A DNA stretch of 64,000 bases from Desulfovibrio sp. JY (GTDB lineage: Bacteria > Desulfobacterota > Desulfovibrionia > Desulfovibrionales > Desulfovibrionaceae): contig CP082962.1 of the NCBI GenBank assembly GCA_021730285.1, positions 434,001 through 498,000 of the forward strand. The letters run 5' to 3'. This document shows positions 1 to 64,000 of this stretch, piece after piece (within the stretch, counting starts at the first letter, position 1; each line of letters starts with the position of its first letter). The notes beneath the pieces were generated by a model. The model was not told where the DNA came from and did not search any database. It worked only from the letters and a program-made list of their open reading frames with translations. The translations under genes and the position numbers were made by a program.

Positions 1-2683
1 CGTCGATAGCGTTTATGCCGTAGAACACCCGGGCATAATTGGGCTTGTCCGTGCGCAGGGCCGGGTAGATCATGGCCCGCACGCCCTTTATGGGAAGCTC
101 GGAAGCGAAGACGTATTCGGCCAGGCAGGGACGGTCCTCCAGACAGGTCAGGGCGTCGCCCAGGATGTTGAGGTTGTCCCGGCGGACCATGTTGTAAAGG
201 TTGAAGTCCTTGGGCGTGAACCGGGGCGAGAGGTGGACGAGGCCCTCGCCGCCGGGATTGAGCTCCACCAGGGCCCCGGCCGGCACGGACAACGGGATGG
301 GCAGGGTCTTCCCGCCCAGGCGCACCACCGGCCGGGAAGTCGCGCCGGTATAGGCCAGCCCGCGCACGGGCCAGGGCGTCGTCGCCGCCACGGCGGCCGT
401 TTCCTCCCGCCCCTGGGGCAGGGAAAGGGCCGCGTCGGCAAGCCGGGCGTCGTAAAGGTAAAAGGCCGGCGCGCCGTCCGGATCGCGGAGAACCGCCACC
501 GGCGGCAGGCCGGGATGGGCGGCCACGAACCGTTCCCTGTCGGCAGCCGACTGCCAGGAAAGAGTCCCTCCCCCTTGCGGATGCCGGGCATCGTCGGCGC
601 TAAAGACATGCAGGACTTCGCCGCCAAGGGTTTGTTCCCCGGCTTTCCAGGGCGCAAGCCGCGTGTGGGCGGCGATGTTGCGCAGCACGGCCGGGGCCGC
701 CTCGCCGGGAGTGTCACCGGCCTCGCCGTCGACGCGAAAAGACAGACGCTCCAGGTCGATGGAGGCCGCGTAATGGCCCGGCACGAATTCCAGGCGCACG
801 TAAAGCGGCTGGTCCGAACGCGGCCAGGGGACGGTCGCGGCCGTGGGCAGCTTGGCCGTTCCCGTGGCTCCGGGCTGGCCGTAGGCCGGGTTGGCCGCGA
901 CGAATTTCGCGTAATCGATGTCCGCGACCAGCGTCATCCTGTCCGGGTCCTGGCCGGCCAAAAGTCGCAGCCGGGCATCGGGACGCATAACGCGGATCTT
1001 GCCGCGCATGACCGCGTCGAAGCGCACGGCCACGGACCGACAGCGCGCCCCGGGAGCCGAGACAAGCTTCCAGGTGGCCCGGCCGGGTGCGTCGAGGCTG
1101 AATTGCGACAGGGCGTGGAGCCGGTAATCCGGAGCCACGTTGTGGGCCTGCCACACGGTTTCGTAAAACCGCAGCGTGGTGAAATCATCGGCATAGACGT
1201 CGGCGCCGCCCGGCGAGGCCATCAGCGGGGCCTGGCCGACCACGCCGCCCCGGAAAAAAAGCACCACCTCGTCGTCCTGGGGCATGTCCTCCACGAGGGT
1301 CAGCCCCGGCGGCACGAAGTCGCCCTTGCCGATGACATAAAAAAACTTGCGATAGCCCTGCCCGGCCACGTCGCCGAAAAAGCGGTAGGCCCCGTGCAGC
1401 TCCCGCTCCAGGATGACCTTTTTGGCCCGGTTGGACGCGAACATGACGGAGTCCGCATCCTGCTTGTGCAACAGCAGATACCGGGCCCAGCGCTGGGCGT
1501 TGTGCTGCCAGCTCCGGTACAGGGCCGCGTACTGGAGATTCGGGCCGAGGATAAAAAGGATGCCGGCAAGGCCTAGGGCCAGGGTCAGGGCCCGGTAGGC
1601 CCGGCTTCCCGGAGCGAGCCCCTGGCCGATGACGGCGCGGGAAAGCGTCATGGCCCCGGCCCCGGCCAGCAGCAGCACGGCATAGAGCAGCCCGACCAGA
1701 TACTTGGCCGTGATCTGGGTCTGCACATTGATGACAAAGGCGGCCAGGGTGGGCACCGCGCACCAGACCAGGAACAGCCCCAGATTCCGGCCGGCCTTCC
1801 CCCGCCAGCGCCAGACCAGGCCGGCCAGCATGAAAAGGGCCACCCCGCCGGTGCCGGCGAAATCCGAATCCCGGAAATAGAGCGTGATTTCCCGAAACGC
1901 CTTGGCCACGCGGTAGAAATCGAAGGCGTGGCCGCCGCTGTGGTAAAACGTGTAATAGGCCACGAGCTGGCCCTTGACCTGGGGCAGGTAGAAAAGCGCG
2001 GCCAGACACAGCCCGGCCCCGTGGGCGAAAAGCAGCTTTCGGACCTCGGCGCGGGCGGCGCGGTCGGTCAGGGCCGGCAGGCACAAAAGCCCCGTAAAAA
2101 GCATCTGGGCCAGGACAAAGGGCGCGGCGAGGTAGGAGCTGTAGAGCATCAGCGCCGTGGCCACGGCATAGGCCAAAACCGCGCGCCAGGTTTTGTTGTC
2201 GAGGAGTCGCCGGTAACAGTACAGCGACAGCAGGGAAAAGGTGTAGAAAAAGACGTACCAGCGCATATAGCGGGAATAGGCCACATGAAATTGCAGCAAG
2301 GCCCCGTACAGCGCGGCGCAAAGACCGGACTCGGCGTCGAAGAACTGCCGGCCGACCAGAAACACCATCAACAGCGAAGCCAGGCCGAACAGCACGGACG
2401 GCAGGCGCACGTTGAAATCGTTGTCGCCGAGGAGCCTCGCAACGTGAATGCAGAGATGGTGCAGCGGCGGCGAAGTGTCGAGGGAGACGTCCGAGGCGGA
2501 CTGGTTGTCGAGGCTGTCCAAGAGCTGCGCGACAGGCATGGAAGCCCGGTGCAGGGCCAGCCGTTCGTCCCATTGCAGCTCGGGGATGCCGAGGTCATGC
2601 AACCGGATAAAGGCCGCGATGCACAAAATGATGCCGAGCAGGGCCCATGTCCAGCGGCCGCCACGATCCCTTGCGGTCGTCAT
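1..2683 (-). CDS. GT-C family glycosyltransferase (PMT_2/ArnT-like), 3' end beyond the window
   Basis: The frame is open from ATG at 2683 down to base 1 with no stop, so at least 894 residues are encoded and the C-terminus lies outside the window. After a first membrane segment (about residues 9-24) comes an acidic DERLALHR stretch in the first periplasmic loop, then SPPLHHL and RLPS motifs, the layout of PMT_2/family-39 GT-C enzymes that use polyprenyl-phosphate sugars. Many hydrophobic segments follow to about residue 390, then a long soluble, probably periplasmic, C-terminal region of 500 or more residues. Such enzymes transfer a sugar to lipid or protein on the outer face of the inner membrane; the acceptor cannot be told here. 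The long soluble tail is unusual for the family. Family call is firm, substrate unknown. Confidence 0.78.
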   Translation of the reverse strand, partial: MTTARDRGGRWTWALLGIILCIAAFIRLHDLGIPELQWDERLALHRASMPVAQLLDSLDNQSASDVSLDTSPPLHHLCIHVARLLGDNDFNVRLPSVLFGLASLLMVFLVGRQFFDAESGLCAALYGALLQFHVAYSRYMRWYVFFYTFSLLSLYCYRRLLDNKTWRAVLAYAVATALMLYSSYLAAPFVLAQMLFTGLLCLPALTDRAARAEVRKLLFAHGAGLCLAALFYLPQVKGQLVAYYTFYHSGGHAFDFYRVAKAFREITLYFRDSDFAGTGGVALFMLAGLVWRWRGKAGRNLGLFLVWCAVPTLAAFVINVQTQITAKYLVGLLYAVLLLAGAGAMTLSRAVIGQGLAPGSRAYRALTLALGLAGILFILGPNLQYAALYRSWQHNAQRWARYLLLHKQDADSVMFASNRAKKVILERELHGAYRFFGDVAGQGYRKFFYVIGKGDFVPPGLTLVEDMPQDDEVVLFFRGGVVGQAPLMASPGGADVYADDFTTLRFYETVWQAHNVAPDYRLHALSQFSLDAPGRATWKLVSAPGARCRSVAVRFDAVMRGKIRVMRPDARLRLLAGQDPDRMTLVADIDYAKFVAANPAYGQPGATGTAKLPTAATVPWPRSDQPLYVRLEFVPGHYAASIDLERLSFRVDGEAGDTPGEAAPAVLRNIAAHTRLAPWKAGEQTLGGEVLHVFSADDARHPQGGGTLSWQSAADRERFVAAHPGLPPVAVLRDPDGAPAFYLYDARLADAALSLPQGREETAAVAATTPWPVRGLAYTGATSRPVVRLGGKTLPIPLSVPAGALVELNPGGEGLVHLSPRFTPKDFNLYNMVRRDNLNILGDALTCLEDRPCLAEYVFASELPIKGVRAMIYPALRTDKPNYARVFYGINAID

Positions 2684-2816
2684 GCCGCGCCCGTCCTCTT
2701 GTCCACACCCCGCCCCCGCTTTGTCGCACAATATGAAAATGGCCCTGACGCTATCCCGCTCCCTTCATGCGTTGTCAAGTTAGGGCTCGTCGGCGCAAGC
2801 CGCGGGGAAACGGAAA

Positions 2817-3467
2817 TCAGGCACGGCGGCCGACCGGGCGCACCAGCGCCCTGGCCGGCGCGCCCTCGGCCCCGGCCAGCCGCAGCGGCAGGCAGACCAG
2901 ATCCACCGGCCCCGGAGAAACGCCCGACAGGTCGAGCCCTTCGAGAATCCAGATTCCGGCCTCAAGCAGCGGGCGGTGGATGGCGGCCGCGTCGGCGCGA
3001 TGATCCGACACGGACAGGTAATCCACGCCGACGAGCCGGACCTGCCGCGCGGCAAGGTAGGTCGCTGCCTCGGGGGAGAGGTCCACGAATTCCTCCACGA
3101 ACTCTGGCGAGGCCCAACAACGTTCGGAATTGGCCGTCTTGAAAAGAATGCGCTGGCCGGGACGGATGCGGTGGCGGCGCAGTTCCCCGGGCGTGATGAC
3201 ACGCGGGTCCGTGAGGGCGATGACCCGGGCCGGGCCCATCACCACGTCGAAGGGCAGGTCGTCCAGGGTATCGCCCCCGGGCAGATAATGGGACGGTGCG
3301 TCCAGGTGGGTGCCGGCATGGGCGCACATGTCCAGGGCCGACACCGTGCACGGGTCGCCCCGGTCCAGGTCCAGCACGCGGCGGACGCGGGTCGGCGGAT
3401 CGCCGGGCCAGGCGGGCAGGCCGGTCATAAGGGGCACGGAAACATCGATCCAGGCGGCTTTGGACAT
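2817..3467 (-). CDS. cyclase family protein (kynurenine formamidase-like metal hydrolase)
   Basis: The 216-aa product carries the family signature HAGTHLDAPSHY at about residues 47-58, whose His and Asp residues bind the metal in the cyclase/kynurenine formamidase superfamily (PF04199). Length is typical. ATG 3467 is preferred because GGAGG lies 8 bases upstream; the in-frame ATG at 3473 would be only 2 bases from it. Members hydrolyse N-formylkynurenine, isatin or related amides and esters, so kynurenine formamidase is one possibility, but no tryptophan-catabolic gene is adjacent. It is followed downstream by a gap and, upstream, by a hairpin repeat and the IS element, so it appears monocistronic. 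Confidence 0.85.
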   Translation of the reverse strand: MSKAAWIDVSVPLMTGLPAWPGDPPTRVRRVLDLDRGDPCTVSALDMCAHAGTHLDAPSHYLPGGDTLDDLPFDVVMGPARVIALTDPRVITPGELRRHRIRPGQRILFKTANSERCWASPEFVEEFVDLSPEAATYLAARQVRLVGVDYLSVSDHRADAAAIHRPLLEAGIWILEGLDLSGVSPGPVDLVCLPLRLAGAEGAPARALVRPVGRRA

Positions 3468-3508
3468 CGGCATATCCTCCACGGAGGCCCGTCTCACAAA
3501 AGGCCGCC

Positions 3509-3542
3509 GGGGGGAACCCTTTTTGAAAAAAGGGTTCCCCCC
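3509..3542. repeat. type II hairpin repeat (left half of the bipartite element split by the IS)
   Basis: Perfect inverted repeat GGGGGGAACCCTTTTT with its complement around a 2-nt loop, followed by the conserved tail CCGGACCCCCCTCCCC and AAAAACTTT. The same head-hairpin-tail layout recurs at 19711, 23012, 29668, 41957, 42099, 42973 and 50821. The tail is cut by the IS insertion at 3566 and resumes at 4599. Confidence 0.85.
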
Positions 3543-3565
3543 GGACCCCCCTCCCCAAAAACTTT

Positions 3566-4598
3566 CCTGGTTACGCACAATCCTCAGCCAGTTTGAGCAG
3601 TCTGTAAGGCATGGGCGGCGTCCGCAAGGAGACCCAGGCCAACCGCGTGAGCATTGTCGCCAAGTCATAACGGCGATTGAATCGATATCCGAACGAGGCC
3701 AGATAGCGCGACACATGTTTGCCTCTCACGGCACGATATGTTCCCAATAATGCTGACTTCACATTGCCAAGCATGGTGTTGACCCACTTAAATACTGAGT
3801 CCTGCACAGCCTTGCGGCCACTGTCTTGAACGGGTTCGTGCCGACAGCCCGCAGCCTGGACCTCGGAAAAACATGGCAACCGGTCCGTCACCACCAATGT
3901 CCCGGAACGCAAGATTTTCTGAGATGCCCGCTGCACCTCATTACGCCGAAAACCTTTGACTCGGCACAGCTTCATCTTGTGTGGTTGTCCACTTTTTGTC
4001 GTTTCAACTGCCGCAATAAACGGAATTTTTCCTGGGGCACCACGTCCACGTTTCCCACCACGTCGTTTACCGCCAAGGTAAGCATCGTCCATCTCTACGC
4101 GGCCGGTGAGACGTTGCTGGTGTTCACGTTCGAGCATGACCTGCATCAGCTTGTGAGACATTTTCCAGGCCGTCGTTTGCGTGACACCAAGTCTGCGGGC
4201 TAATTCGACACTGGAGATGCCGCCCTTGCTTTGAGTGAGGTGATAAATGGCGCGGAACCACTTCTTGAGGGGAACTTTGGTGGAAGCGAAGATTGTGCCA
4301 GCGGTCACCGAAGTCTGCGTACGGCAATGTGAGCACTGAAAGAGCCGTCGCCTGCCAACAATAAGCAGCGAGTACTTATCCCTGCCGCAAATTGGACAAA
4401 CGAATCCTTCGGGCCAACGCCATTGCACGAGGTGTGCCCAGCATTTCTCCTCGGTGCCGAATTGCGCCTCAAACGCATCTTCGCTCATACCCTTCTGGAA
4501 TTGCACAATGTTTCTTGCCATATCCAGCGCCTCCAACCCCCAGAAAATACACAAAACAATGACCGCTGACAATTAGCTGATGATTGTGTGTAAGCAGG
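3566..4598 (-). mobile_element. IS1595-family insertion sequence, complete, 1033 bp
   Basis: The ends are imperfect terminal inverted repeats, reading inward CCTGsTTACrCACAATC and continuing to 25 bp with 21 matches (3566-3590 and 4598-4574). They are bracketed by a perfect 8-bp direct repeat AAAACTTT at 3558-3565 and 4599-4606, the target duplication length known for IS1595 elements. Removing the element and one repeat restores the tail of a bipartite intergenic element seen uninterrupted elsewhere in the window, which independently fixes both ends. One intact transposase is inside. The clean duplication suggests a fairly recent insertion. Confidence 0.93.
3571..4521 (-). CDS. IS1595-family transposase
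   Basis: The 316-aa protein has an N-terminal zinc ribbon (CPICGRDKY then CSHC, about residues 41-68), a helix-turn-helix region (ARRLGVTQTTAWKM) and an ISXO2-like DDE domain beginning EMDDAYLGGKRRG. It cuts and rejoins the element ends. ATG 4521 is chosen because GGAGG sits 8 bases upstream; an earlier in-frame start at 4572 would fall in the terminal repeat region. No frameshift is seen, so it is probably functional. A decayed relative of this gene's 5' end lies at 62817-62994. Confidence 0.93.
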   Translation of the reverse strand: MARNIVQFQKGMSEDAFEAQFGTEEKCWAHLVQWRWPEGFVCPICGRDKYSLLIVGRRRLFQCSHCRTQTSVTAGTIFASTKVPLKKWFRAIYHLTQSKGGISSVELARRLGVTQTTAWKMSHKLMQVMLEREHQQRLTGRVEMDDAYLGGKRRGGKRGRGAPGKIPFIAAVETTKSGQPHKMKLCRVKGFRRNEVQRASQKILRSGTLVVTDRLPCFSEVQAAGCRHEPVQDSGRKAVQDSVFKWVNTMLGNVKSALLGTYRAVRGKHVSRYLASFGYRFNRRYDLATMLTRLAWVSLRTPPMPYRLLKLAEDCA

Positions 4599-4669
4599 AA
4601 AACTTTTAACGATGACAACCCATTAATCACCACACAGTTGTTTATTATAAAATTTAGGAAGGGGAGAGC

Positions 4670-4710
4670 GCGAGAGGGGAGAACCCTTTTTAAAGGGTTT
4701 CCCCTCTCGC
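4670..4710. repeat. type I hairpin repeat (right half of the split bipartite element)
   Basis: Inverted repeat GCGAGAGGGGAGAACCC against GGGTTTCCCCTCTCGC, preceded by TTTAGGAAGGGGAGA, the type I flank. Together with 3509-3542 it forms one bipartite element interrupted by the IS. It lies 92 bases upstream of purT. Confidence 0.85.
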
Positions 4711-4802
4711 ATTCTCCTCTCCCTCATTCTTTCCTCTTGTCCTTGACGTCTCTGGTCTGTAGCTTGCTGGTTTTGTGAGCATATTCCTTGAGGAGGCATC
4801 GT

Positions 4803-5984
4803 ATGACGCGCATCGGCACGCCCCTGACCCCTTCGGCCACCAAACTGTTGTTGCTTGGCTCCGGCGAACTCGGCAAGGAGGTGGCCATCGAGGCCCAGCG
4901 TCTGGGCGTCGAGGTCATCGCCGTGGACCGTTACGCCAACGCCCCGGCCATGCAGGTCGCCCACCGCTCCCACGTCGTCAGCATGCTCGACGCGGCCGCC
5001 CTGCGCCGCATCATCGAGGCGGAAAAGCCCGATTACATCGTGCCGGAGATCGAGGCCATCGCCACCCCGGAGCTCCTGGCCCTGGAAGCCGAGGGCTACA
5101 CGGTGGTGCCCACGGCCAAGGCCGCCCGGCTGACCATGGACCGCGAAGGCATCCGTCGGCTGGCCGCCGAGGAGCTGGGCCTTGCCACCTCGCCTTACCG
5201 CTTCGCCGACACGAAAGAAGAATTTCTGGCCGCCTGCGACGCCGTGGGTTTTCCCTGCGTGGTCAAGCCGGCCATGTCCTCCTCGGGTAAGGGCCAAAGC
5301 GTGGCCCGGGACGCGGCTTCGGCCGCGACGGCCTGGGACTATGCCCAGACGGCCGGACGGGCCGGGGCGGGACGCGTCATCGTGGAAGGTTTCGTCGCCT
5401 TCGACTACGAGATCACCCTGCTCACCGTGCGCCATGTCGGGGGCACAAGTTTTTGCGCGCCCATCGGCCACCGCCAGGAAAAGGGCGACTACCGCGAGTC
5501 CTGGCAGCCCCATCCCATGACCGAGGCGGCCCTGGCCGAGGCCAAACGCATGGCCGAAGCCGTGACCGGGGCGCTTGGCGGACGCGGCATTTTCGGCGTG
5601 GAGCTTTTCGTCGCCGGCGACAAGGTGCTCTTCTCGGAAGTGTCCCCCCGGCCCCACGACACGGGCATGGTCACCCTTATTTCCCAGGACCTGTCCGAGT
5701 TCGCCCTGCACGTGCGGGCCATCCTGGGGCTGCCCATCCCGGCCATCCGCCAGTACGGCCCGGCCGCCTCGCGCGTCGTCCTCGGCCAGGGCGACTCCAC
5801 CGCGCCTGCCTACGAGATCGCCGCGGGGGCCCTGGCCGCGCCGGATACGGCCTTGCGCCTTTTCGGCAAGCCCGAGGTGCACGGCCTGCGCCGTCTGGGC
5901 GTGGCGCTGGCTTTGGGACGGGACGTGGAGGAGGCCAAGGCCAAGGCCATCGCCGTGGCCGACCAGGTGAAGGTCGTCTGCTGA
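4803..5984 (+). CDS. purT: formate-dependent phosphoribosylglycinamide formyltransferase
   Basis: The 393-aa ATP-grasp enzyme matches PurT in length (E. coli 392) and layout: an N-terminal Rossmann-like lobe with [20 protein letters not shown], the ATP-grasp segment [13 protein letters not shown] around residue 155, and [13 protein letters not shown] near residue 278. PurT makes formyl-GAR from GAR, formate and ATP, the third step of purine synthesis, avoiding formyl-tetrahydrofolate. This suits an anaerobe with abundant formate. ATG 4803 has AGGAGG 6 bases upstream. It stands alone between a repeat element and a diguanylate cyclase gene 48 bases downstream. Confidence 0.96.
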
Positions 5985-6032
5985 AGCCGCAGCGCCCTTG
6001 ATGATTCGCCCCAACTCCTCTACAGGTGTGTC

Positions 6033-7244
6033 ATGCCCTTTTCCCGACACGCCGTAGACGCGTTGCCGACCGACCACTTCAAGCGCACCATCACCGTGCG
6101 CTACGTGGTCGCGCTGTCTCTCGTGGCCGGGCTGGCGTTGCTGTCCTATGGCGTGTTTCACCACGTCATGACCACCATTGACCATTCGGCCGAGATGACG
6201 GCCGTCACCGGCTCCCAACGGCTGCTCATCCAGCGTGTCCTGGCCCAGTGCCTGCTTTTGGCCGCGGCCGACGACGAGGAGGCCAGGCGCGACATCCGCG
6301 CCCATCTGGCCCGCTCCGTGGACACGCTGGAAAAAAACCACACGCGCCTTCTCTCCGATCTCAACGACCCCAACTCCTTTGCCGCCCACGCTCCGGAATT
6401 GATGTCCATCTACTTCAAGCAGCCCTTCGAGCTGGACAAGCGGATGCGCTTTTTCATCGCCAGCACCCGGACCCTCTACCACGCCGACGCCAGCCGACCC
6501 TCCCTGTCCGATCCCAAGTTCCAAAACGTGCTGGTTTTCGGGGAGCAGGAACTGCTGCGCGACCTGACCGCCGTGGTCCAGGCCTACCAACGCCGGGCCG
6601 TGTCCCGGCTGACCATCCTGCGCCAGGTCGAAGCCTGGGCCACCGGCGGCATGCTGCTGCTGCTCGCCGGCGTGGGGGTCTGCATCCTGCGGCCCATGGT
6701 GCGCCGCATCTGCGCCGACCGGGAACGGCTGCAAGGCGCCAACGAGGCGCTGACCGAGCTGGCCGTCACGGACCAGCTGACCGGCGCTTACAACCGGCTC
6801 AAGTTCAACCAGGTCATGGACCACGAACTCAAGCGCATCGACCGCTACGAGCAGCCCTTTTCCGTCATCATGTTCGACATCGACCATTTCAAGATCGTCA
6901 ACGACACCCACGGCCACGCCGCCGGCGACGCCATGCTGCGGGAGCTTGCCAGACGGGTGGCCGTGGCCGTGCGCGGCGTGGATTGGCTCTTTCGCTACGG
7001 CGGCGAGGAATTCGTGGTGGCCGCGCCGCAAACCGATCTGGAACAGGCGCGCGTTATGGCGGAAAAGTTGCGCAATCTGGTCGCCGCCACGCCCTTCCCC
7101 CACGGCATCTCCGGCACCATCAGCCTCGGCGTGGCCCAGGCCCACTCCGGCGACACCCCGGAGAGCCTCATGCAGCGGGTCGACGCCGCCCTCTACGAAG
7201 CCAAGAACGCCGGCCGCAATCGCGTGGTGGTGGCGCGGCAATAG
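6033..7244 (+). CDS. membrane diguanylate cyclase with PilJ-like sensor region
   Basis: The 403-aa protein starts with a transmembrane helix (about 30-48), followed by a periplasmic helical region beginning VTGSQRLLIQRVLAQ, which resembles the type IV pili methyl-accepting (PilJ N-terminal, PF13675) domain. A second helix (about 206-226) leads to a C-terminal GGDEF domain. The catalytic signature is intact as GGEEF, and RGVD five residues before it is an RxxD inhibitory site. It should make cyclic di-GMP from GTP, with product inhibition, in response to a periplasmic or redox signal. The start has only a weak ribosome site (AGGTG). It is followed by a hairpin pair at 7274-7331. Confidence 0.9.
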   Translation: MPFSRHAVDALPTDHFKRTITVRYVVALSLVAGLALLSYGVFHHVMTTIDHSAEMTAVTGSQRLLIQRVLAQCLLLAAADDEEARRDIRAHLARSVDTLEKNHTRLLSDLNDPNSFAAHAPELMSIYFKQPFELDKRMRFFIASTRTLYHADASRPSLSDPKFQNVLVFGEQELLRDLTAVVQAYQRRAVSRLTILRQVEAWATGGMLLLLAGVGVCILRPMVRRICADRERLQGANEALTELAVTDQLTGAYNRLKFNQVMDHELKRIDRYEQPFSVIMFDIDHFKIVNDTHGHAAGDAMLRELARRVAVAVRGVDWLFRYGGEEFVVAAPQTDLEQARVMAEKLRNLVAATPFPHGISGTISLGVAQAHSGDTPESLMQRVDAALYEAKNAGRNRVVVARQ

Positions 7245-7273
7245 TGCAGGTGGAGTGAGGGAGCCTCCGGCGG

Positions 7274-7331
7274 CCAGGAGGGGCGCTGCCCCTCCTGGAC
7301 CACCCTGCCGGGGGGCGGGCGCGCCCCCCGG
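7274..7331 (+). terminator. two consecutive GC hairpins after the diguanylate cyclase gene
   Basis: CCAGGAGGGG / CCCCTCCTGG (7274-7298) and CCGGGGGGCG / CGCCCCCCGG (7308-7331), 30 bases after the stop. The preceding GAGCCTCCGGCGGCC is the same head found in front of several type II hairpins (for example 41945), so this is a diverged family member as well as a likely terminator. There is no U run. Confidence 0.6.
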
Positions 7332-7414
7332 TCCCCCCTTCACCGGGTATGAATTATTTGCCCGTAATCAGCTGCAAATACTGATTATCGTGGTTGGAAG
7401 AGACGCACGAGAAT

Positions 7415-8104
7415 CTAGAGCTTGCCGGCAAGCGCGCGGCCGCCGGCTTGTGCTTCCAGGCGAGGCATGTCGAGGAGCTCCACCGTGCTGCCGGAAAGGG
7501 CGATCAGGCCGTCGTCGGCAAAACGCCGCAGCACCCGGGAAAGGGTTTCGGGGATGGTGCCGAGATAGGCAGCCAGCTGGCCCTTGGGCAAATCGAGGGT
7601 CAGCCGGCGCGTTTTGCTCTGGGCCTCGAGCAACAGCAGGTGGGCGGCCAGCCGGGCCGGCACCTCGCGCAGGCTCAGATCCTCGAGCTTGTTGACCATC
7701 TGCCGCAGGCGCACGGCCAAAAGCCCCAGCATGCCCATGGCCAGGTCCGGTTCTTCGGCCAAAAGCCCCCGGAAACGTTCCCGGGGGAAAAAGAGGTATT
7801 CCCCGTCCTCCAGGGCCTGGGCGTTGGCCGGATAGACACGGCCGGAAAAGACGGCCACCTCGGCGAACACCTCGCCCGGGCCGAACACGTGCAGGATGTG
7901 CTCCTTGCCGGCAAGCGACATCTGGTAGATGCGCACCTTGCCCGTGACCACGGAGAAAAAACCGGCCGCCGGCTCGCCGGTGAAAAAGATGTCCTCGCCC
8001 CGGGCATAGCGCCGCGTTTCGGCCACCGCCGCCAGGGCGTCCAGCTCCTTGTCGCCAAGGCCGGAAAAAAGCCCGATACCGGCCACGGCCTGTTTCTTGT
8101 CCAT
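7415..8104 (-). CDS. hcpR: CRP/FNR-family transcription regulator, probable HcpR
   Basis: The 229-aa protein has an N-terminal cyclic-nucleotide-binding-type fold (about 10-125, with GEDIFFTGEPAAGFFSVV) and a C-terminal winged helix (about 145-215) with recognition helix PETLSRVLRRF. No FNR-type cysteine cluster is visible. HcpR proteins of sulfate reducers are CRP/FNR members that control hcp and related genes through TTGAC-N4-GTCAA sites. Such a palindrome lies just upstream of this gene (8116-8131), shared with the divergent NapH-like gene, and another precedes hcp at 17980. The assignment rests on this context plus family; another CRP/FNR subgroup is possible. Autoregulation is likely. 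Confidence 0.8.
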   Translation of the reverse strand: MDKKQAVAGIGLFSGLGDKELDALAAVAETRRYARGEDIFFTGEPAAGFFSVVTGKVRIYQMSLAGKEHILHVFGPGEVFAEVAVFSGRVYPANAQALEDGEYLFFPRERFRGLLAEEPDLAMGMLGLLAVRLRQMVNKLEDLSLREVPARLAAHLLLLEAQSKTRRLTLDLPKGQLAAYLGTIPETLSRVLRRFADDGLIALSGSTVELLDMPRLEAQAGGRALAGKL

Positions 8105-8115
8105 ATCCGTCCCGG

Positions 8116-8131
8116 TTTGACTTAGGTCAAA
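8116..8131. promoter_or_regulatory. HcpR-like palindromic operator
   Basis: TTTGACTTAGGTCAAA is a perfect 6-4-6 palindrome of the HcpR type, in the 90-bp divergent spacer between the regulator gene (start 8104) and the NapH-like gene (start 8195). Its position could affect both promoters. The identical 16-mer recurs at 17980 before hcp. Confidence 0.8.
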
Positions 8132-8194
8132 GCCATATGCTCCCGGGCGGCGTAGAGGCATCTTCAATTGCCTTGCCGCCAAAGGAGTGCGTCC

Positions 8195-9574
8195 ATGTCC
8201 GCCACGCCATGCATACGGGAAACCCGCCCGGGGGTGAAGCCGGCCGGACGCGGCCGTGGGGCATGGAACGCCGCCGGCCTGGCTCTGCAACTGACGGGAC
8301 TCTCGATCTTCGCCGCCCATGCGCTGCGGGTGGGCCGGCCCGGGTTGGCCATGGCGGCGGCAACGCTTTTCCTTCCGGTTCTCGTTTGCCGTCGCGACGC
8401 CCGGTACATTCTCGGGCCGGCATTGCTTGCCGCCGGGCTCGTCCTGGCCCGCGCCGCAACGGACATCGTGCTTTTTCGCCTGGCCGCCGGCGAACCCTGG
8501 CTGCGGGCGTCCGGCATCATGGGGCTCGTGGTCGCCGTCTGCCTCGGCGGCGGACTTGCCGCGTTTTCTCCCGGAAAGGCTCCGGACGCGGCGGAAACCC
8601 CGGATCATGCCCCGGCCCGGGGCGTCGCCTTCTGGCTCACGGCCGGCCTGCTCTGGCTGGCCAGGGCCAAATCGCCCTTTCCGGTGTTTCTGGCCAACCG
8701 CTTTTTCCCGGGCTGGGGGGACCTCGAAATCGTGGCCCTCGGGCTCTACGCCGCCTGGCTGACCGGACGCATGGTCACGGCCTCCCGCACAGGCCCCTTG
8801 CGGCTTCGCTACTGGACGGCCTTTTCCCTGGTCTTCTTCGGCCAGCTGGCCCTGGGACTGGCCGGGGTCGGGCAGTGCCTCATGACCGGCACGTTGCACC
8901 CGCCGGTGCCGGCGCTCATCGTCGCCGGTCCCATCTACCGGGGCGGCGGCTATTTCATGCCCATCCTCTACCTGTCCACGGTTCTTCTCGTCGGGCCGGG
9001 CTGGTGCGCCCACCTGTGCTACGTCGGAGCGCTGGACGGCCTTTGCGCCGCCGCGTCTGGAAAAAAGCCCGCCCGCCTGCCCAGTTCAACCACACGCTGG
9101 CGCATCGCAACCCTGGCCCTTTGCATCGGCGCGGCCGCCGGGCTTCGGGCCCTGGGCGCGGACACGGCCGTGGCCCTCGCTCTGGTGGCCGTCTTCGGCC
9201 TGATCGGGCTCGCGATCATGGTCGTGGCCTCGCGCCGGACCGGCGTCATGGTCCACTGCGTAAGCTACTGCCCCATCGGGCTCGTGGGCAACGTATTGGG
9301 GAAAATAAGCCCCTGGCGGCTTCGCATCGCACCGGACTGCGACGGCTGCGGCCGGTGTTCGCGCGCCTGCCGCTACCTGGCCCTGCCGCCGCAGGCTCTG
9401 GCCGAGGGAAGGCCGGGCGGTTCCTGCACGCTTTGCGGCGACTGTCTCGGGGCCTGCCCGGCCTCGCGCATCACCTTGCGCTTCCCGGGACTTTCCCCCG
9501 TGGCGGCCCGGACCGCCTACCTGACCCTGGTCGTCAGCCTGCACGCCGTCTTTCTGGGCGTGGCCAGAATCTAG
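8195..9574 (+). CDS. polytopic membrane 4Fe-4S protein, NapH/NosR-like
   Basis: The 459-aa protein has about ten hydrophobic segments, two paired-cysteine motifs typical of NapH-like proteins (GWCAHLC about 270; HCVSYCPIG about 357), and a C-terminal cytoplasmic domain with two ferredoxin motifs, CDGCGRCSRAC and CTLCGDCLGACP (about 386-425). Such proteins pass electrons between quinol and soluble or periplasmic partners. ATG 8195 has AAAGGAG 7 bases upstream. Divergent from the HcpR-like gene with the palindrome between them, it is probably part of the NO/nitrosative response. Its stop overlaps the stop of the convergent gene at 9571 within the shared CTAG. Confidence 0.82.
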   Translation: MSATPCIRETRPGVKPAGRGRGAWNAAGLALQLTGLSIFAAHALRVGRPGLAMAAATLFLPVLVCRRDARYILGPALLAAGLVLARAATDIVLFRLAAGEPWLRASGIMGLVVAVCLGGGLAAFSPGKAPDAAETPDHAPARGVAFWLTAGLLWLARAKSPFPVFLANRFFPGWGDLEIVALGLYAAWLTGRMVTASRTGPLRLRYWTAFSLVFFGQLALGLAGVGQCLMTGTLHPPVPALIVAGPIYRGGGYFMPILYLSTVLLVGPGWCAHLCYVGALDGLCAAASGKKPARLPSSTTRWRIATLALCIGAAAGLRALGADTAVALALVAVFGLIGLAIMVVASRRTGVMVHCVSYCPIGLVGNVLGKISPWRLRIAPDCDGCGRCSRACRYLALPPQALAEGRPGGSCTLCGDCLGACPASRITLRFPGLSPVAARTAYLTLVVSLHAVFLGVARI

Positions 9575-9732
9575 GGACGTTTTGCGACAATCTTCCCGGC
9601 CGCAAGCGCCTTTTGGTAGCGCTTCCAGCCCGGACACCAGCCCGTGTGCCAGCGCCACAAACGCGCCCAGAGAGATGCCGGGCGTTTGTCGGCCAGAGCC
9701 CGAAAGCGGCACGTCTCGCAGGGATACTTCAT
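9571..9732 (-). CDS. 53-aa CxxC- and Trp-rich small protein, coupled to the radical SAM gene
   Basis: Product begins MKYPCETCRFRAL and contains WARLWRWHTGWCPGWKRY, with three cysteines and five tryptophans, positively charged overall. GGAGG lies 6 bases before ATG 9732. The start overlaps the stop of the upstream radical SAM fusion gene as ATGA, indicating translational coupling. I do not recognise a named family. The cysteine pattern (CETC plus a later Cys) could hold a metal or cluster; an accessory role for the radical SAM enzyme is inference from coupling alone. Confidence 0.7.
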   Translation of the reverse strand: MKYPCETCRFRALADKRPASLWARLWRWHTGWCPGWKRYQKALAAGKIVAKRP

Positions 9733-12700
9733 GACGTTCCTCCCGCCAGCCGCTTTTCCCCGGCCTGCTCGCCGGACAGGGCGAGGCACGAGGCGAGCAG
9801 CATGTCGATCAGGGTGGCCCCGCTGTGAAACGCGGTGCAGCGCGGAGCCGCCGCGACCGATTTGCTGGCCAGTTCGTCGTGGTTGTCGATGAACCGGGCC
9901 ACGGCCCCGGCCACTCCGGGCGCGTCGTGGCTGCCGATAAGCGTGTAGCCGGCGTTAAACTGCTTGACCTCGAGGGCCAGGGACGTGCCGCGCGGCACGA
10001 TCAGCGGCAGCCCGAGGGCCATGGCCTCGATGACGATCTGGGAGGACCGCTCCACGTAGTTGCCCGGCCGGTACGGCAGCACCAGCGCGTCGAAGGAGGC
10101 CAGCAGCCGGTGAAAATCCGCCCCCACGTAGCAGTTCTCGAGCACCCGCACCCGCTCGCCGAGCCCGTGCAGCCGGGCCATGGTGGCGGTGCCGGTGTAG
10201 CGGCAGGCCAGCTGCACCACGAACGTCACGTCCGGATAGCTGGGCAAAAGCGCCTCGATGACGTCCGGCAAAAGCGACACGCCCTGCTCCTCGCGTCCCT
10301 CGCCGGCATAGCCGATGACGAGCCCCCCCTTCTCGGCCCGGCTCTTGTAGGGCTTGGCCGGCACCTCGAACTGGAGCGGCACCGGAAACACCGGGCACGG
10401 CTTCTCGGCCACACGCCGGATCTGGGAGGCGATCAGCCGGTTGCTGGCCGCGCAAAAAACCTTTTCCTCGTCGAGGAAGGGCTTGAGCGCCAGCCGGAAG
10501 ATGGAGCGCATGAGCGCCCGGTACTCCACGGCCACGTACCGATAGCAGTGGTTTTGAAACTTCAGGCACAGATACGGCCGCCTGTCCCTGGCCAGGGACT
10601 TGTACCAGGCCGCGATCCCCCGCACGATCTGCGGATGGGCCGTGTGCACGAACACCACGTCCGTGGGCTCGAGGTCGTTTCGCAGATTCTTGAACAGGTT
10701 GTATTCCGTCATGGTGCCGGACAGCAGAAAGTCCTCCAGGCAGGAGCAGTACTCGTCCGAGGATTGGGACGTGTACTGGCAGGGCATAAGCACCGCCTTG
10801 GCCCGAAGCACCTGGACAGCCTCGGGCTGGCAGTCGGCGTAGACGTAGAATTCGACCGGCAGCTCCCGTTTCATGCATTCCTTGAGCACGCCGAGGTCGT
10901 AGGCGAAATGGTGCCCGGCCAGAAAACGCAGGCCGTGGTCGAAAACGATGAGCCGGCTGGGGGGGGTGCCTGTCGCGGCGGCAAGGTGGGCGGAGGCGCT
11001 CGCCTCGATGATGTGTTCCTTTTCCCGCAGGGCGAGCTGCATGCGGCGGCCCCAGGCCGTCACGGGCAGCGCCCCGAGCTTTGTCGCCAGGGCCGCCTGG
11101 TCCGCCGCCTCGGCCGGCGTGTCGTCGTTGGGATCGGCGCCGATGGCCACGAGCCCCTCACGGGCCTTTGCGTCGCTCCGGTCGATGGCCAGGGCCCGGC
11201 GCAAACACGAAGCGGCCTCCTCCAGCATCCCCTGGTCGCGCAGCAAAAGCCCCAGGTTGCGGCAGGCCACGGCGCAGTCGGCATCGGCCTTGATGGCCCG
11301 GCCGAAGTAGCGCACGGCCACGTCGGTCTTGCGGGCCGTAACCGCCAGCTCGCCGAGCAGGTTGAGCACCGCCGCGTCCTCGCCGCCGGTTTCGAGCAGA
11401 TTGAGGCAGATGGTCTCGGCCAGGGGAGCCCGGCCAAAATTTCGGCATCGCTCGGCATCGGCAAGGTCGGCATCGCCCAGGGCCACCAGGCGCATCTTGC
11501 GGGTGCCGTCGTTTTCCCCGACATAGCCGTCCAGGTTGGCCCCGGCGTATTTCTCCAGACTGCCGGATTTGCGCAGCGACGCCAGCGGCGAGCCCTCGAT
11601 CTCGGCCGTGCCGGATTCCTGATAGGTGTCGAGGGGCAACGACTTCCGGTAGCGCTCGGTGTCGGCCATCTGCTCGGGCGTTTCGCCGGGCAGCCCCACG
11701 GTGAACGTGCCGTGGACGGTCATGCCCAGGGACTTGATATGCTGGACGACCTCCCGGGCCTTTTCCAGGTTGAGGTTCTTGCGCACGATGTTGTCGATGA
11801 CCCACTGGTTGCCGCTTTCGAAGCCGATCTTGACGCCGAAGCAACCGGACTCGCGCATGAGGCCCCAGGTTTCCCGGGAGATGGTGTCGGCCCGGCACAT
11901 GGCCGACCAGGGAAGTCCTATGCGCCGCATGACCCCGCAGACCGCCTGCACGTGGCGATCGCCCAGATTGAAGGTGTCGTCGTCGAAATAGACGCTCTTG
12001 TAGCCGTAGCGGCCGACAAGGTCGGTGAGGATGCCCTCCACGGCGTCGGCCGAAAGCTGGCGCACCAGGCGCACGCCCGTGCCGTCGGGATCGTCGTTGG
12101 ACATCACGGCCGGCCAGACGCAAAAAATGCACTTGAAGGGGCAGCCGCGGCTGGTGAGCATCTGCAACTGCGGGAAAAGCTGGCCCTTGGGATTGGAATC
12201 CCAGTAGCGGTGGGCGTGCAGCTCGTCGAAATAGGGCGCCGGCGCGGCGTTGAGCTCCTCCTCCGTCAACAGGTCGAAGGGCACAAGCCCCGACACGCCG
12301 TCGGCCACCACCTTGACCAGCCCCTTTTCGTATTCACCCCGGATGGTGGCATGCAGCGGATGCTCGGCCAGGAGCTTGTCGCCGAGGCTGGTGATGGGGC
12401 CGGCCACCACGATTTTCGTCCGAGGATTTTCCCGTTTGATCTGGGTGATGAGCCCCGCGTCGTGCTCCCAGCTCGGGGAGGCCGACTCGATGACGATGTA
12501 ATCGAAATCCTGTTCCTTGAGGTAGGCGAAATAGGCGGCGTAATCCTCGCGCAGGGCGATGGAGTCGCGGAAGGCGACCTTGGCCCCGGTCTCCCGGGCA
12601 AGGTAACTGGCGGCGGAGCCGAGGAAAAAAGGATATGGCAGATAGTCGCCGAACCGATACTCGCCGGGCTTGGAACGCACGGCACTGGTAAACGGCCAAC

Positions 12701-12794
12701 GTGAGCCGGCCCGCACCCCGGCCAGCACGCCGGGCTCATAGATGGCATCCGGCTTTTCGATCCACCACGGCGGATTACTGCACAGTACCTTCAT
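9729..12794 (-). CDS. B12-binding/radical SAM - TPR - glycosyltransferase fusion protein
   Basis: The 1021-aa protein joins three modules. Residues about 1-190 resemble the cobalamin-binding domain of B12-dependent radical SAM proteins, and about 210-420 form the radical SAM core with CPFKCIFC (CxxxCxxC). Residues about 450-560 form tetratricopeptide-like helices (AVRYFGRAIKADADCAVACRN and the next unit). Residues about 600-1015 look like a GT-B glycosyltransferase, with VIGYAGEGREEQG and VERSSQIVIEAMALGLPLI, the donor-binding region of GT1/GT4 enzymes. It could modify and then glycosylate a carbohydrate or flagellar/surface substrate; that is inference. The gene follows a chemoreceptor gene on the same strand and is coupled to a 53-aa gene. 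A truncated copy of its 5' end is at 15340-15548. Confidence 0.85.
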   Translation of the reverse strand: MKVLCSNPPWWIEKPDAIYEPGVLAGVRAGSRWPFTSAVRSKPGEYRFGDYLPYPFFLGSAASYLARETGAKVAFRDSIALREDYAAYFAYLKEQDFDYIVIESASPSWEHDAGLITQIKRENPRTKIVVAGPITSLGDKLLAEHPLHATIRGEYEKGLVKVVADGVSGLVPFDLLTEEELNAAPAPYFDELHAHRYWDSNPKGQLFPQLQMLTSRGCPFKCIFCVWPAVMSNDDPDGTGVRLVRQLSADAVEGILTDLVGRYGYKSVYFDDDTFNLGDRHVQAVCGVMRRIGLPWSAMCRADTISRETWGLMRESGCFGVKIGFESGNQWVIDNIVRKNLNLEKAREVVQHIKSLGMTVHGTFTVGLPGETPEQMADTERYRKSLPLDTYQESGTAEIEGSPLASLRKSGSLEKYAGANLDGYVGENDGTRKMRLVALGDADLADAERCRNFGRAPLAETICLNLLETGGEDAAVLNLLGELAVTARKTDVAVRYFGRAIKADADCAVACRNLGLLLRDQGMLEEAASCLRRALAIDRSDAKAREGLVAIGADPNDDTPAEAADQAALATKLGALPVTAWGRRMQLALREKEHIIEASASAHLAAATGTPPSRLIVFDHGLRFLAGHHFAYDLGVLKECMKRELPVEFYVYADCQPEAVQVLRAKAVLMPCQYTSQSSDEYCSCLEDFLLSGTMTEYNLFKNLRNDLEPTDVVFVHTAHPQIVRGIAAWYKSLARDRRPYLCLKFQNHCYRYVAVEYRALMRSIFRLALKPFLDEEKVFCAASNRLIASQIRRVAEKPCPVFPVPLQFEVPAKPYKSRAEKGGLVIGYAGEGREEQGVSLLPDVIEALLPSYPDVTFVVQLACRYTGTATMARLHGLGERVRVLENCYVGADFHRLLASFDALVLPYRPGNYVERSSQIVIEAMALGLPLIVPRGTSLALEVKQFNAGYTLIGSHDAPGVAGAVARFIDNHDELASKSVAAAPRCTAFHSGATLIDMLLASCLALSGEQAGEKRLAGGTS

Positions 12795-12923
12795 GCCCCC
12801 CCCTTTCCGGGGCCATCTTGCTTGATTTTACTGCCGGCGTCACCCCTGCGCGGGCAACCGTTCACGGAAGCACGTCCTGTCCGTTGTCGTGTCGCCCGCG
12901 CGGGAAATGGAGGGGAAGCCGCG

Positions 12924-14993
12924 TTACGCCGACAAAGCCCGCGGCGTCGTCGTTCCGGCATCCTCTTTCAGATCCTCGATAAGGGCCGTCAGGCTTTGGG
13001 CCTGATCGACCAATTCGGCCACGGCATTGGCCGACTGGCGCATGGCGTCGGACGTCTCGGACGAAACCCGGCTTATGCCCTCGATGGAACGGTTGATCTC
13101 CTCGCAGGTGGCCGACTGTTCCTCGGAGGCCGTGGCAATGGAGGTGACCTGTCCCGACGTGGACTCGACCAGGGCCACGATTTCGCTCAGGGCGTCACCC
13201 GATGTGGACGAAAGCCCCGTGGCGGCCTGGATTTTCTCCACGGCCTGCTCGACGTTGCCAATATTTTTGCGTGTGCCGGACTGGATGTCCCGGATGGCGT
13301 CGCCCACTTCCTTGGTGGCGGTCATGGTCTTTTCGGCCAGCTTTCTGACCTCGTCGGCCACGACCGCGAAACCTCTGCCGGCCTCGCCGGCCCGGGCGGC
13401 CTCGATGGCGGCATTTAAGGCCAGCAGGTTCGTCTGGTCGGCGATGTCGGAGATGACGTTCAAAATCTGGCCGATGCTCTCCGCCTGGCCGCCAAGGACG
13501 GTCATGTCGCTTTTCAGTCCCAGAGCCTGGTCCTGGGCCTCGCCGATGCCGGCTATGGCCTGGGCCACGATCCTGGCCCCGTCCTCGGCCTTGGCCTTGG
13601 CGTTTTGGGCGGACTGCGCCGCCTCGGAGGCGTTCCTGGCGATCTCCACCACGGTGGAGGTCATCTCCTCCATGGCCGAGGCGGTCTCGCCGACCCGGGC
13701 GCTTTGTTCTTCGGCCCCGCGCGTGGACTGCTCCACCTGGGCCGAGAGCTCCTCGGAAGCCGAACTGACGATGGCCACCACGCTCTCGAGCTTGCCCGCC
13801 GCCTGGAGCATGCCCTGGGCCCGGGCCTGTTCCGCCGCCGCCTTGGCCTCCTCGGCCTCATGCGTGGCCTTTGCCGCCCGCGCGGACTCCTCGTTGGCCA
13901 GTCGGGTCTTGTCGTCGGCCTCGTTGATCTTGCCCTTGAGGCTCGCCACCATGGTCCGCAGGCTGTCGGCCAGCGTGCCGATCTCGTTTTGCGCGCGAAG
14001 CGTCAGCTTGCTGTCCAGATTCCCGGCCGCGACCTCCGAGGCATAGCTCCCCAGCCGCTTGATCGGCCGCACGACAATGCGCTCCAGGGAAAAAAGCGTC
14101 ACGAGGAGGAGCACCACAATCGAGCCCGCACCGGCAACGCCCATGGAATTGCGCAGTGTCTTGGCCGGAGCCTCGATCTCATCGGTGTCCATGGCAAAGC
14201 CGAGGACCCAATTCCAGTTGGGCACCCGCGTCCAGACGACGCGTTTTTCCTTGCCGCCGCGCGTGAAGCCGCCCGTTCCCTTGGGCTGGTCCAGCATCGG
14301 CGCGATGCCGGGTTCGCCGGAAATGTCCTTGAGCAGCCGCGCCCGGTCGGAACTGGCCACCACCACGCCCTTGGGCGAGAGGATGAAGGGCGCGCCGGTT
14401 TTGCCGACCCGGATGGCGTCGATGTAATCCTCGATCAGGCCGTCGAGCACGTAGGACATGCCGACGCCGCCGATCACCTTGCCCGAGGCGTCGCGCACGG
14501 GCGAGGTGACGCTGACGATGAGCTTGCCGGTCACCATACTCATGGTCGGCGTGCTGCTGTAGCCTTCCTTTCCGGCCAGGGCGGCCTGGATATATTCCCG
14601 ATTGGCCAGGGGACTGTGTTTGCCGGATTTGCCCTGGGCCATGGTGATGACCTGGGTGCCCTTATCGTCGAAGAGATAAAGCGTATTGATATCTTCCGAG
14701 GCCTGGGACAGGGCGGCGATGGCCGATTGGGCCACATCCGCGTTCTGGCGCGACTCCAGGTACTCCCGCATGACGGCCATTTTCGAGGCGCCACGCACGA
14801 TCTCCATCTGCTGCTGGCCGAAATCCGAGGCGGACTTGGCGATGGTGGCCGACATCGTTTCCATCTCGTGGAGCTTGGTGGCGATGCTTTCGTCGTAACT
14901 CAGATCTGAAACAATGAAGATAAGAGCAGCTTGAACGAGAATAACGACTACCCCGATAAGAATGGTTATGGTCGTACGGATGCTCTTCTTCAT
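12924..14993 (-). CDS. methyl-accepting chemotaxis protein A (dCache sensor)
   Basis: The 689-aa receptor has an N-terminal transmembrane helix (about 8-28), a periplasmic double-Cache type domain (about 35-285, with [20 protein letters not shown]), a second helix (about 297-318), a HAMP domain and a long cytoplasmic coiled coil. The hairpin tip carries the classical [20 protein letters not shown]. No C-terminal NWETF-type pentapeptide is seen. ATG 14993 is used; a TTG 21 bases upstream is less likely. Its signalling half is almost identical to receptor B (15678-17744), while the sensor halves differ, consistent with duplication and sensor divergence. A hcp-type promoter remnant lies 240 bases upstream. 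Confidence 0.94.
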
Positions 14994-15235
14994 TTGCGCC
15001 GCCTTGTGTTTCAAGTTGAAGTTTCAGGTTTTTTTTGCATTACGCTGAGAGGATCACCCTGTCCACACGTCTATGCCCGATTCCTTATGGCTTGCCTTTC
15101 GTATCATCCGGGTTCTATCCTGAAACAATCCCGTTTCTTCCTGATTGCCGCCGCGGCATAGCTGTGACGCGCCCGGGCCTCGAGCACGCGGCGGAAAAAA
15201 CCGAGGCCGAAGAGGAAGCAAAAGAAGTCGTCCCT

Positions 15236-15251
15236 TTTGACGGAGGTCAAC
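15236..15251. promoter_or_regulatory. HcpR-like operator in a duplicated promoter without hcp
   Basis: TTTGACGGAGGTCAAC keeps both TTGAC/GTCAA half sites with a changed spacer. The surrounding 100 bp match the hcp promoter at 17960-18062, but no hcp follows; to the right is only the decayed radical SAM fragment. To the left, on the minus strand, is chemoreceptor A, which the site could control. Confidence 0.72.
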
Positions 15252-15339
15252 GTAGTCCCGGCCCGGCCCGCGTAAAGCCGCAATCAAGGCAACGCGAACC
15301 GAAACCCCACCAAACGGGGGACTATAGAAGGTGAGGCAA

Positions 15340-15548
15340 GGGAGCTAGCGGCGGAACCGAGGAAAAAAGGATATGGCAGAGAGTCGCCGGAGCGGTACTC
15401 GCCGGGCGCGGTACTCGCCGGGCTTGGAACGCACGGCACTGGTAAACGGCCAACGTGAGCCGGCCCGCACCCCGGCCAGTATTTCGGGTGCATGGATGGC
15501 ATCCGGTTTTTCGATCCACCACGGCGGATGACTGCACAGCACCTCCAT
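15340..15548 (-). pseudogene. 5' fragment of the radical SAM fusion gene
   Basis: Reads MEVLCSHPPWWIEKPDAIH and continues parallel to residues 1-47 of the intact protein at 12794, then shifts frame through a short tandem duplication near 15405-15415 and ends at the duplication junction. No radical SAM core remains. It is a by-product of the tandem duplication and not expected to be functional. Confidence 0.88.
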
Positions 15549-15677
15549 GCCCCCTCTTTCCGGGGCTCTATTGCTTGATTTTACTGCCGTCATCCCCCCT
15601 GCGCGGGCCACCGTTCACAGAAAACACGGCCTGTCCGTTGTCGTGTCGCCCGCGCGGGGAATGGAGGGGAAGCCGCG

Positions 15678-17744
15678 TTACGCCGACAAAGCCCGCGGCG
15701 TCGTCGTTCCGGCATCCTCTTTCAGGTCCTCGATAAGGGCCGTGAGGCTTTGGGCCTGATCGACCAATTCGGCCACGGCGTTGGCCGACTGGCGCATGGC
15801 GTCGGACGTCTCGGACGAGACGCGGCTTATGCCCTCGATGGAACGGTTGATCTCCTCGCAGGTGGCCGACTGCTCCTCGGAGGCCGTGGCAATGGAGGTG
15901 ACCTGTCCCGACGTGGACTCGACCAGGGCCACGATTTCGCTCAGGGCGTCACCCGATGTGGCCGAAAGCCCCGTGGCGGCCTGGATTTTCTCCACGGCCT
16001 GCTCGACGTTGCCAATATTCTTGCGTGTGCCGGACTGGATGTCCCGGATGGCGTCGCCCACTTCCTTGGTGGCGGTCATGGTCTTCTCGGCCAGCTTTCT
16101 GACCTCGTCGGCCACGACCGCGAAGCCCCGGCCGGCCTCGCCGGCCCTGGCCGCCTCGATGGCGGCATTTAGGGCCAGCAGGTTCGTCTGGTCGGCGATG
16201 TCGGAAATGACGTTGAGGACCTGTCCGATGCTTTCGGCCTGGCGACCGAGGACGGTCATGTCGTTTTTCAGTTCCAGCGCCTGATCCTGGGCCTCGCCGA
16301 TGCCGGTGATGGCCTGGGCCACGATCCTGGCCCCGTCCTCGGCCTTGGCCTTGGCGTTCTGGGCGGATTGCGCCGCCTCGGAGGCGTTTTTGGCGATCTC
16401 CACCACCGTGGCGGTCATCTCCTCCATGGCCGAGGCGGTCTCGCCGACCCGGGCGCTTTGCTCCTCGGCCCCGCGCGTGGACTGCTCCACCTGGGCCGAG
16501 ATTTCCTCGGAGGCCGAACTGACGACGGCCACCACGTTCTCGAGCTTGCCCGCCGCCTGGAGCATGCCCTGGGCCCGGGCCTGTTCCGCCGCCGCCTTGG
16601 CCTCCTCGGCCTCGCGGGTGGCCGCGGCCGCGAGGCGCGAGTGTTCGTTGGCCAGCCGGGTCTTGTCGTCGGCCTCGTCGATCTTGCCCTTGAGGCTCGC
16701 CACCATGGTCCGCAGACTGTCGGCCAGCTTGCCGATCTCGTTATTGAGCCGCAGGGTCAGGGAACTGTCCAGGTTGCCGGCGGCGACTTCCGAAGCATAG
16801 CCCTGCAGGCGCTTGAGCGGCCGCACAACGATACGCTCCAGGGAAAGCAGCGTCACCAGCATCAACGCCACCACGGCCACCAGACCCACGACGAGCATGG
16901 AGTTGCGCAGCGACACGGCCGACGCCTCCATCTCGGAGGTGTTCATGGCAAACCCCATGATCCAGTTCCAGCCCGCCACCCGGGTCCAGACAACCCGCTT
17001 TTCCTGGCCGTTGTGCAGCATCACGCCCTCGCCCGTGGCCGCGACCAGCATGGGCGCAACGCCCGGCTCGCCGGAGATGTCCTTGAGCAGCATGTCGCGG
17101 TTGGAATCGCCCACCACCACGCCCTTGGGCGAAAGGATGAACGGCTCGCCGGATTTGCCGATGCGGACGGCGTCGATATAGTCCTCGATCAGCCCGTTGA
17201 GGACATAGGACATGCCGACGCCGCCGATAACCTTGCCTGCTTCGTCGACAACCGGGGCCGTCACGCTGACGATCAGTTTCCCCGTCTTGCTGCTCCTGGT
17301 CGGCACGCTGGCCATACCCAGCTTCCCGGCCAGCGCCGCCTTGACGTATTCGCGATCCGCCAGGGCGTTGAGCGCGGTCGCCTTGCCCTGGGTCATGCTC
17401 ACCACCTGTGTCCCCTCTTTATTGAAGATGTAGAACGTATTGATGTCTTCGGAACTCTTGGACATGGCTGCGGCGATCCCCGCAAGCGCCTCCTGTCCCT
17501 GGCCGGAAACGAGAACCTGCCGCGTTACCGGCATGAGCGAAACGCCCTTGACCAGTTCCAATTGTTGTCGCCCGAACGCGGCGGCTGTCTTGGAAATCGT
17601 GGAACCCAGGGAAGTCATCTCATGCATGCTTGCGGAAATACTCGCGTCATAGCCCATGCGTGTGACGATGGCGAGCAGTGTGGACTGTATCAGTACAACG
17701 ACTATTCCGATAAGGATAATCATGGTCGTTCGTATACTTCGCAT
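15678..17744 (-). CDS. methyl-accepting chemotaxis protein B (dCache sensor)
   Basis: The 688-aa receptor has the same plan as receptor A: transmembrane helix (about 7-28), double-Cache periplasmic domain, second helix, HAMP, methylation helices and the conserved tip [25 protein letters not shown] lies 5 bases before ATG 17744. The last 300 residues are nearly identical to receptor A, including the C-terminal [12 protein letters not shown], whereas the periplasmic domains differ at many positions. It is divergent from hcp, sharing a 326-bp spacer that contains the HcpR-like site at 17980-17995, so co-regulation with hcp is plausible. Ligand unknown. Confidence 0.94.
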
Positions 17745-17979
17745 CTGTCCCTCCACCCCCTGTTATTTCTATGAATAATCCAGGAATACTTGTTAGCGTC
17801 TAACCTCTTTCCAAATATACTGTCCATCGTTTTCAGATCCTTCGACGCGGATGGCTTGACCTTTCTGGCCGAACACGGTCTAGAGTGACTATCTCCATCC
17901 CGGTCAGCCTCTCCAGAACATTCCCCGCGACCGGGACGACTGGAGAGGACTTGGCCTCTCCGCAAAAGAAGTCGTCCCT

Positions 17980-17995
17980 TTTGACTTAGGTCAAA
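17980..17995. promoter_or_regulatory. HcpR-like operator upstream of hcp
   Basis: TTTGACTTAGGTCAAA, identical to the palindrome at 8116-8131, centred about 83 bases before the hcp start and 243 bases before chemoreceptor B. This is the HcpR box known upstream of hcp in sulfate reducers. Confidence 0.85.
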
Positions 17996-18070
17996 GTGAT
18001 CCCGGCCCGGCCCGCGTAAACCCGCAATCAAGGCAACGCGAACCGAAACCCCACCAAACGGAGGACACAT

Positions 18071-19687
18071 ATGTTTTGCTACCAGTGTGAACAGACGGCC
18101 AAAGGACTCGGCTGCGACAAGCTCGGCGTGTGCGGCAAAAGCCCCGAGGTCTCCGACCTCCAGGACCTGCTCGTCTACGCCCTGACCGGCCTTGGCCAGG
18201 CGGCCGTGGCCGCCGCCGCCGAAGGCAAGGACGTTCCTCTGACCACGGGCCGGTTTTTCGCCAAAGCCCTTTTCTCCACGCTGACCAACGTCAATTTCGA
18301 CGCCGCCGATTTTGGGCCCCTGATCGAAAAGACCGTGGCCGAGCGCGACGCCCTGGCGGCAAAGCTCACGGCCAAGCTGCCCGAGGGCCCGGCCACCTTC
18401 GTCCCGGCCGCCGATCTGGACGGCCTCGTCAAACAAGGCGGCCAGCACGGCCTCAAGGATATCCCCGAGGCCGATCCCGACATCAAGTCCCTCAAGCACA
18501 CGCTGCTCTTCGGGCTCAAGGGCGTGGCCGCCTACGCCGACCATGCCGCCATTCTGGGCCAGGAAGACCCGGCCGTGTACGCCTTCCTCTACAAGGGACT
18601 GGCCGACACCTTCACCACGGACAAGAACCTCGGCGACTGGGTGGGGCTCGTGCTCAAATGCGGCGAAGTGAACCTGCGCACCATGGAGCTCCTCGACACC
18701 GCCAACACCGGGGCCTACGGCAATCCCGTGCCCACGGTGGTGCCGCTCGGGGCCAAGGCCGGCAAGGCCATCCTGGTCTCGGGCCACGACCTCAAGGACT
18801 TGAAGGACCTGCTCGAACAGACCGCCGGCAAGGGCATCAACATCTATACGCACGGCGAAATGCTGCCGGCCCACGGCTACCCCGAGCTCAAGAAGTACCC
18901 GCACTTTTACGGCCACTACGGCACGGCCTGGCAGAACCAGCACAAGGAATTCGCCGCTTTCCCCGGCGCGATCCTCATGACCACCAACTGCATCCAGAAG
19001 CCGGCCGCCAGCTACCTGGACAACATCTTCACCACCGGCCTCGTCGGCTGGCCGGGCGCGACCCACGTCAAAAACGGCGACTTCGGCCCGGTCATCGAAA
19101 AGGCCCTGGCCATGCCGGGCTTCCCCGAAGACACCGACAAGGGCACGGTCATGACGGGATTCGGCCACAACGCGGTCATGGGCGTGGCCGGCACGGTCAT
19201 CGACGCGGTCAAGGCCGGCAAGATCCGCCACTTCTTCCTGGTCGCCGGCTGCGACGGAGCCAAGCCCGGCCGCAACTACTATACCGAGTTCGTGGAAAAG
19301 GCCCCGGCCGACACGATCGTCCTGACGCTCGCCTGCGGCAAATTCCGCTTCTTCGACAAGAAGCTCGGCGACATCGGCGGCATCCCGCGCCTTCTGGACA
19401 TGGGCCAGTGCAACGACGCCTACTCGGCCATCCAGGTGGCCGTGGCCCTGGCCAAGGCGTTCAACTGCGGCGTCAACGAGTTGCCGCTGTCCATGGTCCT
19501 GTCCTGGTACGAGCAAAAGGCCGTGGCCATCCTTTTGACCCTGCTGCACCTCGGCATCAAGAACATGCGCCTGGGACCCACCCTGCCGGCCTTCCTCACC
19601 CCCAACGTGCTGAACTTCCTGGTCGAAAACTACGACATCAAACCCATTAGCACCCCCGACGAGGACCTGAAAGCGATCCTTGGATAG
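18071..19687 (+). CDS. hcp: hybrid cluster protein (hydroxylamine reductase / NO-stress protein)
   Basis: The 538-aa cytoplasmic protein starts with the cluster-binding motif of the family, Cys at positions 3, 6, 15 and 21 (MFCYQCEQTA, GVCGK), and carries the hybrid-cluster ligands further on (GHDLKDL with TNCIQKP, AGCDGAKPGRNYY, LACGKFRF). Length is that of the Desulfovibrio class. Hcp reduces hydroxylamine in vitro and NO to N2O, and protects against nitrosative stress. GGAGG is 6 bases before ATG. An HcpR-like box lies 83 bases upstream. The ferredoxin and cupin genes follow on the same strand, separated by hairpin repeats. Confidence 0.97.
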   Translation: MFCYQCEQTAKGLGCDKLGVCGKSPEVSDLQDLLVYALTGLGQAAVAAAAEGKDVPLTTGRFFAKALFSTLTNVNFDAADFGPLIEKTVAERDALAAKLTAKLPEGPATFVPAADLDGLVKQGGQHGLKDIPEADPDIKSLKHTLLFGLKGVAAYADHAAILGQEDPAVYAFLYKGLADTFTTDKNLGDWVGLVLKCGEVNLRTMELLDTANTGAYGNPVPTVVPLGAKAGKAILVSGHDLKDLKDLLEQTAGKGINIYTHGEMLPAHGYPELKKYPHFYGHYGTAWQNQHKEFAAFPGAILMTTNCIQKPAASYLDNIFTTGLVGWPGATHVKNGDFGPVIEKALAMPGFPEDTDKGTVMTGFGHNAVMGVAGTVIDAVKAGKIRHFFLVAGCDGAKPGRNYYTEFVEKAPADTIVLTLACGKFRFFDKKLGDIGGIPRLLDMGQCNDAYSAIQVAVALAKAFNCGVNELPLSMVLSWYEQKAVAILLTLLHLGIKNMRLGPTLPAFLTPNVLNFLVENYDIKPISTPDEDLKAILG

Positions 19688-19710
19688 GAAGGGAAGAAGA
19701 AAAAGAGGCC

Positions 19711-19869
19711 GGGGGGAACCCTTTCTGTAGAAAGGGTTCCCCCCGGACCCCCTTCCCAAAGACTTTTAGCGATAACAACATGTTATTTTTAACTTTTTCC
19801 GGTAAAAAGGTTTAGGAAAGGGAGAGCGCGAGAGGGGAGAACCCTTTGCAAAAGGGTTTCCCCTCTCGC
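19711..19869. repeat. bipartite type II + type I intergenic element, uninterrupted
   Basis: Type II hairpin at 19711-19744 (GGGGGGAACCCTTTC against GAAAGGGTTCCCCCC), tail CCGGACCCCCTTCCCAAAGACTTTT, an AT-rich spacer, then TTTAGGAAAGGGAGAGC and the type I hairpin at 19828-19869. It lies between hcp and its ferredoxin gene. This copy shows the order that the IS broke at 3566. Confidence 0.85.
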
Positions 19870-19905
19870 AATCCCCTCCCTTCCTGTCCTCTCCAGGAAC
19901 TCCTC

Positions 19906-20661
19906 ATGAAGCGTAAGATCATCGAAATCGACGAGGCCTTGTGCAACGGCTGCGGCCAGTGCGTGACGGGCTGCGCCGAGGGGGCGCTCGCCATCGTGGA
20001 CGGCAAGGCGAGGATCGTGGCCGATCATTTTTGCGACGGTTTGGGCGCCTGCATCGGCCACTGTCCGACCGGAGCGTTGCAGATCATCGAACGGGAAGCC
20101 CCGGAATTCGACGAGGCGGCCGCGATGGCCCATGTGGCCCAGGCCGGCCAGCCCGGCGGCAAGCATGGCGGCTGTCCCTCGGGGCAGCCCCTGACCCTGA
20201 CGCCGTGCCAGCAGGCCAACGTCCCGACCGGGCAGACGCCGGTTGCCGGCTCGGCCCTGTCCAGCTGGCCGATCAAGCTGCGGCTCGTGCCGCCGACGGC
20301 CCCGTTTTTAAAGGGCGCGCGCCTGCTTCTCACCTCGGACTGCGTGCCCCCGGCCTTTCCCGCCTTCCACAGCGCCTTTCTGCCCGGCCGGGTGGCGCTG
20401 CTCGGCTGTCCGAAGTTCGACGACGTCCAGGCCTATGTGGACAAGCTGACGGCCATCGTGCGCGACAACGCCGTCGCCGACATCACCGTGCTCCAAATGG
20501 AAGTGCCCTGCTGCTCGGGCATGGCCCGCATCGCCGCCATGGCCGTGGCCGCCTCGGGCCGGGACATCCCCATCACCCGGGTGGTGGTCGGCAGGCAGGG
20601 CGCGATCGTGTCCATGGGGCCGGTTTCCGAAAGGGGAAATGCGAGAGGGGAAACCCTTTAA
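19906..20661 (+). CDS. two-cluster ferredoxin with C-terminal domain, Hcp-associated
   Basis: The 251-aa protein has two [4Fe-4S] motifs near the N-terminus (CNGCGQCVTGCAEG at 12-25; CDGLGACIGHCPTG about 46-59) and a C-terminal domain of about 150 residues with several cysteines (GCPSGQ, VPCCSGMARIA). This arrangement is common next to hcp in sulfate reducers, where it is a likely electron donor to Hcp. The second motif is CDGLGACIGHCP, so only three regular cysteines are in the usual spacing. The last residues, SERGNARGETL, are encoded by a type I repeat (20641), so the repeat has replaced or extended the original C-terminus. Confidence 0.9.
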   Translation: MKRKIIEIDEALCNGCGQCVTGCAEGALAIVDGKARIVADHFCDGLGACIGHCPTGALQIIEREAPEFDEAAAMAHVAQAGQPGGKHGGCPSGQPLTLTPCQQANVPTGQTPVAGSALSSWPIKLRLVPPTAPFLKGARLLLTSDCVPPAFPAFHSAFLPGRVALLGCPKFDDVQAYVDKLTAIVRDNAVADITVLQMEVPCCSGMARIAAMAVAASGRDIPITRVVVGRQGAIVSMGPVSERGNARGETL

Positions 20662-20682
20662 AATGGGGGTCTCCCTTCTCGC
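20641..20682. repeat. type I hairpin repeat overlapping the ferredoxin stop
   Basis: Imperfect arms GCGAGAGGGGAAACCC and GGGGGTCTCCCTTCTCGC, then CGCTTCCTAAACTTTTTACC, the type I flank. It encodes the last residues and stop of the ferredoxin gene and separates it from the cupin gene. Confidence 0.75.
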
Positions 20683-20752
20683 GCTCTCCGCTTCCTAAAC
20701 TTTTTACCTTAAAGAATTGGATAACATTTCGTCGTTCAACAAGGAGGCCCCC

Positions 20753-21070
20753 ATGAAGAAAATCAACATCTTCGAGGAAGGTCCGTTCAAGGATACGGGG
20801 TACGGCATGCTGTGGGTGCACGATTCGGCCGACTTTCGCATCATCAACTTCAACTTCAAGGCCGGCCAGACCCTGCCCGTGCACAACCATGAAGTGGACG
20901 GCGAGCTGTCCATCGTGGTGCTCGAAGGCGAAGGGGAATTTCTCGGGGCCGATAATGCGACGTCGCCGGCCAAGGCGGGCGACGTGCTGGTGTGCCCCAT
21001 CGCCACGCCCCATGGGATTCGCGCCATCACCGACATGCGCGTGCTGGTGACCATCGCGCCGCCGCCCTGA
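20753..21070 (+). CDS. small cupin-domain protein
   Basis: The 105-aa product is a single cupin barrel: the first metal motif appears as PVHNHEVDGELSIVVLEGEGEF, and the second as CPIATPHGIRAITD. AAGGAGG lies 5 bases before ATG 20753. It is the third gene after hcp and its ferredoxin, so it may share the HcpR-controlled transcript, though hairpins separate them. The His/Glu set fits mononuclear metal binding. No substrate can be named; small cupins near hcp occur in other anaerobes. Confidence 0.85.
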   Translation: MKKINIFEEGPFKDTGYGMLWVHDSADFRIINFNFKAGQTLPVHNHEVDGELSIVVLEGEGEFLGADNATSPAKAGDVLVCPIATPHGIRAITDMRVLVTIAPPP

Positions 21071-21440
21071 TCGGCCGCCCGAAAAAAAAACGCACCATGT
21101 GAAATTTCCATGGCGCGGGCACGCGATTTCAAGGTGTTGCGGGGCCGGCCCCTCTTGCCAGAAACGCGGTTATGTGAAAAAAATCGCAAAATACGACCGC
21201 GATGCGGGGTCGCGGCGCGGCGAGGCACTTCGCCGGCGCGAAACGCCAACCACGCGCCGACGAAACGGTTCGCTCCAAGCCAACGCCATAAGCGGACGCG
21301 AACCCGCCGGCCTCCTTATTCGGACCCCAAATCACAAGGACTTTGGCGAACCAGCTTCGTCGCGCCACGCCCGGCATCGCGGTTTCGTATCGGCACGGGG
21401 CGCAGGATCGGCCCCTGACGGAGGGCGCGGAAAACCCGCC
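21071..21440. other. 370-bp gap without a recognised feature
   Basis: Between the convergent cupin and DUF1501 genes. It holds short A-rich tracts (21083, 21177) but no convincing gene, hairpin or repeat family member. Short open frames on both strands lack ribosome sites and have shadow-like composition. Confidence 0.5.
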
Positions 21441-22688
21441 TCACCCGACGACTTTTGGCGCGTCCTTGGCCGGCTTATACCCGGGAAAGACCTCGCCGAG
21501 CCTGCCCTCGGGCAGGCCCAGATGGCGCACGGCGATGCCGGCGACCACGTCGCGCCAGTCCGTGGCCACGGGAATGTCGCGGCCCCCGGCCAGCCTGTGC
21601 CCGGCGAGCCCGGGCCAGTCGCCGTACAGACGGCCGCCGGCGACCGGACCGCCAAGCACCAGCATCACGCCGCCCTGGCCGTTGTCCGTGCCGCCGAATC
21701 CGTTTTCCCGGGCCGTGCGCCCGAATTCCCCCACCGCGACAATGACCGTGTCCTCGACATGCTTGCCGAGGCCCTTCACCATGTTGGCGAGCCCCTGGCC
21801 CGTCTCGCGCAGCCGATCGGCCAGATAGCCCTTGGCCACGCCCTGGCAGGAATGGGTGTCGAAGCCGCCCACGGCCAGATAGGCCAGGGCCGCGTCGCGC
21901 CGATGCGCCAGTTCGCGGCCGAACCGCTCGGCGAAATCCGGAAACGCGGGGGCAGTGATGGCGCCGGCCGCCGCCCGGTGCGCCTCGGCCAGCAGCTTGG
22001 CCAGGGCTTCCCGGCGTTCGTTCCGGCCGACCGCAAAGGCCTTGGCCAGAGGTTCCTTGCCGGAAAAAAGCCGCCCCGTAGCGTCGAAAAGGGTCTGATC
22101 CTCCACCGGCAGCGCGGGCAGGGACGGACCGCGCCCCGGAGCGATCATATTGTAATGGGGCGCACCGTCGTAGACGTCACCCCGGCAGGCGACAAGCATC
22201 TGGCCCCGGCTTCCGCCAAGCGCCACGGACAGCCGGCCGAGCCAGCCGGACCGGCCACCGCCTTCCCCGGCCGTGCCCCGGGCAAAGGCGGCCACCGCGG
22301 CGGCATGCTGCGGCCTGACGCCGGGCAGGCCACAGGCCGGGATAAGAGCCAGCTTTTTCCGTGTGAAAAACGGGGCCACATCGGCCAGAGCCGGATGCAG
22401 CAGAAAGCCGCTGCCCAGGTCCAGACCGCCGCAATCGGCCGGCAGGGCCAGGGTCGGGCGCAGGTAGCGGTAGAGGGGATCGCCCGCCGGCGCGACCACG
22501 GACAGGCCGTCCGGGCCGCCCTGGAGCAGCACGACAACCAACTGCTTGCCGGCGTGCCAGGAGGGCTTGGCCTTCTTCTCTTCCTGCTTGCGCCCCTTTC
22601 GGCCGCGCGCGGCCAGGACCGCGGACGGACAGGCCAGCCCGGTCGCGCCCAACATGGCCAGAAATCGCAGCGCCTCGCGTCGTCGCAC
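21441..22688 (-). CDS. DUF1501 family exported protein
   Basis: The 415-aa protein starts with a Tat-like signal (RRREALRFLAMLGATGLA), then LVVVLLQGGPDGLSVVAP, the alkaline-phosphatase-superfamily-like start of DUF1501, and later EFGRTARENGFGGTDNG and GGVMLVLGGPV. The start codon appears to be GTG at 22688; the ribosome site is weak. DUF1501 proteins are commonly encoded next to a DUF1800 protein, as here with the gene at 23068 upstream on the same strand, and the pair is exported together. Biochemical role is unknown. Confidence 0.88.
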   Translation of the reverse strand: MRRREALRFLAMLGATGLACPSAVLAARGRKGRKQEEKKAKPSWHAGKQLVVVLLQGGPDGLSVVAPAGDPLYRYLRPTLALPADCGGLDLGSGFLLHPALADVAPFFTRKKLALIPACGLPGVRPQHAAAVAAFARGTAGEGGGRSGWLGRLSVALGGSRGQMLVACRGDVYDGAPHYNMIAPGRGPSLPALPVEDQTLFDATGRLFSGKEPLAKAFAVGRNERREALAKLLAEAHRAAAGAITAPAFPDFAERFGRELAHRRDAALAYLAVGGFDTHSCQGVAKGYLADRLRETGQGLANMVKGLGKHVEDTVIVAVGEFGRTARENGFGGTDNGQGGVMLVLGGPVAGGRLYGDWPGLAGHRLAGGRDIPVATDWRDVVAGIAVRHLGLPEGRLGEVFPGYKPAKDAPKVVG

Positions 22689-22799
22689 CCTCGCCCCCGA
22701 TCCGTCGATACGTCAGTTGGTTATTATGCCTTCGGCGACCAAAGGGCTCCGCCCTCTGGACTCCCGAACCCGAAAGGCCCCCGCACCAATCCGTTGGTT

Positions 22800-22878
22800 G
22801 GCCGGGGCAGGCTGGGCGGACGCGTGCGGCGCATATTTGAAGAATACGCCTTCGCGTCCGCCCAGCCTGCCCCCGGCC
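22800..22878. repeat. long inverted repeat (25-bp arms)
   Basis: Arms at 22800-22824 and 22853-22878 are complementary except for one extra C in the right arm; the 28-nt loop contains a smaller GCGCATAT / AATACGC pairing. It lies between the DUF1800 and DUF1501 genes and is not of the type I/II families. It could fold as a strong RNA hairpin or a cruciform and would attenuate transcription between the two genes. Confidence 0.8.
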
Positions 22879-23011
22879 CAGATCACGCGGTTCCATACAT
22901 GGAAGCGATCCCTGACGGCGTACACTATTTGCCGCTCGCACTCCCGTGATCCGCTATCCTTAACGGTCCGAAAACTTGAAACCGGTCCCCTTTGAAAGTT
23001 TTTGAAGGGGG

Positions 23012-23047
23012 TCCAGGGGGAAACTTTTTTCAAAAAGTTTCCCCCTG
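23012..23047. repeat. type II hairpin repeat after the DUF1800 gene
   Basis: CCAGGGGGAAACTTTTT paired with its complement. On the minus strand, the head GCCTCCGGCGGCC directly follows the DUF1800 stop at 23068, matching the orientation seen after metE and nrdD. Confidence 0.82.
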
Positions 23048-23067
23048 GCCGCCGGAGGCATCATCTT

Positions 23068-24570
23068 CTAATACCTCATAAAATCCGGTGCAGCCAACAG
23101 CACGGCCGGGCCGGCCTTGGCCGCCGTTTTTTTCGCGGCTTCGGACACGCTGGGGCCCAGGGTCACGGCCAGCTCGAACACGTCGATTTTTTTGGGCGTG
23201 ACGCCAAGGCCGGGGATATGCCCGGCGGCGAGGTCGCCGGCAAAGGTCACGCGGCGCATGATCGCCTCGGGCTTTTGCCAGTGGGCGGCGGTCACGGGGT
23301 AGCCTTCCGGGCCGTCGGCCGCGTAGAGCGGCTGGCCGAGTCCGGCCAGGGAACCGGCCAGAGCGGCCGCGTCGGCGGGTTTGGCGCCGATAGCCCGGAC
23401 GGCCGAAACGACCTGGCGCAGGGGCGACTTGAACCGGTTGCCCGTGTATTTCGGGTCGAAAAATTCGGGGCTGGTGAACAGCGTGCGCAGGGTTTCCCGG
23501 ATATCGCCATCGGTCTTGTCGAAGGTTGCGATCATGCGGGAAACGAGGGCGGCCGGCGGCTCGTCGGCCAGGAAATAGACGGCCAGCTTACGGCAGATAT
23601 TTTTTGCCGTGGCCGGATGGCTGGCCAGGATACGCAGGGCGGCCACGCCCTCGGACAGGCCGGTGCCCTTGATGGTATGGCCGAGCAGCACCTTGTCGGA
23701 CGGGTCGTGCAGGTCCACGTCGAAGTTGAATCCGCCCGAATCCGACGAGCCCCGGGCCGCGCCCACGCGCCAACCGGTGAGGATGCGGGCCAGGGCCAGA
23801 GTGTCGGCCGGCTTTTGCGGGCCGTTTGGGCCGAGGGTCTGGTGGGCGATGAGGATGGCGGCGTAGGTCGGGTCGAGGGCTTCCTTGGCTGTCGCGCCGT
23901 TTTCGCGGTGCACCACGTTTTTCCAGTTGTCCCGGGCGATGAGCATGGCCGGGTGCGTGGCCGTGGCCATGAGCAGGTCGAGAAACTTGCCCATGGCGTG
24001 GGGGCGGATGGCCTCGCGCTCGAAGGAGCCGACCCAGAGGTGGGCCAGGCCTTTTTTCGCGCCCAGGCTGAAGTGGTCGCTCCAGAAGGCGACCATGAGT
24101 TCGTAGAGTTGCCGCTTGGACAGGATGGCGCGCAGGAGCCGGGCGTCCGCCGCTTCCAGGGCCACCTCGCCGGCCCGGTCGAAGGTGCGGCGCATGGACT
24201 CGGGTCCAGGCTTGGCGTCGGACGCGGCCGTGGGGCCGTACTCCCGGAAGAGATGCACGGTATCCATGGACTCGCTGGGGAGCTTTTTCAGGGCGTTGGC
24301 CAGTTCCGGGGGGTCTTCCAATTTTTCGTAGGCAAGCTGGCTGTCGATGAAGGCCGGCACGCCCATGGCCGCGACAGCCTTGAGAAGTCCCGCCGTCGGG
24401 CCGTAGGTCAGGCGGCTTACGACCTGGACCGCCTTGTCCTTTGCCGGCGCTGCGCCGGCGGTTGCGGCCGTGGCGTTGCCGCAAAACGTCAAAAGGATCG
24501 CCAGCAGGCTGAAAAGGCCCACGGCGATGCGGCAAAAAACAGCCGGGAAGCTGCGTGGCATGGCGGCCAT
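23068..24570 (-). CDS. DUF1800 family exported protein
   Basis: About 500 residues from ATG 24570. The N-terminus has a signal peptide (AVGLFSLLAILLTFCGNATA). The family pattern is clear: RLTYGPTAG, HLFREYG, LMVAFWSDHFSL, ARILTGWRVG and ALRTLFTSPEFF-like text. DUF1800 proteins are paired with DUF1501 proteins in many bacteria; this gene lies upstream of the DUF1501 gene on the same strand, 380 bp apart, with two hairpins between them. Start is uncertain: ATG at 24639 is also in frame but would put 23 residues before the signal peptide. Function is unknown. Confidence 0.85.
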   Translation of the reverse strand: MAAMPRSFPAVFCRIAVGLFSLLAILLTFCGNATAATAGAAPAKDKAVQVVSRLTYGPTAGLLKAVAAMGVPAFIDSQLAYEKLEDPPELANALKKLPSESMDTVHLFREYGPTAASDAKPGPESMRRTFDRAGEVALEAADARLLRAILSKRQLYELMVAFWSDHFSLGAKKGLAHLWVGSFEREAIRPHAMGKFLDLLMATATHPAMLIARDNWKNVVHRENGATAKEALDPTYAAILIAHQTLGPNGPQKPADTLALARILTGWRVGAARGSSDSGGFNFDVDLHDPSDKVLLGHTIKGTGLSEGVAALRILASHPATAKNICRKLAVYFLADEPPAALVSRMIATFDKTDGDIRETLRTLFTSPEFFDPKYTGNRFKSPLRQVVSAVRAIGAKPADAAALAGSLAGLGQPLYAADGPEGYPVTAAHWQKPEAIMRRVTFAGDLAAGHIPGLGVTPKKIDVFELAVTLGPSVSEAAKKTAAKAGPAVLLAAPDFMRY

Positions 24571-24682
24571 TGCGGCACTTTGCGCGGCGTGTGGGGAAAT
24601 GTCAATTGCGCGAAGACGTTCGGAAAACCGTGCAATCATGCCCAAGACCTGCTAGGAATGAAACAACTGCAAGGAGGAATCG

Positions 24683-24853
24683 ATGCCGCCAGTCTACATG
24701 AAACAGACGGTGATCAAGTACGGCGTGGGCTTCGGCTCGGCCCTGGCCATGGCTGTCTCGTTCACGCTCAACAAGTCCATTTTCTGGGCCATCATCCACG
24801 GCATCCTGGGCTGGATCTACGTCCTCTACGCCTGGATCTTCAAAACCTACTGA
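24683..24853 (+). CDS. 56-aa small membrane protein
   Basis: AAGGAGG lies 5 bases before ATG 24683, an excellent ribosome site. The product starts MPPVYMKQTVIKYG and has two hydrophobic stretches (about 16-26 and 33-52) with GWIYVLYAWIF, so it is probably a two-helix inner-membrane hairpin. It is divergent from the DUF1800 gene and convergent with paaK, only 4 bases before the paaK stop. I do not recognise a family. The strong ribosome site, codon use and clean stop argue that it is real. Confidence 0.75.
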   Translation: MPPVYMKQTVIKYGVGFGSALAMAVSFTLNKSIFWAIIHGILGWIYVLYAWIFKTY

Positions 24854-24857
24854 CGGG

Positions 24858-26183
24858 TCAGGACCGTCCCCTGTCCGACAGGCCCCGGCGGTCCACGACG
24901 CGGATAGTCTTGCCTTCCTGGCCCCGGGCCAGACTCCCCGGCTCCACCAGGCGCACGGTGATGCCCACGCCAAGCTCCGAGGCCAGCCGGCGCTCGAGCT
25001 TGTCCACAAGCGTCTGGTGCTCAGCCACGCGGTCGAAAAGCAGTTCCTCGGTGGGCTCCACCTCGAGCAGCGCCTCGTCGAGGGCCCCGTCGCGGGCAAC
25101 GATGATGCGATAGTTGGGGGTCGTGCCCTCGACCTCGAGCAACAACGCCTCCACACGCGAGGGGAACACGTTGACGCCCCGGATGATGAGCATGTCGTCG
25201 CTGCGCCCGACAATGCGGCCGATGCGGCGCATGGTGCGGCCACAGGGGCACGGCCCGGGCAGGATGCGGGTGATGTCGCCGGTGCGGAAGCGGATCATGG
25301 GAAAGGCTTCCTTGGCCAGCGTGGTGATGACCAGCTCCCCTTCCTCGCCGTCGGGGACCGGCTCGCCCGTGCCCGGGTCCACGATCTCGATGAGGAAATG
25401 GTCTTCGCTCACGTGCATGCCGGACTGCTCCAGGCATTCGCCGGCCACGCCCGGGCCCATGATCTCGCTTAAGCCGTAATTGTCCGTGGCCGTGAGCTTG
25501 AGCCGGTCCTCGATGGCGGCGCGCATGGCCTCGGTCCAGGTCTCGGCCCCGAAAAGCCCGAAGCGCAGGGACAGGGAATTGACGTTGATGTCCATGGCCT
25601 CGAGGACTTCGGCCAGATGCAGGGCGTAGCTCGGCGTGGCCACGAAGACCGAGGTGCGGTAATCCTGCATGATGGCCGCCTGCCGGCGCGTGCCGCCGCT
25701 ACTGGCCGGAATCACGGCCGCGCCCACGGCCTCGGCCCCGTAATGAAAGCCCATGCCGCCGGTGAAAAGCCCGTAGCCGAGCGCGATCTGGACCACGTCG
25801 TCCTGGCCGGCCCCGGCCGCGACCAGCACCCGCCCGACCAGCCGGGACCAGGTTTTGACGTCGTTTCGGGTATAGCCGGCGACGACAGGCTTGCCCGTCG
25901 TGCCGGACGAGGCGTGAAGCCGCACCACCTCGCGCAGGGGCACGGCGAACAGTCCGTAGGGATAGGCCTCGCGCAGATCGGCCTTGGTGGTGAAGGGCAG
26001 GTGCTTCACATCGGCCAGATCGGTGAAGGCCTCGGGGTCGATGTCGCGCTCGGCGAACCGCTTGCGATAGAGCGGCACGTTGCGCGACACGCGCATCAGC
26101 GTCTCCTGGAGCCGCTCCAGTTGCAGCTGGGCCAGATCGGCCCGGTCCATGGTCTCGAACTCGGGCTCGAAACATTCGCGCAT
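24858..26183 (-). CDS. paaK: phenylacetate-CoA ligase
   Basis: The 441-aa AMP-forming ligase has the P-loop ASSGTTGKPVV (about 92-102), NYGLSEIMGPGVA (A5), RTGDIT (A7) and the C-terminal lysine region ending near GQEGKTIRVVD. It activates phenylacetate or related aryl acids as AMP and then CoA esters. GGAGG is 6 bases before ATG 26183. It is the last gene of the livKHMGF operon, 27 bases after livF. In sulfate reducers this ligase is often found with branched-chain-type importers and oxidises products of aromatic amino acids; the operon suggests uptake of aromatic or branched acids and their activation. Confidence 0.94.
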   Translation of the reverse strand: MRECFEPEFETMDRADLAQLQLERLQETLMRVSRNVPLYRKRFAERDIDPEAFTDLADVKHLPFTTKADLREAYPYGLFAVPLREVVRLHASSGTTGKPVVAGYTRNDVKTWSRLVGRVLVAAGAGQDDVVQIALGYGLFTGGMGFHYGAEAVGAAVIPASSGGTRRQAAIMQDYRTSVFVATPSYALHLAEVLEAMDINVNSLSLRFGLFGAETWTEAMRAAIEDRLKLTATDNYGLSEIMGPGVAGECLEQSGMHVSEDHFLIEIVDPGTGEPVPDGEEGELVITTLAKEAFPMIRFRTGDITRILPGPCPCGRTMRRIGRIVGRSDDMLIIRGVNVFPSRVEALLLEVEGTTPNYRIIVARDGALDEALLEVEPTEELLFDRVAEHQTLVDKLERRLASELGVGITVRLVEPGSLARGQEGKTIRVVDRRGLSDRGRS

Positions 26184-26210
26184 GGTCCGCCTCCCAGTTT
26201 TACGCACCGC

Positions 26211-26929
<719 letters not shown>

Positions 26930-26930
<1 letters not shown>

Positions 26931-27697
26931 CAGTCGTCCTCGCCGAGGTAGGCCCGGACCACTTCCGGGTTCGCCTGCACCTGCTCGGGGGTGCCGTCGG
27001 CCAGGGGATGGCCGAAGTTGAGCACGGTGACGTGGTCGCTTATGCGCATGACGAGGTCCATGTCGTGCTCCACGAGGCCGATGGTGACGCCGAGCCTGTC
27101 GCGGATGGCCACGATCAGGTCGCCGAGCCGGGCGGTCTCCTTGGAGTTGAGGCCGGCGGCGGGCTCGTCGAGGAGCAGCAGTTTCGGATCGGCGGCCAGC
27201 CCCCGGGCGATCTCCAGCAGGCGCTGTTTGCCGTAGGGCAGGTCGCCGGCCGGGGTGTCGCGCTCGGCGGAAAGCCCCACGAAATCGAGGCAGAAAAGGG
27301 CGCGCTCGCGGCAGGCGGCCTCGGCCCGGCGAAAGGACCGGGCGCGCAGCAGGCTTGCGGCGATGGAGTAGCGCGTATGGGCATGGCGGCCGGTCATGAC
27401 GTTTTCGAGTACGGACATGGAGGTGAAGACTTCCAGATTCTGGAAGGTGCGCACCACGCCGGCGGCGGCCCGCTTGTGCGGCGGCAGCGTTGCGATGTCG
27501 CCCCCGTCCAGAAAGACCCTGCCGCCGTCGATGTGCGTCATGCCGGTGACCACGTTGAGCATGGTGGTCTTGCCCGCGCCGTTGGGGCCAATCAGCGAGG
27601 TGACCGAGCCCCGGGCGATGGCGAAATCGGCCTCGGTCAGGGCGTGGATGCCGCCAAAGCGCACGGTGACGCCGGCAACGTCGAGCAGCGCCGTCAT
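26930..27697 (-). CDS. livG: branched-chain amino acid ABC transporter ATPase LivG
   Basis: The 255-aa ATPase has Walker A GPNGAGKTT, the LivG-type signature GDLPYGKQRLLEIARGL and Walker B LLLDEPAAGLN, with the LivG tail ending VVRAYLGEDD. The start ATG 27697 overlaps the livM stop (ATGA). It pairs with LivF at the cytoplasmic face of the LivHM channel. Confidence 0.96.
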
Positions 27698-28665
27698 CTG
27701 GCCGCCCCCTTGCCGACGCGGCGCAGCTTGCGGAAAAGACGCCCCAGACCGCCGGTCAGACCGTCCGGCAGGTACATGATGGTGAGCACCAAGATCGCGC
27801 CGTAGACCAGGATGTCGATGTCCTCGAACTCGCGCAGGGCCTCGGGCAGCGCGGTCAGAAACAGCGCGCCGACAACCGAACCCCAGACGTTGGCCATGCC
27901 GCCGAGCACCACCATGACCACGAGCTGCACCGAAAAGCCGAAGCCGAAGGAGGCCGGGGCGACGAAGCTCAGGTAGTGGGCGTAGAGCACGCCGGCAAGG
28001 CCGGCCAGGCCGGCCGAGAGCACGAAGACGAAACGCTTGTGGGCGGCGATGTCGATGCCGAGCGAGGCGGCGGCCTTTTCGCTGACGTGCAACGCCCGCA
28101 GCGCCCGCCCGGTACGCGACCGCATGAGGTTGAGCGAGGCCAGCACCACCAGGGACAGCACCACGGCCACGAGGTTGTAATAGCTGCGATCCGAGTCGAA
28201 AGCGAAGCCGCCAAGGGACAGGCGCGGAATGCCGACGAAGCCCGACGGGCCGCCGGTTACGTCCACGGCCTCGTTGAAGACAATGGCCACGATGATGCCG
28301 AAGCCGAGGGTGGCCATGGCCAGGTAGTGGCCCTTGAGCTTCAAAATCGGCTCGGCCATGACCCAGGCCACGACCATGGACAACCCCACCCCGGCCGCCA
28401 TGCCCACGGGGATGGGCAGGCCCAAACGCGTGGTGCAGATGGCCGTGACGTAGGCCCCGATGCCGTAAAAAGCCGCATGCCCGAGCGAAATCTGGCCGGC
28501 GTACCCCATGAGCAGATTGAGCCCCACGGCGATGATGGCGCTTAGGCAGCCGAGGATGCAGATGCTCAGGTAATAGTCGTTGGGGAGCACATACGGCACG
28601 GCCAGCAGCAGGGCCAGAAAAAGCCCGGCCTGGACGATGGCGCGGCCCAAAAGCGGACGCTTCAT
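27694..28665 (-). CDS. livM: branched-chain amino acid ABC transporter permease LivM
   Basis: The 323-aa polytopic permease shows the family signatures NLLMGYAGQISLGHAAFYGIG (near residue 52) and RTGRALRALHVSEKAAASLG, the cytoplasmic coupling loop that contacts the ATPases. Start overlaps the livH stop as ATGA. With LivH it forms the membrane channel. Confidence 0.95.
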   Translation of the reverse strand: MKRPLLGRAIVQAGLFLALLLAVPYVLPNDYYLSICILGCLSAIIAVGLNLLMGYAGQISLGHAAFYGIGAYVTAICTTRLGLPIPVGMAAGVGLSMVVAWVMAEPILKLKGHYLAMATLGFGIIVAIVFNEAVDVTGGPSGFVGIPRLSLGGFAFDSDRSYYNLVAVVLSLVVLASLNLMRSRTGRALRALHVSEKAAASLGIDIAAHKRFVFVLSAGLAGLAGVLYAHYLSFVAPASFGFGFSVQLVVMVVLGGMANVWGSVVGALFLTALPEALREFEDIDILVYGAILVLTIMYLPDGLTGGLGRLFRKLRRVGKGAAR

Positions 28666-29537
28666 ACCCGGTCCACCCCGGCCTTGCCGAAAAGCCCCGA
28701 CGGTTTGACGAACAGCAGCAGCAACAAAACGATGAAGGCGAAGGCGTCCTTGTAGCCCGAGGACACATACCCCGCGCCGAACGCCTCCAACACCCCGAGC
28801 ACGAGTCCCCCGGCGGCCGCGCCAAAGGGACTGCCGAGGCCGCCCAGGATGCAGGCGGCAAAGCCCTTGAGCCCGAGCATCATGCCCACGTCATAGGCGG
28901 TCATGGTGATGGGGGCCAGTATCGCCCCGGCCGCCGCGCCAATCAGCCCGCTTATGCCGAAGGATAAAAGCGCCATCCTGGCCACGGAGATGCCGACCAG
29001 GCTGGCCGCCTTTTTCTGGCAGGCGCAGGCCAGCATGGCCTTGCCCTGGATGGTAGCGGAAAAATACAGCTTGAGCGCGGCGAGCAGGGCCAGCGTCACG
29101 GCCAGGACCCACAGGCTCTGAGGCTGGATGGCCGCGCCCAGGGCCAATATCGGCTTGACCCCGGAAAAGGCCGGCAGGGCGACGGTGTCCTTGCCGAAGG
29201 CCAGCATGGCCCCGCCGCGAAGCAGGATCGAGACGCCGATGGTGATGATGACGGCGTTTATGGCCGGCGCGCCGGCCAGGGGCCGGATGGTGAGCCGCTC
29301 CATGAGCGCGCCGACCACGGCCGTGGCCAGACAGGCGGCCAGCACCGCCACGGGAAGCGGCAGCCCAAGGCCCAAAAAAGCCACCGACAACATGCCGCCG
29401 AGCATCACGAACTCGCCCTGGGCGAAGTTGATGATGCCCGTGGTGTTGAAAATCATCGTAAACCCAAGCCCGATCAGGCCATAAGCAGCCCCCTGGGTGA
29501 GTCCCGATACGAGATATTGCGGCGCGCCGGCGAGCAT
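28662..29537 (-). CDS. livH: branched-chain amino acid ABC transporter permease LivH
   Basis: The 291-aa permease has GLIGLGFTMIFNTTGIINFAQGEF near the N-terminus, diagnostic of LivH, and GGLGSPFGAAAGGLVLG towards the end. The ATG at 29537 has no clear ribosome site because a type I repeat lies directly upstream (29547-29588); the open frame continues into that repeat. Expression may depend on read-through from livK, 191 bp upstream. Confidence 0.94.
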   Translation of the reverse strand: MLAGAPQYLVSGLTQGAAYGLIGLGFTMIFNTTGIINFAQGEFVMLGGMLSVAFLGLGLPLPVAVLAACLATAVVGALMERLTIRPLAGAPAINAVIITIGVSILLRGGAMLAFGKDTVALPAFSGVKPILALGAAIQPQSLWVLAVTLALLAALKLYFSATIQGKAMLACACQKKAASLVGISVARMALLSFGISGLIGAAAGAILAPITMTAYDVGMMLGLKGFAACILGGLGSPFGAAAGGLVLGVLEAFGAGYVSSGYKDAFAFIVLLLLLFVKPSGLFGKAGVDRV

Positions 29538-29546
29538 AGCGAATAA

Positions 29547-29706
29547 GCGAGAGGGGAAACCCTTTTGCAAAGGGTTCTCCCCTCTCGCGCTCTCCCTTTC
29601 CTAAACTTTTTAAAAGTGATGGACTGGTAACCCCTGTTTTCCTGAAAAATTCTTTAGAAAGGGGGTCTGGGGGAAGAACCTTTCTGCAAGAAAGGGTTTC
29701 CCCCAG
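29547..29706. repeat. bipartite element, inverted orientation, between livK and livH
   Basis: Type I hairpin at 29547-29588 (GCGAGAGGGGAAACCC against GGGTTCTCCCCTCTCGC), CCTAAACTTTTTAAAA, spacer, then AAAGGGGGTCTGGGGG and a type II hairpin at 29668-29706. Order and tails are the reverse complement of 19711-19869. Its place inside an operon suggests mRNA processing or differential expression of the binding protein. Confidence 0.85.
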
Positions 29707-29727
29707 CCGCGTCCTTCAAAAGAATCC

Positions 29728-30873
29728 TTAGTCGCCGACGATGACCCAGTCACCCTTTTCGATGCGCAGCATGATGAAGGCGTCGGGGCCGAGGCCGGCA
29801 TGGTCCGTGGGGCTGTAGGTGAAGATGCCGCCGATGCCGGGGAAGTTCTTGGTCTTCTCCAGGGCGTCGCGGATGGCTTGCGGCTTGTCCGAACCGGCCG
29901 CCTCGATGGCCTTGACCGCCAGATGCAGCGAATCGTAGCCGTGCCCGCCGAAGGTCGAAACCGGGGCGTGGTACTTTTCCTCGTAGGCCTTGGCATAGGC
30001 CACCAGCTGCGCCTTTTCGGGGTCGGCATCCGGCAGCTTTTCGGCAACGGTGATCTTGCCCGCCGGCAACAGAATGCCCTCGGCGGCCTCGCCGGCCAGC
30101 TCGATGAACTTTTTGCTGGCCACGCCATGGCTCATGTAAAGCGGCGTCTTGATGCCGAGCTGCACCCGGTTTTTGGCCACCACGGCCGGACCGGGGTTGG
30201 TGCCCCAGCAGATGATGGCGTCCGGGGACGCGCCCGCGATCTTGGTCAGCTGGGCCGTCATGTCCGTGTCCTTGGGACCGAACACCTCGTCGGCCACGAG
30301 CTCGAAGCCGTCGGCCGGGACCAGTTCCTTGAGCACCTCGCGGCCGGCCTGGCCGAAACCGTCGGACACGGTGAGGATGGCCAGCTTCTTGTATCCCTGC
30401 TTCTTGGCGTGGGCCAGGATGCGCGCCACGGCCAGCCGGTCGGACGGCGCGACCTTGAAGCTATACGGATTAACCGGCTTGGTGATCTTCTCGGCCGCCG
30501 AACAGGAAATAAGCGGCACCTTGGCCGCGGCGGCCTTGCCCATCACGGCCAGGGAGTTGCCCGAGGTGGTGGGGCCCAGGATGGCCGAGACCCGCTCCTT
30601 TTTGAGCAACCGGTCCGTGGCCAGCACGGCCTTGTTGACGCCCGTCTCGTCGTCCAGGATCACCACTTCGAGCGGCCGGCCCAACACCCCGCCGGCGGCA
30701 TTGATCTTGTCCACTTCCATCTGGATGGTGTTCTTCTCCGGCTCGCCCAGAAACGAGGCCGGGCCGGTGACCGACAGCACCGCCCCGAGGCGTACGGGAT
30801 CGGCGGCCTGCGCCGGAGAGGCGGACAAGGCAAACAGTGCGGCCAGGGCGCAAAAAAAGGCATGCAGTCGCAT
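29728..30873 (-). CDS. livK: branched-chain/aryl acid ABC transporter periplasmic binding protein
   Basis: The 381-aa type I periplasmic binding protein begins with a signal peptide (FFCALAALFALSASPAQA). The mature part starts DPVRLGAVLSVTGPASFLG, typical of the LivJ/LivK family, with ILGPTTSGNSLAV in the binding-site region. AGGAG is 6 bases before ATG 30873. It is the first gene of livKHMGF-paaK. High expression relative to downstream genes may be set by the hairpins after its stop. Presence of paaK suggests the ligand could be an aromatic acid, not only leucine or valine. Confidence 0.93.
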   Translation of the reverse strand: MRLHAFFCALAALFALSASPAQAADPVRLGAVLSVTGPASFLGEPEKNTIQMEVDKINAAGGVLGRPLEVVILDDETGVNKAVLATDRLLKKERVSAILGPTTSGNSLAVMGKAAAAKVPLISCSAAEKITKPVNPYSFKVAPSDRLAVARILAHAKKQGYKKLAILTVSDGFGQAGREVLKELVPADGFELVADEVFGPKDTDMTAQLTKIAGASPDAIICWGTNPGPAVVAKNRVQLGIKTPLYMSHGVASKKFIELAGEAAEGILLPAGKITVAEKLPDADPEKAQLVAYAKAYEEKYHAPVSTFGGHGYDSLHLAVKAIEAAGSDKPQAIRDALEKTKNFPGIGGIFTYSPTDHAGLGPDAFIMLRIEKGDWVIVGD

Positions 30874-31095
30874 CAAGGGCTCCTTGTGCAAGACGCAGCC
30901 ACGCGAGACGGCAATCCCCCGTCGCGCGGCAAACGCCGGTGTCGTCGATTCTTGTCCCGCCCCTATAGTCGAGAACGGGCCTGAAGGGAACCGCAAACGC
31001 CCCCATGACGCCGGCTTTCCCGGGTCGGCTTGCCAACGGCGCAGCGCCTGGATTATGCCCCAATAAGAAACATTCCCGCAGCAAGGAGCATGCCC

Positions 31096-31587
31096 ATGTA
31101 CCCGATCCTGCGCGCCGCCCTGCTCGCCCTGGCCCTTTCGACCCTTGCCGCCGGCCCGGCCCTGGCCCAGGCCAAGGCCCCCGCACCCCAGGCCGCAGCG
31201 GCCCCGGCCAACACCACCGCCAAAAAAGACGACCAGAACGGCAAAAAAATCCCCGTGGCCATCGAACACGACGACAGCGACCCCCTCGGCGCACGCCTGG
31301 CCTACCGCATCAAGGAAATGCTCGGCCGCTCCTCGCTCATGCAGCCGTCGAGCAAGGACGAAAAGAAAATCGTCATCGCCATCAAAACCAAGGAAGAATT
31401 CCCCGGCCGCCCCAACGTAGCCTCTATCTACTCCATCTCCTGGCTGTTCTCCTCCAAGGAAGGATCGCTGAAATACTTCCTCACCTCCGAGGCCGGCATC
31501 GTCGACGCCCCGGGCATGGACCAGACCGCTGAGGAAATCCTCGGCAAGACCGACAAGCTAGCCACCACCTACGGCTACCTGTTCTAG
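31096..31587 (+). CDS. exported protein of unknown function, 163 aa
   Basis: AAGGAG is 7 bases before ATG 31096 (the ATG at 31090 is too close). A signal peptide (LRAALLALALSTLAAGPALA) precedes an Ala/Pro-rich linker, then a compact domain with IPVAIEHDDSDPLGARLAYR and YSISWLFSSKEGSLKYFLT. I do not recognise a named family; the domain alternates polar and hydrophobic residues like an alpha/beta fold. Divergent from livK and followed by a hairpin-rich gap. Confidence 0.8.
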   Translation: MYPILRAALLALALSTLAAGPALAQAKAPAPQAAAAPANTTAKKDDQNGKKIPVAIEHDDSDPLGARLAYRIKEMLGRSSLMQPSSKDEKKIVIAIKTKEEFPGRPNVASIYSISWLFSSKEGSLKYFLTSEAGIVDAPGMDQTAEEILGKTDKLATTYGYLF

Positions 31588-31752
31588 CGAAGGCGAACGA
31601 AGAGGCGGAGAGGACGGGGAGGACGAAGAGGGCGGGGGCTCTGCCCCCGCACCCCCGCCGGGAGGCCACGGGCCCCCCGGGCCCCCCTTCCGGTGCGCGT
31701 TGGCCGGGCGGAAGGCTTGGCTGGCGGGCGGGAGGGCGGAGAGTGGAGAAGA

Positions 31753-31822
31753 TGGGGGCGGAATTTGTCGGGACGATGCCGCCGCTTCGCGGCAGGCTCG
31801 TCCCAAGCAAATTCCGCCCCCA
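31753..31822. repeat. nested inverted repeat, 15-bp perfect arms
   Basis: Arms TGGGGGCGGAATTTG (31753-31767) and its exact complement (31808-31822), with inner pairs GGGACGA/TCGTCCC and GCCGC/GCGGC. Could form a long three-part RNA stem. Confidence 0.85.
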
Positions 31823-31902
31823 CCACGCCGGTCGCCCCAAGGGGGCGACATTCAGAAAAACCGCTTGTTCTTAAAATGCGGCGCTTCGCCGCTGGCGCGG
31901 TT

Positions 31903-31967
31903 GTTGCCGCAATCGTGTCCGGCGTCGAGGCGCGAAGCGCCTCGTGTCGCCGGGCCGATTGCGGCAA
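31903..31967. repeat. nested inverted repeat, 13-bp perfect arms
   Basis: Arms GTTGCCGCAATCG (31903-31915) and its exact complement ending at 31967; inside are CCGGCG/CGCCGG and GAGGCGC/GCGCCTC around a GAA loop. Confidence 0.85.
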
Positions 31968-32246
31968 CGAACCTACGTCGTCCCGCCGCCCGACAACACC
32001 AACCTCGTCCCCACCCCGCTCGCTCCAGCCCCCATACCGCCGTCCCCCATCCCAACCCGGTAAAGGGAGGTCCGGAGGGCATCAAGCCCTCCGGCGGGGT
32101 CCAGGGGCAGAGCCCCTGGCCTGCCCGAGAGACGTCCTGGCGAATACGCCGTTACAGGCCGCTAAAGTTTTTTTCTCTTTCAACCGATCATTCCTATCAT
32201 AACGGACAAAACAGACATGACGGCACGCATCGCGAAGGAGACCGGC

Positions 32247-33926
32247 GTGATCCAGCCCACACTTTCGACGCTTTTCAAGACGGCGGTGTCTTCCTCGTCT
32301 TTTACGATAGGCAACCGCGGCCAGTCGACTTCTTCCGCCGCATCGGGCGACACGGTCACGTTCTCGCAGGAGGCCCTGGCCAAAAGCCGTGAAAGCGTCG
32401 AGCAGAGCGACGCGACGGAAGCATCGGATGCAGCCGCCGTCGAAAGTCCTTGGAAGACGCAATACGACCTTACGGAAGGAACCGTCACCCTGGGCAACGG
32501 CCACAAGCAAAAGACCACCATCAAGGGCTCGAAGATGGAGGTCCTGGAATATGACGGGTCGAAGCTCGTGCGGAAGGAAACGGGATCCATCCTCGCCGGG
32601 ACCGTCACCAGGGATATTGAAGAATTTGACAAACGCGGCAAGCTGAGCAGCCGCGTCCATACCGAGCTCTACGCGCCAGAGGGCGGCGATTCGACCCATA
32701 CCACATCCACGCTGCAGCGTGACATTCAATGGTTTAAGGACGGAAACATCACCAGGGAACTCCATGACTCCATAGACGTTGACGCTTCCTATTACGCAGA
32801 TGTAAAATTGCATGACGAATCTATCGGCAATGCCGACACGCTGGAAGATCTCGCTGTGAATATCATGAAAGGCGTCACTGGAAACGTGACGAGCGATCTA
32901 ATATCAAAAAATTATTCAGCCAATATTATAGAATATAATGACAATGGCAAAATTTTTCGAACGACATCGATATCCCAGACCATGCGGGTGAAAAATGCAA
33001 CGGACCGAATGCGTTTCGATACCGGTGAGAGTATCAACACGACAGATGAAATTGAAAACCATACGGATTTTTCAGTAAGCCAATCCGTGTACGACAATGA
33101 CGGGAAGGTGGTAAGCCAGGCATCTTTCAAGGATTCCTATGCAAAAGGGCTTTCCCAATCGCAGCAACTCGACATCAGCCAATACAACAATGGCGAGCTT
33201 GTCCAGCAAAGCCATGCCGAGGCCACACAGCAAGCCACGTCCGAACACAGGTTGCCCAAACGACCGGACATCCTCGAAGCGCTCTCCCTGACCGAGCAGC
33301 AATACAGCGCCACGACGCCGCTCGGGGCCCAGACCTTGCTGGCGGACGGCAAGGAAAAGCAGATCGAGAATGCCGCCGCGCCTGTGAACGCGACGCTCGG
33401 CTACATTGCCAATGGAAACTTCAACGCCGCCCAAAGCACGAGCAGAGGCACCGCAAGCGACGTCCCACACAGCAGTTCCTGGGAAAACACACTGTATCAG
33501 GACGGCAAGAAGGTGCTGCAGCAGCGCGACTCGGAAGTCGTCCGGGAAAATCCTTTGCCGGACTTCACCGGGTTCATGACGGTCACGGGCCTGACCGAGG
33601 ATGAGGATGCGGTGTATCTGCGCAACACCAGTCATTCCGTGGAGACGTACAAGGATGGCCTCGCGGTGGACCATGCTTCGGTCGACATGGACGAGGCCTC
33701 TGTCGATGACACGCGCGGCCTGACCCACACCGAAACGAACGTGCACTCGTCCACCATCACCGGCGGCAAGCGCAAGGAAAACCATATGGCGCTGGCGGAT
33801 ACCCTGATCAATGTGGACAAGAACAGCACCGCGTCCGCGCAAAAGGTCGGGAGCAAGATGCAACTGACCCTCGACGACCTTCTCTCGGTTTTTCGCGGCC
33901 TCGACAACGCGTCCGACGCAAGCTGA
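32247..33926 (+). CDS. protein of unknown function with repeated Tyr-Asp/Asn-x-Gly-Lys units
   Basis: GTG 32247 is preferred because AAGGAG is 6 bases upstream (559 aa); ATG 32217 is also in frame (569 aa) but lacks a site. No signal peptide or membrane helix. At least eight units share a pattern of a hydrophobic strand, Tyr/Phe, an acidic/Asn-Gly turn and a second strand: LEYDGSKLVRKE, EEFDKRGKLSSR, QWFKDGNITREL, IEYNDNGKIFRT, SVYDNDGKVVSQ, SQYNNGELVQQS, TLYQDGKKVLQQ, ETYKDGLAVDHA. This recalls YwqK/MORN-like or RHS-like beta repeats but matches none that I can name. GC is lower than its neighbours between 32880 and 33200, a hint of different ancestry. Confidence 0.78.
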   Translation: MIQPTLSTLFKTAVSSSSFTIGNRGQSTSSAASGDTVTFSQEALAKSRESVEQSDATEASDAAAVESPWKTQYDLTEGTVTLGNGHKQKTTIKGSKMEVLEYDGSKLVRKETGSILAGTVTRDIEEFDKRGKLSSRVHTELYAPEGGDSTHTTSTLQRDIQWFKDGNITRELHDSIDVDASYYADVKLHDESIGNADTLEDLAVNIMKGVTGNVTSDLISKNYSANIIEYNDNGKIFRTTSISQTMRVKNATDRMRFDTGESINTTDEIENHTDFSVSQSVYDNDGKVVSQASFKDSYAKGLSQSQQLDISQYNNGELVQQSHAEATQQATSEHRLPKRPDILEALSLTEQQYSATTPLGAQTLLADGKEKQIENAAAPVNATLGYIANGNFNAAQSTSRGTASDVPHSSSWENTLYQDGKKVLQQRDSEVVRENPLPDFTGFMTVTGLTEDEDAVYLRNTSHSVETYKDGLAVDHASVDMDEASVDDTRGLTHTETNVHSSTITGGKRKENHMALADTLINVDKNSTASAQKVGSKMQLTLDDLLSVFRGLDNASDAS

Positions 33927-34501
33927 GCAACCGCGCCCGCCCGCCTTTCGAAGCGCCCTCCTGTTCGCCCACCTCTTTTTAGAGAGCCCTCCTTAGATCG
34001 CCCTTTCCCCGCGCGCCGCGGCGCGCCATGGGGATTGCGCCGTTACCGCTCCCCCCGACATTCCGACCTGCCGACTTGACGCCTTCGCCGCCAAAGCGCC
34101 GCCACGCCGCCTGGCCCTTGCGCTTGGCCCCAAAAACCTTGGGCGGACCTCCCTTGATTGCCTCCGGCAGCGCGTGGACGACCTTTCGCCATGGTCAGGC
34201 CGACACCCAGGAACCCACCATACACATGCATTTTTTTAAGGAGCTTTTCCTTTCGCCCCCTCTGTTCAAAACGCTGTGCGGCGGGGGCAAGGGGCACGCG
34301 GGGAAGTTGTTCTATTGTAGTTTTTTTGTAACATACCGATATCATAAATCATCCAAAGACAGGGAAGAAATTCGTCACTCTTATTTTTCATTTGGCGCCA
34401 AGTATGATACCGTTGTAAATATAACGGCCCTGTGCGGCGCAAGGCAACGCAACGGAGGCATTCCCGTTCATACCGCATGATGCAAAAAGGATAACGACAC
34501 G
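33927..34501. other. 575-bp gap; AT-rich right half, probable gadC promoter region
   Basis: The left half is GC-rich and without recognised features. From about 34310 the sequence becomes AT-rich (TGTAGTTTTTTTGTAACATA, AAATATAACG), as expected of a promoter region ahead of gadC. An open frame at 34028-34480 crosses it but has no ribosome site and mixed composition; I reject it as a gene. Confidence 0.5.
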
Positions 34502-35944
34502 ATGGCGATGCAAAAAAAGATGTCGGTTTTTACGCTGAGCATGATGACCGTCGCGGCGGTGGTGAGTCTGCGCGGACTGCCGATGATGGCCAAAGAGGGC
34601 CTCTCCCTGGTCTTTTACATCCTTTTCTCCACCATCATGTTCCTTATCCCGGCCTCCCTCGTCGCGGCGGAACTGGGCGGCGCCTTCAGTGACAAGGGCG
34701 GCGGCGTCTATACCTGGATCAAGGAAGCGTTCGGTTCGCGTTGGGGCTTCACGGCCATCTGGCTCCAGTGGATTCAAAACGTGGTCTGGTATCCCACGGT
34801 GCTCGGTTTTACGGCCAGCTGCCTGGCCTACCTCTTTATGCAGCCCGCCATGGCCCAAAACGGCGTCTACACCGGCATCGTGATCCTGGTGTGCTACTGG
34901 ATAGCCACATTCCTGACCCTGGCCGGAACGGGCGTGGCCAGTTCGGTCACCAAATACGGCGTGCTGTTCGGCACCGTGCTGCCCGGGGTGGTGATCATCG
35001 TGCTTGGGCTTTTGTGGATCGACCAGGGCAACCCCATCGCGTTTTTAAGCGCCAGCCCGGTCGCGGACGCCGCCGGCGCGTTGGGCCATCCCCACGCCAG
35101 ACTCTTTCCCCACATCACCGGTCTTGGCAGCGTGGCCTTCCTGGCCGGCATCATCCTGCTTTTCGCCGGCGTGGAGGTCCACGCCGTGCACGCCAATGAA
35201 ATGGAAAACCCGTCCCGCCAGTTTCCGGAAAGCATGTTTCTGTCCGCGGCCGTGATCTTCCTGCTCTTTATGCTCGGTTCCCTGGCCGTGGCCGCCGTGG
35301 TTCCGGCCTCGGAAATCAGCCTCACGGCCGGGCTCATGCAGGCCTTCAAGCAACTTTTCGACAAATTCGACATCGGCTTTTTGACGCCGGTCATGGGCCT
35401 GCTTGCGGCCTTCGGCGCCATCGGCGGCGTCATGTCCTGGATCGGCGGGCCGAGCCGGGGCCTGCTCGAGACGGCCAAGCAGGGCGAGATTCCGCCCTTC
35501 ATGGCCAAGGTCAACAAGAACGGCGTGCAGATCAACATCCTGCTCATCCAGGGCGTGATCGTCAGCCTGCTCGCCGCCCTCTACTTCATCATGGACAACG
35601 TGAGCGTGGCCTTTTTCGTGCTTTCGGCCATGACCGTCACCCTCTATCTCGTGATGTACATCCTCATGTACGCCGCCGCCATCCGGCTGCGCCTGACCCA
35701 TCCCGACCTGCCGCGTTCCTACAAGGTGCCCGGCGGCATCGTCGGCATGTGCCTGATCGCCGGCATCGGCCTCATCGGCGTGACGTTCTCCCTGGTGGTC
35801 GGCTTTTTCCCGCCGACGAACCTTCCCGTGGGCAATCCCGCCCTGTACGTGGGCCTCGTGGCGGCCGGTCTGGTGGTCTTCGTCGGCCTGCCGCTGGTCA
35901 TCAACGCCTGCAAGAAACCCGGCTGGCGCCAGGTCGGCAAATAG
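34502..35944 (+). CDS. gadC: glutamate:GABA antiporter (APC family)
   Basis: The 480-aa protein has about twelve transmembrane segments and the GadC-type start [21 protein letters not shown], then [20 protein letters not shown] and [18 protein letters not shown], matching the glutamate/GABA antiporter branch of the amino acid-polyamine-organocation family. It exchanges external glutamate for internal GABA. gadB starts 35 bases downstream, so the pair forms an acid-resistance module. The C-terminal plug of E. coli GadC (511 aa) is shorter here. Confidence 0.93.
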
Positions 35945-35979
35945 GCCGCCGGCGAAACCGTAACGAAGGAGGCGCTTTT

Positions 35980-37374
35980 ATGCCCTTGCATCAGAAGGAC
36001 ACGGTCCGCGACGATCTCCTGGACGATGTGTATGCGTCGAGCGACCTTTCGGTGCGCATGCCCAAGTACCGCTTTCCCCAAAATGAAATCGAGGCCAGAC
36101 ACGCCTATCAGGTGGTGCACGACGAACTGATGCTCGACGGCAATTCCCGTCAGAATCTGGCCACCTTCTGCCAGACCTGGGCCGATCCCGAGATTCACCA
36201 GCTGATGGACGAATGCCTCGACAAGAACATGATCGACAAGGACGAGTACCCCCAGACCGCCGAGTTGGAAGCGCGCTGCGTGCACATGCTGGCCGACCTG
36301 TGGCACTCGCCCGAGGCCGCCAACACCATGGGCTGCTCCACCACCGGCTCGAGCGAGGCGGCCATGCTCGGCGGGCTGGCCATGAAATGGCGCTGGCGGG
36401 CCGCCCGCAAGGCCGCCGGCAAGCCGACCGACAAACCCAACATGATCTGCGGCCCGGTCCAGGTCTGCTGGCACAAGTTCGCCCGCTACTGGGACGTCGA
36501 ACTGCGCGAAATCCCCATGGAGCACGACCGGCTCATCATGAGCCCCGAGGAAGTCATCAAACGCTGCGACGAGAACACCATCGGCGTGGTGCCGACCCTC
36601 GGCGTGACCTTCACCTGCCAGTACGAGCCCGTCGAGGCGGTATGCCAGGCCCTGGACAAGTATCAGGCCGACACCGGCTGCGACATCCCGGTGCATGTGG
36701 ACGGCGCCAGCGGCGGCTTTCTGGCCCCGTTTCGCGATCCCGACCTGCTGTGGGATTTCCGGCTGCCCCGGGTCAAGTCCATCAACGCCTCGGGCCACAA
36801 GTTCGGCCTGTCGCCGCTCGGCGTCGGCTGGGTGGTGTGGCGCGACGCCAAGGAACTGCCCGAGGACCTGATCTTCAATGTCAACTACCTGGGCGGCAAC
36901 ATGCCGACCTTCGCGCTCAACTTCTCGCGCCCCGGCGGCCAGATCATCGCCCAGTACTACAATTTCCTGCGCCTTGGCCGCGAGGGCTACCACAAGATCC
37001 AGTCGGCCTGCTACGACACGGCCGCCTATCTCGGCGACGCGCTTCGGGAAGTCCCGGACTTCGAGGTCATCTACGACGGGCGGGGCGGCATCCCGGCCGT
37101 GAGTTGGAGCCTTGTCGAAGGGAAAAAGCACAACTTCAACCTCTACGACCTGTCCGATCGGCTGCGTTCCCGGGGCTGGCAGGTGCCGGCCTATTCCATG
37201 CCGCCCCATCGCGAGGACCTCGTGGTCATGCGCGCCCTGGTCCGCCACGGCTTCAGCCGCGACCTGGCCGACCTGCTGGTCGAGGACCTCAAGCGCTGCC
37301 TGGCCTACTTCGCCAAAAACCCCGTGACCCAGTCCCTGACCGCGGAAACGGCCTCGGGGTTCAGCCATACCTAA
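35980..37374 (+). CDS. gadB: glutamate decarboxylase
   Basis: The 464-aa PLP enzyme matches GadA/GadB in length (466) and motifs: [33 protein letters not shown] and the PLP-lysine motif [14 protein letters not shown]. It converts glutamate and a proton to GABA and CO2, consuming protons in the cytoplasm. AAGGAGG is 7 bases before ATG 35980. The C-terminus ends GFSHT, close to the E. coli tail (…HT) that closes the active site at neutral pH. Coupled with gadC; a 14-bp perfect hairpin follows. Confidence 0.96.
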
Positions 37375-37391
37375 ACCCGCGCGCCGTCGCG

Positions 37392-37428
37392 GACCGGCCC
37401 CGGACCGCTTGCCAGTCCGGGGCCGGTC
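37392..37428 (+). terminator. GC hairpin after gadB
   Basis: GACCGGCCCCGGAC (37392-37405) pairs perfectly with 37415-37428, 17 bases after the gadB stop. No U run follows, so termination may be partial or factor dependent. Confidence 0.65.
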
Positions 37429-37609
37429 GCCGTCGCGCGTTCTCGAAGTCCGTGGCCGCATGTCGTAAGGGAACATGCCAATACCATGAAGGTCTGTCTT
37501 AAAAAATACCGGCGAGGCTTTTACGGGAAACCCGCGCGCGCCAACGCCGGCTTCCGCGCGAAAGGCCGCAGCCGTATTTTTAAAGGGCGCAACACGTAGG
37601 AACTCCGCC

Positions 37610-39040
37610 ATGCCCCGATTCCGGTCCGCCGCTCTCGTTCTCGTCGCCGCCTGCTTTCTCGCCGCCACCGCCTCGGCCGCAACCTCCGTTTCCATGTACG
37701 GCGATTTCCGCGTGCAGGGCACGTTCTTCAGCAACCAGAACTACACCGGCTGGAACGCCGACGGCACCCAGACCGCGGACACCATGAATTTCTGGCAGCG
37801 CATGCGCCTGCACGTCGATCTTGCCGCCAACGAAAATCTGGCCTTTCGCCTGGGGCTTCGCGTCAACAACCAGACCTGGGGGCACGGCACCCTGACGGCG
37901 GCCAACCCCACGACCGCCATCGAGCCCTACCAGTGCTATCTCCAGTTCACCCTGCCCGGTACGGCCATCCAGGTGACGGCCGGCTACCAGCCCCTGTCCC
38001 TGCCCCATACCTCGGTCTTCTACGACTCCGTGGTGCTCGGCACGGACTCGGGCAACAGCGACGCGGCCGCCCTGGTCGTCAGCGTCCCGCTGCTCGAGGA
38101 CCGGCTCGGCGTCACGGCCGGCTACGCCCGGCTGGTGGACACCAACCGGACCTACGACACCACCACCACGCAAGTCGGCGACGAGCTGGACCTCACCTTC
38201 GTCACGCTGCCGGTGGCGATTTCGGGCACGCACATCACGCCCTGGGGCGCGGTGGCCATCCTCGGCCGCGCCGCCGACCTGCCGGACTCCATGAGCAACT
38301 CCCTGCGCGCCGCCGGGTCCTTCGTGACCCCGACGGGCTTTGCCGACAACCAGAGCGCCGCCTTCTGGACAGGCTTCACCCTGACCGCCGAGCTGCCGAT
38401 ACCGCTCAAGCTCTATGCCGACGCGGTCTACGGCGACGCCTGGGCCGCCGATCGGGAACGCTGCCGCCGGCGCGGCTGGTTCGCGGACGCGGCCCTGGAA
38501 TACACCGGCTTCACCATGGTCGCGCCCCAGCTCCTCGGCTGGTACGGCAGCGGCGAGGATTCCGGGCTGTCCAACGGCTCGGAACGGCTGCCCACCATCA
38601 ACACGGAATGGGGACCCGCCGGCTCGTTTCTGTTCAACGCCGACCAGTACCTGACCCAGGCCGCCATGAACACCACGCCCCAGGGCAGCATGGGATTAGT
38701 GCTTAATTTCAGCAAAATCAGCATCGTGCCGCGCCTGACCTCCCTGGTGGCCTTTTCCTACGCCACGGGCACCAGCTCGCCGGCGGGCCTGCGCAAGGCC
38801 GTGGCCGTCACGGGGGGACCCGGTTCCTATGTCACCATGGGGGAGGACCTGGCCCAGGGCGAAAACCTCTACTCCGTGGCCTGCGAGCATGTGTACGCCC
38901 TGACCGACGCCGTGAACCTGATCGGCGAGCTGGGCTGGGCGCATCCCGAAGGGCTCCACTCGAGCATCTGGGGGCATCGCATGGTCAACCAGGCCGGCGA
39001 CGCCTGGCAGGCGGCGCTTGGCATCATCTATACCTTTTAA
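37610..39040 (+). CDS. outer-membrane homotrimeric porin (Desulfovibrio type)
   Basis: The 476-aa protein has a signal peptide (LVLVAACFLAATASA), alternating beta-strand pattern throughout, and a C-terminal aromatic residue (IIYTF) for BAM recognition. The starts ATSVSMYGDFRVQGTFFSNQNY and FWQRMRLHVDLAANENLAFRLGL are typical of the porins abundant in Desulfovibrio outer membranes. AGGA lies before ATG 37610. It lies after gadCB on the same strand but separated by a hairpin and a 235-bp gap, so it probably has its own promoter. Solute is unknown. Confidence 0.9.
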   Translation: MPRFRSAALVLVAACFLAATASAATSVSMYGDFRVQGTFFSNQNYTGWNADGTQTADTMNFWQRMRLHVDLAANENLAFRLGLRVNNQTWGHGTLTAANPTTAIEPYQCYLQFTLPGTAIQVTAGYQPLSLPHTSVFYDSVVLGTDSGNSDAAALVVSVPLLEDRLGVTAGYARLVDTNRTYDTTTTQVGDELDLTFVTLPVAISGTHITPWGAVAILGRAADLPDSMSNSLRAAGSFVTPTGFADNQSAAFWTGFTLTAELPIPLKLYADAVYGDAWAADRERCRRRGWFADAALEYTGFTMVAPQLLGWYGSGEDSGLSNGSERLPTINTEWGPAGSFLFNADQYLTQAAMNTTPQGSMGLVLNFSKISIVPRLTSLVAFSYATGTSSPAGLRKAVAVTGGPGSYVTMGEDLAQGENLYSVACEHVYALTDAVNLIGELGWAHPEGLHSSIWGHRMVNQAGDAWQAALGIIYTF

Positions 39041-39155
39041 CGCCTGGCGCGGTCGGTCCCCATCCTCGGCATTTGCGCCGAGCACCAGAGGCTTTCCTTC
39101 GCCTCGGCTTGCCTGACCCTCCCCACACCATGAAACGTTTTGGGGAGGGGAGAGC

Positions 39156-39197
39156 GCGAGAGGGGGACACTTTTTTCAGAAAGGGTCCCCCTCTCGC
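39156..39197. repeat. type I hairpin repeat
   Basis: GCGAGAGGGGGAC against GTCCCCCTCTCGC, with the flank TTTTGGGGAGGGGAGAGC. Lies between the porin gene and the metE leader. Confidence 0.82.
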
Positions 39198-39264
39198 ACC
39201 TCCTTCTCTTTCCATCCTCCCCCCACATTGACAGGGTGCTGGATCTGGGCCATTGACGGGTCGA

Positions 39265-39475
39265 TTTGTGGTAAAGGACCTTTCGAGAAACGGAAGACGG
39301 TGTAAATCCGTCGCAGACGCGCTGCTGTGATCGGGGTTTGGCGGCGGTTATCCACTGGGTCGGGCGAACGCCGGCCTGGGAAGGATGCCGCCAGATGCTG
39401 ACGGTCCCCTCCGGGACCACCCCGTAAGCCAGAAGACGCCTCGAATCGGTCGGTATCCAGGCCTCGCGACATGGG
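39265..39475 (+). promoter_or_regulatory. cobalamin riboswitch upstream of metE
   Basis: The conserved core blocks are present in order: GGAAGACGGTGTAAATCC (39292-39309), GCAGACGCGCTGCTGTGA, CCTGGGAAGG (39375), and AAGCCAGAAGACGCC (39426). These are the signature of the AdoCbl riboswitch. With B12 bound it should repress the downstream B12-independent methionine synthase. A TTGACA at 39228-39233 may be the -35 box. Confidence 0.92.
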
Positions 39476-39527
39476 CCGGAGTGACCGTATATGCCGGACG
39501 CGCCCGCGTTTCCGGACCGTCACCCGT

Positions 39528-39563
39528 GCCCCGTTCCCCGCATCCGCCGGGGGCGGGTTTTTT
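39528..39563 (+). terminator. intrinsic terminator, expression platform of the metE riboswitch
   Basis: CCCGTTCCCCGC and GGGGGCGGG form a GC stem followed directly by TTTTTT, 75 bases before the metE start. Position between riboswitch and gene implies control by transcription termination. Confidence 0.8.
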
Positions 39564-39638
39564 GTTGCGTGCCGTTTTGGCCAGGCCGGCCGACGTCAAC
39601 CGCCCGCGAACCACGCGGGCCAACAAGGAGCACGTTGC

Positions 39639-41942
39639 ATGGTGACGCATTCGCTGGGATTTCCCCGCATGGGGCGCAACCGGGAACTCAAGGCAGCCCT
39701 CGAAAGTTACTGGGCCGGCAGGATCGATGCCGCCGCCCTGAAGGCGCAGGCCGCCGCCTTGCGGCTTTCGCACTGGAAGCTCGCGGGCGAGGCCGGCCTC
39801 GATTTGGTGCCGGTCGGCGACTTCTCCCTCTACGACCACATGCTCGACATGGCCTGCCTGCTGGGTGCGGTGCCGGAGCGCTTCGGCCATGCCGGCGGGG
39901 AGGTGCCCCTGGACACCTTTTTCGCCATGGCCCGGGGCCTCCAGGACGGGACGCGCGACGTGGCGGCCATGGAGATGACCAAGTGGTTCGACACCAACTA
40001 CCACTACATCGTGCCGGAGTTCACGCCGGGCCAGCGCCTTGCCGTGGTCGGGTCGAAGATCTTCGACGAGGCGCGTCAGGCCGCCGAGGCGGGATTCGCG
40101 GCCAAGGCCGTGCTGCCCGGGCCGTTCACGTTCCTTACGCTCGGCAAAAGCGCCACACCCGGCTTCGACCGCTTTTCGCTGCTCCCGGACCTGCTCGAGG
40201 CCTACCGGGACATCCTTGGCCGCCTGGGTGCGCTGTGCCCCTGGATCGAACTCGACGAGCCCATCCTGGCCCAGGACCTGCCCGAATCCCTGGCCGGCCC
40301 GTTCCGTGAGGCCTACCGTGACCTCGCCAAGACCACCGGTCCGGCGAAACTGATGCTCGCCACCTACTTCGGCGGCATCGCCCACAACCTGCCCTGGGTG
40401 GAAGGGCTGCCCCTTGGCGCGCTCCACATCGACTGCGTGCGCGACCCGACCCAGATCGCCTTGGTAGCCAAGGCGCTGTCGCCGGAAACCGCCTTGTCGC
40501 TCGGGCTCGTGGACGGGCGCAACATCTGGCGCGTGGACGCGGCCGCCGCCCTGGCCCGCATCGCGCTGGCGGCGGATCACGTCGGAGCGGAGCGCCTCAT
40601 GCTCGCGCCGTCGTGTTCGCTGCTGCATTGCCCGGTGGACCTTGCGGCGGAAACCGCCCTCGACCCGACCATCCGCAGTTGGATGGCCTTTGCCGTGCAG
40701 AAATGCCGCGAGGTGCGCCTGCTCGCCGATGCTGCCGCGCCCGGCGGGCCTGAGCATCCGGAGGTGGCCGCCGCCCTGGCCGACAACCGGGCCGCCTGGG
40801 AGAGCCGGCGGGAAAGCGTGGTCGCGACCGACGCGGCCGTGCGCCGGCGGGTGGATGCCGTGACCGTGGACATGTTCCACCGGCCGGCCCCCTATAAGGA
40901 ACGCGCCAAAACCCAGGCGGCCGCCCTCTCCCTGCCGCCCATCCCCACCACCACCATCGGCTCCTTTCCCCAGACGCCGGCAATCCGGCAGGCCCGGCGG
41001 CGCGCCAAGACCGGCGAGATGGACGCCGCCGCCTACAAAGCCTTCCTCAAGGAGACCATCGCCGACGTGGTGGCCCGGCAGGAGGCCCTCGGCCTCGACG
41101 TGCTGGTGCATGGCGAGCCCGAGCGAAACGACATGGTGGAGTATTTCGGCGAGCGGCTCGCCGGCTTTTGCTTCACGAAAAACGGCTGGGTGCAAAGCTA
41201 CGGCGCGCGCTGCGTCAAGCCGCCGGTCATCTACGGCGACGTGTCGCGCCCCGGCCCCATGACCGTGGACTGGTCGACCTACGCCGCTTCCCTGACGAAG
41301 AAACCCATGAAGGGCATGCTCACCGGCCCGGCCACCATCCTGTGCTGGAGCTTCGTGCGCGACGACCAGCCCCGCGAGACCACGCGCCGGCAGATCGCCC
41401 TGGCCATGCGCGACGAGGTGGCGGACCTGGAGCGGGCCGGGCTGCGCGTCATCCAGATCGACGAGCCGGCCCTGCGCGAGGGACTGCCGCTGCGGCGCAA
41501 GGACTGGGAGCTGGCCCTGGCCCTGGCCGTGGACGATTTCCGGCTGACCGCCGCCGTGGCGAGGCCGGAAACACAGATCCACACCCACATGTGCTACGCG
41601 GAATTCAATGACATCGTGCCGTCCATCGCGGCCATGGATGCCGACGTCATCAGCATCGAGGCCAGCCGCAGCCGCATGGAACTCCTCACCGCCTTCGCCG
41701 ACTTCCAATACCCCAACGAGATAGGTCCCGGGCTCTACGACATCCACAGCCCGCGTGTGCCGTCGGTCGCCGAGATGGAAACGCTGCTCAAACGCGCGGC
41801 CGCAGTCATCCCACCCGAACGACTGTGGGCCAACCCCGATTGCGGACTCAAGACCCGGGCCTGGCCGGAAGCCACCGCCGCCTTGGCCAATATGGTGGAA
41901 GCAGCCCGCCGCGTCCGCGCGGTGTTATTTGATAAGAGGTAA
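39639..41942 (+). CDS. metE: cobalamin-independent methionine synthase
   Basis: The 767-aa enzyme begins MVTHSLGFPRMGRNRELKAA, with the N-terminal and C-terminal barrels of MetE; the zinc site is seen as HMCYAEFND (about residue 650), with DCGLKTR near the end. It transfers a methyl group from methyltetrahydropteroyl-triglutamate to homocysteine without B12. AAGGAG is 8 bases before ATG. A cobalamin riboswitch and terminator lie upstream, so it should be made when B12 is low, implying a B12-dependent MetH elsewhere in the genome. A type II hairpin follows the stop. Confidence 0.97.
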   Translation: MVTHSLGFPRMGRNRELKAALESYWAGRIDAAALKAQAAALRLSHWKLAGEAGLDLVPVGDFSLYDHMLDMACLLGAVPERFGHAGGEVPLDTFFAMARGLQDGTRDVAAMEMTKWFDTNYHYIVPEFTPGQRLAVVGSKIFDEARQAAEAGFAAKAVLPGPFTFLTLGKSATPGFDRFSLLPDLLEAYRDILGRLGALCPWIELDEPILAQDLPESLAGPFREAYRDLAKTTGPAKLMLATYFGGIAHNLPWVEGLPLGALHIDCVRDPTQIALVAKALSPETALSLGLVDGRNIWRVDAAAALARIALAADHVGAERLMLAPSCSLLHCPVDLAAETALDPTIRSWMAFAVQKCREVRLLADAAAPGGPEHPEVAAALADNRAAWESRRESVVATDAAVRRRVDAVTVDMFHRPAPYKERAKTQAAALSLPPIPTTTIGSFPQTPAIRQARRRAKTGEMDAAAYKAFLKETIADVVARQEALGLDVLVHGEPERNDMVEYFGERLAGFCFTKNGWVQSYGARCVKPPVIYGDVSRPGPMTVDWSTYAASLTKKPMKGMLTGPATILCWSFVRDDQPRETTRRQIALAMRDEVADLERAGLRVIQIDEPALREGLPLRRKDWELALALAVDDFRLTAAVARPETQIHTHMCYAEFNDIVPSIAAMDADVISIEASRSRMELLTAFADFQYPNEIGPGLYDIHSPRVPSVAEMETLLKRAAAVIPPERLWANPDCGLKTRAWPEATAALANMVEAARRVRAVLFDKR

Positions 41943-41956
41943 GGAGCCTCCGGCGG

Positions 41957-42144
41957 CCAGGGGGAAACTTTTTGAAAAAAGTTTCCCCCTGGACCCCCTT
42001 CAAAAACTTTTCAAGGGTTATCAATCGATTATCGACGAGAGTTTGACTCGAAACGAGCTGTCTCGCCCCCCTTTAAAGTTTTTGGGGAGGGTGGGGGTCC
42101 GGGGGAGGGAACCCTTTTTTTCAAAAAAGGGTTCCCTCCCCCGG
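41957..42144. repeat. two facing type II hairpin repeats between convergent metE and nrdG
   Basis: 41957-41992 (CCAGGGGGAAAC with complement) follows metE after the head GAGCCTCCGGCGGCC; 42099-42144 (CCGGGGGAGGGAACCC with complement) follows nrdG on the other strand. Each points its tail into the shared spacer, giving each gene its own 3' element. Confidence 0.85.
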
Positions 42145-42164
42145 CGCTTTCCTCCCCTCCCCAA

Positions 42165-42878
42165 TCACCGAACGGTGATGGAGAGGCCGGGAGCGGTCTG
42201 GCGCAGTGCTTCCAGGAGGTCGTCCGGGAAGACGGCCGGTCCGGCGGCGCGAAGGTTTTCGTCGGAGCAGCCTTTGGGCTGGAAGGGCTGGATGACCCAG
42301 GTGGGGACTTCCTGCCGGTCCAGTTCTTCGGCCAGGGAAGTCATGTCCGCCCTGTCGAGCAGGCCCGGGTGCCAGGTGGTGCGCACTTCGAAGGCGACGT
42401 GCGCCTGATTGAGGAGTTGCAGGCTGGCCAGGGCCGGCTCGGCGCTGCCGGGGATGCCGGTGATGCGGTCATAGGCCGCGGCCGGGGCCTTGATGTCGCA
42501 GCCCACCCAGTCGCAGGCGGGCAGCACGTCGGCCAGGGCGTCGGGGAACATGCCGGCCGTGTGCAGGCCGATTTTGAAGCCGAGTTCGCGCACGGCCGCC
42601 ATGGCCGCGCCGAGTCCCTTTTGTCGCGTGGGTTCGCCGCCGGAAAAAACCACCGCGTCGAGGAGTCCCTGCCGGCTTTCCAGCCAGGACAGGGCACCGG
42701 CGAAATCCTCGTCGGCCTCGCCATCCCCTTCGCGCAGGGCGGCGTTGTGGCAGTAGGGGCAGCGCCAGGGACAGCCCCGGCAGAAAAGCACCGCCGCCAG
42801 CTCCCCGGGGTAATCCAGGGTGGAAAGCGGCGTGCGGCCGCCAAGACGCAATCCTTCTTCATTTCGTATCTTTTGCAT
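42165..42878 (-). CDS. nrdG: anaerobic ribonucleotide reductase activating enzyme
   Basis: The 237-aa radical SAM protein has CRGCPWRCPYCHN (CxxxCxxC near residue 36) and VVFSGGEPTRQ, the SAM-binding GGE motif. It generates the glycyl radical on NrdD using SAM and a low-potential electron donor. It follows nrdD on the same strand with a type II hairpin between them (42973-43008). Longer than E. coli NrdG (154 aa), like the version common in sulfate reducers and archaea. Confidence 0.92.
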   Translation of the reverse strand: MQKIRNEEGLRLGGRTPLSTLDYPGELAAVLFCRGCPWRCPYCHNAALREGDGEADEDFAGALSWLESRQGLLDAVVFSGGEPTRQKGLGAAMAAVRELGFKIGLHTAGMFPDALADVLPACDWVGCDIKAPAAAYDRITGIPGSAEPALASLQLLNQAHVAFEVRTTWHPGLLDRADMTSLAEELDRQEVPTWVIQPFQPKGCSDENLRAAGPAVFPDDLLEALRQTAPGLSITVR

Positions 42879-42972
42879 TCGTACTTCCGCAAGGGAACGT
42901 CATCACCACACCGAATCCCATAGTGGGATTCCAGTCATTGCCCGTTCCCTTTGAAAGTTTTTGAAGGGGGGT

Positions 42973-43008
42973 CCGGGGGGAAACTTTTTTCAAAAAGTTT
43001 CCCCCCGG
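42973..43008. repeat. type II hairpin repeat between nrdD and nrdG
   Basis: CCGGGGGGAAACTTTTT with complement. On the minus strand the head GCCTCCGGCGGCC follows the nrdD stop, the same orientation as after metE. It may set the nrdD:nrdG ratio. Confidence 0.82.
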
Positions 43009-43033
43009 CCGCCGGAGGCGCCCTCCCCCCCGC

Positions 43034-45208
43034 TTATTGAGGCTCGGCGAAACAGATGCGTTCTTCGTATTCGCCCTGTTTGCCGATATTGAAGGCCGAT
43101 TTGGGTCGGTAGTAGCCCATGACCCGGGTCCAGATCTCGCAGGCGCGGGTTTCGCCGGCCGTGGCGCAGCGCGGGCAGGTCTCGTGCTCGCCGGCCAGGT
43201 AGCCGTGGACGTCGCAGATGGAGAAGGTGGGCGTTATGGTGATGTAGGGCAGCGCAAAGCGGGAAAGCGCCCGGCGCACCAGGTGCTTGCAGGCCTCGGC
43301 GCTGGAGATGCGTTCGCCCATGTAGAGGTGGAGCACCGTGCCGCCGGTGTATTTGCGCTGAAGCTCCTCCTGGCGCGAAAGCGCCTCGAAGGGGTCGTCG
43401 GTAAAGCCGACCGGCAGCTGGGACGAGTTGGTGTAGTAAGGCTTTTCCGTCGTTCCGGCCTGGATGATGCCGGGGAAGCGTTTGCGGTCTTCCTTGGCGA
43501 ACCGGTAGGTGGTGCCTTCGGCCGGGGTGGCTTCCAGGTTGTAGAGGTGGCCGGTCTGCTCCTGGAACTCGGTCATGCGCGCGCGCACGTGGTCGAGCAG
43601 GCGCACGGCCAGGGCGTGGCCGGCCGGGGTGGTGATGTTTTCGGCATCGGACGTGAAGTTGCGGATCATTTCATTGATGCCGTTGACGCCGATGGTGGAG
43701 AAATGGTTGCGCAGCGAACCCAGGTAGCGCTTGGTGTAGGGGAAAAGCCCGGCGTCCATGCGCCGCGTGATCTCCTTGCGCTTGATCTCCAGGCTGGTGC
43801 GGGCGATGTCGAGCAGGCCGTCCAGGCGGGCCAGAAGTCCCGCCTCGTCGCCGCGATGGCTGTAGCCGAGCCGGGCGCAGTTGATGGTGACAACGCCCAC
43901 GGACCCGGTCTGCTCGGCGCTGCCGAAAAGGCCGTTGCCGCGCTTTAAAAGCTCGCGCAGGTCGAGCTGGAGCCGGCAGCACATGGAGCGCACCATGTTG
44001 GGCTCGAGGTCGGAATTCACGAAATTCTGGAAGTAGGGCAGGCCGTACTTGGCCGTCATCTCGAAGAGAATGTCGACGTTGGGCGACTCCCAGGGAAAAT
44101 CCTTGGTGATGTTGTAGGTGGGGATGGGGAAGGTGAAGACCCGTCCCTTGGCGTCGCCGGCGGTCATGACGTCGATGTAGGCCCGGTTGATCATGTCCAT
44201 TTCGGCTTGGAGCTCGCCGTAGGTGAAATCGAGCTCCTCGCCGCCGATGCGCGGATGCTGGCCGGCCAGGTCGTCCGGGCAGGTCCAGTCGAAGGTCAGG
44301 TTGGTGAAGGGGGTCTGGGTGCCCCAGCGCGACGGCACGTTCAGGTTGTAGATCAGCTCCTGGATGGACTGGCGCACCTCGGCGTAATCGAGCCTGTCCT
44401 TGCGCACGAACGGGGCCATGTAGGTGTCGAAGGAGGAAAAGGCCTGGGCCCCGGCCCACTCGTTTTGCAGCGTGCCGAGAAAATTGACGATCTGTCCGAC
44501 AGCGCTGGAAAGATGGCGCGGCGGGTCGGCTTCCACCTTGTCCGGCACGCCGTTTAAGCCTTCTTCCAGCAGCGTGCGCAGCGACCAGCCGGCGCAGTAG
44601 CCGGCCAGCATGTCCAGGTCGTGGATGTGCAGGTCGCCTTCGCGGTGGGCGGCGCCCACTTCCGGCGGATAGACGTGGTTGAGCCAATAATTGGCCACCA
44701 CCTTGCCCGAGACGTTCAAGATGAGTCCGCCGAGCGAATAACCCTGGTTGGCGTTGGCGGCCACGCGCCAGTCCTGGCGGTCGAGGTATTCGTTGATGGA
44801 GGCGGCCACGTCCACCACGGTCTTCTTGTCGTGGCGCAGCTTGGCCCGCTGTTCCCGGTAGACCGAGTAGGCGCGCATGGTGCGGAAGTGGTTGGCCGAA
44901 ATCAGGGCCTGCTCCACCACGTCCTGGATGCGCTCGATGTCCGGGATCTGTCCGGTGAAGCGGTGGGACAGCACTTTGACGGCCTGGGCCGTGAGCAGCC
45001 GGGCCTCGGCGTCCTCGAACTCGCCCGTGACCGCGCCGGCCCGGCGGATGGCGGAGAAAATCTTCTCGCCGTCAAAAGGAACGACCTTGCCATCGCGCTT
45101 TTTGATGCGCATGGGCACGGCCACGGCGACACGTTCCGGCGCAGCGGACGCTGCGGATTCCGGCACGGTGTCGAAAGAGAGATCGGAACTGGTCATCGGT
45201 TCCAGCAT
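43034..45208 (-). CDS. nrdD: anaerobic (class III) ribonucleoside-triphosphate reductase
   Basis: The 724-aa enzyme has an N-terminal ATP-cone (MRIKKRDGKVVPFDGEKIF, about 33-120), the glycyl-radical barrel, a zinc site in CDVHGYLAGEHETCPRC and the C-terminal radical motif RVMGYYRPK, Gly being the radical residue. It reduces NTPs to dNTPs in strict anaerobiosis with formate as reductant. ATG 45208 has AGGGA 6 bases upstream; MTSS at 45196 is an alternative. A cobalamin riboswitch lies upstream, so nrdD is the B12-independent reductase used when a B12-dependent class II enzyme cannot work. nrdG follows. Confidence 0.96.
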   Translation of the reverse strand: MLEPMTSSDLSFDTVPESAASAAPERVAVAVPMRIKKRDGKVVPFDGEKIFSAIRRAGAVTGEFEDAEARLLTAQAVKVLSHRFTGQIPDIERIQDVVEQALISANHFRTMRAYSVYREQRAKLRHDKKTVVDVAASINEYLDRQDWRVAANANQGYSLGGLILNVSGKVVANYWLNHVYPPEVGAAHREGDLHIHDLDMLAGYCAGWSLRTLLEEGLNGVPDKVEADPPRHLSSAVGQIVNFLGTLQNEWAGAQAFSSFDTYMAPFVRKDRLDYAEVRQSIQELIYNLNVPSRWGTQTPFTNLTFDWTCPDDLAGQHPRIGGEELDFTYGELQAEMDMINRAYIDVMTAGDAKGRVFTFPIPTYNITKDFPWESPNVDILFEMTAKYGLPYFQNFVNSDLEPNMVRSMCCRLQLDLRELLKRGNGLFGSAEQTGSVGVVTINCARLGYSHRGDEAGLLARLDGLLDIARTSLEIKRKEITRRMDAGLFPYTKRYLGSLRNHFSTIGVNGINEMIRNFTSDAENITTPAGHALAVRLLDHVRARMTEFQEQTGHLYNLEATPAEGTTYRFAKEDRKRFPGIIQAGTTEKPYYTNSSQLPVGFTDDPFEALSRQEELQRKYTGGTVLHLYMGERISSAEACKHLVRRALSRFALPYITITPTFSICDVHGYLAGEHETCPRCATAGETRACEIWTRVMGYYRPKSAFNIGKQGEYEERICFAEPQ

Positions 45209-45330
45209 GGCATTCCCTGCGATACCGCGTTCCGGTATCGAGATGGAACCGAGGCGGGACGCGCGGCCGCGAGCGCCACCCCATGCGCTGCGAGGCCGGT
45301 CGCCCTCCCTCGAGGCTCCCTGGCGGTTCG

Positions 45331-45353
45331 TCCGCGAACAGGCTTCGCGGACG
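45331..45353 (-). promoter_or_regulatory. hairpin between the cobalamin riboswitch and nrdD
   Basis: GTCCGCGAA/TTCGCGGAC pair perfectly around a 5-nt loop just after the aptamer on the minus strand. No U run follows, so control may be at translation or by an anti-structure; a second hairpin (CGATACCG/CGGTATCG, 45220-45240) sits right before the nrdD ribosome site. Confidence 0.5.
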
Positions 45354-45355
45354 GG

Positions 45356-45545
45356 TGCTGGCAGGTCTTCGGACTTGCGAACGTGACGGCCGGCAGACCG
45401 GGTGCCTACTGTCCGCCGCTTCCCAGGCCGGGGGCCCAGTGCTTGGTGGCGGAGGTCGTTTTCGCTTACCGCTGCGGGGCAGTCCCGGAGTCTCACCGGG
45501 TTCTCTTTTGCAGCCCGTCCCGGGGAGGACGGACGCCAGCGCTGC
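45356..45545 (-). promoter_or_regulatory. cobalamin riboswitch upstream of nrdD
   Basis: Reading the minus strand, the conserved blocks are GAACCCGGTGAGACTCCGGG, CTGCCCCGCAGCGGTAAGC, CACTGGGCC, CCTGGGAAGCGG and AAGTCCGAAGACCTGCCAGC, all in the order of the AdoCbl riboswitch. It precedes the class III ribonucleotide reductase, a known target of this riboswitch. The aptamer is more canonical than the one before metE. Confidence 0.94.
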
Positions 45546-45680
45546 CATGGTATAGGGGGGGGCGACCGGGAGAGTCAACCGGCCTCAGGGGGGCGGGGGC
45601 GGCCGCTATCGGGCTTCGTTCGGCCGCCCCCGGAGCTTCCGGGCGATTTGAAAAAAAATCCGTCGTCGGCGCGGCGTCAC

Positions 45681-45944
45681 TCAGTGATCGTGGGTGTGGG
45701 GCACGTGCTCGTGGTCCGGGTGGACATGGTCGTGAGGGCCGTGCTCGCCGGTATGCTGGTGTTCGTGCGCGCCTTCCCCCGCGCCGTGCTCGTGGGGATG
45801 CTTGTGCTCGTGTTCATGTTCATGGGTATGGACATGGACATGCTTGTGGGTGTGCTTGCCGATGCCGGGATGCTCGTGTTCGTGCTCGTGTTCGTGGGTA
45901 TGCTCGTGGCTATGGTCATGGTGGTGTTCGTGGTCGCCTTGCAT
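45681..45944 (-). CDS. extremely His-rich metal-binding protein, 87 aa
   Basis: About 36 of 87 residues are histidine, mostly alternating with Glu, Asp, Lys or Val (EHEHEHEHPGIGKHTHKHVH). GGAGG is 8 bases before ATG 45944. No signal peptide, so it is cytoplasmic. Such sequences bind Ni, Zn, Co or Cu and serve in metal storage or as chaperones, like SlyD tails, HypB or NikR-linked stretches. It lies between ubiX and the nrdD riboswitch on the same strand. Metal is unknown; the B12 context makes cobalt worth testing, which is inference. Confidence 0.82.
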   Translation of the reverse strand: MQGDHEHHHDHSHEHTHEHEHEHEHPGIGKHTHKHVHVHTHEHEHEHKHPHEHGAGEGAHEHQHTGEHGPHDHVHPDHEHVPHTHDH

Positions 45945-46178
45945 GATGGCTGCCTCCTTTTTCTTTTTGTTATTCCATGAACCATTTCGCCGTCCCCGCC
46001 AAGACGGCATGTTTTTTCCCTTCCTCGCACAAGGCGTTCCCGTTCTCCGGGGCCGACATTCTCCCCGGATACAAAAACCGGATGCGTACGCTTTTCAATG
46101 CGGCGCAATTTCCAGGGAAGCAACGGACCGCGACCTTTCCGCCCCCGCGTATGCACCGTCCCGCCGACGCGGGCCGGA

Positions 46179-46748
46179 TCACCCCTCCCGGCCGTCCCAA
46201 CGGTGGAAGAGGTCGTGGGGGATGGCGAACTGGTCCAGGATCTTGCCCACGGTCTGGTCCACGATGTCCATGATGGTGCGGGGGCCGTGGTAGAACGACG
46301 GGGCCGGGGGCAGGATGACGCCGCCCATTTCGGTCACGGCCGTCATGTGGCGCAGGTGCCCCAGGTGCAGCGGCGTTTCGCGCGGCACGAGCACCAGCTT
46401 GCGCCGCTCCTTGAGCGTCACGTCGGCGGCCCGGGCCAGCAGGTTGTCGCCAAGGGACAGGGCGACCTGGGCCAGGGTCTTCATGGAGCACGGGACCACC
46501 ACCATGCCGTGCACGGGAAACGAGCCGCTCGAGATAGCCGCCGCCAGATTGTCGTGGGCATGGACCACATCGGCCAGGGCCGTGACGGCCTCGGCCGTGA
46601 AGTCGGTCTCGTAGGCCAACGTCGTGGCCGCGCCCCGGCTCAAAATGAGATGCGTTTCCACCTCGGCCACGCCGCGCAGGACCTCGAGCAACCGGATGCC
46701 GTAGATCACGCCGCTTGCGCCCGTTATGCCGACCAGGAGCCGTTTCAT
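46179..46748 (-). CDS. ubiX: flavin prenyltransferase
   Basis: The 189-aa flavoprotein begins MKRLLVGITGASGVIYGIRL, the dodecameric UbiX/Pad1 signature, with VVPCSMKTLAQ and KERRKLVLVPRETPLH, the FMN and dimethylallyl-phosphate site. It makes prenylated FMN for UbiD-type decarboxylases. AGGA lies before ATG 46748. No ubiD is in the window, so its partner is elsewhere; in sulfate reducers it usually serves menaquinone-related or aromatic acid decarboxylation. Confidence 0.96.
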   Translation of the reverse strand: MKRLLVGITGASGVIYGIRLLEVLRGVAEVETHLILSRGAATTLAYETDFTAEAVTALADVVHAHDNLAAAISSGSFPVHGMVVVPCSMKTLAQVALSLGDNLLARAADVTLKERRKLVLVPRETPLHLGHLRHMTAVTEMGGVILPPAPSFYHGPRTIMDIVDQTVGKILDQFAIPHDLFHRWDGREG

Positions 46749-47013
46749 GATTTTTCCTCCGGTTGTGTGGACAGTTATCCGAGCCAGCCCGCTCCAGGCG
46801 CCCTTCTTCCGGCCCGCCAGCCTTCCGATGTTTGCGGCGCCGCATATTGACATCCGAAACGGTGCGGGTAAACCTGCGATAGTTTCCAAAACAAAGAAGT
46901 TGGAGAGTCGCGGGCACAGGGCATACCGCGTGCCCTGATCCGTTTTTCGGCCGGTGCTTCTCCCCGCATGGCGGATTCGCGTCTTGCCACAGTCCCCGCA
47001 GTACGGAGTCTCT

Positions 47014-47889
47014 ATGAAAAACCGCAATGTTTATTTCGCGCTGGTGCTGGCAACCCTCCTGCTCGCCTTCGGCGTCTGGATCCTGGCCTTTTTCCGGTCC
47101 ACCCTCGTGACCAAGCGGACCGAGACGCCCCAGGCGGCTCCCAGCCAGAACGCCAAGGCGCCGGCCATGCCGCAGCTCTTCAATCCGCCGCGCCCCGAGG
47201 ACGCCCCGGAAAGCATCCGCGCCGAAGTCATGCTCGGCTACAAGATCATGACCGAAACGAAGAAGTACGCCGGCAAATACATCAACAACGACCTGTCCTG
47301 CACCAGCTGCCACTTCGACGGCGGCCGCAGCCTCGACACCATTTCCCTGGTCGGGGTCGGGGCGCGCTACCCGCTCTTCCGCGGTCGCCGCGACTACACC
47401 GCCGACCTGACGCTGCGCACCCAGGGCTGCTTCGAACGCAGCATGAACGGCACCGCCCCGGCCTACGACAGCCAGATCATGCAGTCCCTGCTCGTCTATA
47501 TGCAGTGGATATCCAAGGGCATCCCCATCTATTCCGAGCAGCCCTGGACCCTGCCCCACGACCTGGGCAATTCCCATAAGCCCGATGTGGCCAACGGCGC
47601 CAAGGTCTACGCGGACGTTTGCGCCAGATGCCACGGCGAGGCCGGCCAGGGCACCGCCATCGCCCCGCCGCTCTGGGGCGACGGCTCCTATAACGACGGG
47701 GCCGGCATGCACCGCATCCGCACCTTTTCCGTGTTCGCCTGGCGCTACATGCCCAAGAGCTCCCCGTCCCTGACCCAGGAACAGGCCCTGGATGTGGCCG
47801 GTTTCGTGCATGAAAAGCCGCGCCCGAAATTCGTGGCCACCCACCCCGGCAAGGTCGAGCAGGTCATCCCCCTGTCCGAGGTGCAGTAA
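47014..47889 (+). CDS. membrane-anchored TsdA-like diheme cytochrome c
   Basis: The 291-aa protein has an N-terminal anchor (YFALVLATLLLAFGVWILAF), then two c-type haem sites, CTSCH (about residue 94) and CARCH (about 206). The text LSCTSCHFDGGRS followed by RTQGCFERSMNGTAP matches thiosulfate dehydrogenase/tetrathionate reductase TsdA, in which a Cys in this second segment is an axial haem ligand. Family knowledge therefore points to thiosulfate/tetrathionate conversion or a related redox step. It heads a three-gene cluster with spacing of 3 bases to the next gene. Substrate is not proven; a plain electron carrier is possible. Confidence 0.85.
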   Translation: MKNRNVYFALVLATLLLAFGVWILAFFRSTLVTKRTETPQAAPSQNAKAPAMPQLFNPPRPEDAPESIRAEVMLGYKIMTETKKYAGKYINNDLSCTSCHFDGGRSLDTISLVGVGARYPLFRGRRDYTADLTLRTQGCFERSMNGTAPAYDSQIMQSLLVYMQWISKGIPIYSEQPWTLPHDLGNSHKPDVANGAKVYADVCARCHGEAGQGTAIAPPLWGDGSYNDGAGMHRIRTFSVFAWRYMPKSSPSLTQEQALDVAGFVHEKPRPKFVATHPGKVEQVIPLSEVQ

Positions 47890-47892
47890 GCC

Positions 47893-49245
47893 ATGATCTT
47901 CCCCATCCTGCATATTCCGGGTCTCGGCGACGGCATGACCATCGCCCTCGATGCCGTGCTGCACGTGCTCATCAGCCACGGCCTGGCCATCGGCCTCGTC
48001 ACCATGCTGGTGCTGTTCCAGACGCTGACGTACCTGGGCAAGGGGACGTTCTGGGCGCGGATCAGCCGCACGCTCCTCGGACCGGCCGTGGTCGTCACCA
48101 CCTCGGTCGGCGCGGTCACGGGCGTCGGCATCTGGTTCATCACCGGGGCGCTGGCCCCGGAGGGCATCGGATCGCTCATCCACCTCTTTTTCTGGCCCTG
48201 GTTCATCGAATGGGGCGCTTTCACCTCGGAAGTGGTGCTCCTTTTGATCTACTACTACCTGTGGGACCGGCTGGCCGAAAAACGGCCGGGAACGCTGGTG
48301 GCCCTCGGCTGGGGCTACGTCGGCATGGCGGTCATTTCCGCCATCCTTATTTCGGGCATCCTGGGGTTCATGCTCACCCCGGACGGCTGGCCCTCGGCCG
48401 GCGGCTTCGTGCGGGCCTATTTCAACCCGACCTTCATTCCCCAATGCTTCCTACGCGTGGCGGGCGGGCTGGCCCTTGGCGCGCTCTTCGTCGTCACCTG
48501 GACGGCCTGGCGCTTCAAGGGCTCGCGGGAGGAGCGCGGCCGGGCGTTGCGCCTTGGCGGCCTGGTGTTTCTCGGCGCGGCCCTGGTCGCCACGGCCAGC
48601 GGGTTCGTCTACTTCTCCCGGGTGCCCATGACCTACCTCACCCACTGGAAATTCGCCGTGGCCACCTCGGCCCTGTCCCAGCGCCCCGACTTCCTGCCCC
48701 TGGCCAACGGCCTGGCCGGACTGCTCGTGCTGGCGACGGCCCTGGCGGCGCTTTTGCGACGGCCGCTCCTTTGCCGGGCGCTTTGCATCCCGACCATCAT
48801 TTTGTGCGTGGGGCTGGTGACGGAATTCGAGCGCGTGCGCGAGTTCGTGCGCGGCCCGTACCTGCTGCCGGGCTACATGTACGCCAACCAGATACCGCTG
48901 GTGGAAAACAAGGGGCTCGCCGCGAAAAACGCGGCCATCCTGCCCACCATGCGCTGGGTCAACGACAACGGGAGCCAATCCGCCGCCATGCGCGACGGAG
49001 CGACCCTTTTCGCGGCCAACTGCGGCGTGTGCCATACCGACGGCGGCATCAACGACATCCGCAAGCGCATCGCCGGCCGCACTCAGGACGGCGTCAACGC
49101 CATCACCGCCATCACCGAGGGGCTGGCCCCGTTCATGACGCCCTTTACCGGCACCGAACAGGAACGCCTGCTTCTGGCCAATTACCTCTTTACGTTGGCC
49201 AACCAGGATTCACGCCTGCGCGGGCCGGAGCCCAAGGAGAAGTAG
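47893..49245 (+). CDS. CydA-like membrane protein fused to cytochrome c
   Basis: The 450-aa protein has about nine hydrophobic segments resembling cytochrome bd subunit I: GAVTGVGIWFITG, a segment ending LLIYYYLWDRL, and LTHWKFAVATSAL, with REFVRGPYLLPGYMYANQI where CydA has its conserved QPW-type end. A C-terminal domain has one CxxCH haem site, CGVCHTDG (about residue 377). This is the layout of CydA-like proteins with a cytochrome c tail, distinct from canonical bd oxidases, which lack c haem. It may carry electrons between the menaquinol pool and periplasmic cytochromes. No CydB gene is present; the next gene may replace it. Whether O2 or another acceptor is reduced is unknown. Confidence 0.78.
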   Translation: MIFPILHIPGLGDGMTIALDAVLHVLISHGLAIGLVTMLVLFQTLTYLGKGTFWARISRTLLGPAVVVTTSVGAVTGVGIWFITGALAPEGIGSLIHLFFWPWFIEWGAFTSEVVLLLIYYYLWDRLAEKRPGTLVALGWGYVGMAVISAILISGILGFMLTPDGWPSAGGFVRAYFNPTFIPQCFLRVAGGLALGALFVVTWTAWRFKGSREERGRALRLGGLVFLGAALVATASGFVYFSRVPMTYLTHWKFAVATSALSQRPDFLPLANGLAGLLVLATALAALLRRPLLCRALCIPTIILCVGLVTEFERVREFVRGPYLLPGYMYANQIPLVENKGLAAKNAAILPTMRWVNDNGSQSAAMRDGATLFAANCGVCHTDGGINDIRKRIAGRTQDGVNAITAITEGLAPFMTPFTGTEQERLLLANYLFTLANQDSRLRGPEPKEK

Positions 49246-49247
49246 CC

Positions 49248-50804
49248 ATGTCCCAGTGGACCGATCTGTTCCTCTCACTGCCGCTGCCGGCAAGCTGGCT
49301 GCATGGGCTGCTTTTCGTCTCCTTCGGCCTGCATCTGCTGTTCGTGCTGCTCATGCTCGGCACGGCGCTGCTCGGCTTGCTCTTTTTCATCCAGAAAAAA
49401 ATTCACGGCGAAAGCGGACCACAGCTTTGGAACAAGCGCATGGTGCACACGCACCTGGGGCTCAAAAGCCTGGCCGTGGTGCTTGGCGTGGCCCCGCTGC
49501 TCATCATCCAGGTGCGCTATTCCCAGGCCTTTTTCACCACCACGGGCCTTTTTTCCTATGCCTGGCTGGCCGTGATTCCGCTTTTGATCGTGGCCTTTCT
49601 GCTCATCGACGCCTTTGGCCACAAGATAAGCGACAGTCCGTGGCTGGCCTTTGTCTGCGGCGTGCTCGGCGTGGGCGCGCTTTTAACCGTTCCGGCGATT
49701 TTCACCGGGGCCCTGTCGCTCATGGAACGCCAGGACTTCTGGGCCCGGTTCGCGGCCCGGGGATTTGCCCTGGACGGGGTGTTCGCGCCGCACTGGCTGC
49801 TGCGCTACCTGCATATCATCGGCGCGGCCCTGGTCTTCGGCGCGGCCTTCCACCTCTTCTTTTCGGCCAGGGAACATCCCGAAAAGGCCGCGAAGCTTCG
49901 CTCCTGGCTTTTCGGCGCGACCCTGGCCCAGGTCGTCATCGGCATCCCGCTGGTCTTTTCCGTGGCCTCGGGCCTCGACTGGCCCGTGCTCGGCGCGGTG
50001 ACCGTGGGCGTGGCCGCCGCCATGCTGGTGCTTTTGGCCCTGCGGCCCGCCGCCGCGCCCCTTGCCGCCGGCCCGGGCAGCCTGCTCGTCCTGCTGCCCA
50101 TCATCTTCGTTTCCATGCTCCTCGCCCGGCAGTTTCTCCAGGACCGCGTCCTGGCCCCGGCCCATGCCCAGGCCGTGGCCGTGCGCGAGGCGCGCTCGAA
50201 AGCCTACGCCCCCTTCCGCAAGGAAGCCCTGGCCGCCTTTACCGCCAAGCTGAACACCGTCTACGACAACGGCGAGACCATCTACACCGGAGCCTGCCAG
50301 CCCTGCCACGGCAAGGCCGGCCATGGGGACGGCCCGACCGCCGCCCGACTGGTGGTGCCGGCCGAGGATCTTGCCGCCATCCGGGCGAACAGGGACTACA
50401 TCTACGGTATCCTGACGGCCGGCACCCCGGGCTCGGGCATGCCGTATTTCCGGCTCTTCGACCGGGAAAAACTGGAAAAGCTGCTGGATACGCTTTCCAC
50501 GCGGTTTTCCATGTTCGATGCCACGCCCAAGCCGGCGCACCATCCGGTCGGCTCCGAGGCCATGCAGGTCTGGAACAAGACCTGTTCCGTGTGCCACGGC
50601 GCGGACGGCGGCATCACGCCCTTCGGCCGCACCCTGCTCCCGGCCCCGCCGGACCTGCGCCGCTATGCCCTGACGCCCGAACGCGCCCTGGCCGTCATCA
50701 CCGACGGCTACCCCGGAACGGTCATGCAGCCCTACCGCGCCCTGCCCGCAGCCACGCTCCAAGACCTCGCCACCATCAGCAACACCTTCCGCACGGCCCG
50801 TTGA
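49248..50804 (+). CDS. polytopic membrane protein with two C-terminal c-type haem sites
   Basis: The 518-aa protein has about eight hydrophobic segments (to about residue 300), including ones with conserved histidines (RMVHTHLGLKS, LRYLHIIGAALVFGAAFHLFF), then a periplasmic region with CQPCHGKAGHGDGP (about 351) and CSVCHGADGG (about 445). It starts 2 bases after the upstream stop. The membrane part resembles other cytochrome b-like quinol subunits but not canonical CydB. With the two preceding genes it forms a five c-haem, multi-b-haem complex. I do not recognise a named complex with this composition. Confidence 0.8.
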   Translation: MSQWTDLFLSLPLPASWLHGLLFVSFGLHLLFVLLMLGTALLGLLFFIQKKIHGESGPQLWNKRMVHTHLGLKSLAVVLGVAPLLIIQVRYSQAFFTTTGLFSYAWLAVIPLLIVAFLLIDAFGHKISDSPWLAFVCGVLGVGALLTVPAIFTGALSLMERQDFWARFAARGFALDGVFAPHWLLRYLHIIGAALVFGAAFHLFFSAREHPEKAAKLRSWLFGATLAQVVIGIPLVFSVASGLDWPVLGAVTVGVAAAMLVLLALRPAAAPLAAGPGSLLVLLPIIFVSMLLARQFLQDRVLAPAHAQAVAVREARSKAYAPFRKEALAAFTAKLNTVYDNGETIYTGACQPCHGKAGHGDGPTAARLVVPAEDLAAIRANRDYIYGILTAGTPGSGMPYFRLFDREKLEKLLDTLSTRFSMFDATPKPAHHPVGSEAMQVWNKTCSVCHGADGGITPFGRTLLPAPPDLRRYALTPERALAVITDGYPGTVMQPYRALPAATLQDLATISNTFRTAR

Positions 50805-50820
50805 GGCCTGTTAGAAAGTG

Positions 50821-50984
50821 CAGGGGGGAAACCTTTCTGAAGAAAGGTTCTCCCCCCTGCACCCCCCTTCCAAAGACTTTTAATAATAGTGCTGGGTTAG
50901 CTTCACAACACGCCCCGTTGAAAAGTTTAGGAAGGGGAGAGCGCGAGAGGGGAGAACCCGTTGCAAAAGGGTTTCCCCTCTCGC
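50821..50984. repeat. bipartite type II + type I element between convergent genes
   Basis: Type II hairpin 50821-50859 (CAGGGGGGAAACCTTTC against its complement), CTTCCAAAGACTTTT, spacer, AAAGTTTAGGAAGGGGAGAGC, then the type I hairpin 50943-50984. Each half points towards its neighbouring gene's 3' end. Confidence 0.85.
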
Positions 50985-51000
50985 ACCCTCTTTCCATTCC

Positions 51001-52077
51001 TCAATCTTTCTCCTCAACCAACGCCCGGGCCAGGGCGAGGAGCGTCGAGGTTTGGGCGAGTCCCTGGAGGAAGCGCGGCGGGATGCCGGAGAGTCCGACT
51101 TGTGCCCCGACCAGGGCTCCGGTCAGCATGGTGCGGGCCAGGTTCTGGCCGCCGCCGTTTAGGGAATGGAGCACGGCCGATTCGAAATCGTCGTGGAAAC
51201 GCGCGGCCAGGTAATAGGCGGCGGGCAGCTGGTGGTAGATGGCGCAGGGCATGCCGTAGACCAGGGACACCTTCCAGGCCGGCTCGATGCGGATGTCGGG
51301 ATCGGCTGCGGCGGCCGCCATGTAGGCCGGGGACAGCAAGGCGTCCGGCGAGGCGAAGCGGCCGGCCCGGGGCGGATCGGGGTCGCCCGGCCGGGGCGGC
51401 TGCATGTCGTCGCGGGTCACGGCATGAAACGGCAGCGCGCCGGTTTTGACCAGATGCATGAGCTCGTCCGAAAGGGTCGCGTCGAGCCTGCGCCCCATGA
51501 CGAGCCGCCCCAGCACCGAACAGTAGGCCACGGTGAGCGAGACCACCAGGTCGTCGGACTGGGTCAGCACGGTGTTGGCCGCGACGTTTACGGCCAGGGC
51601 GGCGGGATCGGCGGCGTAGCGCACGGCAATGGCCAGGGCGCGTTCGATGGCCTCGGTGGTGTCGGCCGGGCCGCCCGTTTGTTCCCAGGGGAGTTTCTGG
51701 AGGACCCGGCGTCGCCAGGCCTCGCGGATGGACTGGCTGGTGTAACGCCCGGGACCGCTGACCGGCGTGCCGTCGAGCAGCGGGAAGAGGTCGGTCTCGA
51801 GGCGTCGGCAGAAGTCGGCCTGATCGTAGCCGCCCCGGGCGACCAGGGATTCGGTGAGCATCTTGAGGATGAACCCGGCCTGGGAGAGTTCCCCCGCTTT
51901 GAGGCCGTCATGATAGCGGCCGGGTTTTGGATCGGTGTAGCCGGTGATCCAGTCGCCGTAATCGCGCCGCAGCGCGGCCAAGTCGTAGTACCAATGCGGG
52001 CCGACGCCCAGGGCGTCGCCGATAAACGCCCCCATGATCGCCCCGGTCGCCCGGTCCTGCCTGTCCTTGCCTGCCAT
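51001..52077 (-). CDS. ADP-ribosylglycohydrolase-family protein with altered metal site
   Basis: The 358-aa protein starts with TGAIMGAFIGDALGVGPHWYYDL, the family's N-terminal motif, and ends in the expected helical region. AGGAGG is 6 bases before ATG 52077. In active DraG/ARH enzymes the C-terminal motif GGDTDT supplies Asp ligands to Mg/Mn; here the equivalent reads NGGGQNLARTMLTGALVGA, without those Asp residues. Some family members with such changes, such as J1 crystallins, are not hydrolases. Catalytic activity is therefore uncertain. Family call is firm; substrate is unknown. Confidence 0.82.
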   Translation of the reverse strand: MAGKDRQDRATGAIMGAFIGDALGVGPHWYYDLAALRRDYGDWITGYTDPKPGRYHDGLKAGELSQAGFILKMLTESLVARGGYDQADFCRRLETDLFPLLDGTPVSGPGRYTSQSIREAWRRRVLQKLPWEQTGGPADTTEAIERALAIAVRYAADPAALAVNVAANTVLTQSDDLVVSLTVAYCSVLGRLVMGRRLDATLSDELMHLVKTGALPFHAVTRDDMQPPRPGDPDPPRAGRFASPDALLSPAYMAAAAADPDIRIEPAWKVSLVYGMPCAIYHQLPAAYYLAARFHDDFESAVLHSLNGGGQNLARTMLTGALVGAQVGLSGIPPRFLQGLAQTSTLLALARALVEEKD

Positions 52078-52271
52078 GGGTTGCCTCCTTTTCATGAAAG
52101 GCCCCTGCGCCGAGGGGCCAGGCGGATGCGCACCTGGCCCGGGCGGAGGAGCCTCTCAACCTTCTTCTCCCAAAGATGCGGCCGAAGCGCAATCGCCTGC
52201 CCCGCCGCCCGGCCTGGCAGCCGGCCGGAGAGGGCTCGCGGGGAACCGGGAAACCGGATAGGCTCCAGACC

Positions 52272-53090
52272 ATGGACGCACTTCTTTTCGGCATATCCGG
52301 CCTGCCGCACGGCGACGGCGGGCAAAAATTCACCTACGCCACGGCCATCCCCTATCTGCGCCGGCTCGGCCTCGACGCCATGGAACTGCCCTTCGTCAGG
52401 TCCGTCAACGTCACGGAGAAAAACCGGGACGCGATCCTGCGCAGCAAGGCGGAAAACGACTTCTATCTCTCGGCCCACGCCTCGTACTACATCAACCTCA
52501 ACGCCGCCTCGACGGACAAGCAGGAGGCGTCCCTGGACCGCATCCGACAGGGAGCGCTGGCCCTGGCCATGGTGGGCGGGCGCAGGCTGGTCTTTCACCC
52601 CGGCTTCTACCTCGGCCAGCCGCAGGAAGAAGTCTACGCGGCCATCCGCGACAACCTGCGCAAACTGCCCGACATGGGCATCGAGTATCGCCTGGAAACG
52701 ACGGGCAAGGGCACGCAGTTCGGCACCCTTGGGGAACTGTTGCAGCTCAGCCGGGACGTGCCCACCTGCAAGCCGTGCATCGACTTTTCCCACATCCACG
52801 CCCGGGGCAACGGGGCGCTTCGGCGCACGGCGGATTTCGGCAAGGTGCTTCGCGCCGTGGCTGACGCCCTGGGTCCGGAGGCGCTTGGCGACATGCACAT
52901 CCACATCAGCGGCATCGAATACGGCCCGAAGGGCGAAAAGCGCCACCTGGGCCTTCGGGAAAGCGACTTCAACTACAAGGCCTGCCTGCGGGCCCTGCGG
53001 GATTACGCCGTCAAAGGCTGCGTCATCTGCGAGGATTCGCTGCTCGAAGACGACGCCCGGCTGCTCCAAAAGACCTACCGCGCCCTGTAG
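52272..53090 (+). CDS. Nfo-like TIM-barrel endonuclease IV homologue
   Basis: The 272-aa protein is a xylose-isomerase-like TIM barrel: LSAHASYYINLNA, RLVFHPGFYLGQ, YRLETTGKGTQFG, PCIDFSHIHARG and MHIHISGIEYG supply the His/Glu/Asp metal ligands of AP endonuclease family 2. That family cleaves DNA at abasic sites (endonuclease IV), but related members act on sugars. Compared with E. coli Nfo (285 aa), length is similar. It is divergent from the ADP-ribosylglycohydrolase gene, with a perfect hairpin after its stop. Confidence 0.82.
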   Translation: MDALLFGISGLPHGDGGQKFTYATAIPYLRRLGLDAMELPFVRSVNVTEKNRDAILRSKAENDFYLSAHASYYINLNAASTDKQEASLDRIRQGALALAMVGGRRLVFHPGFYLGQPQEEVYAAIRDNLRKLPDMGIEYRLETTGKGTQFGTLGELLQLSRDVPTCKPCIDFSHIHARGNGALRRTADFGKVLRAVADALGPEALGDMHIHISGIEYGPKGEKRHLGLRESDFNYKACLRALRDYAVKGCVICEDSLLEDDARLLQKTYRAL

Positions 53091-53189
53091 CCGGCGGCCA
53101 AGGGGCATGGATGCACCCGGCAAGCGCCCTCCTCCGCCAGCCTTCTTCCCGGCGCGGCTCCTCGGTCAATCCGCCGCCCGCCCCACGCA

Positions 53190-53234
53190 AAAGTGCCCCG
53201 AATCCCGGCGCGATGCCGAAAATCGGGGCACTTT
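53190..53234. terminator. bidirectional terminator hairpin
   Basis: AAAGTGCCCCGA (53190-53201) pairs perfectly with TCGGGGCACTTT (53223-53234), with A and T runs at the two ends, between convergent genes at 53090 and 53304. Confidence 0.8.
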
Positions 53235-53303
53235 CCGCTCCACGGAGCAACCGCGGATCAACCGCGGAACAGCTGCGACGGTTTTTTCCCGCCGGCCGCG
53301 CCG

Positions 53304-53399
53304 CTACTTTCCCTTAAACGCGATGCGGAAACAGGCGATGGCACCGCCCCAGGTGATGCCGAGGCCGAAAAGCATCATGACAATGGCACTGGTGGACAT
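53304..53399 (-). CDS. metS: small subunit of the NSS methionine/alanine importer
   Basis: The 31-aa product MSTSAIVMMLFGLGITWG plus AIACFRIAFKGK is one transmembrane helix with the family start MSTSAI and the WGG motif of the MetS/MaaP small subunit of NSS-family importers. AGGAGA is 6 bases before ATG 53399. It starts 3 bases after the stop of the NSS transporter gene, the usual arrangement. It is essential for activity in the characterised bacterial importer. Confidence 0.88.
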   Translation of the reverse strand: MSTSAIVMMLFGLGITWGGAIACFRIAFKGK

Positions 53400-53402
53400 G
53401 GC

Positions 53403-54911
53403 CTATCTCCTTTTCAAAAAGTTCTTGTTCGTGTTCACGATGAGGGCAAAGGCATGGTTTTGCCGCGAACAGACGGCGGCGAAGGCGATGCAGATGAAAA
53501 GCGTGGACCAGCCGAAAGCCAGCGTCGCCGCCGTGGAGTAGCCGCCGTAATTCTTGGAGATATCGCCCACGAAATTCGACACCAGCATGAAAAACAGCAT
53601 GGCGGGTGCGATGAACCGAATGCTGATGGACCAGAGCCGGCCGATCTTGATCTCCGAGGAGCTGTTGATATAGGCGCGCAGATCGTCGATCCGGCAGAAC
53701 CAGGCGACGAAGATGATCTCGATGACGCCGCCGAGGAGCACGCCGAAGTTGTTGATGAAGTGATCGACGATATCGAGCAGCAACAGCCCGCCGCCTGTCG
53801 TAAAGGCAATGCTGATCACAAATCCGACGGTGCAGAAGATAAGGGCCGCCTTCTTGCGGGAGATGTCCATCTTTTCCATGAGCGCGGCCACCACGACTTC
53901 ATTGAGTGAAATCATGGAGGACAGTCCGGCCACGGAAAGAGCCAGGAAGAACAACGTGCCGAAGAAGATGGGCGCGGGCATCAGGTTGATGGCCGTGGGC
54001 AGGGTGATAAACGCCAGTCCGACGCCGGAAGTCGCGATCTTGCTGATGGGAACGCCCTGCTGCTGGGCCATGTAGCCAAGCACGCTGAAGATCATGATGC
54101 CGGAGATGACGCTGAAGCCGCAGTTGATGAACACGGTCATGCAGGCGTTGTTGCTGATGTCCGATTCCTCGGGCAGATAACTGGCATAGGACAGCATGAT
54201 GGCGAAGCCGATGGACAGGCTGTAGAAGATCTGCCCGAAGGCGTCGGCCCAGACCTTGCCGTCCAGGATTGCGGAAAAGTCGGGCGTAAAAAGCCAGTTG
54301 AGGCCGTCGACCGCGCCGGGGAGCATCAACCCTCTGCCGATGAAAATGAACACCAGCAGAAAAAGCAGCGGCATGAAGATCTTGTTCGTGCGTTCGATGC
54401 CGCCTTTCACGCCGGTAAACACCGCGAAAATCGTGAGAAACCAGGCCGCGGCCGTGGCGATGACGATTTCCGGCTGGGCACTGCCCAAATGCAGCGGCGA
54501 GTCGGTGACGGCCAGGAATTTCTTGAAAAAGAAGTCCTTCGGCGCCGTGCCCCAGCCCTGGAAAAAGGCCAGCACGAAGTAGTTGAGCGCCCAGGCGACA
54601 ACAACGGCATAGTAGGTCGTGATGATAAAGGACACCATGACCTGCCACCAGCCGAGCCACTCCCATTTTTTGGAGATGGAGGAGAAAACCTTCGGCGCGG
54701 AGCCGATGAATTTCTTTCCCAGGCCGAATTCGAGGATCATGAAGGGAATGCCGGCGATCAGCATGGCCGTAAAGTACGGAATGAGAAACGCGCCACCGCC
54801 GTTGTCGTAGACCATGTACGGGAAGCGCCATATGTTGCCGAGCCCGATTGCCGACCCGACCGCGGCCATGACGAACCCGGTCCGTGAACCCCACATCTCT
54901 CTTTTCTGCAT
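53403..54911 (-). CDS. NSS-family sodium-dependent amino acid importer
   Basis: The 502-aa transporter has about twelve transmembrane helices and the NSS core: FVMAAVGSAIGLGNIWRFPYM in helix 1 (Na and substrate site), NGGGAFLIPY and GQIFYSLSIGFAIMLSYASY. ATG 54911 is chosen; the ribosome site (GAGG) is close, and an earlier ATG at 54956 also fits. Together with the 31-aa MetS-like protein it should import methionine, alanine or similar small neutral amino acids with sodium. A long gap upstream holds its promoter. Confidence 0.92.
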   Translation of the reverse strand: MQKREMWGSRTGFVMAAVGSAIGLGNIWRFPYMVYDNGGGAFLIPYFTAMLIAGIPFMILEFGLGKKFIGSAPKVFSSISKKWEWLGWWQVMVSFIITTYYAVVVAWALNYFVLAFFQGWGTAPKDFFFKKFLAVTDSPLHLGSAQPEIVIATAAAWFLTIFAVFTGVKGGIERTNKIFMPLLFLLVFIFIGRGLMLPGAVDGLNWLFTPDFSAILDGKVWADAFGQIFYSLSIGFAIMLSYASYLPEESDISNNACMTVFINCGFSVISGIMIFSVLGYMAQQQGVPISKIATSGVGLAFITLPTAINLMPAPIFFGTLFFLALSVAGLSSMISLNEVVVAALMEKMDISRKKAALIFCTVGFVISIAFTTGGGLLLLDIVDHFINNFGVLLGGVIEIIFVAWFCRIDDLRAYINSSSEIKIGRLWSISIRFIAPAMLFFMLVSNFVGDISKNYGGYSTAATLAFGWSTLFICIAFAAVCSRQNHAFALIVNTNKNFLKRR

Positions 54912-55431
54912 AACCTCACAACTCCATTGAAAATACTGGCCTATCGCATCATTCATTCTACGGGATCATGAAAGACACTTCTCCCACATAGCGAACATCC
55001 CGGTGCATCCGGGACATTCGCGTTTCCTCGCCTTGCAAGAAGTCTTGACGAAAGAAGACACACCATGCCGATGCCGGACGGCATGGTCGCTTACGTCGCG
55101 GGGACATTTCGCCGGCTGCTTGCGGATACGACAGAGGCCCTGCCGACAAACGGGAAGGCGAAACGACGCGCGACTCCGGGCAGTGCCAGAGACGGCTTCG
55201 AATACAAGGGGCCACACGCAAACCATTTTCAGGGAGAAAAGTCCAGTCTGAAAGCAGGCCGCCGTCCAGCCACATCCCCCACAGGCTGGTGCAAACGTGC
55301 AACGCCGCAGGCAGGTCAACCACGCTTCGGCCTTGCACTTTTTGTACGCCTTGCCAGCACGATTTTCCTCAGCCCGCGAAAAGAGGCTTCGAACAGGCCG
55401 CGCCCCGGCCGCGTCTCCACGCCCCCCCGCG
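54912..55431. other. gap between the NSS transporter and the lipoprotein hydrolase genes
   Basis: About 520 bp. Open frames on both strands (for example 55065-55511 on +) have no ribosome site and shadow-like composition. No hairpin repeat, tRNA or palindrome is evident. Promoter elements for the NSS gene are expected at its left end. Confidence 0.5.
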
Positions 55432-56526
55432 CTACTTCCCGGAGAGGTCTTCCTCGACATATCGGGCAATGGCTTCCAGCAACGCCGCCCGGGGATAGGC
55501 GTTTTTACTGACGAGGGTGCGGAGCAGTCCCGTTTTGGTGAAAGGCATGGCCACGGCCAGGTGATCGGCATTGGGATATCCGAGCAGGGTGGCTCCCGGG
55601 TAAATCGCGTCGGACGCGATGACCAGGCCGTCGTTGAGGGGATCGGTCCTGGCGAGGATGTCGTAAAACGGCTTGAGGACCATGGACATGTCATCGCGCG
55701 TGGCGAAGGCGGCCAGGGAATAAAACCGGATGCCGGAAGGCATGGGATGTTCGGCCAAAAACCGTAACCGCCCCGGCCGGCGCAAGCTGTCGACGGCCTC
55801 CGTGTCGTCGCCGGGCGGGCATGCAGACAGGGGCATGGATTCGACGAAGCGGATCAGGCCGTCGCTGAAGGTATCGGCCAGGGGAGAGCCGTTTATCGCC
55901 CCGGCCACGCTGACCACGGCCACCGTGCGCGAAACCAGTTCCGGGTAGGCGACCAGGGCCTCCAGGACCTCCACGGCCCCCTTGGAGTGGGTCACGAAGA
56001 CGAGCTTGTCTTCCCTGGGCAGCGAGGCGACGGCATCGCGGATCACGACCGCGTTATGCGCGCAGCCGCGCCGGCCACCGGTGTCGATCAGACTGGTGGC
56101 ATAGCCCTGGCGTTCGACATTTGCCCGGGCGTCCTCGAAAAGGAGCGAACTTTGGGCGACACATTGGGCCAGCAACCCGGGCACGAGCACGAGCCGAAGG
56201 CCTGCCTTGGAGGGGGCCATGGGCACAGGCAGGCCGGAGGGCGCGGGCTCCCCCGCCAAGTGCCAAAGCACGTTGTCGCCTTCGGCTGGGCGATTGCCGG
56301 GCAGCCCCGCCCCATGGTCCGCGATCACGGCGGTCATTATTTCGCGAAAGCGGGCGCGGCCATCGCGAATCCCCGCCCTATCGGCGGGAGTCAGGACAGC
56401 CGGGGGCGAGGCATGGGCCACGGCGGGGACGTTCGGCTTGGCGCAGGCGGCCAGAAAGAGGGCCAGCCCCCCCATGATGAGCGGCAAGGCCAGTGGACGC
56501 AGCAGGGACGGAGGTGATTTTGCCAT
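55432..56526 (-). CDS. lipoprotein alpha/beta hydrolase
   Basis: The 364-aa protein has a signal peptide ending LALFLAAC, a lipobox whose Cys would be lipidated. The body is an alpha/beta hydrolase: LRLVLVPGLLAQCVAQSS (oxyanion region), KLVFVTHSKGAVEVLEAL with the nucleophile Ser in HSKG where GxSxG is usual, and late NADHLAVAM with the catalytic His. Asp residues in between can complete the triad. It is anchored in the envelope. Substrate is unknown; esterase or lipase activity is likely. A PaaI thioesterase gene starts 93 bp upstream. Confidence 0.83.
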   Translation of the reverse strand: MAKSPPSLLRPLALPLIMGGLALFLAACAKPNVPAVAHASPPAVLTPADRAGIRDGRARFREIMTAVIADHGAGLPGNRPAEGDNVLWHLAGEPAPSGLPVPMAPSKAGLRLVLVPGLLAQCVAQSSLLFEDARANVERQGYATSLIDTGGRRGCAHNAVVIRDAVASLPREDKLVFVTHSKGAVEVLEALVAYPELVSRTVAVVSVAGAINGSPLADTFSDGLIRFVESMPLSACPPGDDTEAVDSLRRPGRLRFLAEHPMPSGIRFYSLAAFATRDDMSMVLKPFYDILARTDPLNDGLVIASDAIYPGATLLGYPNADHLAVAMPFTKTGLLRTLVSKNAYPRAALLEAIARYVEEDLSGK

Positions 56527-56618
56527 CAATAAGCCCTTTTTTCCGGCAGAGTGCCTGATTTTGCGATCGACGGGGCTGCTTCGGGGAACGGGAAGAAGAG
56601 GCCGGGCGAAATGTTGCC

Positions 56619-57038
56619 TCAGTGACTTCGCCGAATATTATAGACACCGCGCCCTTCGGCCACATGTTCTTCCGGGCTCCCTTCGGACCACAGCACCACC
56701 TGGGCGTTGCCGACCCGGTTGCCGAGAAGGCGCACCGTGGCCTCGGCGTAAAGGTCATGGGCGGTCGCCGGCCGCAAATAGTCCACGCGCAGGTCGATGG
56801 TGGCGATGCGGTCATCGAGCTCGCAACGGGTCCATACGGCAAACCCGGCGCAGACATCGGCCAGGGTCGAGATGACGCCGCCGTGGATGGCGGGCCGTCT
56901 AGCGTCCCCGATGAGGTCCTCCCGAAAGGGAACGAACAGCCGCACGCGGCCTTCCTCGATCGACGCGACGCGGATACCGAGCATTTTCTGAAACGGCAGG
57001 CCATTTTCGATCAGATCAGCGAGCACCGTGAAGTCCAT
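56619..57038 (-). CDS. PaaI-family hotdog thioesterase
   Basis: The 139-aa hotdog protein contains HGGVISTLADVCAGFAV (about 57-73), the PaaI signature with the catalytic Asp in that helix, then TIDLRVDYLRPA. It hydrolyses acyl- or aryl-CoA thioesters. AGGA is 4 bases before ATG 57038. It is upstream of the lipoprotein hydrolase on the same strand. A link with the paaK operon 30 kb away is possible but not shown. Confidence 0.88.
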   Translation of the reverse strand: MDFTVLADLIENGLPFQKMLGIRVASIEEGRVRLFVPFREDLIGDARRPAIHGGVISTLADVCAGFAVWTRCELDDRIATIDLRVDYLRPATAHDLYAEATVRLLGNRVGNAQVVLWSEGSPEEHVAEGRGVYNIRRSH

Positions 57039-57482
57039 GTTATCCTCGCAAACACGAATATACTGAATTTCCTCGAGTATTCCCCACTCCTGTGAAGCGG
57101 GGATCAACTTGATACGTATTTCGTACGAGTTGATTCGCTTTTCTTGCTCATCTTGCCTTGCATATTGCTTGGCTTGAGAAGTTATTGTGGGTGATGGGCA
57201 TTAAAATGTGCAGCAATGCCATTTGCAAATAGTTTTGTCCTATAGGATAGGCATATTGGGCAAAAGCTTACACCGAGGCGACTCGATCTCGCAATGCCAA
57301 GGCATGAGCGCGTATTCGACACGAGGGGGGGCCGAAAGGCCCTCCTTATTTTGCCCTGATGCCTCTCGGCAGATTCTACGCATGCGATGCGGAATGAATG
57401 CCCCAGGGCATCGTGACATCCGAGGTTTCATTATTATATACTAAAAAAGTATGAAACAAGCTCCAGCTTGAGGGAGAAAGCC
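57039..57482. other. 444-bp promoter region; palindrome and internal terminator-like hairpin
   Basis: The left part is AT-rich. A perfect palindrome TCCTATAGGA lies at 57238-57247. At 57323-57358 a hairpin with loop GAAA (GGGGCC/GGCCCTC) is followed by CTTATTTT, resembling an intrinsic terminator 125 bases before the next gene. This could end a small RNA or act as an attenuator. No open frame is convincing. Confidence 0.45.
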
Positions 57483-58130
57483 ATGAAAACCGAGCTGTTA
57501 AACCCACAAAATAGCGCAGTGATCTTCATCGATCACCAGCCGCAGATGACTTTTGGCGTGGCGAGCATCGATCGCCAGACGCTGCTCAATAACGTGCTGT
57601 TGCTGGCCAAGGCCGCCAGCATCTTCAAGGTCCCCACCATCCTCACCACTGTGGAAACGAAGAGCTTCTCTGGAAACATGTGGCCGCAGCTCCTGGATAT
57701 CTTTCCGGGGCAGGAGCCCATCGAGCGCTCCAGCATGAATTCCTGGGAGAGCGACGCCTTTGTGAAGGCCGTGGCGGCGACCGGCCGCAAGAAGCTGATC
57801 ATGGCCGCCCTCTGGACCGAGGTCTGCCTGGTCTTCCCGGCCCTGGAGGCCCTGGGCGCGGGCTACGAGGTCTACGCGGTGGAGGACGCCTCGGGCGGCA
57901 CGAGTATCACCGCCCACAACGCCGCCATGCGCCGTATCGAACAGGCCGGGGCCATTCCGGTCACGGCGCTCCAGGTGCTGCTCGAGTTTCAGCGCGACTG
58001 GGCTCGCAAGGAAACCTACAACGACGTGCTGGCCGTGGTGAAGGAACATGGCGGCGCGTACGGCCAGGGCGTGGAATACGCCTACACCATGGTGCACGGC
58101 GCACCCGCCAGCCGGTCCGAAGGAAAGTGA
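57483..58130 (+). CDS. isochorismatase-like cysteine hydrolase (YcaC-related)
   Basis: The 215-aa protein has the family start NSAVIFIDHQPQMTFG (catalytic Asp), TTVETKSFSGNMWPQL and MAALWTEVCLVFPALEALG with the catalytic Cys, matching YcaC-type hydrolases. GGGAGA precedes ATG 57483. It is the first of three genes (with an ABM-domain protein and an amidohydrolase). YcaC-like enzymes act on amides or related carbon-nitrogen bonds, physiological substrate unknown. Confidence 0.9.
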   Translation: MKTELLNPQNSAVIFIDHQPQMTFGVASIDRQTLLNNVLLLAKAASIFKVPTILTTVETKSFSGNMWPQLLDIFPGQEPIERSSMNSWESDAFVKAVAATGRKKLIMAALWTEVCLVFPALEALGAGYEVYAVEDASGGTSITAHNAAMRRIEQAGAIPVTALQVLLEFQRDWARKETYNDVLAVVKEHGGAYGQGVEYAYTMVHGAPASRSEGK

Positions 58131-58138
58131 GGGGCGAC

Positions 58139-58720
58139 ATGGACGACAAGGCCGCGATCGACGCTTCCGGACCGCTCACCGTGATCGCGGCCTGGAGGAT
58201 CAAACCGGGCATGGAAGCGACGTTCGAAGCCTGGCATCAGGGCATCGTCGCGGAAGCGGCGCGTTTTCCCGGACACCTCGGCAATATCGTCATGCGGCCG
58301 GGGGAAGGTTCCGACGAATACCGCGTCATCTTCCGCTTCGATTCCCTGGACCATCTCCTGGCCTGGGAAACCTCCCAGGCGCGCGGCGAATGGCTGCGCA
58401 AGTCGGAGCAGTTCCGGGCTTCCCCCATCCGCTACCGCAAAGGCTACGGCCTGGAATTCTGGTTCGCCTCGCCCCGGGCCGACGCAGTCGGCCCGCCGCC
58501 TCGCTGGAAGATGGCGCTGGTGACGATCGTCGCCATCTACGCCCTCGTCAACCTCGTGGGAATGGCCTTCGCGCCGTTCGTGGGCGGCCTTTCGCCCTGG
58601 CTCGTCGGCTTCGTGGAAACGGCGGTCATCGTGCTCCTCATGACCTATCTGGTCATGCCCGCCGCAACCCGCCTGCTGGCCCGCTGGCTGTTCCCCGCCG
58701 CAAAGGATGTACCGCCATGA
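58139..58720 (+). CDS. ABM-domain protein with two C-terminal transmembrane helices
   Basis: The 193-aa product has an antibiotic-biosynthesis-monooxygenase-like fold at the N-terminus (TVIAAWRIKPGMEATFEAWH, then FRFDSLDHLLAWE; about 12-105) and two hydrophobic helices (about 122-145 and 150-175). The ABM fold includes cofactor-free oxygenases and haem-handling proteins. Its start lies 8 bases after the previous stop, and its stop overlaps the next start as ATGA. Attachment to the membrane is unusual for ABM proteins but known in a DUF-type branch. Confidence 0.83.
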   Translation: MDDKAAIDASGPLTVIAAWRIKPGMEATFEAWHQGIVAEAARFPGHLGNIVMRPGEGSDEYRVIFRFDSLDHLLAWETSQARGEWLRKSEQFRASPIRYRKGYGLEFWFASPRADAVGPPPRWKMALVTIVAIYALVNLVGMAFAPFVGGLSPWLVGFVETAVIVLLMTYLVMPAATRLLARWLFPAAKDVPP

Positions 58721-60552
58721 ACGCAACGACTGCCGATATCCTGCTGACCAACGGACGCATCACCACCCTGGACCCGAAAAACCCGCAGGCCACGGCCGTG
58801 GCCATGGCCGACGGACGCATCCTGGCCGTCGGCGACGAGGCGGACCTGGCCCCGCACACCGGACCGGATACGCGACGCCTGGATCTGGGGGGCCGCACGG
58901 TCATCCCCGGGCTCAACGATTCCCATATCCATGTGATCCGGGGCGGGCTCAACTACAACATGGAGCTGCGCTGGGACGGCGTGCCGTCGTTGGCCGACGC
59001 CCTGCGCCTGCTCAAGGAACAGGCGCGGCGCACGCCGCCGCCCCAGTGGGTGAGGGTGGTCGGCGGCTGGACGGAATTCCAGTTCGCCGAGCGACGTATG
59101 CCGACCCTGGCCGAGATCAACGCCGTGTCTCCGGACACACCGGTCTTCGTGCTGCACCTCTACGACCGGGCGCTGCTTAACGCGGCGGCCCTGCGCGCCC
59201 TGGGCTATACCAAGGACACGCCCGACCCCATGGGCGGGCACATCGAGCGGGACAGAAACGGCACCCCCACCGGGCTGCTCGTGGCCAAGCCCAACGCCCT
59301 GATCCTCTACGCCTCCCTGGCCATGGGCCCCAAGCTCGGCTTCGACGACCAGGTCAACTCCACCCGGCACTTCATGCGCGAACTCAACCGCCTGGGCCTG
59401 ACGAGCTGCATCGATGCCGGCGGTGGTTTCCAGAACTATCCCGACGACTACAAGGTGATCGAGCATTTGGCCGGGCGGGGCGAACTGACCGTGCGCCTGG
59501 CCTACAACCTCTTCACCCAGCGTCCCGGGGCGGAATACGAGGATTTCGCCGGCTGGGCCAAGACCGTTTCCCCGGGACAGGGCAACGATCTCTACAAGGT
59601 CAACGGCGCGGGCGAGATGCTGGTCTTTTCCGCCGCCGACTTCGAGGATTTCCTGGAACCCCGCCCGGACCTCAAGCCGGTCATGGAGGCGGAACTCGGC
59701 AAGGTCGTGGAGCTTTTGGCGGAGAAGCGCTGGCCGTTTCGGCTGCACGCCACCTACGACGAATCCATCTCCCGCTTCCTGGACGTCTTCGAGGAGGTCG
59801 ACCGCAAGGTCCCCTTCGACGGCCTGCGCTGGTTCTTCGACCACGCCGAGACCATCTCGGCGCGCAACCTCGATCGCGTGCAGGCCCTTGGCGGCGGCAT
59901 CGCCATCCAGGACCGCATGGCCTTCCAGGGCGAGTACTTCGTGGCCCGCTACGGGGCCAAGGCCGGCAAGCGCACACCGCCCGTGGGCCTCATGCGCGAG
60001 CGCGGCATTCCGGTTGGGGCCGGCACGGACGCCACCCGGGTTGCCAGCTACAACCCCTGGGTATCCCTGTACTGGTTGACCAGCGGCAAGACCGTCGGCG
60101 GCCTGTCCCTCTACGGGGACGACAATCGCCTGGACCGCACGACCGCCCTGGAACTCTACACCCGGGGCAGCGCCTGGTTTTCCGGCGACGAGGAGAAAAA
60201 GGGCCTGCTGGCCCCGGGCCGGCTGGCCGATCTGGCCGTGCTTTCAGCCGATTACTTCAGCGTGCCGGACGAGGCCATAAAGGGCATCGAATCCGTGCTC
60301 ACCATCATGGACGGCAAGATCGTGCACGGCTCCGGGGAGTTCGCCTCCCTGGCTCCAGCCCTGCCGCCGGCTTCGCCGAACTGGTCCCCCACGGGCAAGT
60401 ATCCGGCCATGGCGCCGTGGAAACATGGCGAACAGGCGGGCACGTCCTTGTGTCGCGACCGGACATGCGGCGAGCCGCTGCACCGGCATACACACACCGT
60501 TATAGGCCCGCGGGGGAATTGGGGCATCGGCTGCACGTGCTTCGCCTATTGA
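58717..60552 (+). CDS. YtcJ-like amidohydrolase with Cys/His-rich tail
   Basis: The 611-aa protein is an amidohydrolase-3 family enzyme: VIPGLNDSHIHVIRGG (HxH metal motif), HATYDESISRF, WFFDHAETIS and VGAGTDATRVASYNPW. No signal peptide. Such enzymes hydrolyse amides or esters of unknown physiological substrates. It is the third gene of the operon begun at 57483. The last 40 residues (LCRDRTCGEPLHRHTHT and GIGCTCFAY) hold four cysteines and several histidines, which is not typical of the family and could bind an extra metal. Confidence 0.88.
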   Translation: MNATTADILLTNGRITTLDPKNPQATAVAMADGRILAVGDEADLAPHTGPDTRRLDLGGRTVIPGLNDSHIHVIRGGLNYNMELRWDGVPSLADALRLLKEQARRTPPPQWVRVVGGWTEFQFAERRMPTLAEINAVSPDTPVFVLHLYDRALLNAAALRALGYTKDTPDPMGGHIERDRNGTPTGLLVAKPNALILYASLAMGPKLGFDDQVNSTRHFMRELNRLGLTSCIDAGGGFQNYPDDYKVIEHLAGRGELTVRLAYNLFTQRPGAEYEDFAGWAKTVSPGQGNDLYKVNGAGEMLVFSAADFEDFLEPRPDLKPVMEAELGKVVELLAEKRWPFRLHATYDESISRFLDVFEEVDRKVPFDGLRWFFDHAETISARNLDRVQALGGGIAIQDRMAFQGEYFVARYGAKAGKRTPPVGLMRERGIPVGAGTDATRVASYNPWVSLYWLTSGKTVGGLSLYGDDNRLDRTTALELYTRGSAWFSGDEEKKGLLAPGRLADLAVLSADYFSVPDEAIKGIESVLTIMDGKIVHGSGEFASLAPALPPASPNWSPTGKYPAMAPWKHGEQAGTSLCRDRTCGEPLHRHTHTVIGPRGNWGIGCTCFAY

Positions 60553-60607
60553 ATGCGCAAGGTCACGCGAAACCGTGGAGTTTGGAGCGGAGTGTGAATC
60601 CTGGATG

Positions 60608-60638
60608 CGTCCCGGGGCAGGCTCTCTTCCCCGGGACG
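60608..60638 (+). terminator. GC hairpin after the amidohydrolase gene
   Basis: CGTCCCGGGG pairs perfectly with CCCCGGGACG across an 11-nt loop, 56 bases after the stop. The following sequence is AAATTG, not a U run. Confidence 0.6.
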
Positions 60639-60772
60639 AAATTGATGCGGTGGCCCCTACCCGATTCCTTTACCTCCAGTTACTGCTTCACAGATCTCTT
60701 GCTGGTCCCAACAACGGTCGTATTCGGACGACGCGCAGCTTCTTGAAGCGCAATAAACTTTCCAGACGCCGC

Positions 60773-62533
60773 TCAGACGGCCCGGGCGATGGTCCCGCCG
60801 TCCGCGTACAGGCGCAGCCAGCTTTCCAGACGGATGAAGTCCTGCGCCACCCCGTCCTGAAAATATCGCTTGTACCGCCAATGCGATTTGACCGTGGCGG
60901 GGATGCACCTTTTAAGGGGGGAATATTCCGCGGCGTAGAGCAGGCCGATGCGCCGCAGATGTTTCGTGGAATAGATCGAGCGCCTCCGGTAATCCAGGAG
61001 GTAGGATTTGAAAAGGTCGTCCCAGGTCCGCCTGCGCACGACCTGGTAGTCGCGCCCGGCCTCCATCTTGCGGAGCCGGAGGTGTTCCCTGGCGTATTTC
61101 GAGGCGGAGAAGGGCAAGGAAGTGAACGGGATGTCCATGTACCGTGCGTTCGTGGCCTGCATGATGGCCAGGAAGAGGCTCCCGTCGACGATGTATTCCG
61201 AGGGAACCGTGAGAAGTTTTTTGTACAGGGACGCGGCGCCGAAGGGGGTGCGCAGCGACTGGAGGAACATGCTGATGGGATTGACCCATTTCCCGGAGTG
61301 CAGCGGATCCTTGTTCATGAACGTCCGGATGTTGTGCAGCAGGTAATACTTTAGGTTCCTGTTAGCGTCCGCGAAGTAGTCGTCGCGCCCGGAGATGGGA
61401 CGGAATTCGTCGGCCGCCCATTCGTTGAGAGGGCCGGAAAACGTCGCAGCGAACACGGCGGCCCGGCCGTCGTCGATACGCCTGAAGTCATAGTGCATGC
61501 CCTTGAGGTAGCCCGAGAAGTGTCCCTGGACGTTGAACCAGTCGCTATCCGGGCGAAGCCGCTCGTAGAACTGCCCGCCGTCGGCCGTCTGCGGTTCGGG
61601 AGGGAAATGGAGCACCTCGTGCCGCAACCCGAAGCGGTCGGCGATTGCCTTGGCGATGATCACGTCCCGATCCTCGCTCTCTTCGAGATGCGGGCTGCAG
61701 TTCGTGACCCACAGTTTTTCCCGGCGCACGTCCTCCGGAAGCAGGCCGAGCAGGAGGCGGCTGTCGTATCCGCCGGTGATGGGCAGGGATTCGACCCTGC
61801 CGTCGGACAACTGGTTGCAGAGGATGTCCCGCATCATCGAACAGATCTGGGCGGCGTGCTCCTCGAACGGCGTTTCCGTGTCGACCGCATACTCCCAAGT
61901 GGCATAGGTCTCGGCGGAAACGGCGCCCGTCCTGTCCACGGACATTCGGGTTGCCGGTGGAAGCGCCTGGAAGCCCTCTATCGGGGTGCGCCCGTCGCAG
62001 GCGAACCCGTAGAGACTCAGTTCGGCCAGAAACTGCCTGTCCAGCCGGATCGGCCGCGGGAGCAGCGGCGCGACGATCTGGTATTCCGAACTGAACGCCG
62101 TCCAGGCGTCCGTCCGTACGATGTAGATCGGATACAACCCCATGCGATCGTTGATGATGTCGATGCGTTGCAGCGCGGGGTCGTAGCGGACGACCGCGAA
62201 GTGGCCGTCCAGTGAGGCCGCCCTGCCCCCGTCCGGTTGCTCGAAGAACGAATCCAGGAACATGAACGCTTCGTCCGAGTCCTGCCGTGCGGGAGGGGCG
62301 GGAGTGCCGGGCGCCGCGAAATATTCGCCGCCCCGCAGGTAGGTCCTGCCCGTCTTGGGGTTGTGGAAAAAAAGTTGCGTCAGATGGGCGGTGGCACCGA
62401 GCAGGCACTGGTCGGTATCCCACGTGGCAAGCTCCCGTGTCCCCCCGAACGACGCCTCGCGGAGCATCGCGGTGCGGATGCCGGAGGCGGCGGACGTGCC
62501 GGTTGTGTCGAAAATGCCGAAGATGACGCTCAT
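60773..62533 (-). CDS. asparagine-synthase-like protein lacking the glutaminase cysteine
   Basis: The 586-aa protein starts MSVIFGIFDTTG, where AsnB has MCGIFG; the catalytic N-terminal Cys is absent. The synthetase domain carries the pyrophosphatase loop as ITGGYDSRLLLGLLP (SGGxDS variant) at about 250. It should adenylate a carboxylate and form an amide from ammonia or an amine rather than from glutamine. Similar proteins act in lasso peptide or beta-lactam ring formation, polysaccharide decoration, or unknown routes. No precursor peptide was found nearby. Upstream lies a decayed IS1595 end. Confidence 0.85.
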   Translation of the reverse strand: MSVIFGIFDTTGTSAASGIRTAMLREASFGGTRELATWDTDQCLLGATAHLTQLFFHNPKTGRTYLRGGEYFAAPGTPAPPARQDSDEAFMFLDSFFEQPDGGRAASLDGHFAVVRYDPALQRIDIINDRMGLYPIYIVRTDAWTAFSSEYQIVAPLLPRPIRLDRQFLAELSLYGFACDGRTPIEGFQALPPATRMSVDRTGAVSAETYATWEYAVDTETPFEEHAAQICSMMRDILCNQLSDGRVESLPITGGYDSRLLLGLLPEDVRREKLWVTNCSPHLEESEDRDVIIAKAIADRFGLRHEVLHFPPEPQTADGGQFYERLRPDSDWFNVQGHFSGYLKGMHYDFRRIDDGRAAVFAATFSGPLNEWAADEFRPISGRDDYFADANRNLKYYLLHNIRTFMNKDPLHSGKWVNPISMFLQSLRTPFGAASLYKKLLTVPSEYIVDGSLFLAIMQATNARYMDIPFTSLPFSASKYAREHLRLRKMEAGRDYQVVRRRTWDDLFKSYLLDYRRRSIYSTKHLRRIGLLYAAEYSPLKRCIPATVKSHWRYKRYFQDGVAQDFIRLESWLRLYADGGTIARAV

Positions 62534-62816
62534 GTTTCTCTCGCAGGTCTGGGATCAGATGGTGCTCAATATTCAATGCCGCATTTTCCTTGTAACGTAT
62601 GGGTACATTTTGGCAACGGAAAAGACCCCCCTCAGGACCAAAAGGACCACGAAACAGACTTCGTCAAAGATTGAAATATTGACCGTCACTTTTGCAGCGG
62701 AGGAATGTATGCGAAAAACAATGGGCACCAATCGACCATATTGCTGACAAGTTGAATAGCGATCAAATGGCCGATGTAAATGCGCAACAAGGCCTTTCCG
62801 ATGGGAGAAAAGAATT

Positions 62817-62994
62817 CCTGCTTACCAGCAAGCATCAGCTGATTGCCATTGCGCATTGCCTTGCGTATCTTCTGTGGATTTGATGTGTTGGAACAGCAAA
62901 AAACACGGTGCGCTTCCAGAAGCGTATGCGTGACGGCGAGTTTGCAACACGGTTTGGCACCGAGGACAAATGTTGGGCGCACCTCGTGCAATGG
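62817..62994 (+). pseudogene. decayed IS1595-family end and transposase N-terminus
   Basis: CCTGCTTACCAGCAAGCATC at 62817 matches the terminal repeat of the intact IS at 3566-4598, and the sequence then follows that element's leader. In the frame from 62884 it reads AKNTVRFQKRMRDGEF and GTEDKCWAHLVQWR, against ARNIVQFQKGM and GTEEKCWAHLVQWR in the intact transposase, then loses similarity and stops at 63021. Neither the zinc ribbon nor the DDE domain remains. Confidence 0.85.
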
Positions 62995-63104
62995 CGTGGG
63001 CCTCGTCTGGGGCCTCCCTGAAAAGCCTGGCGGGTTTCTGTCGCCGAAACTCGAAAAGCAGCTTCTCTCAAGGCGTCTTGATGCGAAGCGAATTTGGGCG
63101 GCCC

Positions 63105-64000
63105 TCAAAACGAATACGTGAATCCGATACTGGCCGCCTGGGCCTCATGGCCAGGTCGGAACAACTTCACGCCGACCTTGGCCGAGAGCGACAAGCGATC
63201 CTGTAGGCGCATCGTCACCCCGGCGTCGAGCAGCATGGAATGGTAGCGCTGGTCGGCCGTGACGGCATGGTAGGCCGAGGCCGACGAACCAAGAAACGAC
63301 GCAGTGATATATCCCGGATTGGACAGCCACTCGGCGCTCCAGCCCGCCCGGATCTCCGGCGTCACGACCAGGCCGCCCGCCGTCTCGAAGGTTCGCGACA
63401 CCCGGCCGCCGACGATCGTGGTCAGGGCGTCCGCGCTGCGCTCCCGCAGGCTCTGACCCAGCGTCCCCACCCTACTCTCCCGGAATCCGTCTTCATGGGC
63501 GTGCTGCCACTGCACCGAGGCAAAAGGACCGAGGTCCAGCGCCCCAAGCTTGCAGTCATAGCCGCCGCCGGCCGTAATACTCGTGTTCCAGCCGTTCCAG
63601 GTCGCCTTGGCCGCGCCGGAGGAGGTGGGCAAGGGCAGATTGCGCGTCGACCGGTAGGCGTCATACCCGGCCCGCACCCCGATATCGGCATGCCAGCCGT
63701 CCTGGCGGTAGCCTCCGAGCAGGGCCAGACTCCAGTCCTCCACCGTCCCCTTGCCGCCTCCCTCGGAATGCAGGGTCATGGACTGCGTCACGTAGCCCGG
63801 CGCCAGGGCGAACGTCCAGGCCGGGCCGGGGCTAAACAGCATGCCGCCGGTCACGCCGCCGGTCACGGTGTTGTAGCCGGTGCGGTCGGCACTGCCCTTT
63901 TGGCCGGACAGCATGCCGAGCGGCTTGATAAAGACGCCGAGTCCGTTTCCTCCGACCCGCCAGGGCTTGTCGTCCAGGCCGGACATCGCGCCCGAGGGAC
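63105..64000 (-). CDS. autotransporter beta-barrel domain protein, 5' end beyond the window
   Basis: The frame remains open to the right edge; at least 298 residues are encoded. The visible part is a C-terminal autotransporter barrel: repeated amphipathic strands with turns rich in Gly/Asp, MLFSPGPAWTFALAPGYVT, VEDWSLALLGGYRQDGW, GPFASVQWQHAHEDGF, and a terminal aromatic end IGFTYSF for BAM recognition. The passenger lies outside the window. The protein would sit in the outer membrane. The barrel was probably left undisturbed by the adjacent IS remnant. Confidence 0.82.
   Translation of the reverse strand, partial: PSGAMSGLDDKPWRVGGNGLGVFIKPLGMLSGQKGSADRTGYNTVTGGVTGGMLFSPGPAWTFALAPGYVTQSMTLHSEGGGKGTVEDWSLALLGGYRQDGWHADIGVRAGYDAYRSTRNLPLPTSSGAAKATWNGWNTSITAGGGYDCKLGALDLGPFASVQWQHAHEDGFRESRVGTLGQSLRERSADALTTIVGGRVSRTFETAGGLVVTPEIRAGWSAEWLSNPGYITASFLGSSASAYHAVTADQRYHSMLLDAGVTMRLQDRLSLSAKVGVKLFRPGHEAQAASIGFTYSF

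Follow-up and report, generated by a model that had tools for sequence, protein, structure and literature searches.

A conserved gene trio of Desulfovibrio sp. JY combining a TsdA-like cytochrome with two CydA-type subunits: a candidate thiosulfate:dioxygen oxidoreductase

The window analysed here is a stretch of 64,000 nucleotides of Desulfovibrio sp. JY (contig CP082962.1, positions 434,001 to 498,000). It contains three abutting open reading frames on the forward strand, with spacers of 3 and 2 bases, which encode five CxxCH sites (two, one and two in subunits 1, 2 and 3, respectively); the open reading frames and the sequence confirm the first-pass annotation on each of these points. The features of the trio are the following:

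47014..47889, + strand: subunit 1, membrane-anchored TsdA-like dihaem cytochrome c, 291 aa (phmmer, Pfam)
47035..47091, + strand: predicted N-terminal membrane anchor of subunit 1, aa 8-26 (hydropathy peak 2.59)
47299..47313, + strand: haem 1 site CTSCH of subunit 1, aa 96-100, predicted active-site haem (sequence; aligned to TsdA haem 1)
47428..47430, + strand: Cys139 of subunit 1, equivalent to A. vinosum Cys96 (mature) or Cys123 (precursor), predicted catalytic haem-1 ligand (alignment)
47620..47634, + strand: haem 2 site CARCH of subunit 1, aa 203-207 (sequence)
47893..49245, + strand: subunit 2, CydA-like core lacking the quinol site, with a C-terminal c-haem domain, 450 aa (Pfam, AF2/Foldseek, residue mapping)
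49021..49035, + strand: c-haem site CGVCH of subunit 2, aa 377-381, distal Met415 (sequence, alignment)
49248..50804, + strand: subunit 3, CydA-type paralogue (A′) with a C-terminal dihaem domain, 518 aa (profile comparison, AF2, Foldseek)
50295..50309, + strand: c-haem site CQPCH of subunit 3, aa 350-354 (sequence)
50583..50597, + strand: c-haem site CSVCH of subunit 3, aa 446-450 (sequence)

No promoter-like sites are found in 46850-51020, and terminator-like sites number 8 against 4.0 expected, neither of which is informative. The upstream neighbour in the window (Pfam Flavoprotein, UbiX-like by inspection) is not matched in any of the 70 loci searched, and sulfur-oxidation or peroxidase genes are absent among the window's own trio neighbours.

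Conservation was counted over 51 non-redundant trio loci. In 48 of them a TsdA-like gene, complete or in truncated or disrupted form, lies directly upstream of the subunit 2/3 pair; the other three are one with a gutted TsdA remnant that lacks the haem domains (L112), one without TsdA (L118) and one that is not judgeable. The trio is a conserved unit with fixed gene order over many lineages. This conservation across loci rules out a chance neighbourhood of three genes, and bears out the co-conservation that the first-pass annotation had named as a check. Related subunit 2/3 pairs without TsdA are found in 13 distant loci, and a subunit-2-like match of some kind is present in 41 of 59 relatives, mostly in a multihaem form. 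Among the 4 plasmid records that the search returned, the highest identity is 37.5%; one record matches subunit 2 over 99% of its length at 29%. The host genome contains two canonical CydA besides the trio.

Subunit 1 is, judged from its sequence, a membrane-anchored TsdA homologue. It matches A. vinosum TsdA (4v2k_A) with an E-value of 3.2e-34 in phmmer, and its Pfam domains are SoxA-TsdA_cyt-c (E 9e-11) and Cytochrome_CBB3. Over 41 loci, conservation of the anchor region (aa 8-29) is 0.55, higher than that of the linker after it (0.31) and lower than that of the haem domains (0.70-0.72). Both TsdA haem domains are conserved among the trio sequences (haem-1 His in 45/45 judgeable, haem-2 His in 47/47), and Met246 aligns with Met209, the distal ligand of haem 2. 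The catalytic Cys on haem 1 of TsdA and the roles of Arg119 and the TsdA-specific Ser127 are described in PMC4423706. That Cys is present in all 45 judgeable sequences, two more being cut or broken at the site; Arg119 and Ser127 (A. vinosum precursor numbering) are present in the window and in 38/45 trio sequences, and are replaced by K and N in 7/45. In a clade of 7 loci the TsdA pocket is altered (R109 to S/N, R119 to K, S127 to N) while subunits 2 and 3 are retained. Lys208, which the oxidising TsdA of A. vinosum has at haem 2, is absent in 47/47 sequences (F 33, N 12, Y 2); the tetrathionate-reducing TsdA of C. jejuni likewise lacks this Lys and has Asn254.

Concerning subunit 2, Pfam finds Cyt_bd_oxida_I (aa 17-237, E 1.4e-14) and Cytochrome_CBB3, and the AF2 model (pLDDT 78.8) has CydA/AppC of bd oxidases as its top Foldseek matches (7oy2_C, E 2.4e-7). 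Residues H24, E106, E113, E317 and R320 correspond to E. coli H19, E99, E107, E445 and R448; they are kept in 50/50 trio rows reaching each site and are identical to those of 22 canonical CydA rows (21/22 reach H19). E311 was also considered as the E445 equivalent and is ruled out by the profile and multiple alignments, which give E317 = E445 and R320 = R448. The c-haem site (C377, C380, H381 and M415) is found in 50/50 trio rows reaching it, 13/13 distant rows and 32/32 rows of the multihaem group. The b558 ligand H186 is Leu187 in the window; this His is present in 22/22 canonical CydA and in 0/50 trio, 0/13 distant and 0/32 multihaem-group rows. The Q-loop is also gone, with at most 43 residues in readable trio sequences versus 93-158 in the Q-loop region of canonical CydA. 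Subunit 2 is thus predicted to have the O2-reducing core residues of the bd superfamily without the canonical quinol site. The domain hits, fold match and residue mapping agree with its earlier description as a CydA relative with a c-haem tail.

Subunit 3 is assigned by profile comparison as a second CydA-type paralogue (A′) with two predicted c haems. Pfam recognises Cytochrome_CBB3 in two stretches and assigns no membrane family, and the profile probability is 98.9% for subunit 2, 59% for CydA and 0.4% for CydB, which rules out a CydB identity. The first-pass annotation was right in describing a polytopic dihaem protein and wrong in placing it where CydB would stand. The AF2 model has a pLDDT of 89.3, and its Foldseek matches to bd oxidase chains are weak. 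H29, H189 and M290 are invariant in the alignment and a b558-type His is kept. No long loop is found between the predicted helices, the longest gap being 31 residues.

In four loci (L106, L107, L113 and L116, the last two cut by a contig end) a SoxB-like gene directly follows subunit 3. Its protein scores 352 bits against a curated SoxB cut-off of 550 (ordinary nucleotidases about 160), contains nucleotidase domains only in Pfam, and shows no signal peptide; the own genome has only a 163-bit match, below the cut-off and like control genomes. A dihaem-peroxidase–TsdA fusion, by its domains a TsdA putatively paired with another oxidant-reducing enzyme, adjoins the trio in four loci (L117, L200, L202 and L204), and a DsrE-like gene is near it in L108, L200, L202 and L204. 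In L125 and L127 the distant pair, which lacks TsdA, has RegB/RegA-like redox regulators beside it; in L133 it has a RegA-like one. This sulfur-gene context is drawn mostly from MAGs. No flanking family is shared by more than 11 of the 65 loci compared (7 of the 65 being duplicates); weak neighbour sharing could have been missed because the ORF picker, which caught subunits 1-3 themselves in only 58, 51 and 38 loci, loses genes to long shadow frames.

We consider it rather probable that the trio forms one membrane complex which would convert periplasmic thiosulfate to tetrathionate and reduce O2 in the membrane. For the fuller proposal we see an even chance: a hard-wired thiosulfate:dioxygen oxidoreductase, that is, a bd-superfamily O2 reductase in which a subunit dedicated to an inorganic sulfur donor has taken the place of quinol. 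It would be spread over Nitrospirota-labelled bacteria as well as sulfate reducers, and would be a candidate for the O2-dependent thiosulfate oxidation of the latter. We infer its activity, complex formation, haem positions, electron path, direction and physiological role as follows. The Cys/His haem of subunit 1 would take electrons from two thiosulfates; by way of the His/Met haem these would reach the c haems of subunits 3 and 2, next a low-spin b haem in subunit 3, for which His189 and Met290 are the probable ligands, and finally an O2 site of two haems in subunit 2 (His24 and Glu317 with Glu106/Glu113). On this path the trio would therefore belong to the bd superfamily as a member wired to cytochrome c and supplied by an inorganic donor of its own; its probable role would be microaerobic energy gain or O2 removal. 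The fixed gene order, the TsdA and O2-site residues, the missing b558 His and Q-loop, the fold match, the SoxB-like, peroxidase–TsdA and DsrE-like neighbours and the regulators beside the distant pair count in favour. Counted against are the absent haem-2 Lys208, the clade with the changed TsdA pocket, the two canonical CydA, the low score, domain content and missing signal peptide of the SoxB-like protein, and a sulfur-gene context that is mostly MAG-derived and not seen beside the window's trio, in a host group known for anaerobes. The reading as an alternative terminal oxidase, one of the earlier suggestions, is supported. The other, a link with menaquinol, is unsupported because the b558 His and Q-loop are absent from readable trio sequences.

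That link would be part of a menaquinol:tetrathionate reductase, in which menaquinol would give its electrons to the membrane pair at subunit 3 and the c haems would pass them to a TsdA that reduces tetrathionate. We regard this as unlikely and favour thiosulfate:O2 oxidoreduction over it, although sulfate reducers live anaerobically, TsdA works in both directions and serves C. jejuni as a tetrathionate reductase, haem 2 is His/Met without Lys as in that species, and subunit 3 retains its b558-type His; neither the Q-loop of subunit 2 nor a long interhelix loop in subunit 3 is present, the invariance of the O2-site residues would lack a reason, and the SoxB-like and peroxidase–TsdA neighbours fit oxidation. 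A general cytochrome-c:O2 reductase, with subunits 2 and 3 fed by the periplasmic cytochrome pool and TsdA an optional or regulatory entry that may be inactive in some lineages, is quite unlikely too: the widespread TsdA-less pairs and mostly multihaem relatives, L118 and L112, and the altered pocket in 7 loci speak for it, but the upstream TsdA gene (48/51), the catalytic Cys (45/45) and the substrate residues (38/45) speak against it. Reduction of NO, peroxide or another oxidant instead of O2 is very improbable, since the canonical O2-site residue set is kept and RegBA-like redox regulators lie beside distant relatives, even though canonical bd enzymes react with NO and peroxide and peroxidase–TsdA fusions neighbour four trios.

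If thiosulfate:O2 oxidoreduction is correct, the bd superfamily gains a non-quinol, sulfur-fed member, by which some sulfate reducers might oxidise thiosulfate with O2. Dannenberg et al. reportedly observed in 1992 that sulfate reducers couple the oxidation of inorganic sulfur compounds to O2; the trio would offer a gene-level handle on this process, with testable enzymes in genera that have cultured strains, e.g. Desulfogranum japonicum DSM 18378 and Desulfovibrio. With the direction reversed, it would instead represent tetrathionate respiration of a new type in anaerobes.

Looking at known systems, TsdA of Erythrobacter flavus 21-3 makes tetrathionate and SoxB acts on it, according to the available part of PMC7608252; the SoxB-like gene following the trio in four loci is reminiscent of this, whereas that part describes no dedicated O2-reductase subunit. 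Subunit 1 shares with the A. vinosum and C. jejuni TsdA two c-haem domains, the catalytic Cys, Arg119 and Ser127, and differs in its conserved N-terminal anchor, its fixed order with a bd-like pair and, from the A. vinosum enzyme, the lack of the haem-2 Lys. A Desulfovibrionales CydA-like/A′-like pair (own genome C1:2069871; L093-L096) has the core residues, an A′ partner and a c-haem tail, mostly of 7-8 haems; unlike the trio it has no TsdA, forms a separate clade in the tree and, in the loci looked at, has the A′ gene first and without c haem. Murali, Gennis and Hemp are said to have distinguished the families OR-C, OR-N and CydAA′ within the bd superfamily in 2021. OR-C carries a c haem. 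Quinol-site-less bd families were already named (PMC10839748, PMC12342949, PMC13189123), and OR-N is thought there to draw electrons from cytochrome c (PMC10839748). The naming of these families qualifies the earlier statement that no characterised complex has this composition; the statement holds in that none with TsdA is described in the literature searched. From their descriptions, these families and the trio alike keep the CydA-type O2 site, have lost the quinol site and place two CydA-type paralogues together. The membrane core of the trio looks like OR-C/OR-N, to which the trio adds a TsdA subunit and a dihaem A′.

The trio is real, conserved and well-formed, and we predict that it encodes a thiosulfate:O2 oxidoreductase. 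Its three genes are tightly spaced (3 bases, then 2) and carry five CxxCH motifs, as the first-pass annotation had read them:

47014-47889, + strand: subunit 1 gene (TsdA-like), two CxxCH
47893-49245, + strand: subunit 2 gene (CydA-like), one CxxCH
49248-50804, + strand: subunit 3 gene (CydA-type paralogue, A'), two CxxCH

The genes flanking the trio on both sides, encoding Flavoprotein-family (UbiX-like) and ADP-ribosylglycohydrolase proteins, are on the opposite strand. A 109-aa ORF at 45681-46010 (- strand), which has 36 histidines in H-E/H-D/H-T runs and adjoins anaerobic ribonucleotide reductase genes, possibly encodes a metal-binding protein. The own genome is one 4.69 Mb contig, of which the window is C1:434001-498000, and it contains four matches to the CydA family (PF01654): two full-length canonical CydA, that of the trio and one in an 882-aa frame. 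In this genome subunit 1 is the sole match of the trio-TsdA profile at E <= 0.001.

Subunit 3 is matched in 176 of 348 class genomes (E <= 0.001); among the matches listed, 27 are full-length and two are contig-cut pieces of similar identity (29 together), and the remaining ones cover the membrane part. At phylum level, 136 of 395 genomes match subunit 3 and 13 have the full form. A scan with one genome per species, which may omit the window's own genome, gave 37 loci: 24 of trio type (seven identical to loci already found) and 13 distant ones, which are related subunit 2/3 pairs. The records are mostly MAGs, taken as binned, and the labels in their titles include Desulfogranum japonicum, Bilophila, Desulfovibrio, Nitrospirae, Bacteroidetes, Desulfarculaceae, Desulfobacteraceae, Bdellovibrionales and Phycisphaerales. 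The final set contains 51 trio-type loci, including the window and five further loci, no two identical in subunit 2. The first-pass annotation had proposed a check of co-conservation, and this held: TsdA is upstream in 48/51 loci (among these L080 and L119 are cut by a contig end and L203 is broken), and all 28 class loci besides the window keep the order and strand of the three genes, or of the parts left by a contig end. Locus L112 has a TsdA remnant without both haem domains, no TsdA was found within 6 kb in L118, and the sequence of L131 starts inside subunit 2. The L112 remnant (5653-5988, Nitrospirae MAG) retains the anchor and a C-terminal stub within a single open frame, beside open subunits 2 and 3, and may be an assembly error. 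No TsdA match was obtained in any of the 13 distant loci, some of which have little upstream sequence. Pairwise distances among the three subunits correlate (0.87, 0.90 and 0.96; 41 loci), a result that shared species history alone would also yield. A TsdA search of 148 genomes found seven with matches at E < 1e-40, five of which have the trio.

Subunit 1 matches A. vinosum TsdA (4v2k_A; phmmer E 3.2e-34). In that enzyme Arg109, Arg119, Ser127 and Arg224 surround the Cys123-ligated haem, Ser127 being TsdA-specific, according to the available text of PMC4423706. Our alignment comprised 47 trio sequences with a profile score > 150 (L112, a remnant, L118, which has none, and the fragments L119 and L131 were left out); in L080 and L203 the active-site region is truncated or disrupted, leaving 45 judgeable there. 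The catalytic Cys is kept in 45/45, Arg119 is R in 38 and K in seven, Ser127 is S in 38 and N in seven, and Arg109 is kept in 37, the other eight having S, N or G. The Arg224 position varies (R 23, K 15, other 9; n=47). The haem-2 Met is kept in 47/47; Lys208 is found in 0/47, its position being F (33), N (12) or Y (2). The loci with an altered pocket (L077, L081, L082, L084, L085, L087 and L092) form one clade in the subunit 2 tree, at the level of Desulfovibrionaceae; they keep the catalytic Cys, have Arg109, Arg119 and Ser127 changed, and possibly act on a new substrate. Mean conservation over 41 complete loci is 0.55 in the anchor (aa 8-29), 0.31 in the linker behind it and 0.70-0.72 in the haem domains, a pattern that would fit an anchored subunit 1 over a cleaved signal. 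The trio TsdA of L111 (868-2226) has 452 aa and three CxxCH, with an additional C-terminal one-haem extension.

The AF2 model of subunit 2 (pLDDT 78.8, 36-row alignment) has nine PDB matches at E <= 0.001, the best being bd-oxidase CydA/AppC chains (7oy2_C, E 2.4e-7; 5doq_A, E 9.7e-7). Residues were compared in a single alignment of 51 trio-type, 13 distant, 32 multihaem-group and 22 canonical sequences. H24, E106, E113, E317 and R320, which correspond to E. coli H19, E99, E107, E445 and R448, are identical in all rows with a residue there. The position of H186, the b558 ligand, is His in 22/22 canonical rows and L, F, S or Y in all others; we take H19, E445, H186 and M393 of E. coli CydA to be haem ligands. 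The Q-loop region has 93-158 residues in canonical rows versus <= 43 in trio, distant and multihaem-group rows. A CydA relative with a c-haem tail had been proposed, and both the fold matches and the tail (C377, C380, H381 and Met415, in every trio, distant and multihaem-group row extending there) agree with it; the 22 canonical rows of this alignment lack the tail CxxCH.

Subunit 3 had been read as standing in for CydB, which its profile comparison contradicts: CydB reaches a probability of 0.4% versus 59% for CydA, and subunit 2 reaches 98.9%, a figure that takes in the cytochrome tail. The AF2 model of subunit 3 (pLDDT 89.3, 31 rows) finds nothing in the PDB at E <= 0.001; its weak matches begin with 15 bd-oxidase chains A, B or D. 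In the trio, distant and multihaem-group A' rows extending to each site, H29 (= H19) is found in 94/94, R186 and H189 (= H186) in 95/95, and M290 and R294 in 92/92. We read H189 and M290 as the likely ligands of a low-spin b haem.

The multihaem group is named after its majority (8 CxxCH in 27/32 sequences, 7 in 3/32, 1 in 2/32; two of the 32 rows are identical). Such A'-like/CydA-like pairs are widespread among relatives (L007-L034) and include L093:2816-6514 in the own genome (C1, ~2.07 Mb); 30/32 have the 7-8 haem tail, the O2-site residues are as in the trio, and the quinol site is absent. A quick ML tree was built from 115 subunit 2 rows, and the program's warning on long branches covers L118 and L119, among others. 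In this tree single branches set apart the trio (SH-aLRT 99), the multihaem group (100) and the canonical sequences (100), and the distant group is unsupported (15).

Concerning neighbouring genes, a SoxB-like gene immediately follows subunit 3 in L106, L107, L113 and L116 (the last two readable only to the contig end). The L106 protein scores 352 bits against the SoxB model (cut-off 550; next family 162), and Pfam finds nucleotidase domains only. In L131 there is a 49-residue match at a distance of 2.2 kb, and L087/L101, which belong to one genome, show weaker nucleotidase-like matches. Four loci encode a fusion of TsdA with a dihaem peroxidase (CCP_MauG, E 2e-52 to 1.5e-49), giving four haems, possibly as a thiosulfate-dependent peroxidase:

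L200:6804-8711, peroxidase-TsdA fusion
L202:8239-10170, peroxidase-TsdA fusion
L204:3629-5536, peroxidase-TsdA fusion
L117:4566-6524, peroxidase-TsdA fusion

DsrE-like genes lie beside L108, L200, L202 and L204. In L125 and L127 the distant pair is adjoined by RegB/RegA-like genes, and in L133 by a RegA-like gene; each assignment is to the best family by far, at a score below cut-off. A ModA/CysP-like solute-binding protein is encoded near the trio in two lineages (L106:2051-2893, L107, L131, L200, L202, L204). None of the SoxB-like, peroxidase-TsdA, DsrE-like or RegB/RegA-like neighbours is near the window's own trio. In Erythrobacter flavus 21-3, tetrathionate made by TsdA is then acted on by SoxB (PMC7608252, available text). 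The SoxB-like, peroxidase-TsdA and DsrE-like neighbours are consistent with thiosulfate oxidation and with a connection to oxidants.

In the proposed mechanism, subunit 1 would oxidise two thiosulfates, and its haem 2 would hand the electrons to the c haems on subunits 3 and 2. A predicted low-spin b haem in subunit 3 would then relay them to the two-haem site in subunit 2 for the reduction of O2. Because the thiosulfate/tetrathionate couple is at +198 mV (PMC9562282, available text), O2 reduction by thiosulfate is strongly downhill. Menaquinol-driven tetrathionate reduction is downhill as well, and therefore energetics cannot choose between the directions. Three points count against the thiosulfate:O2 reading: haem 2 of subunit 1 is without Lys, like that of C. 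jejuni tetrathionate reductase as described in the available part of PMC5146829; the TsdA pocket is altered in seven loci; and the host group is anaerobic.

No title or abstract start concerned this trio among the literature matches listed for TsdA in combination with bd-like oxidases, with CydA or with Desulfovibrio, subscription literature being mostly outside them. In its accessible text, PMC9239080 mentions the genes separately, and the accessible parts of three further papers from these searches likewise name them apart. The bd superfamily is described as having qOR, OR-C and OR-N divisions (PMC13189123, available text), and OR-N is thought to use cytochrome c and form CydAA' (PMC10839748, PMC12342949, available text). 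Going by these published descriptions, as far as accessible, the subunit 2 and 3 pair fits this kind of quinol-site-less bd family.
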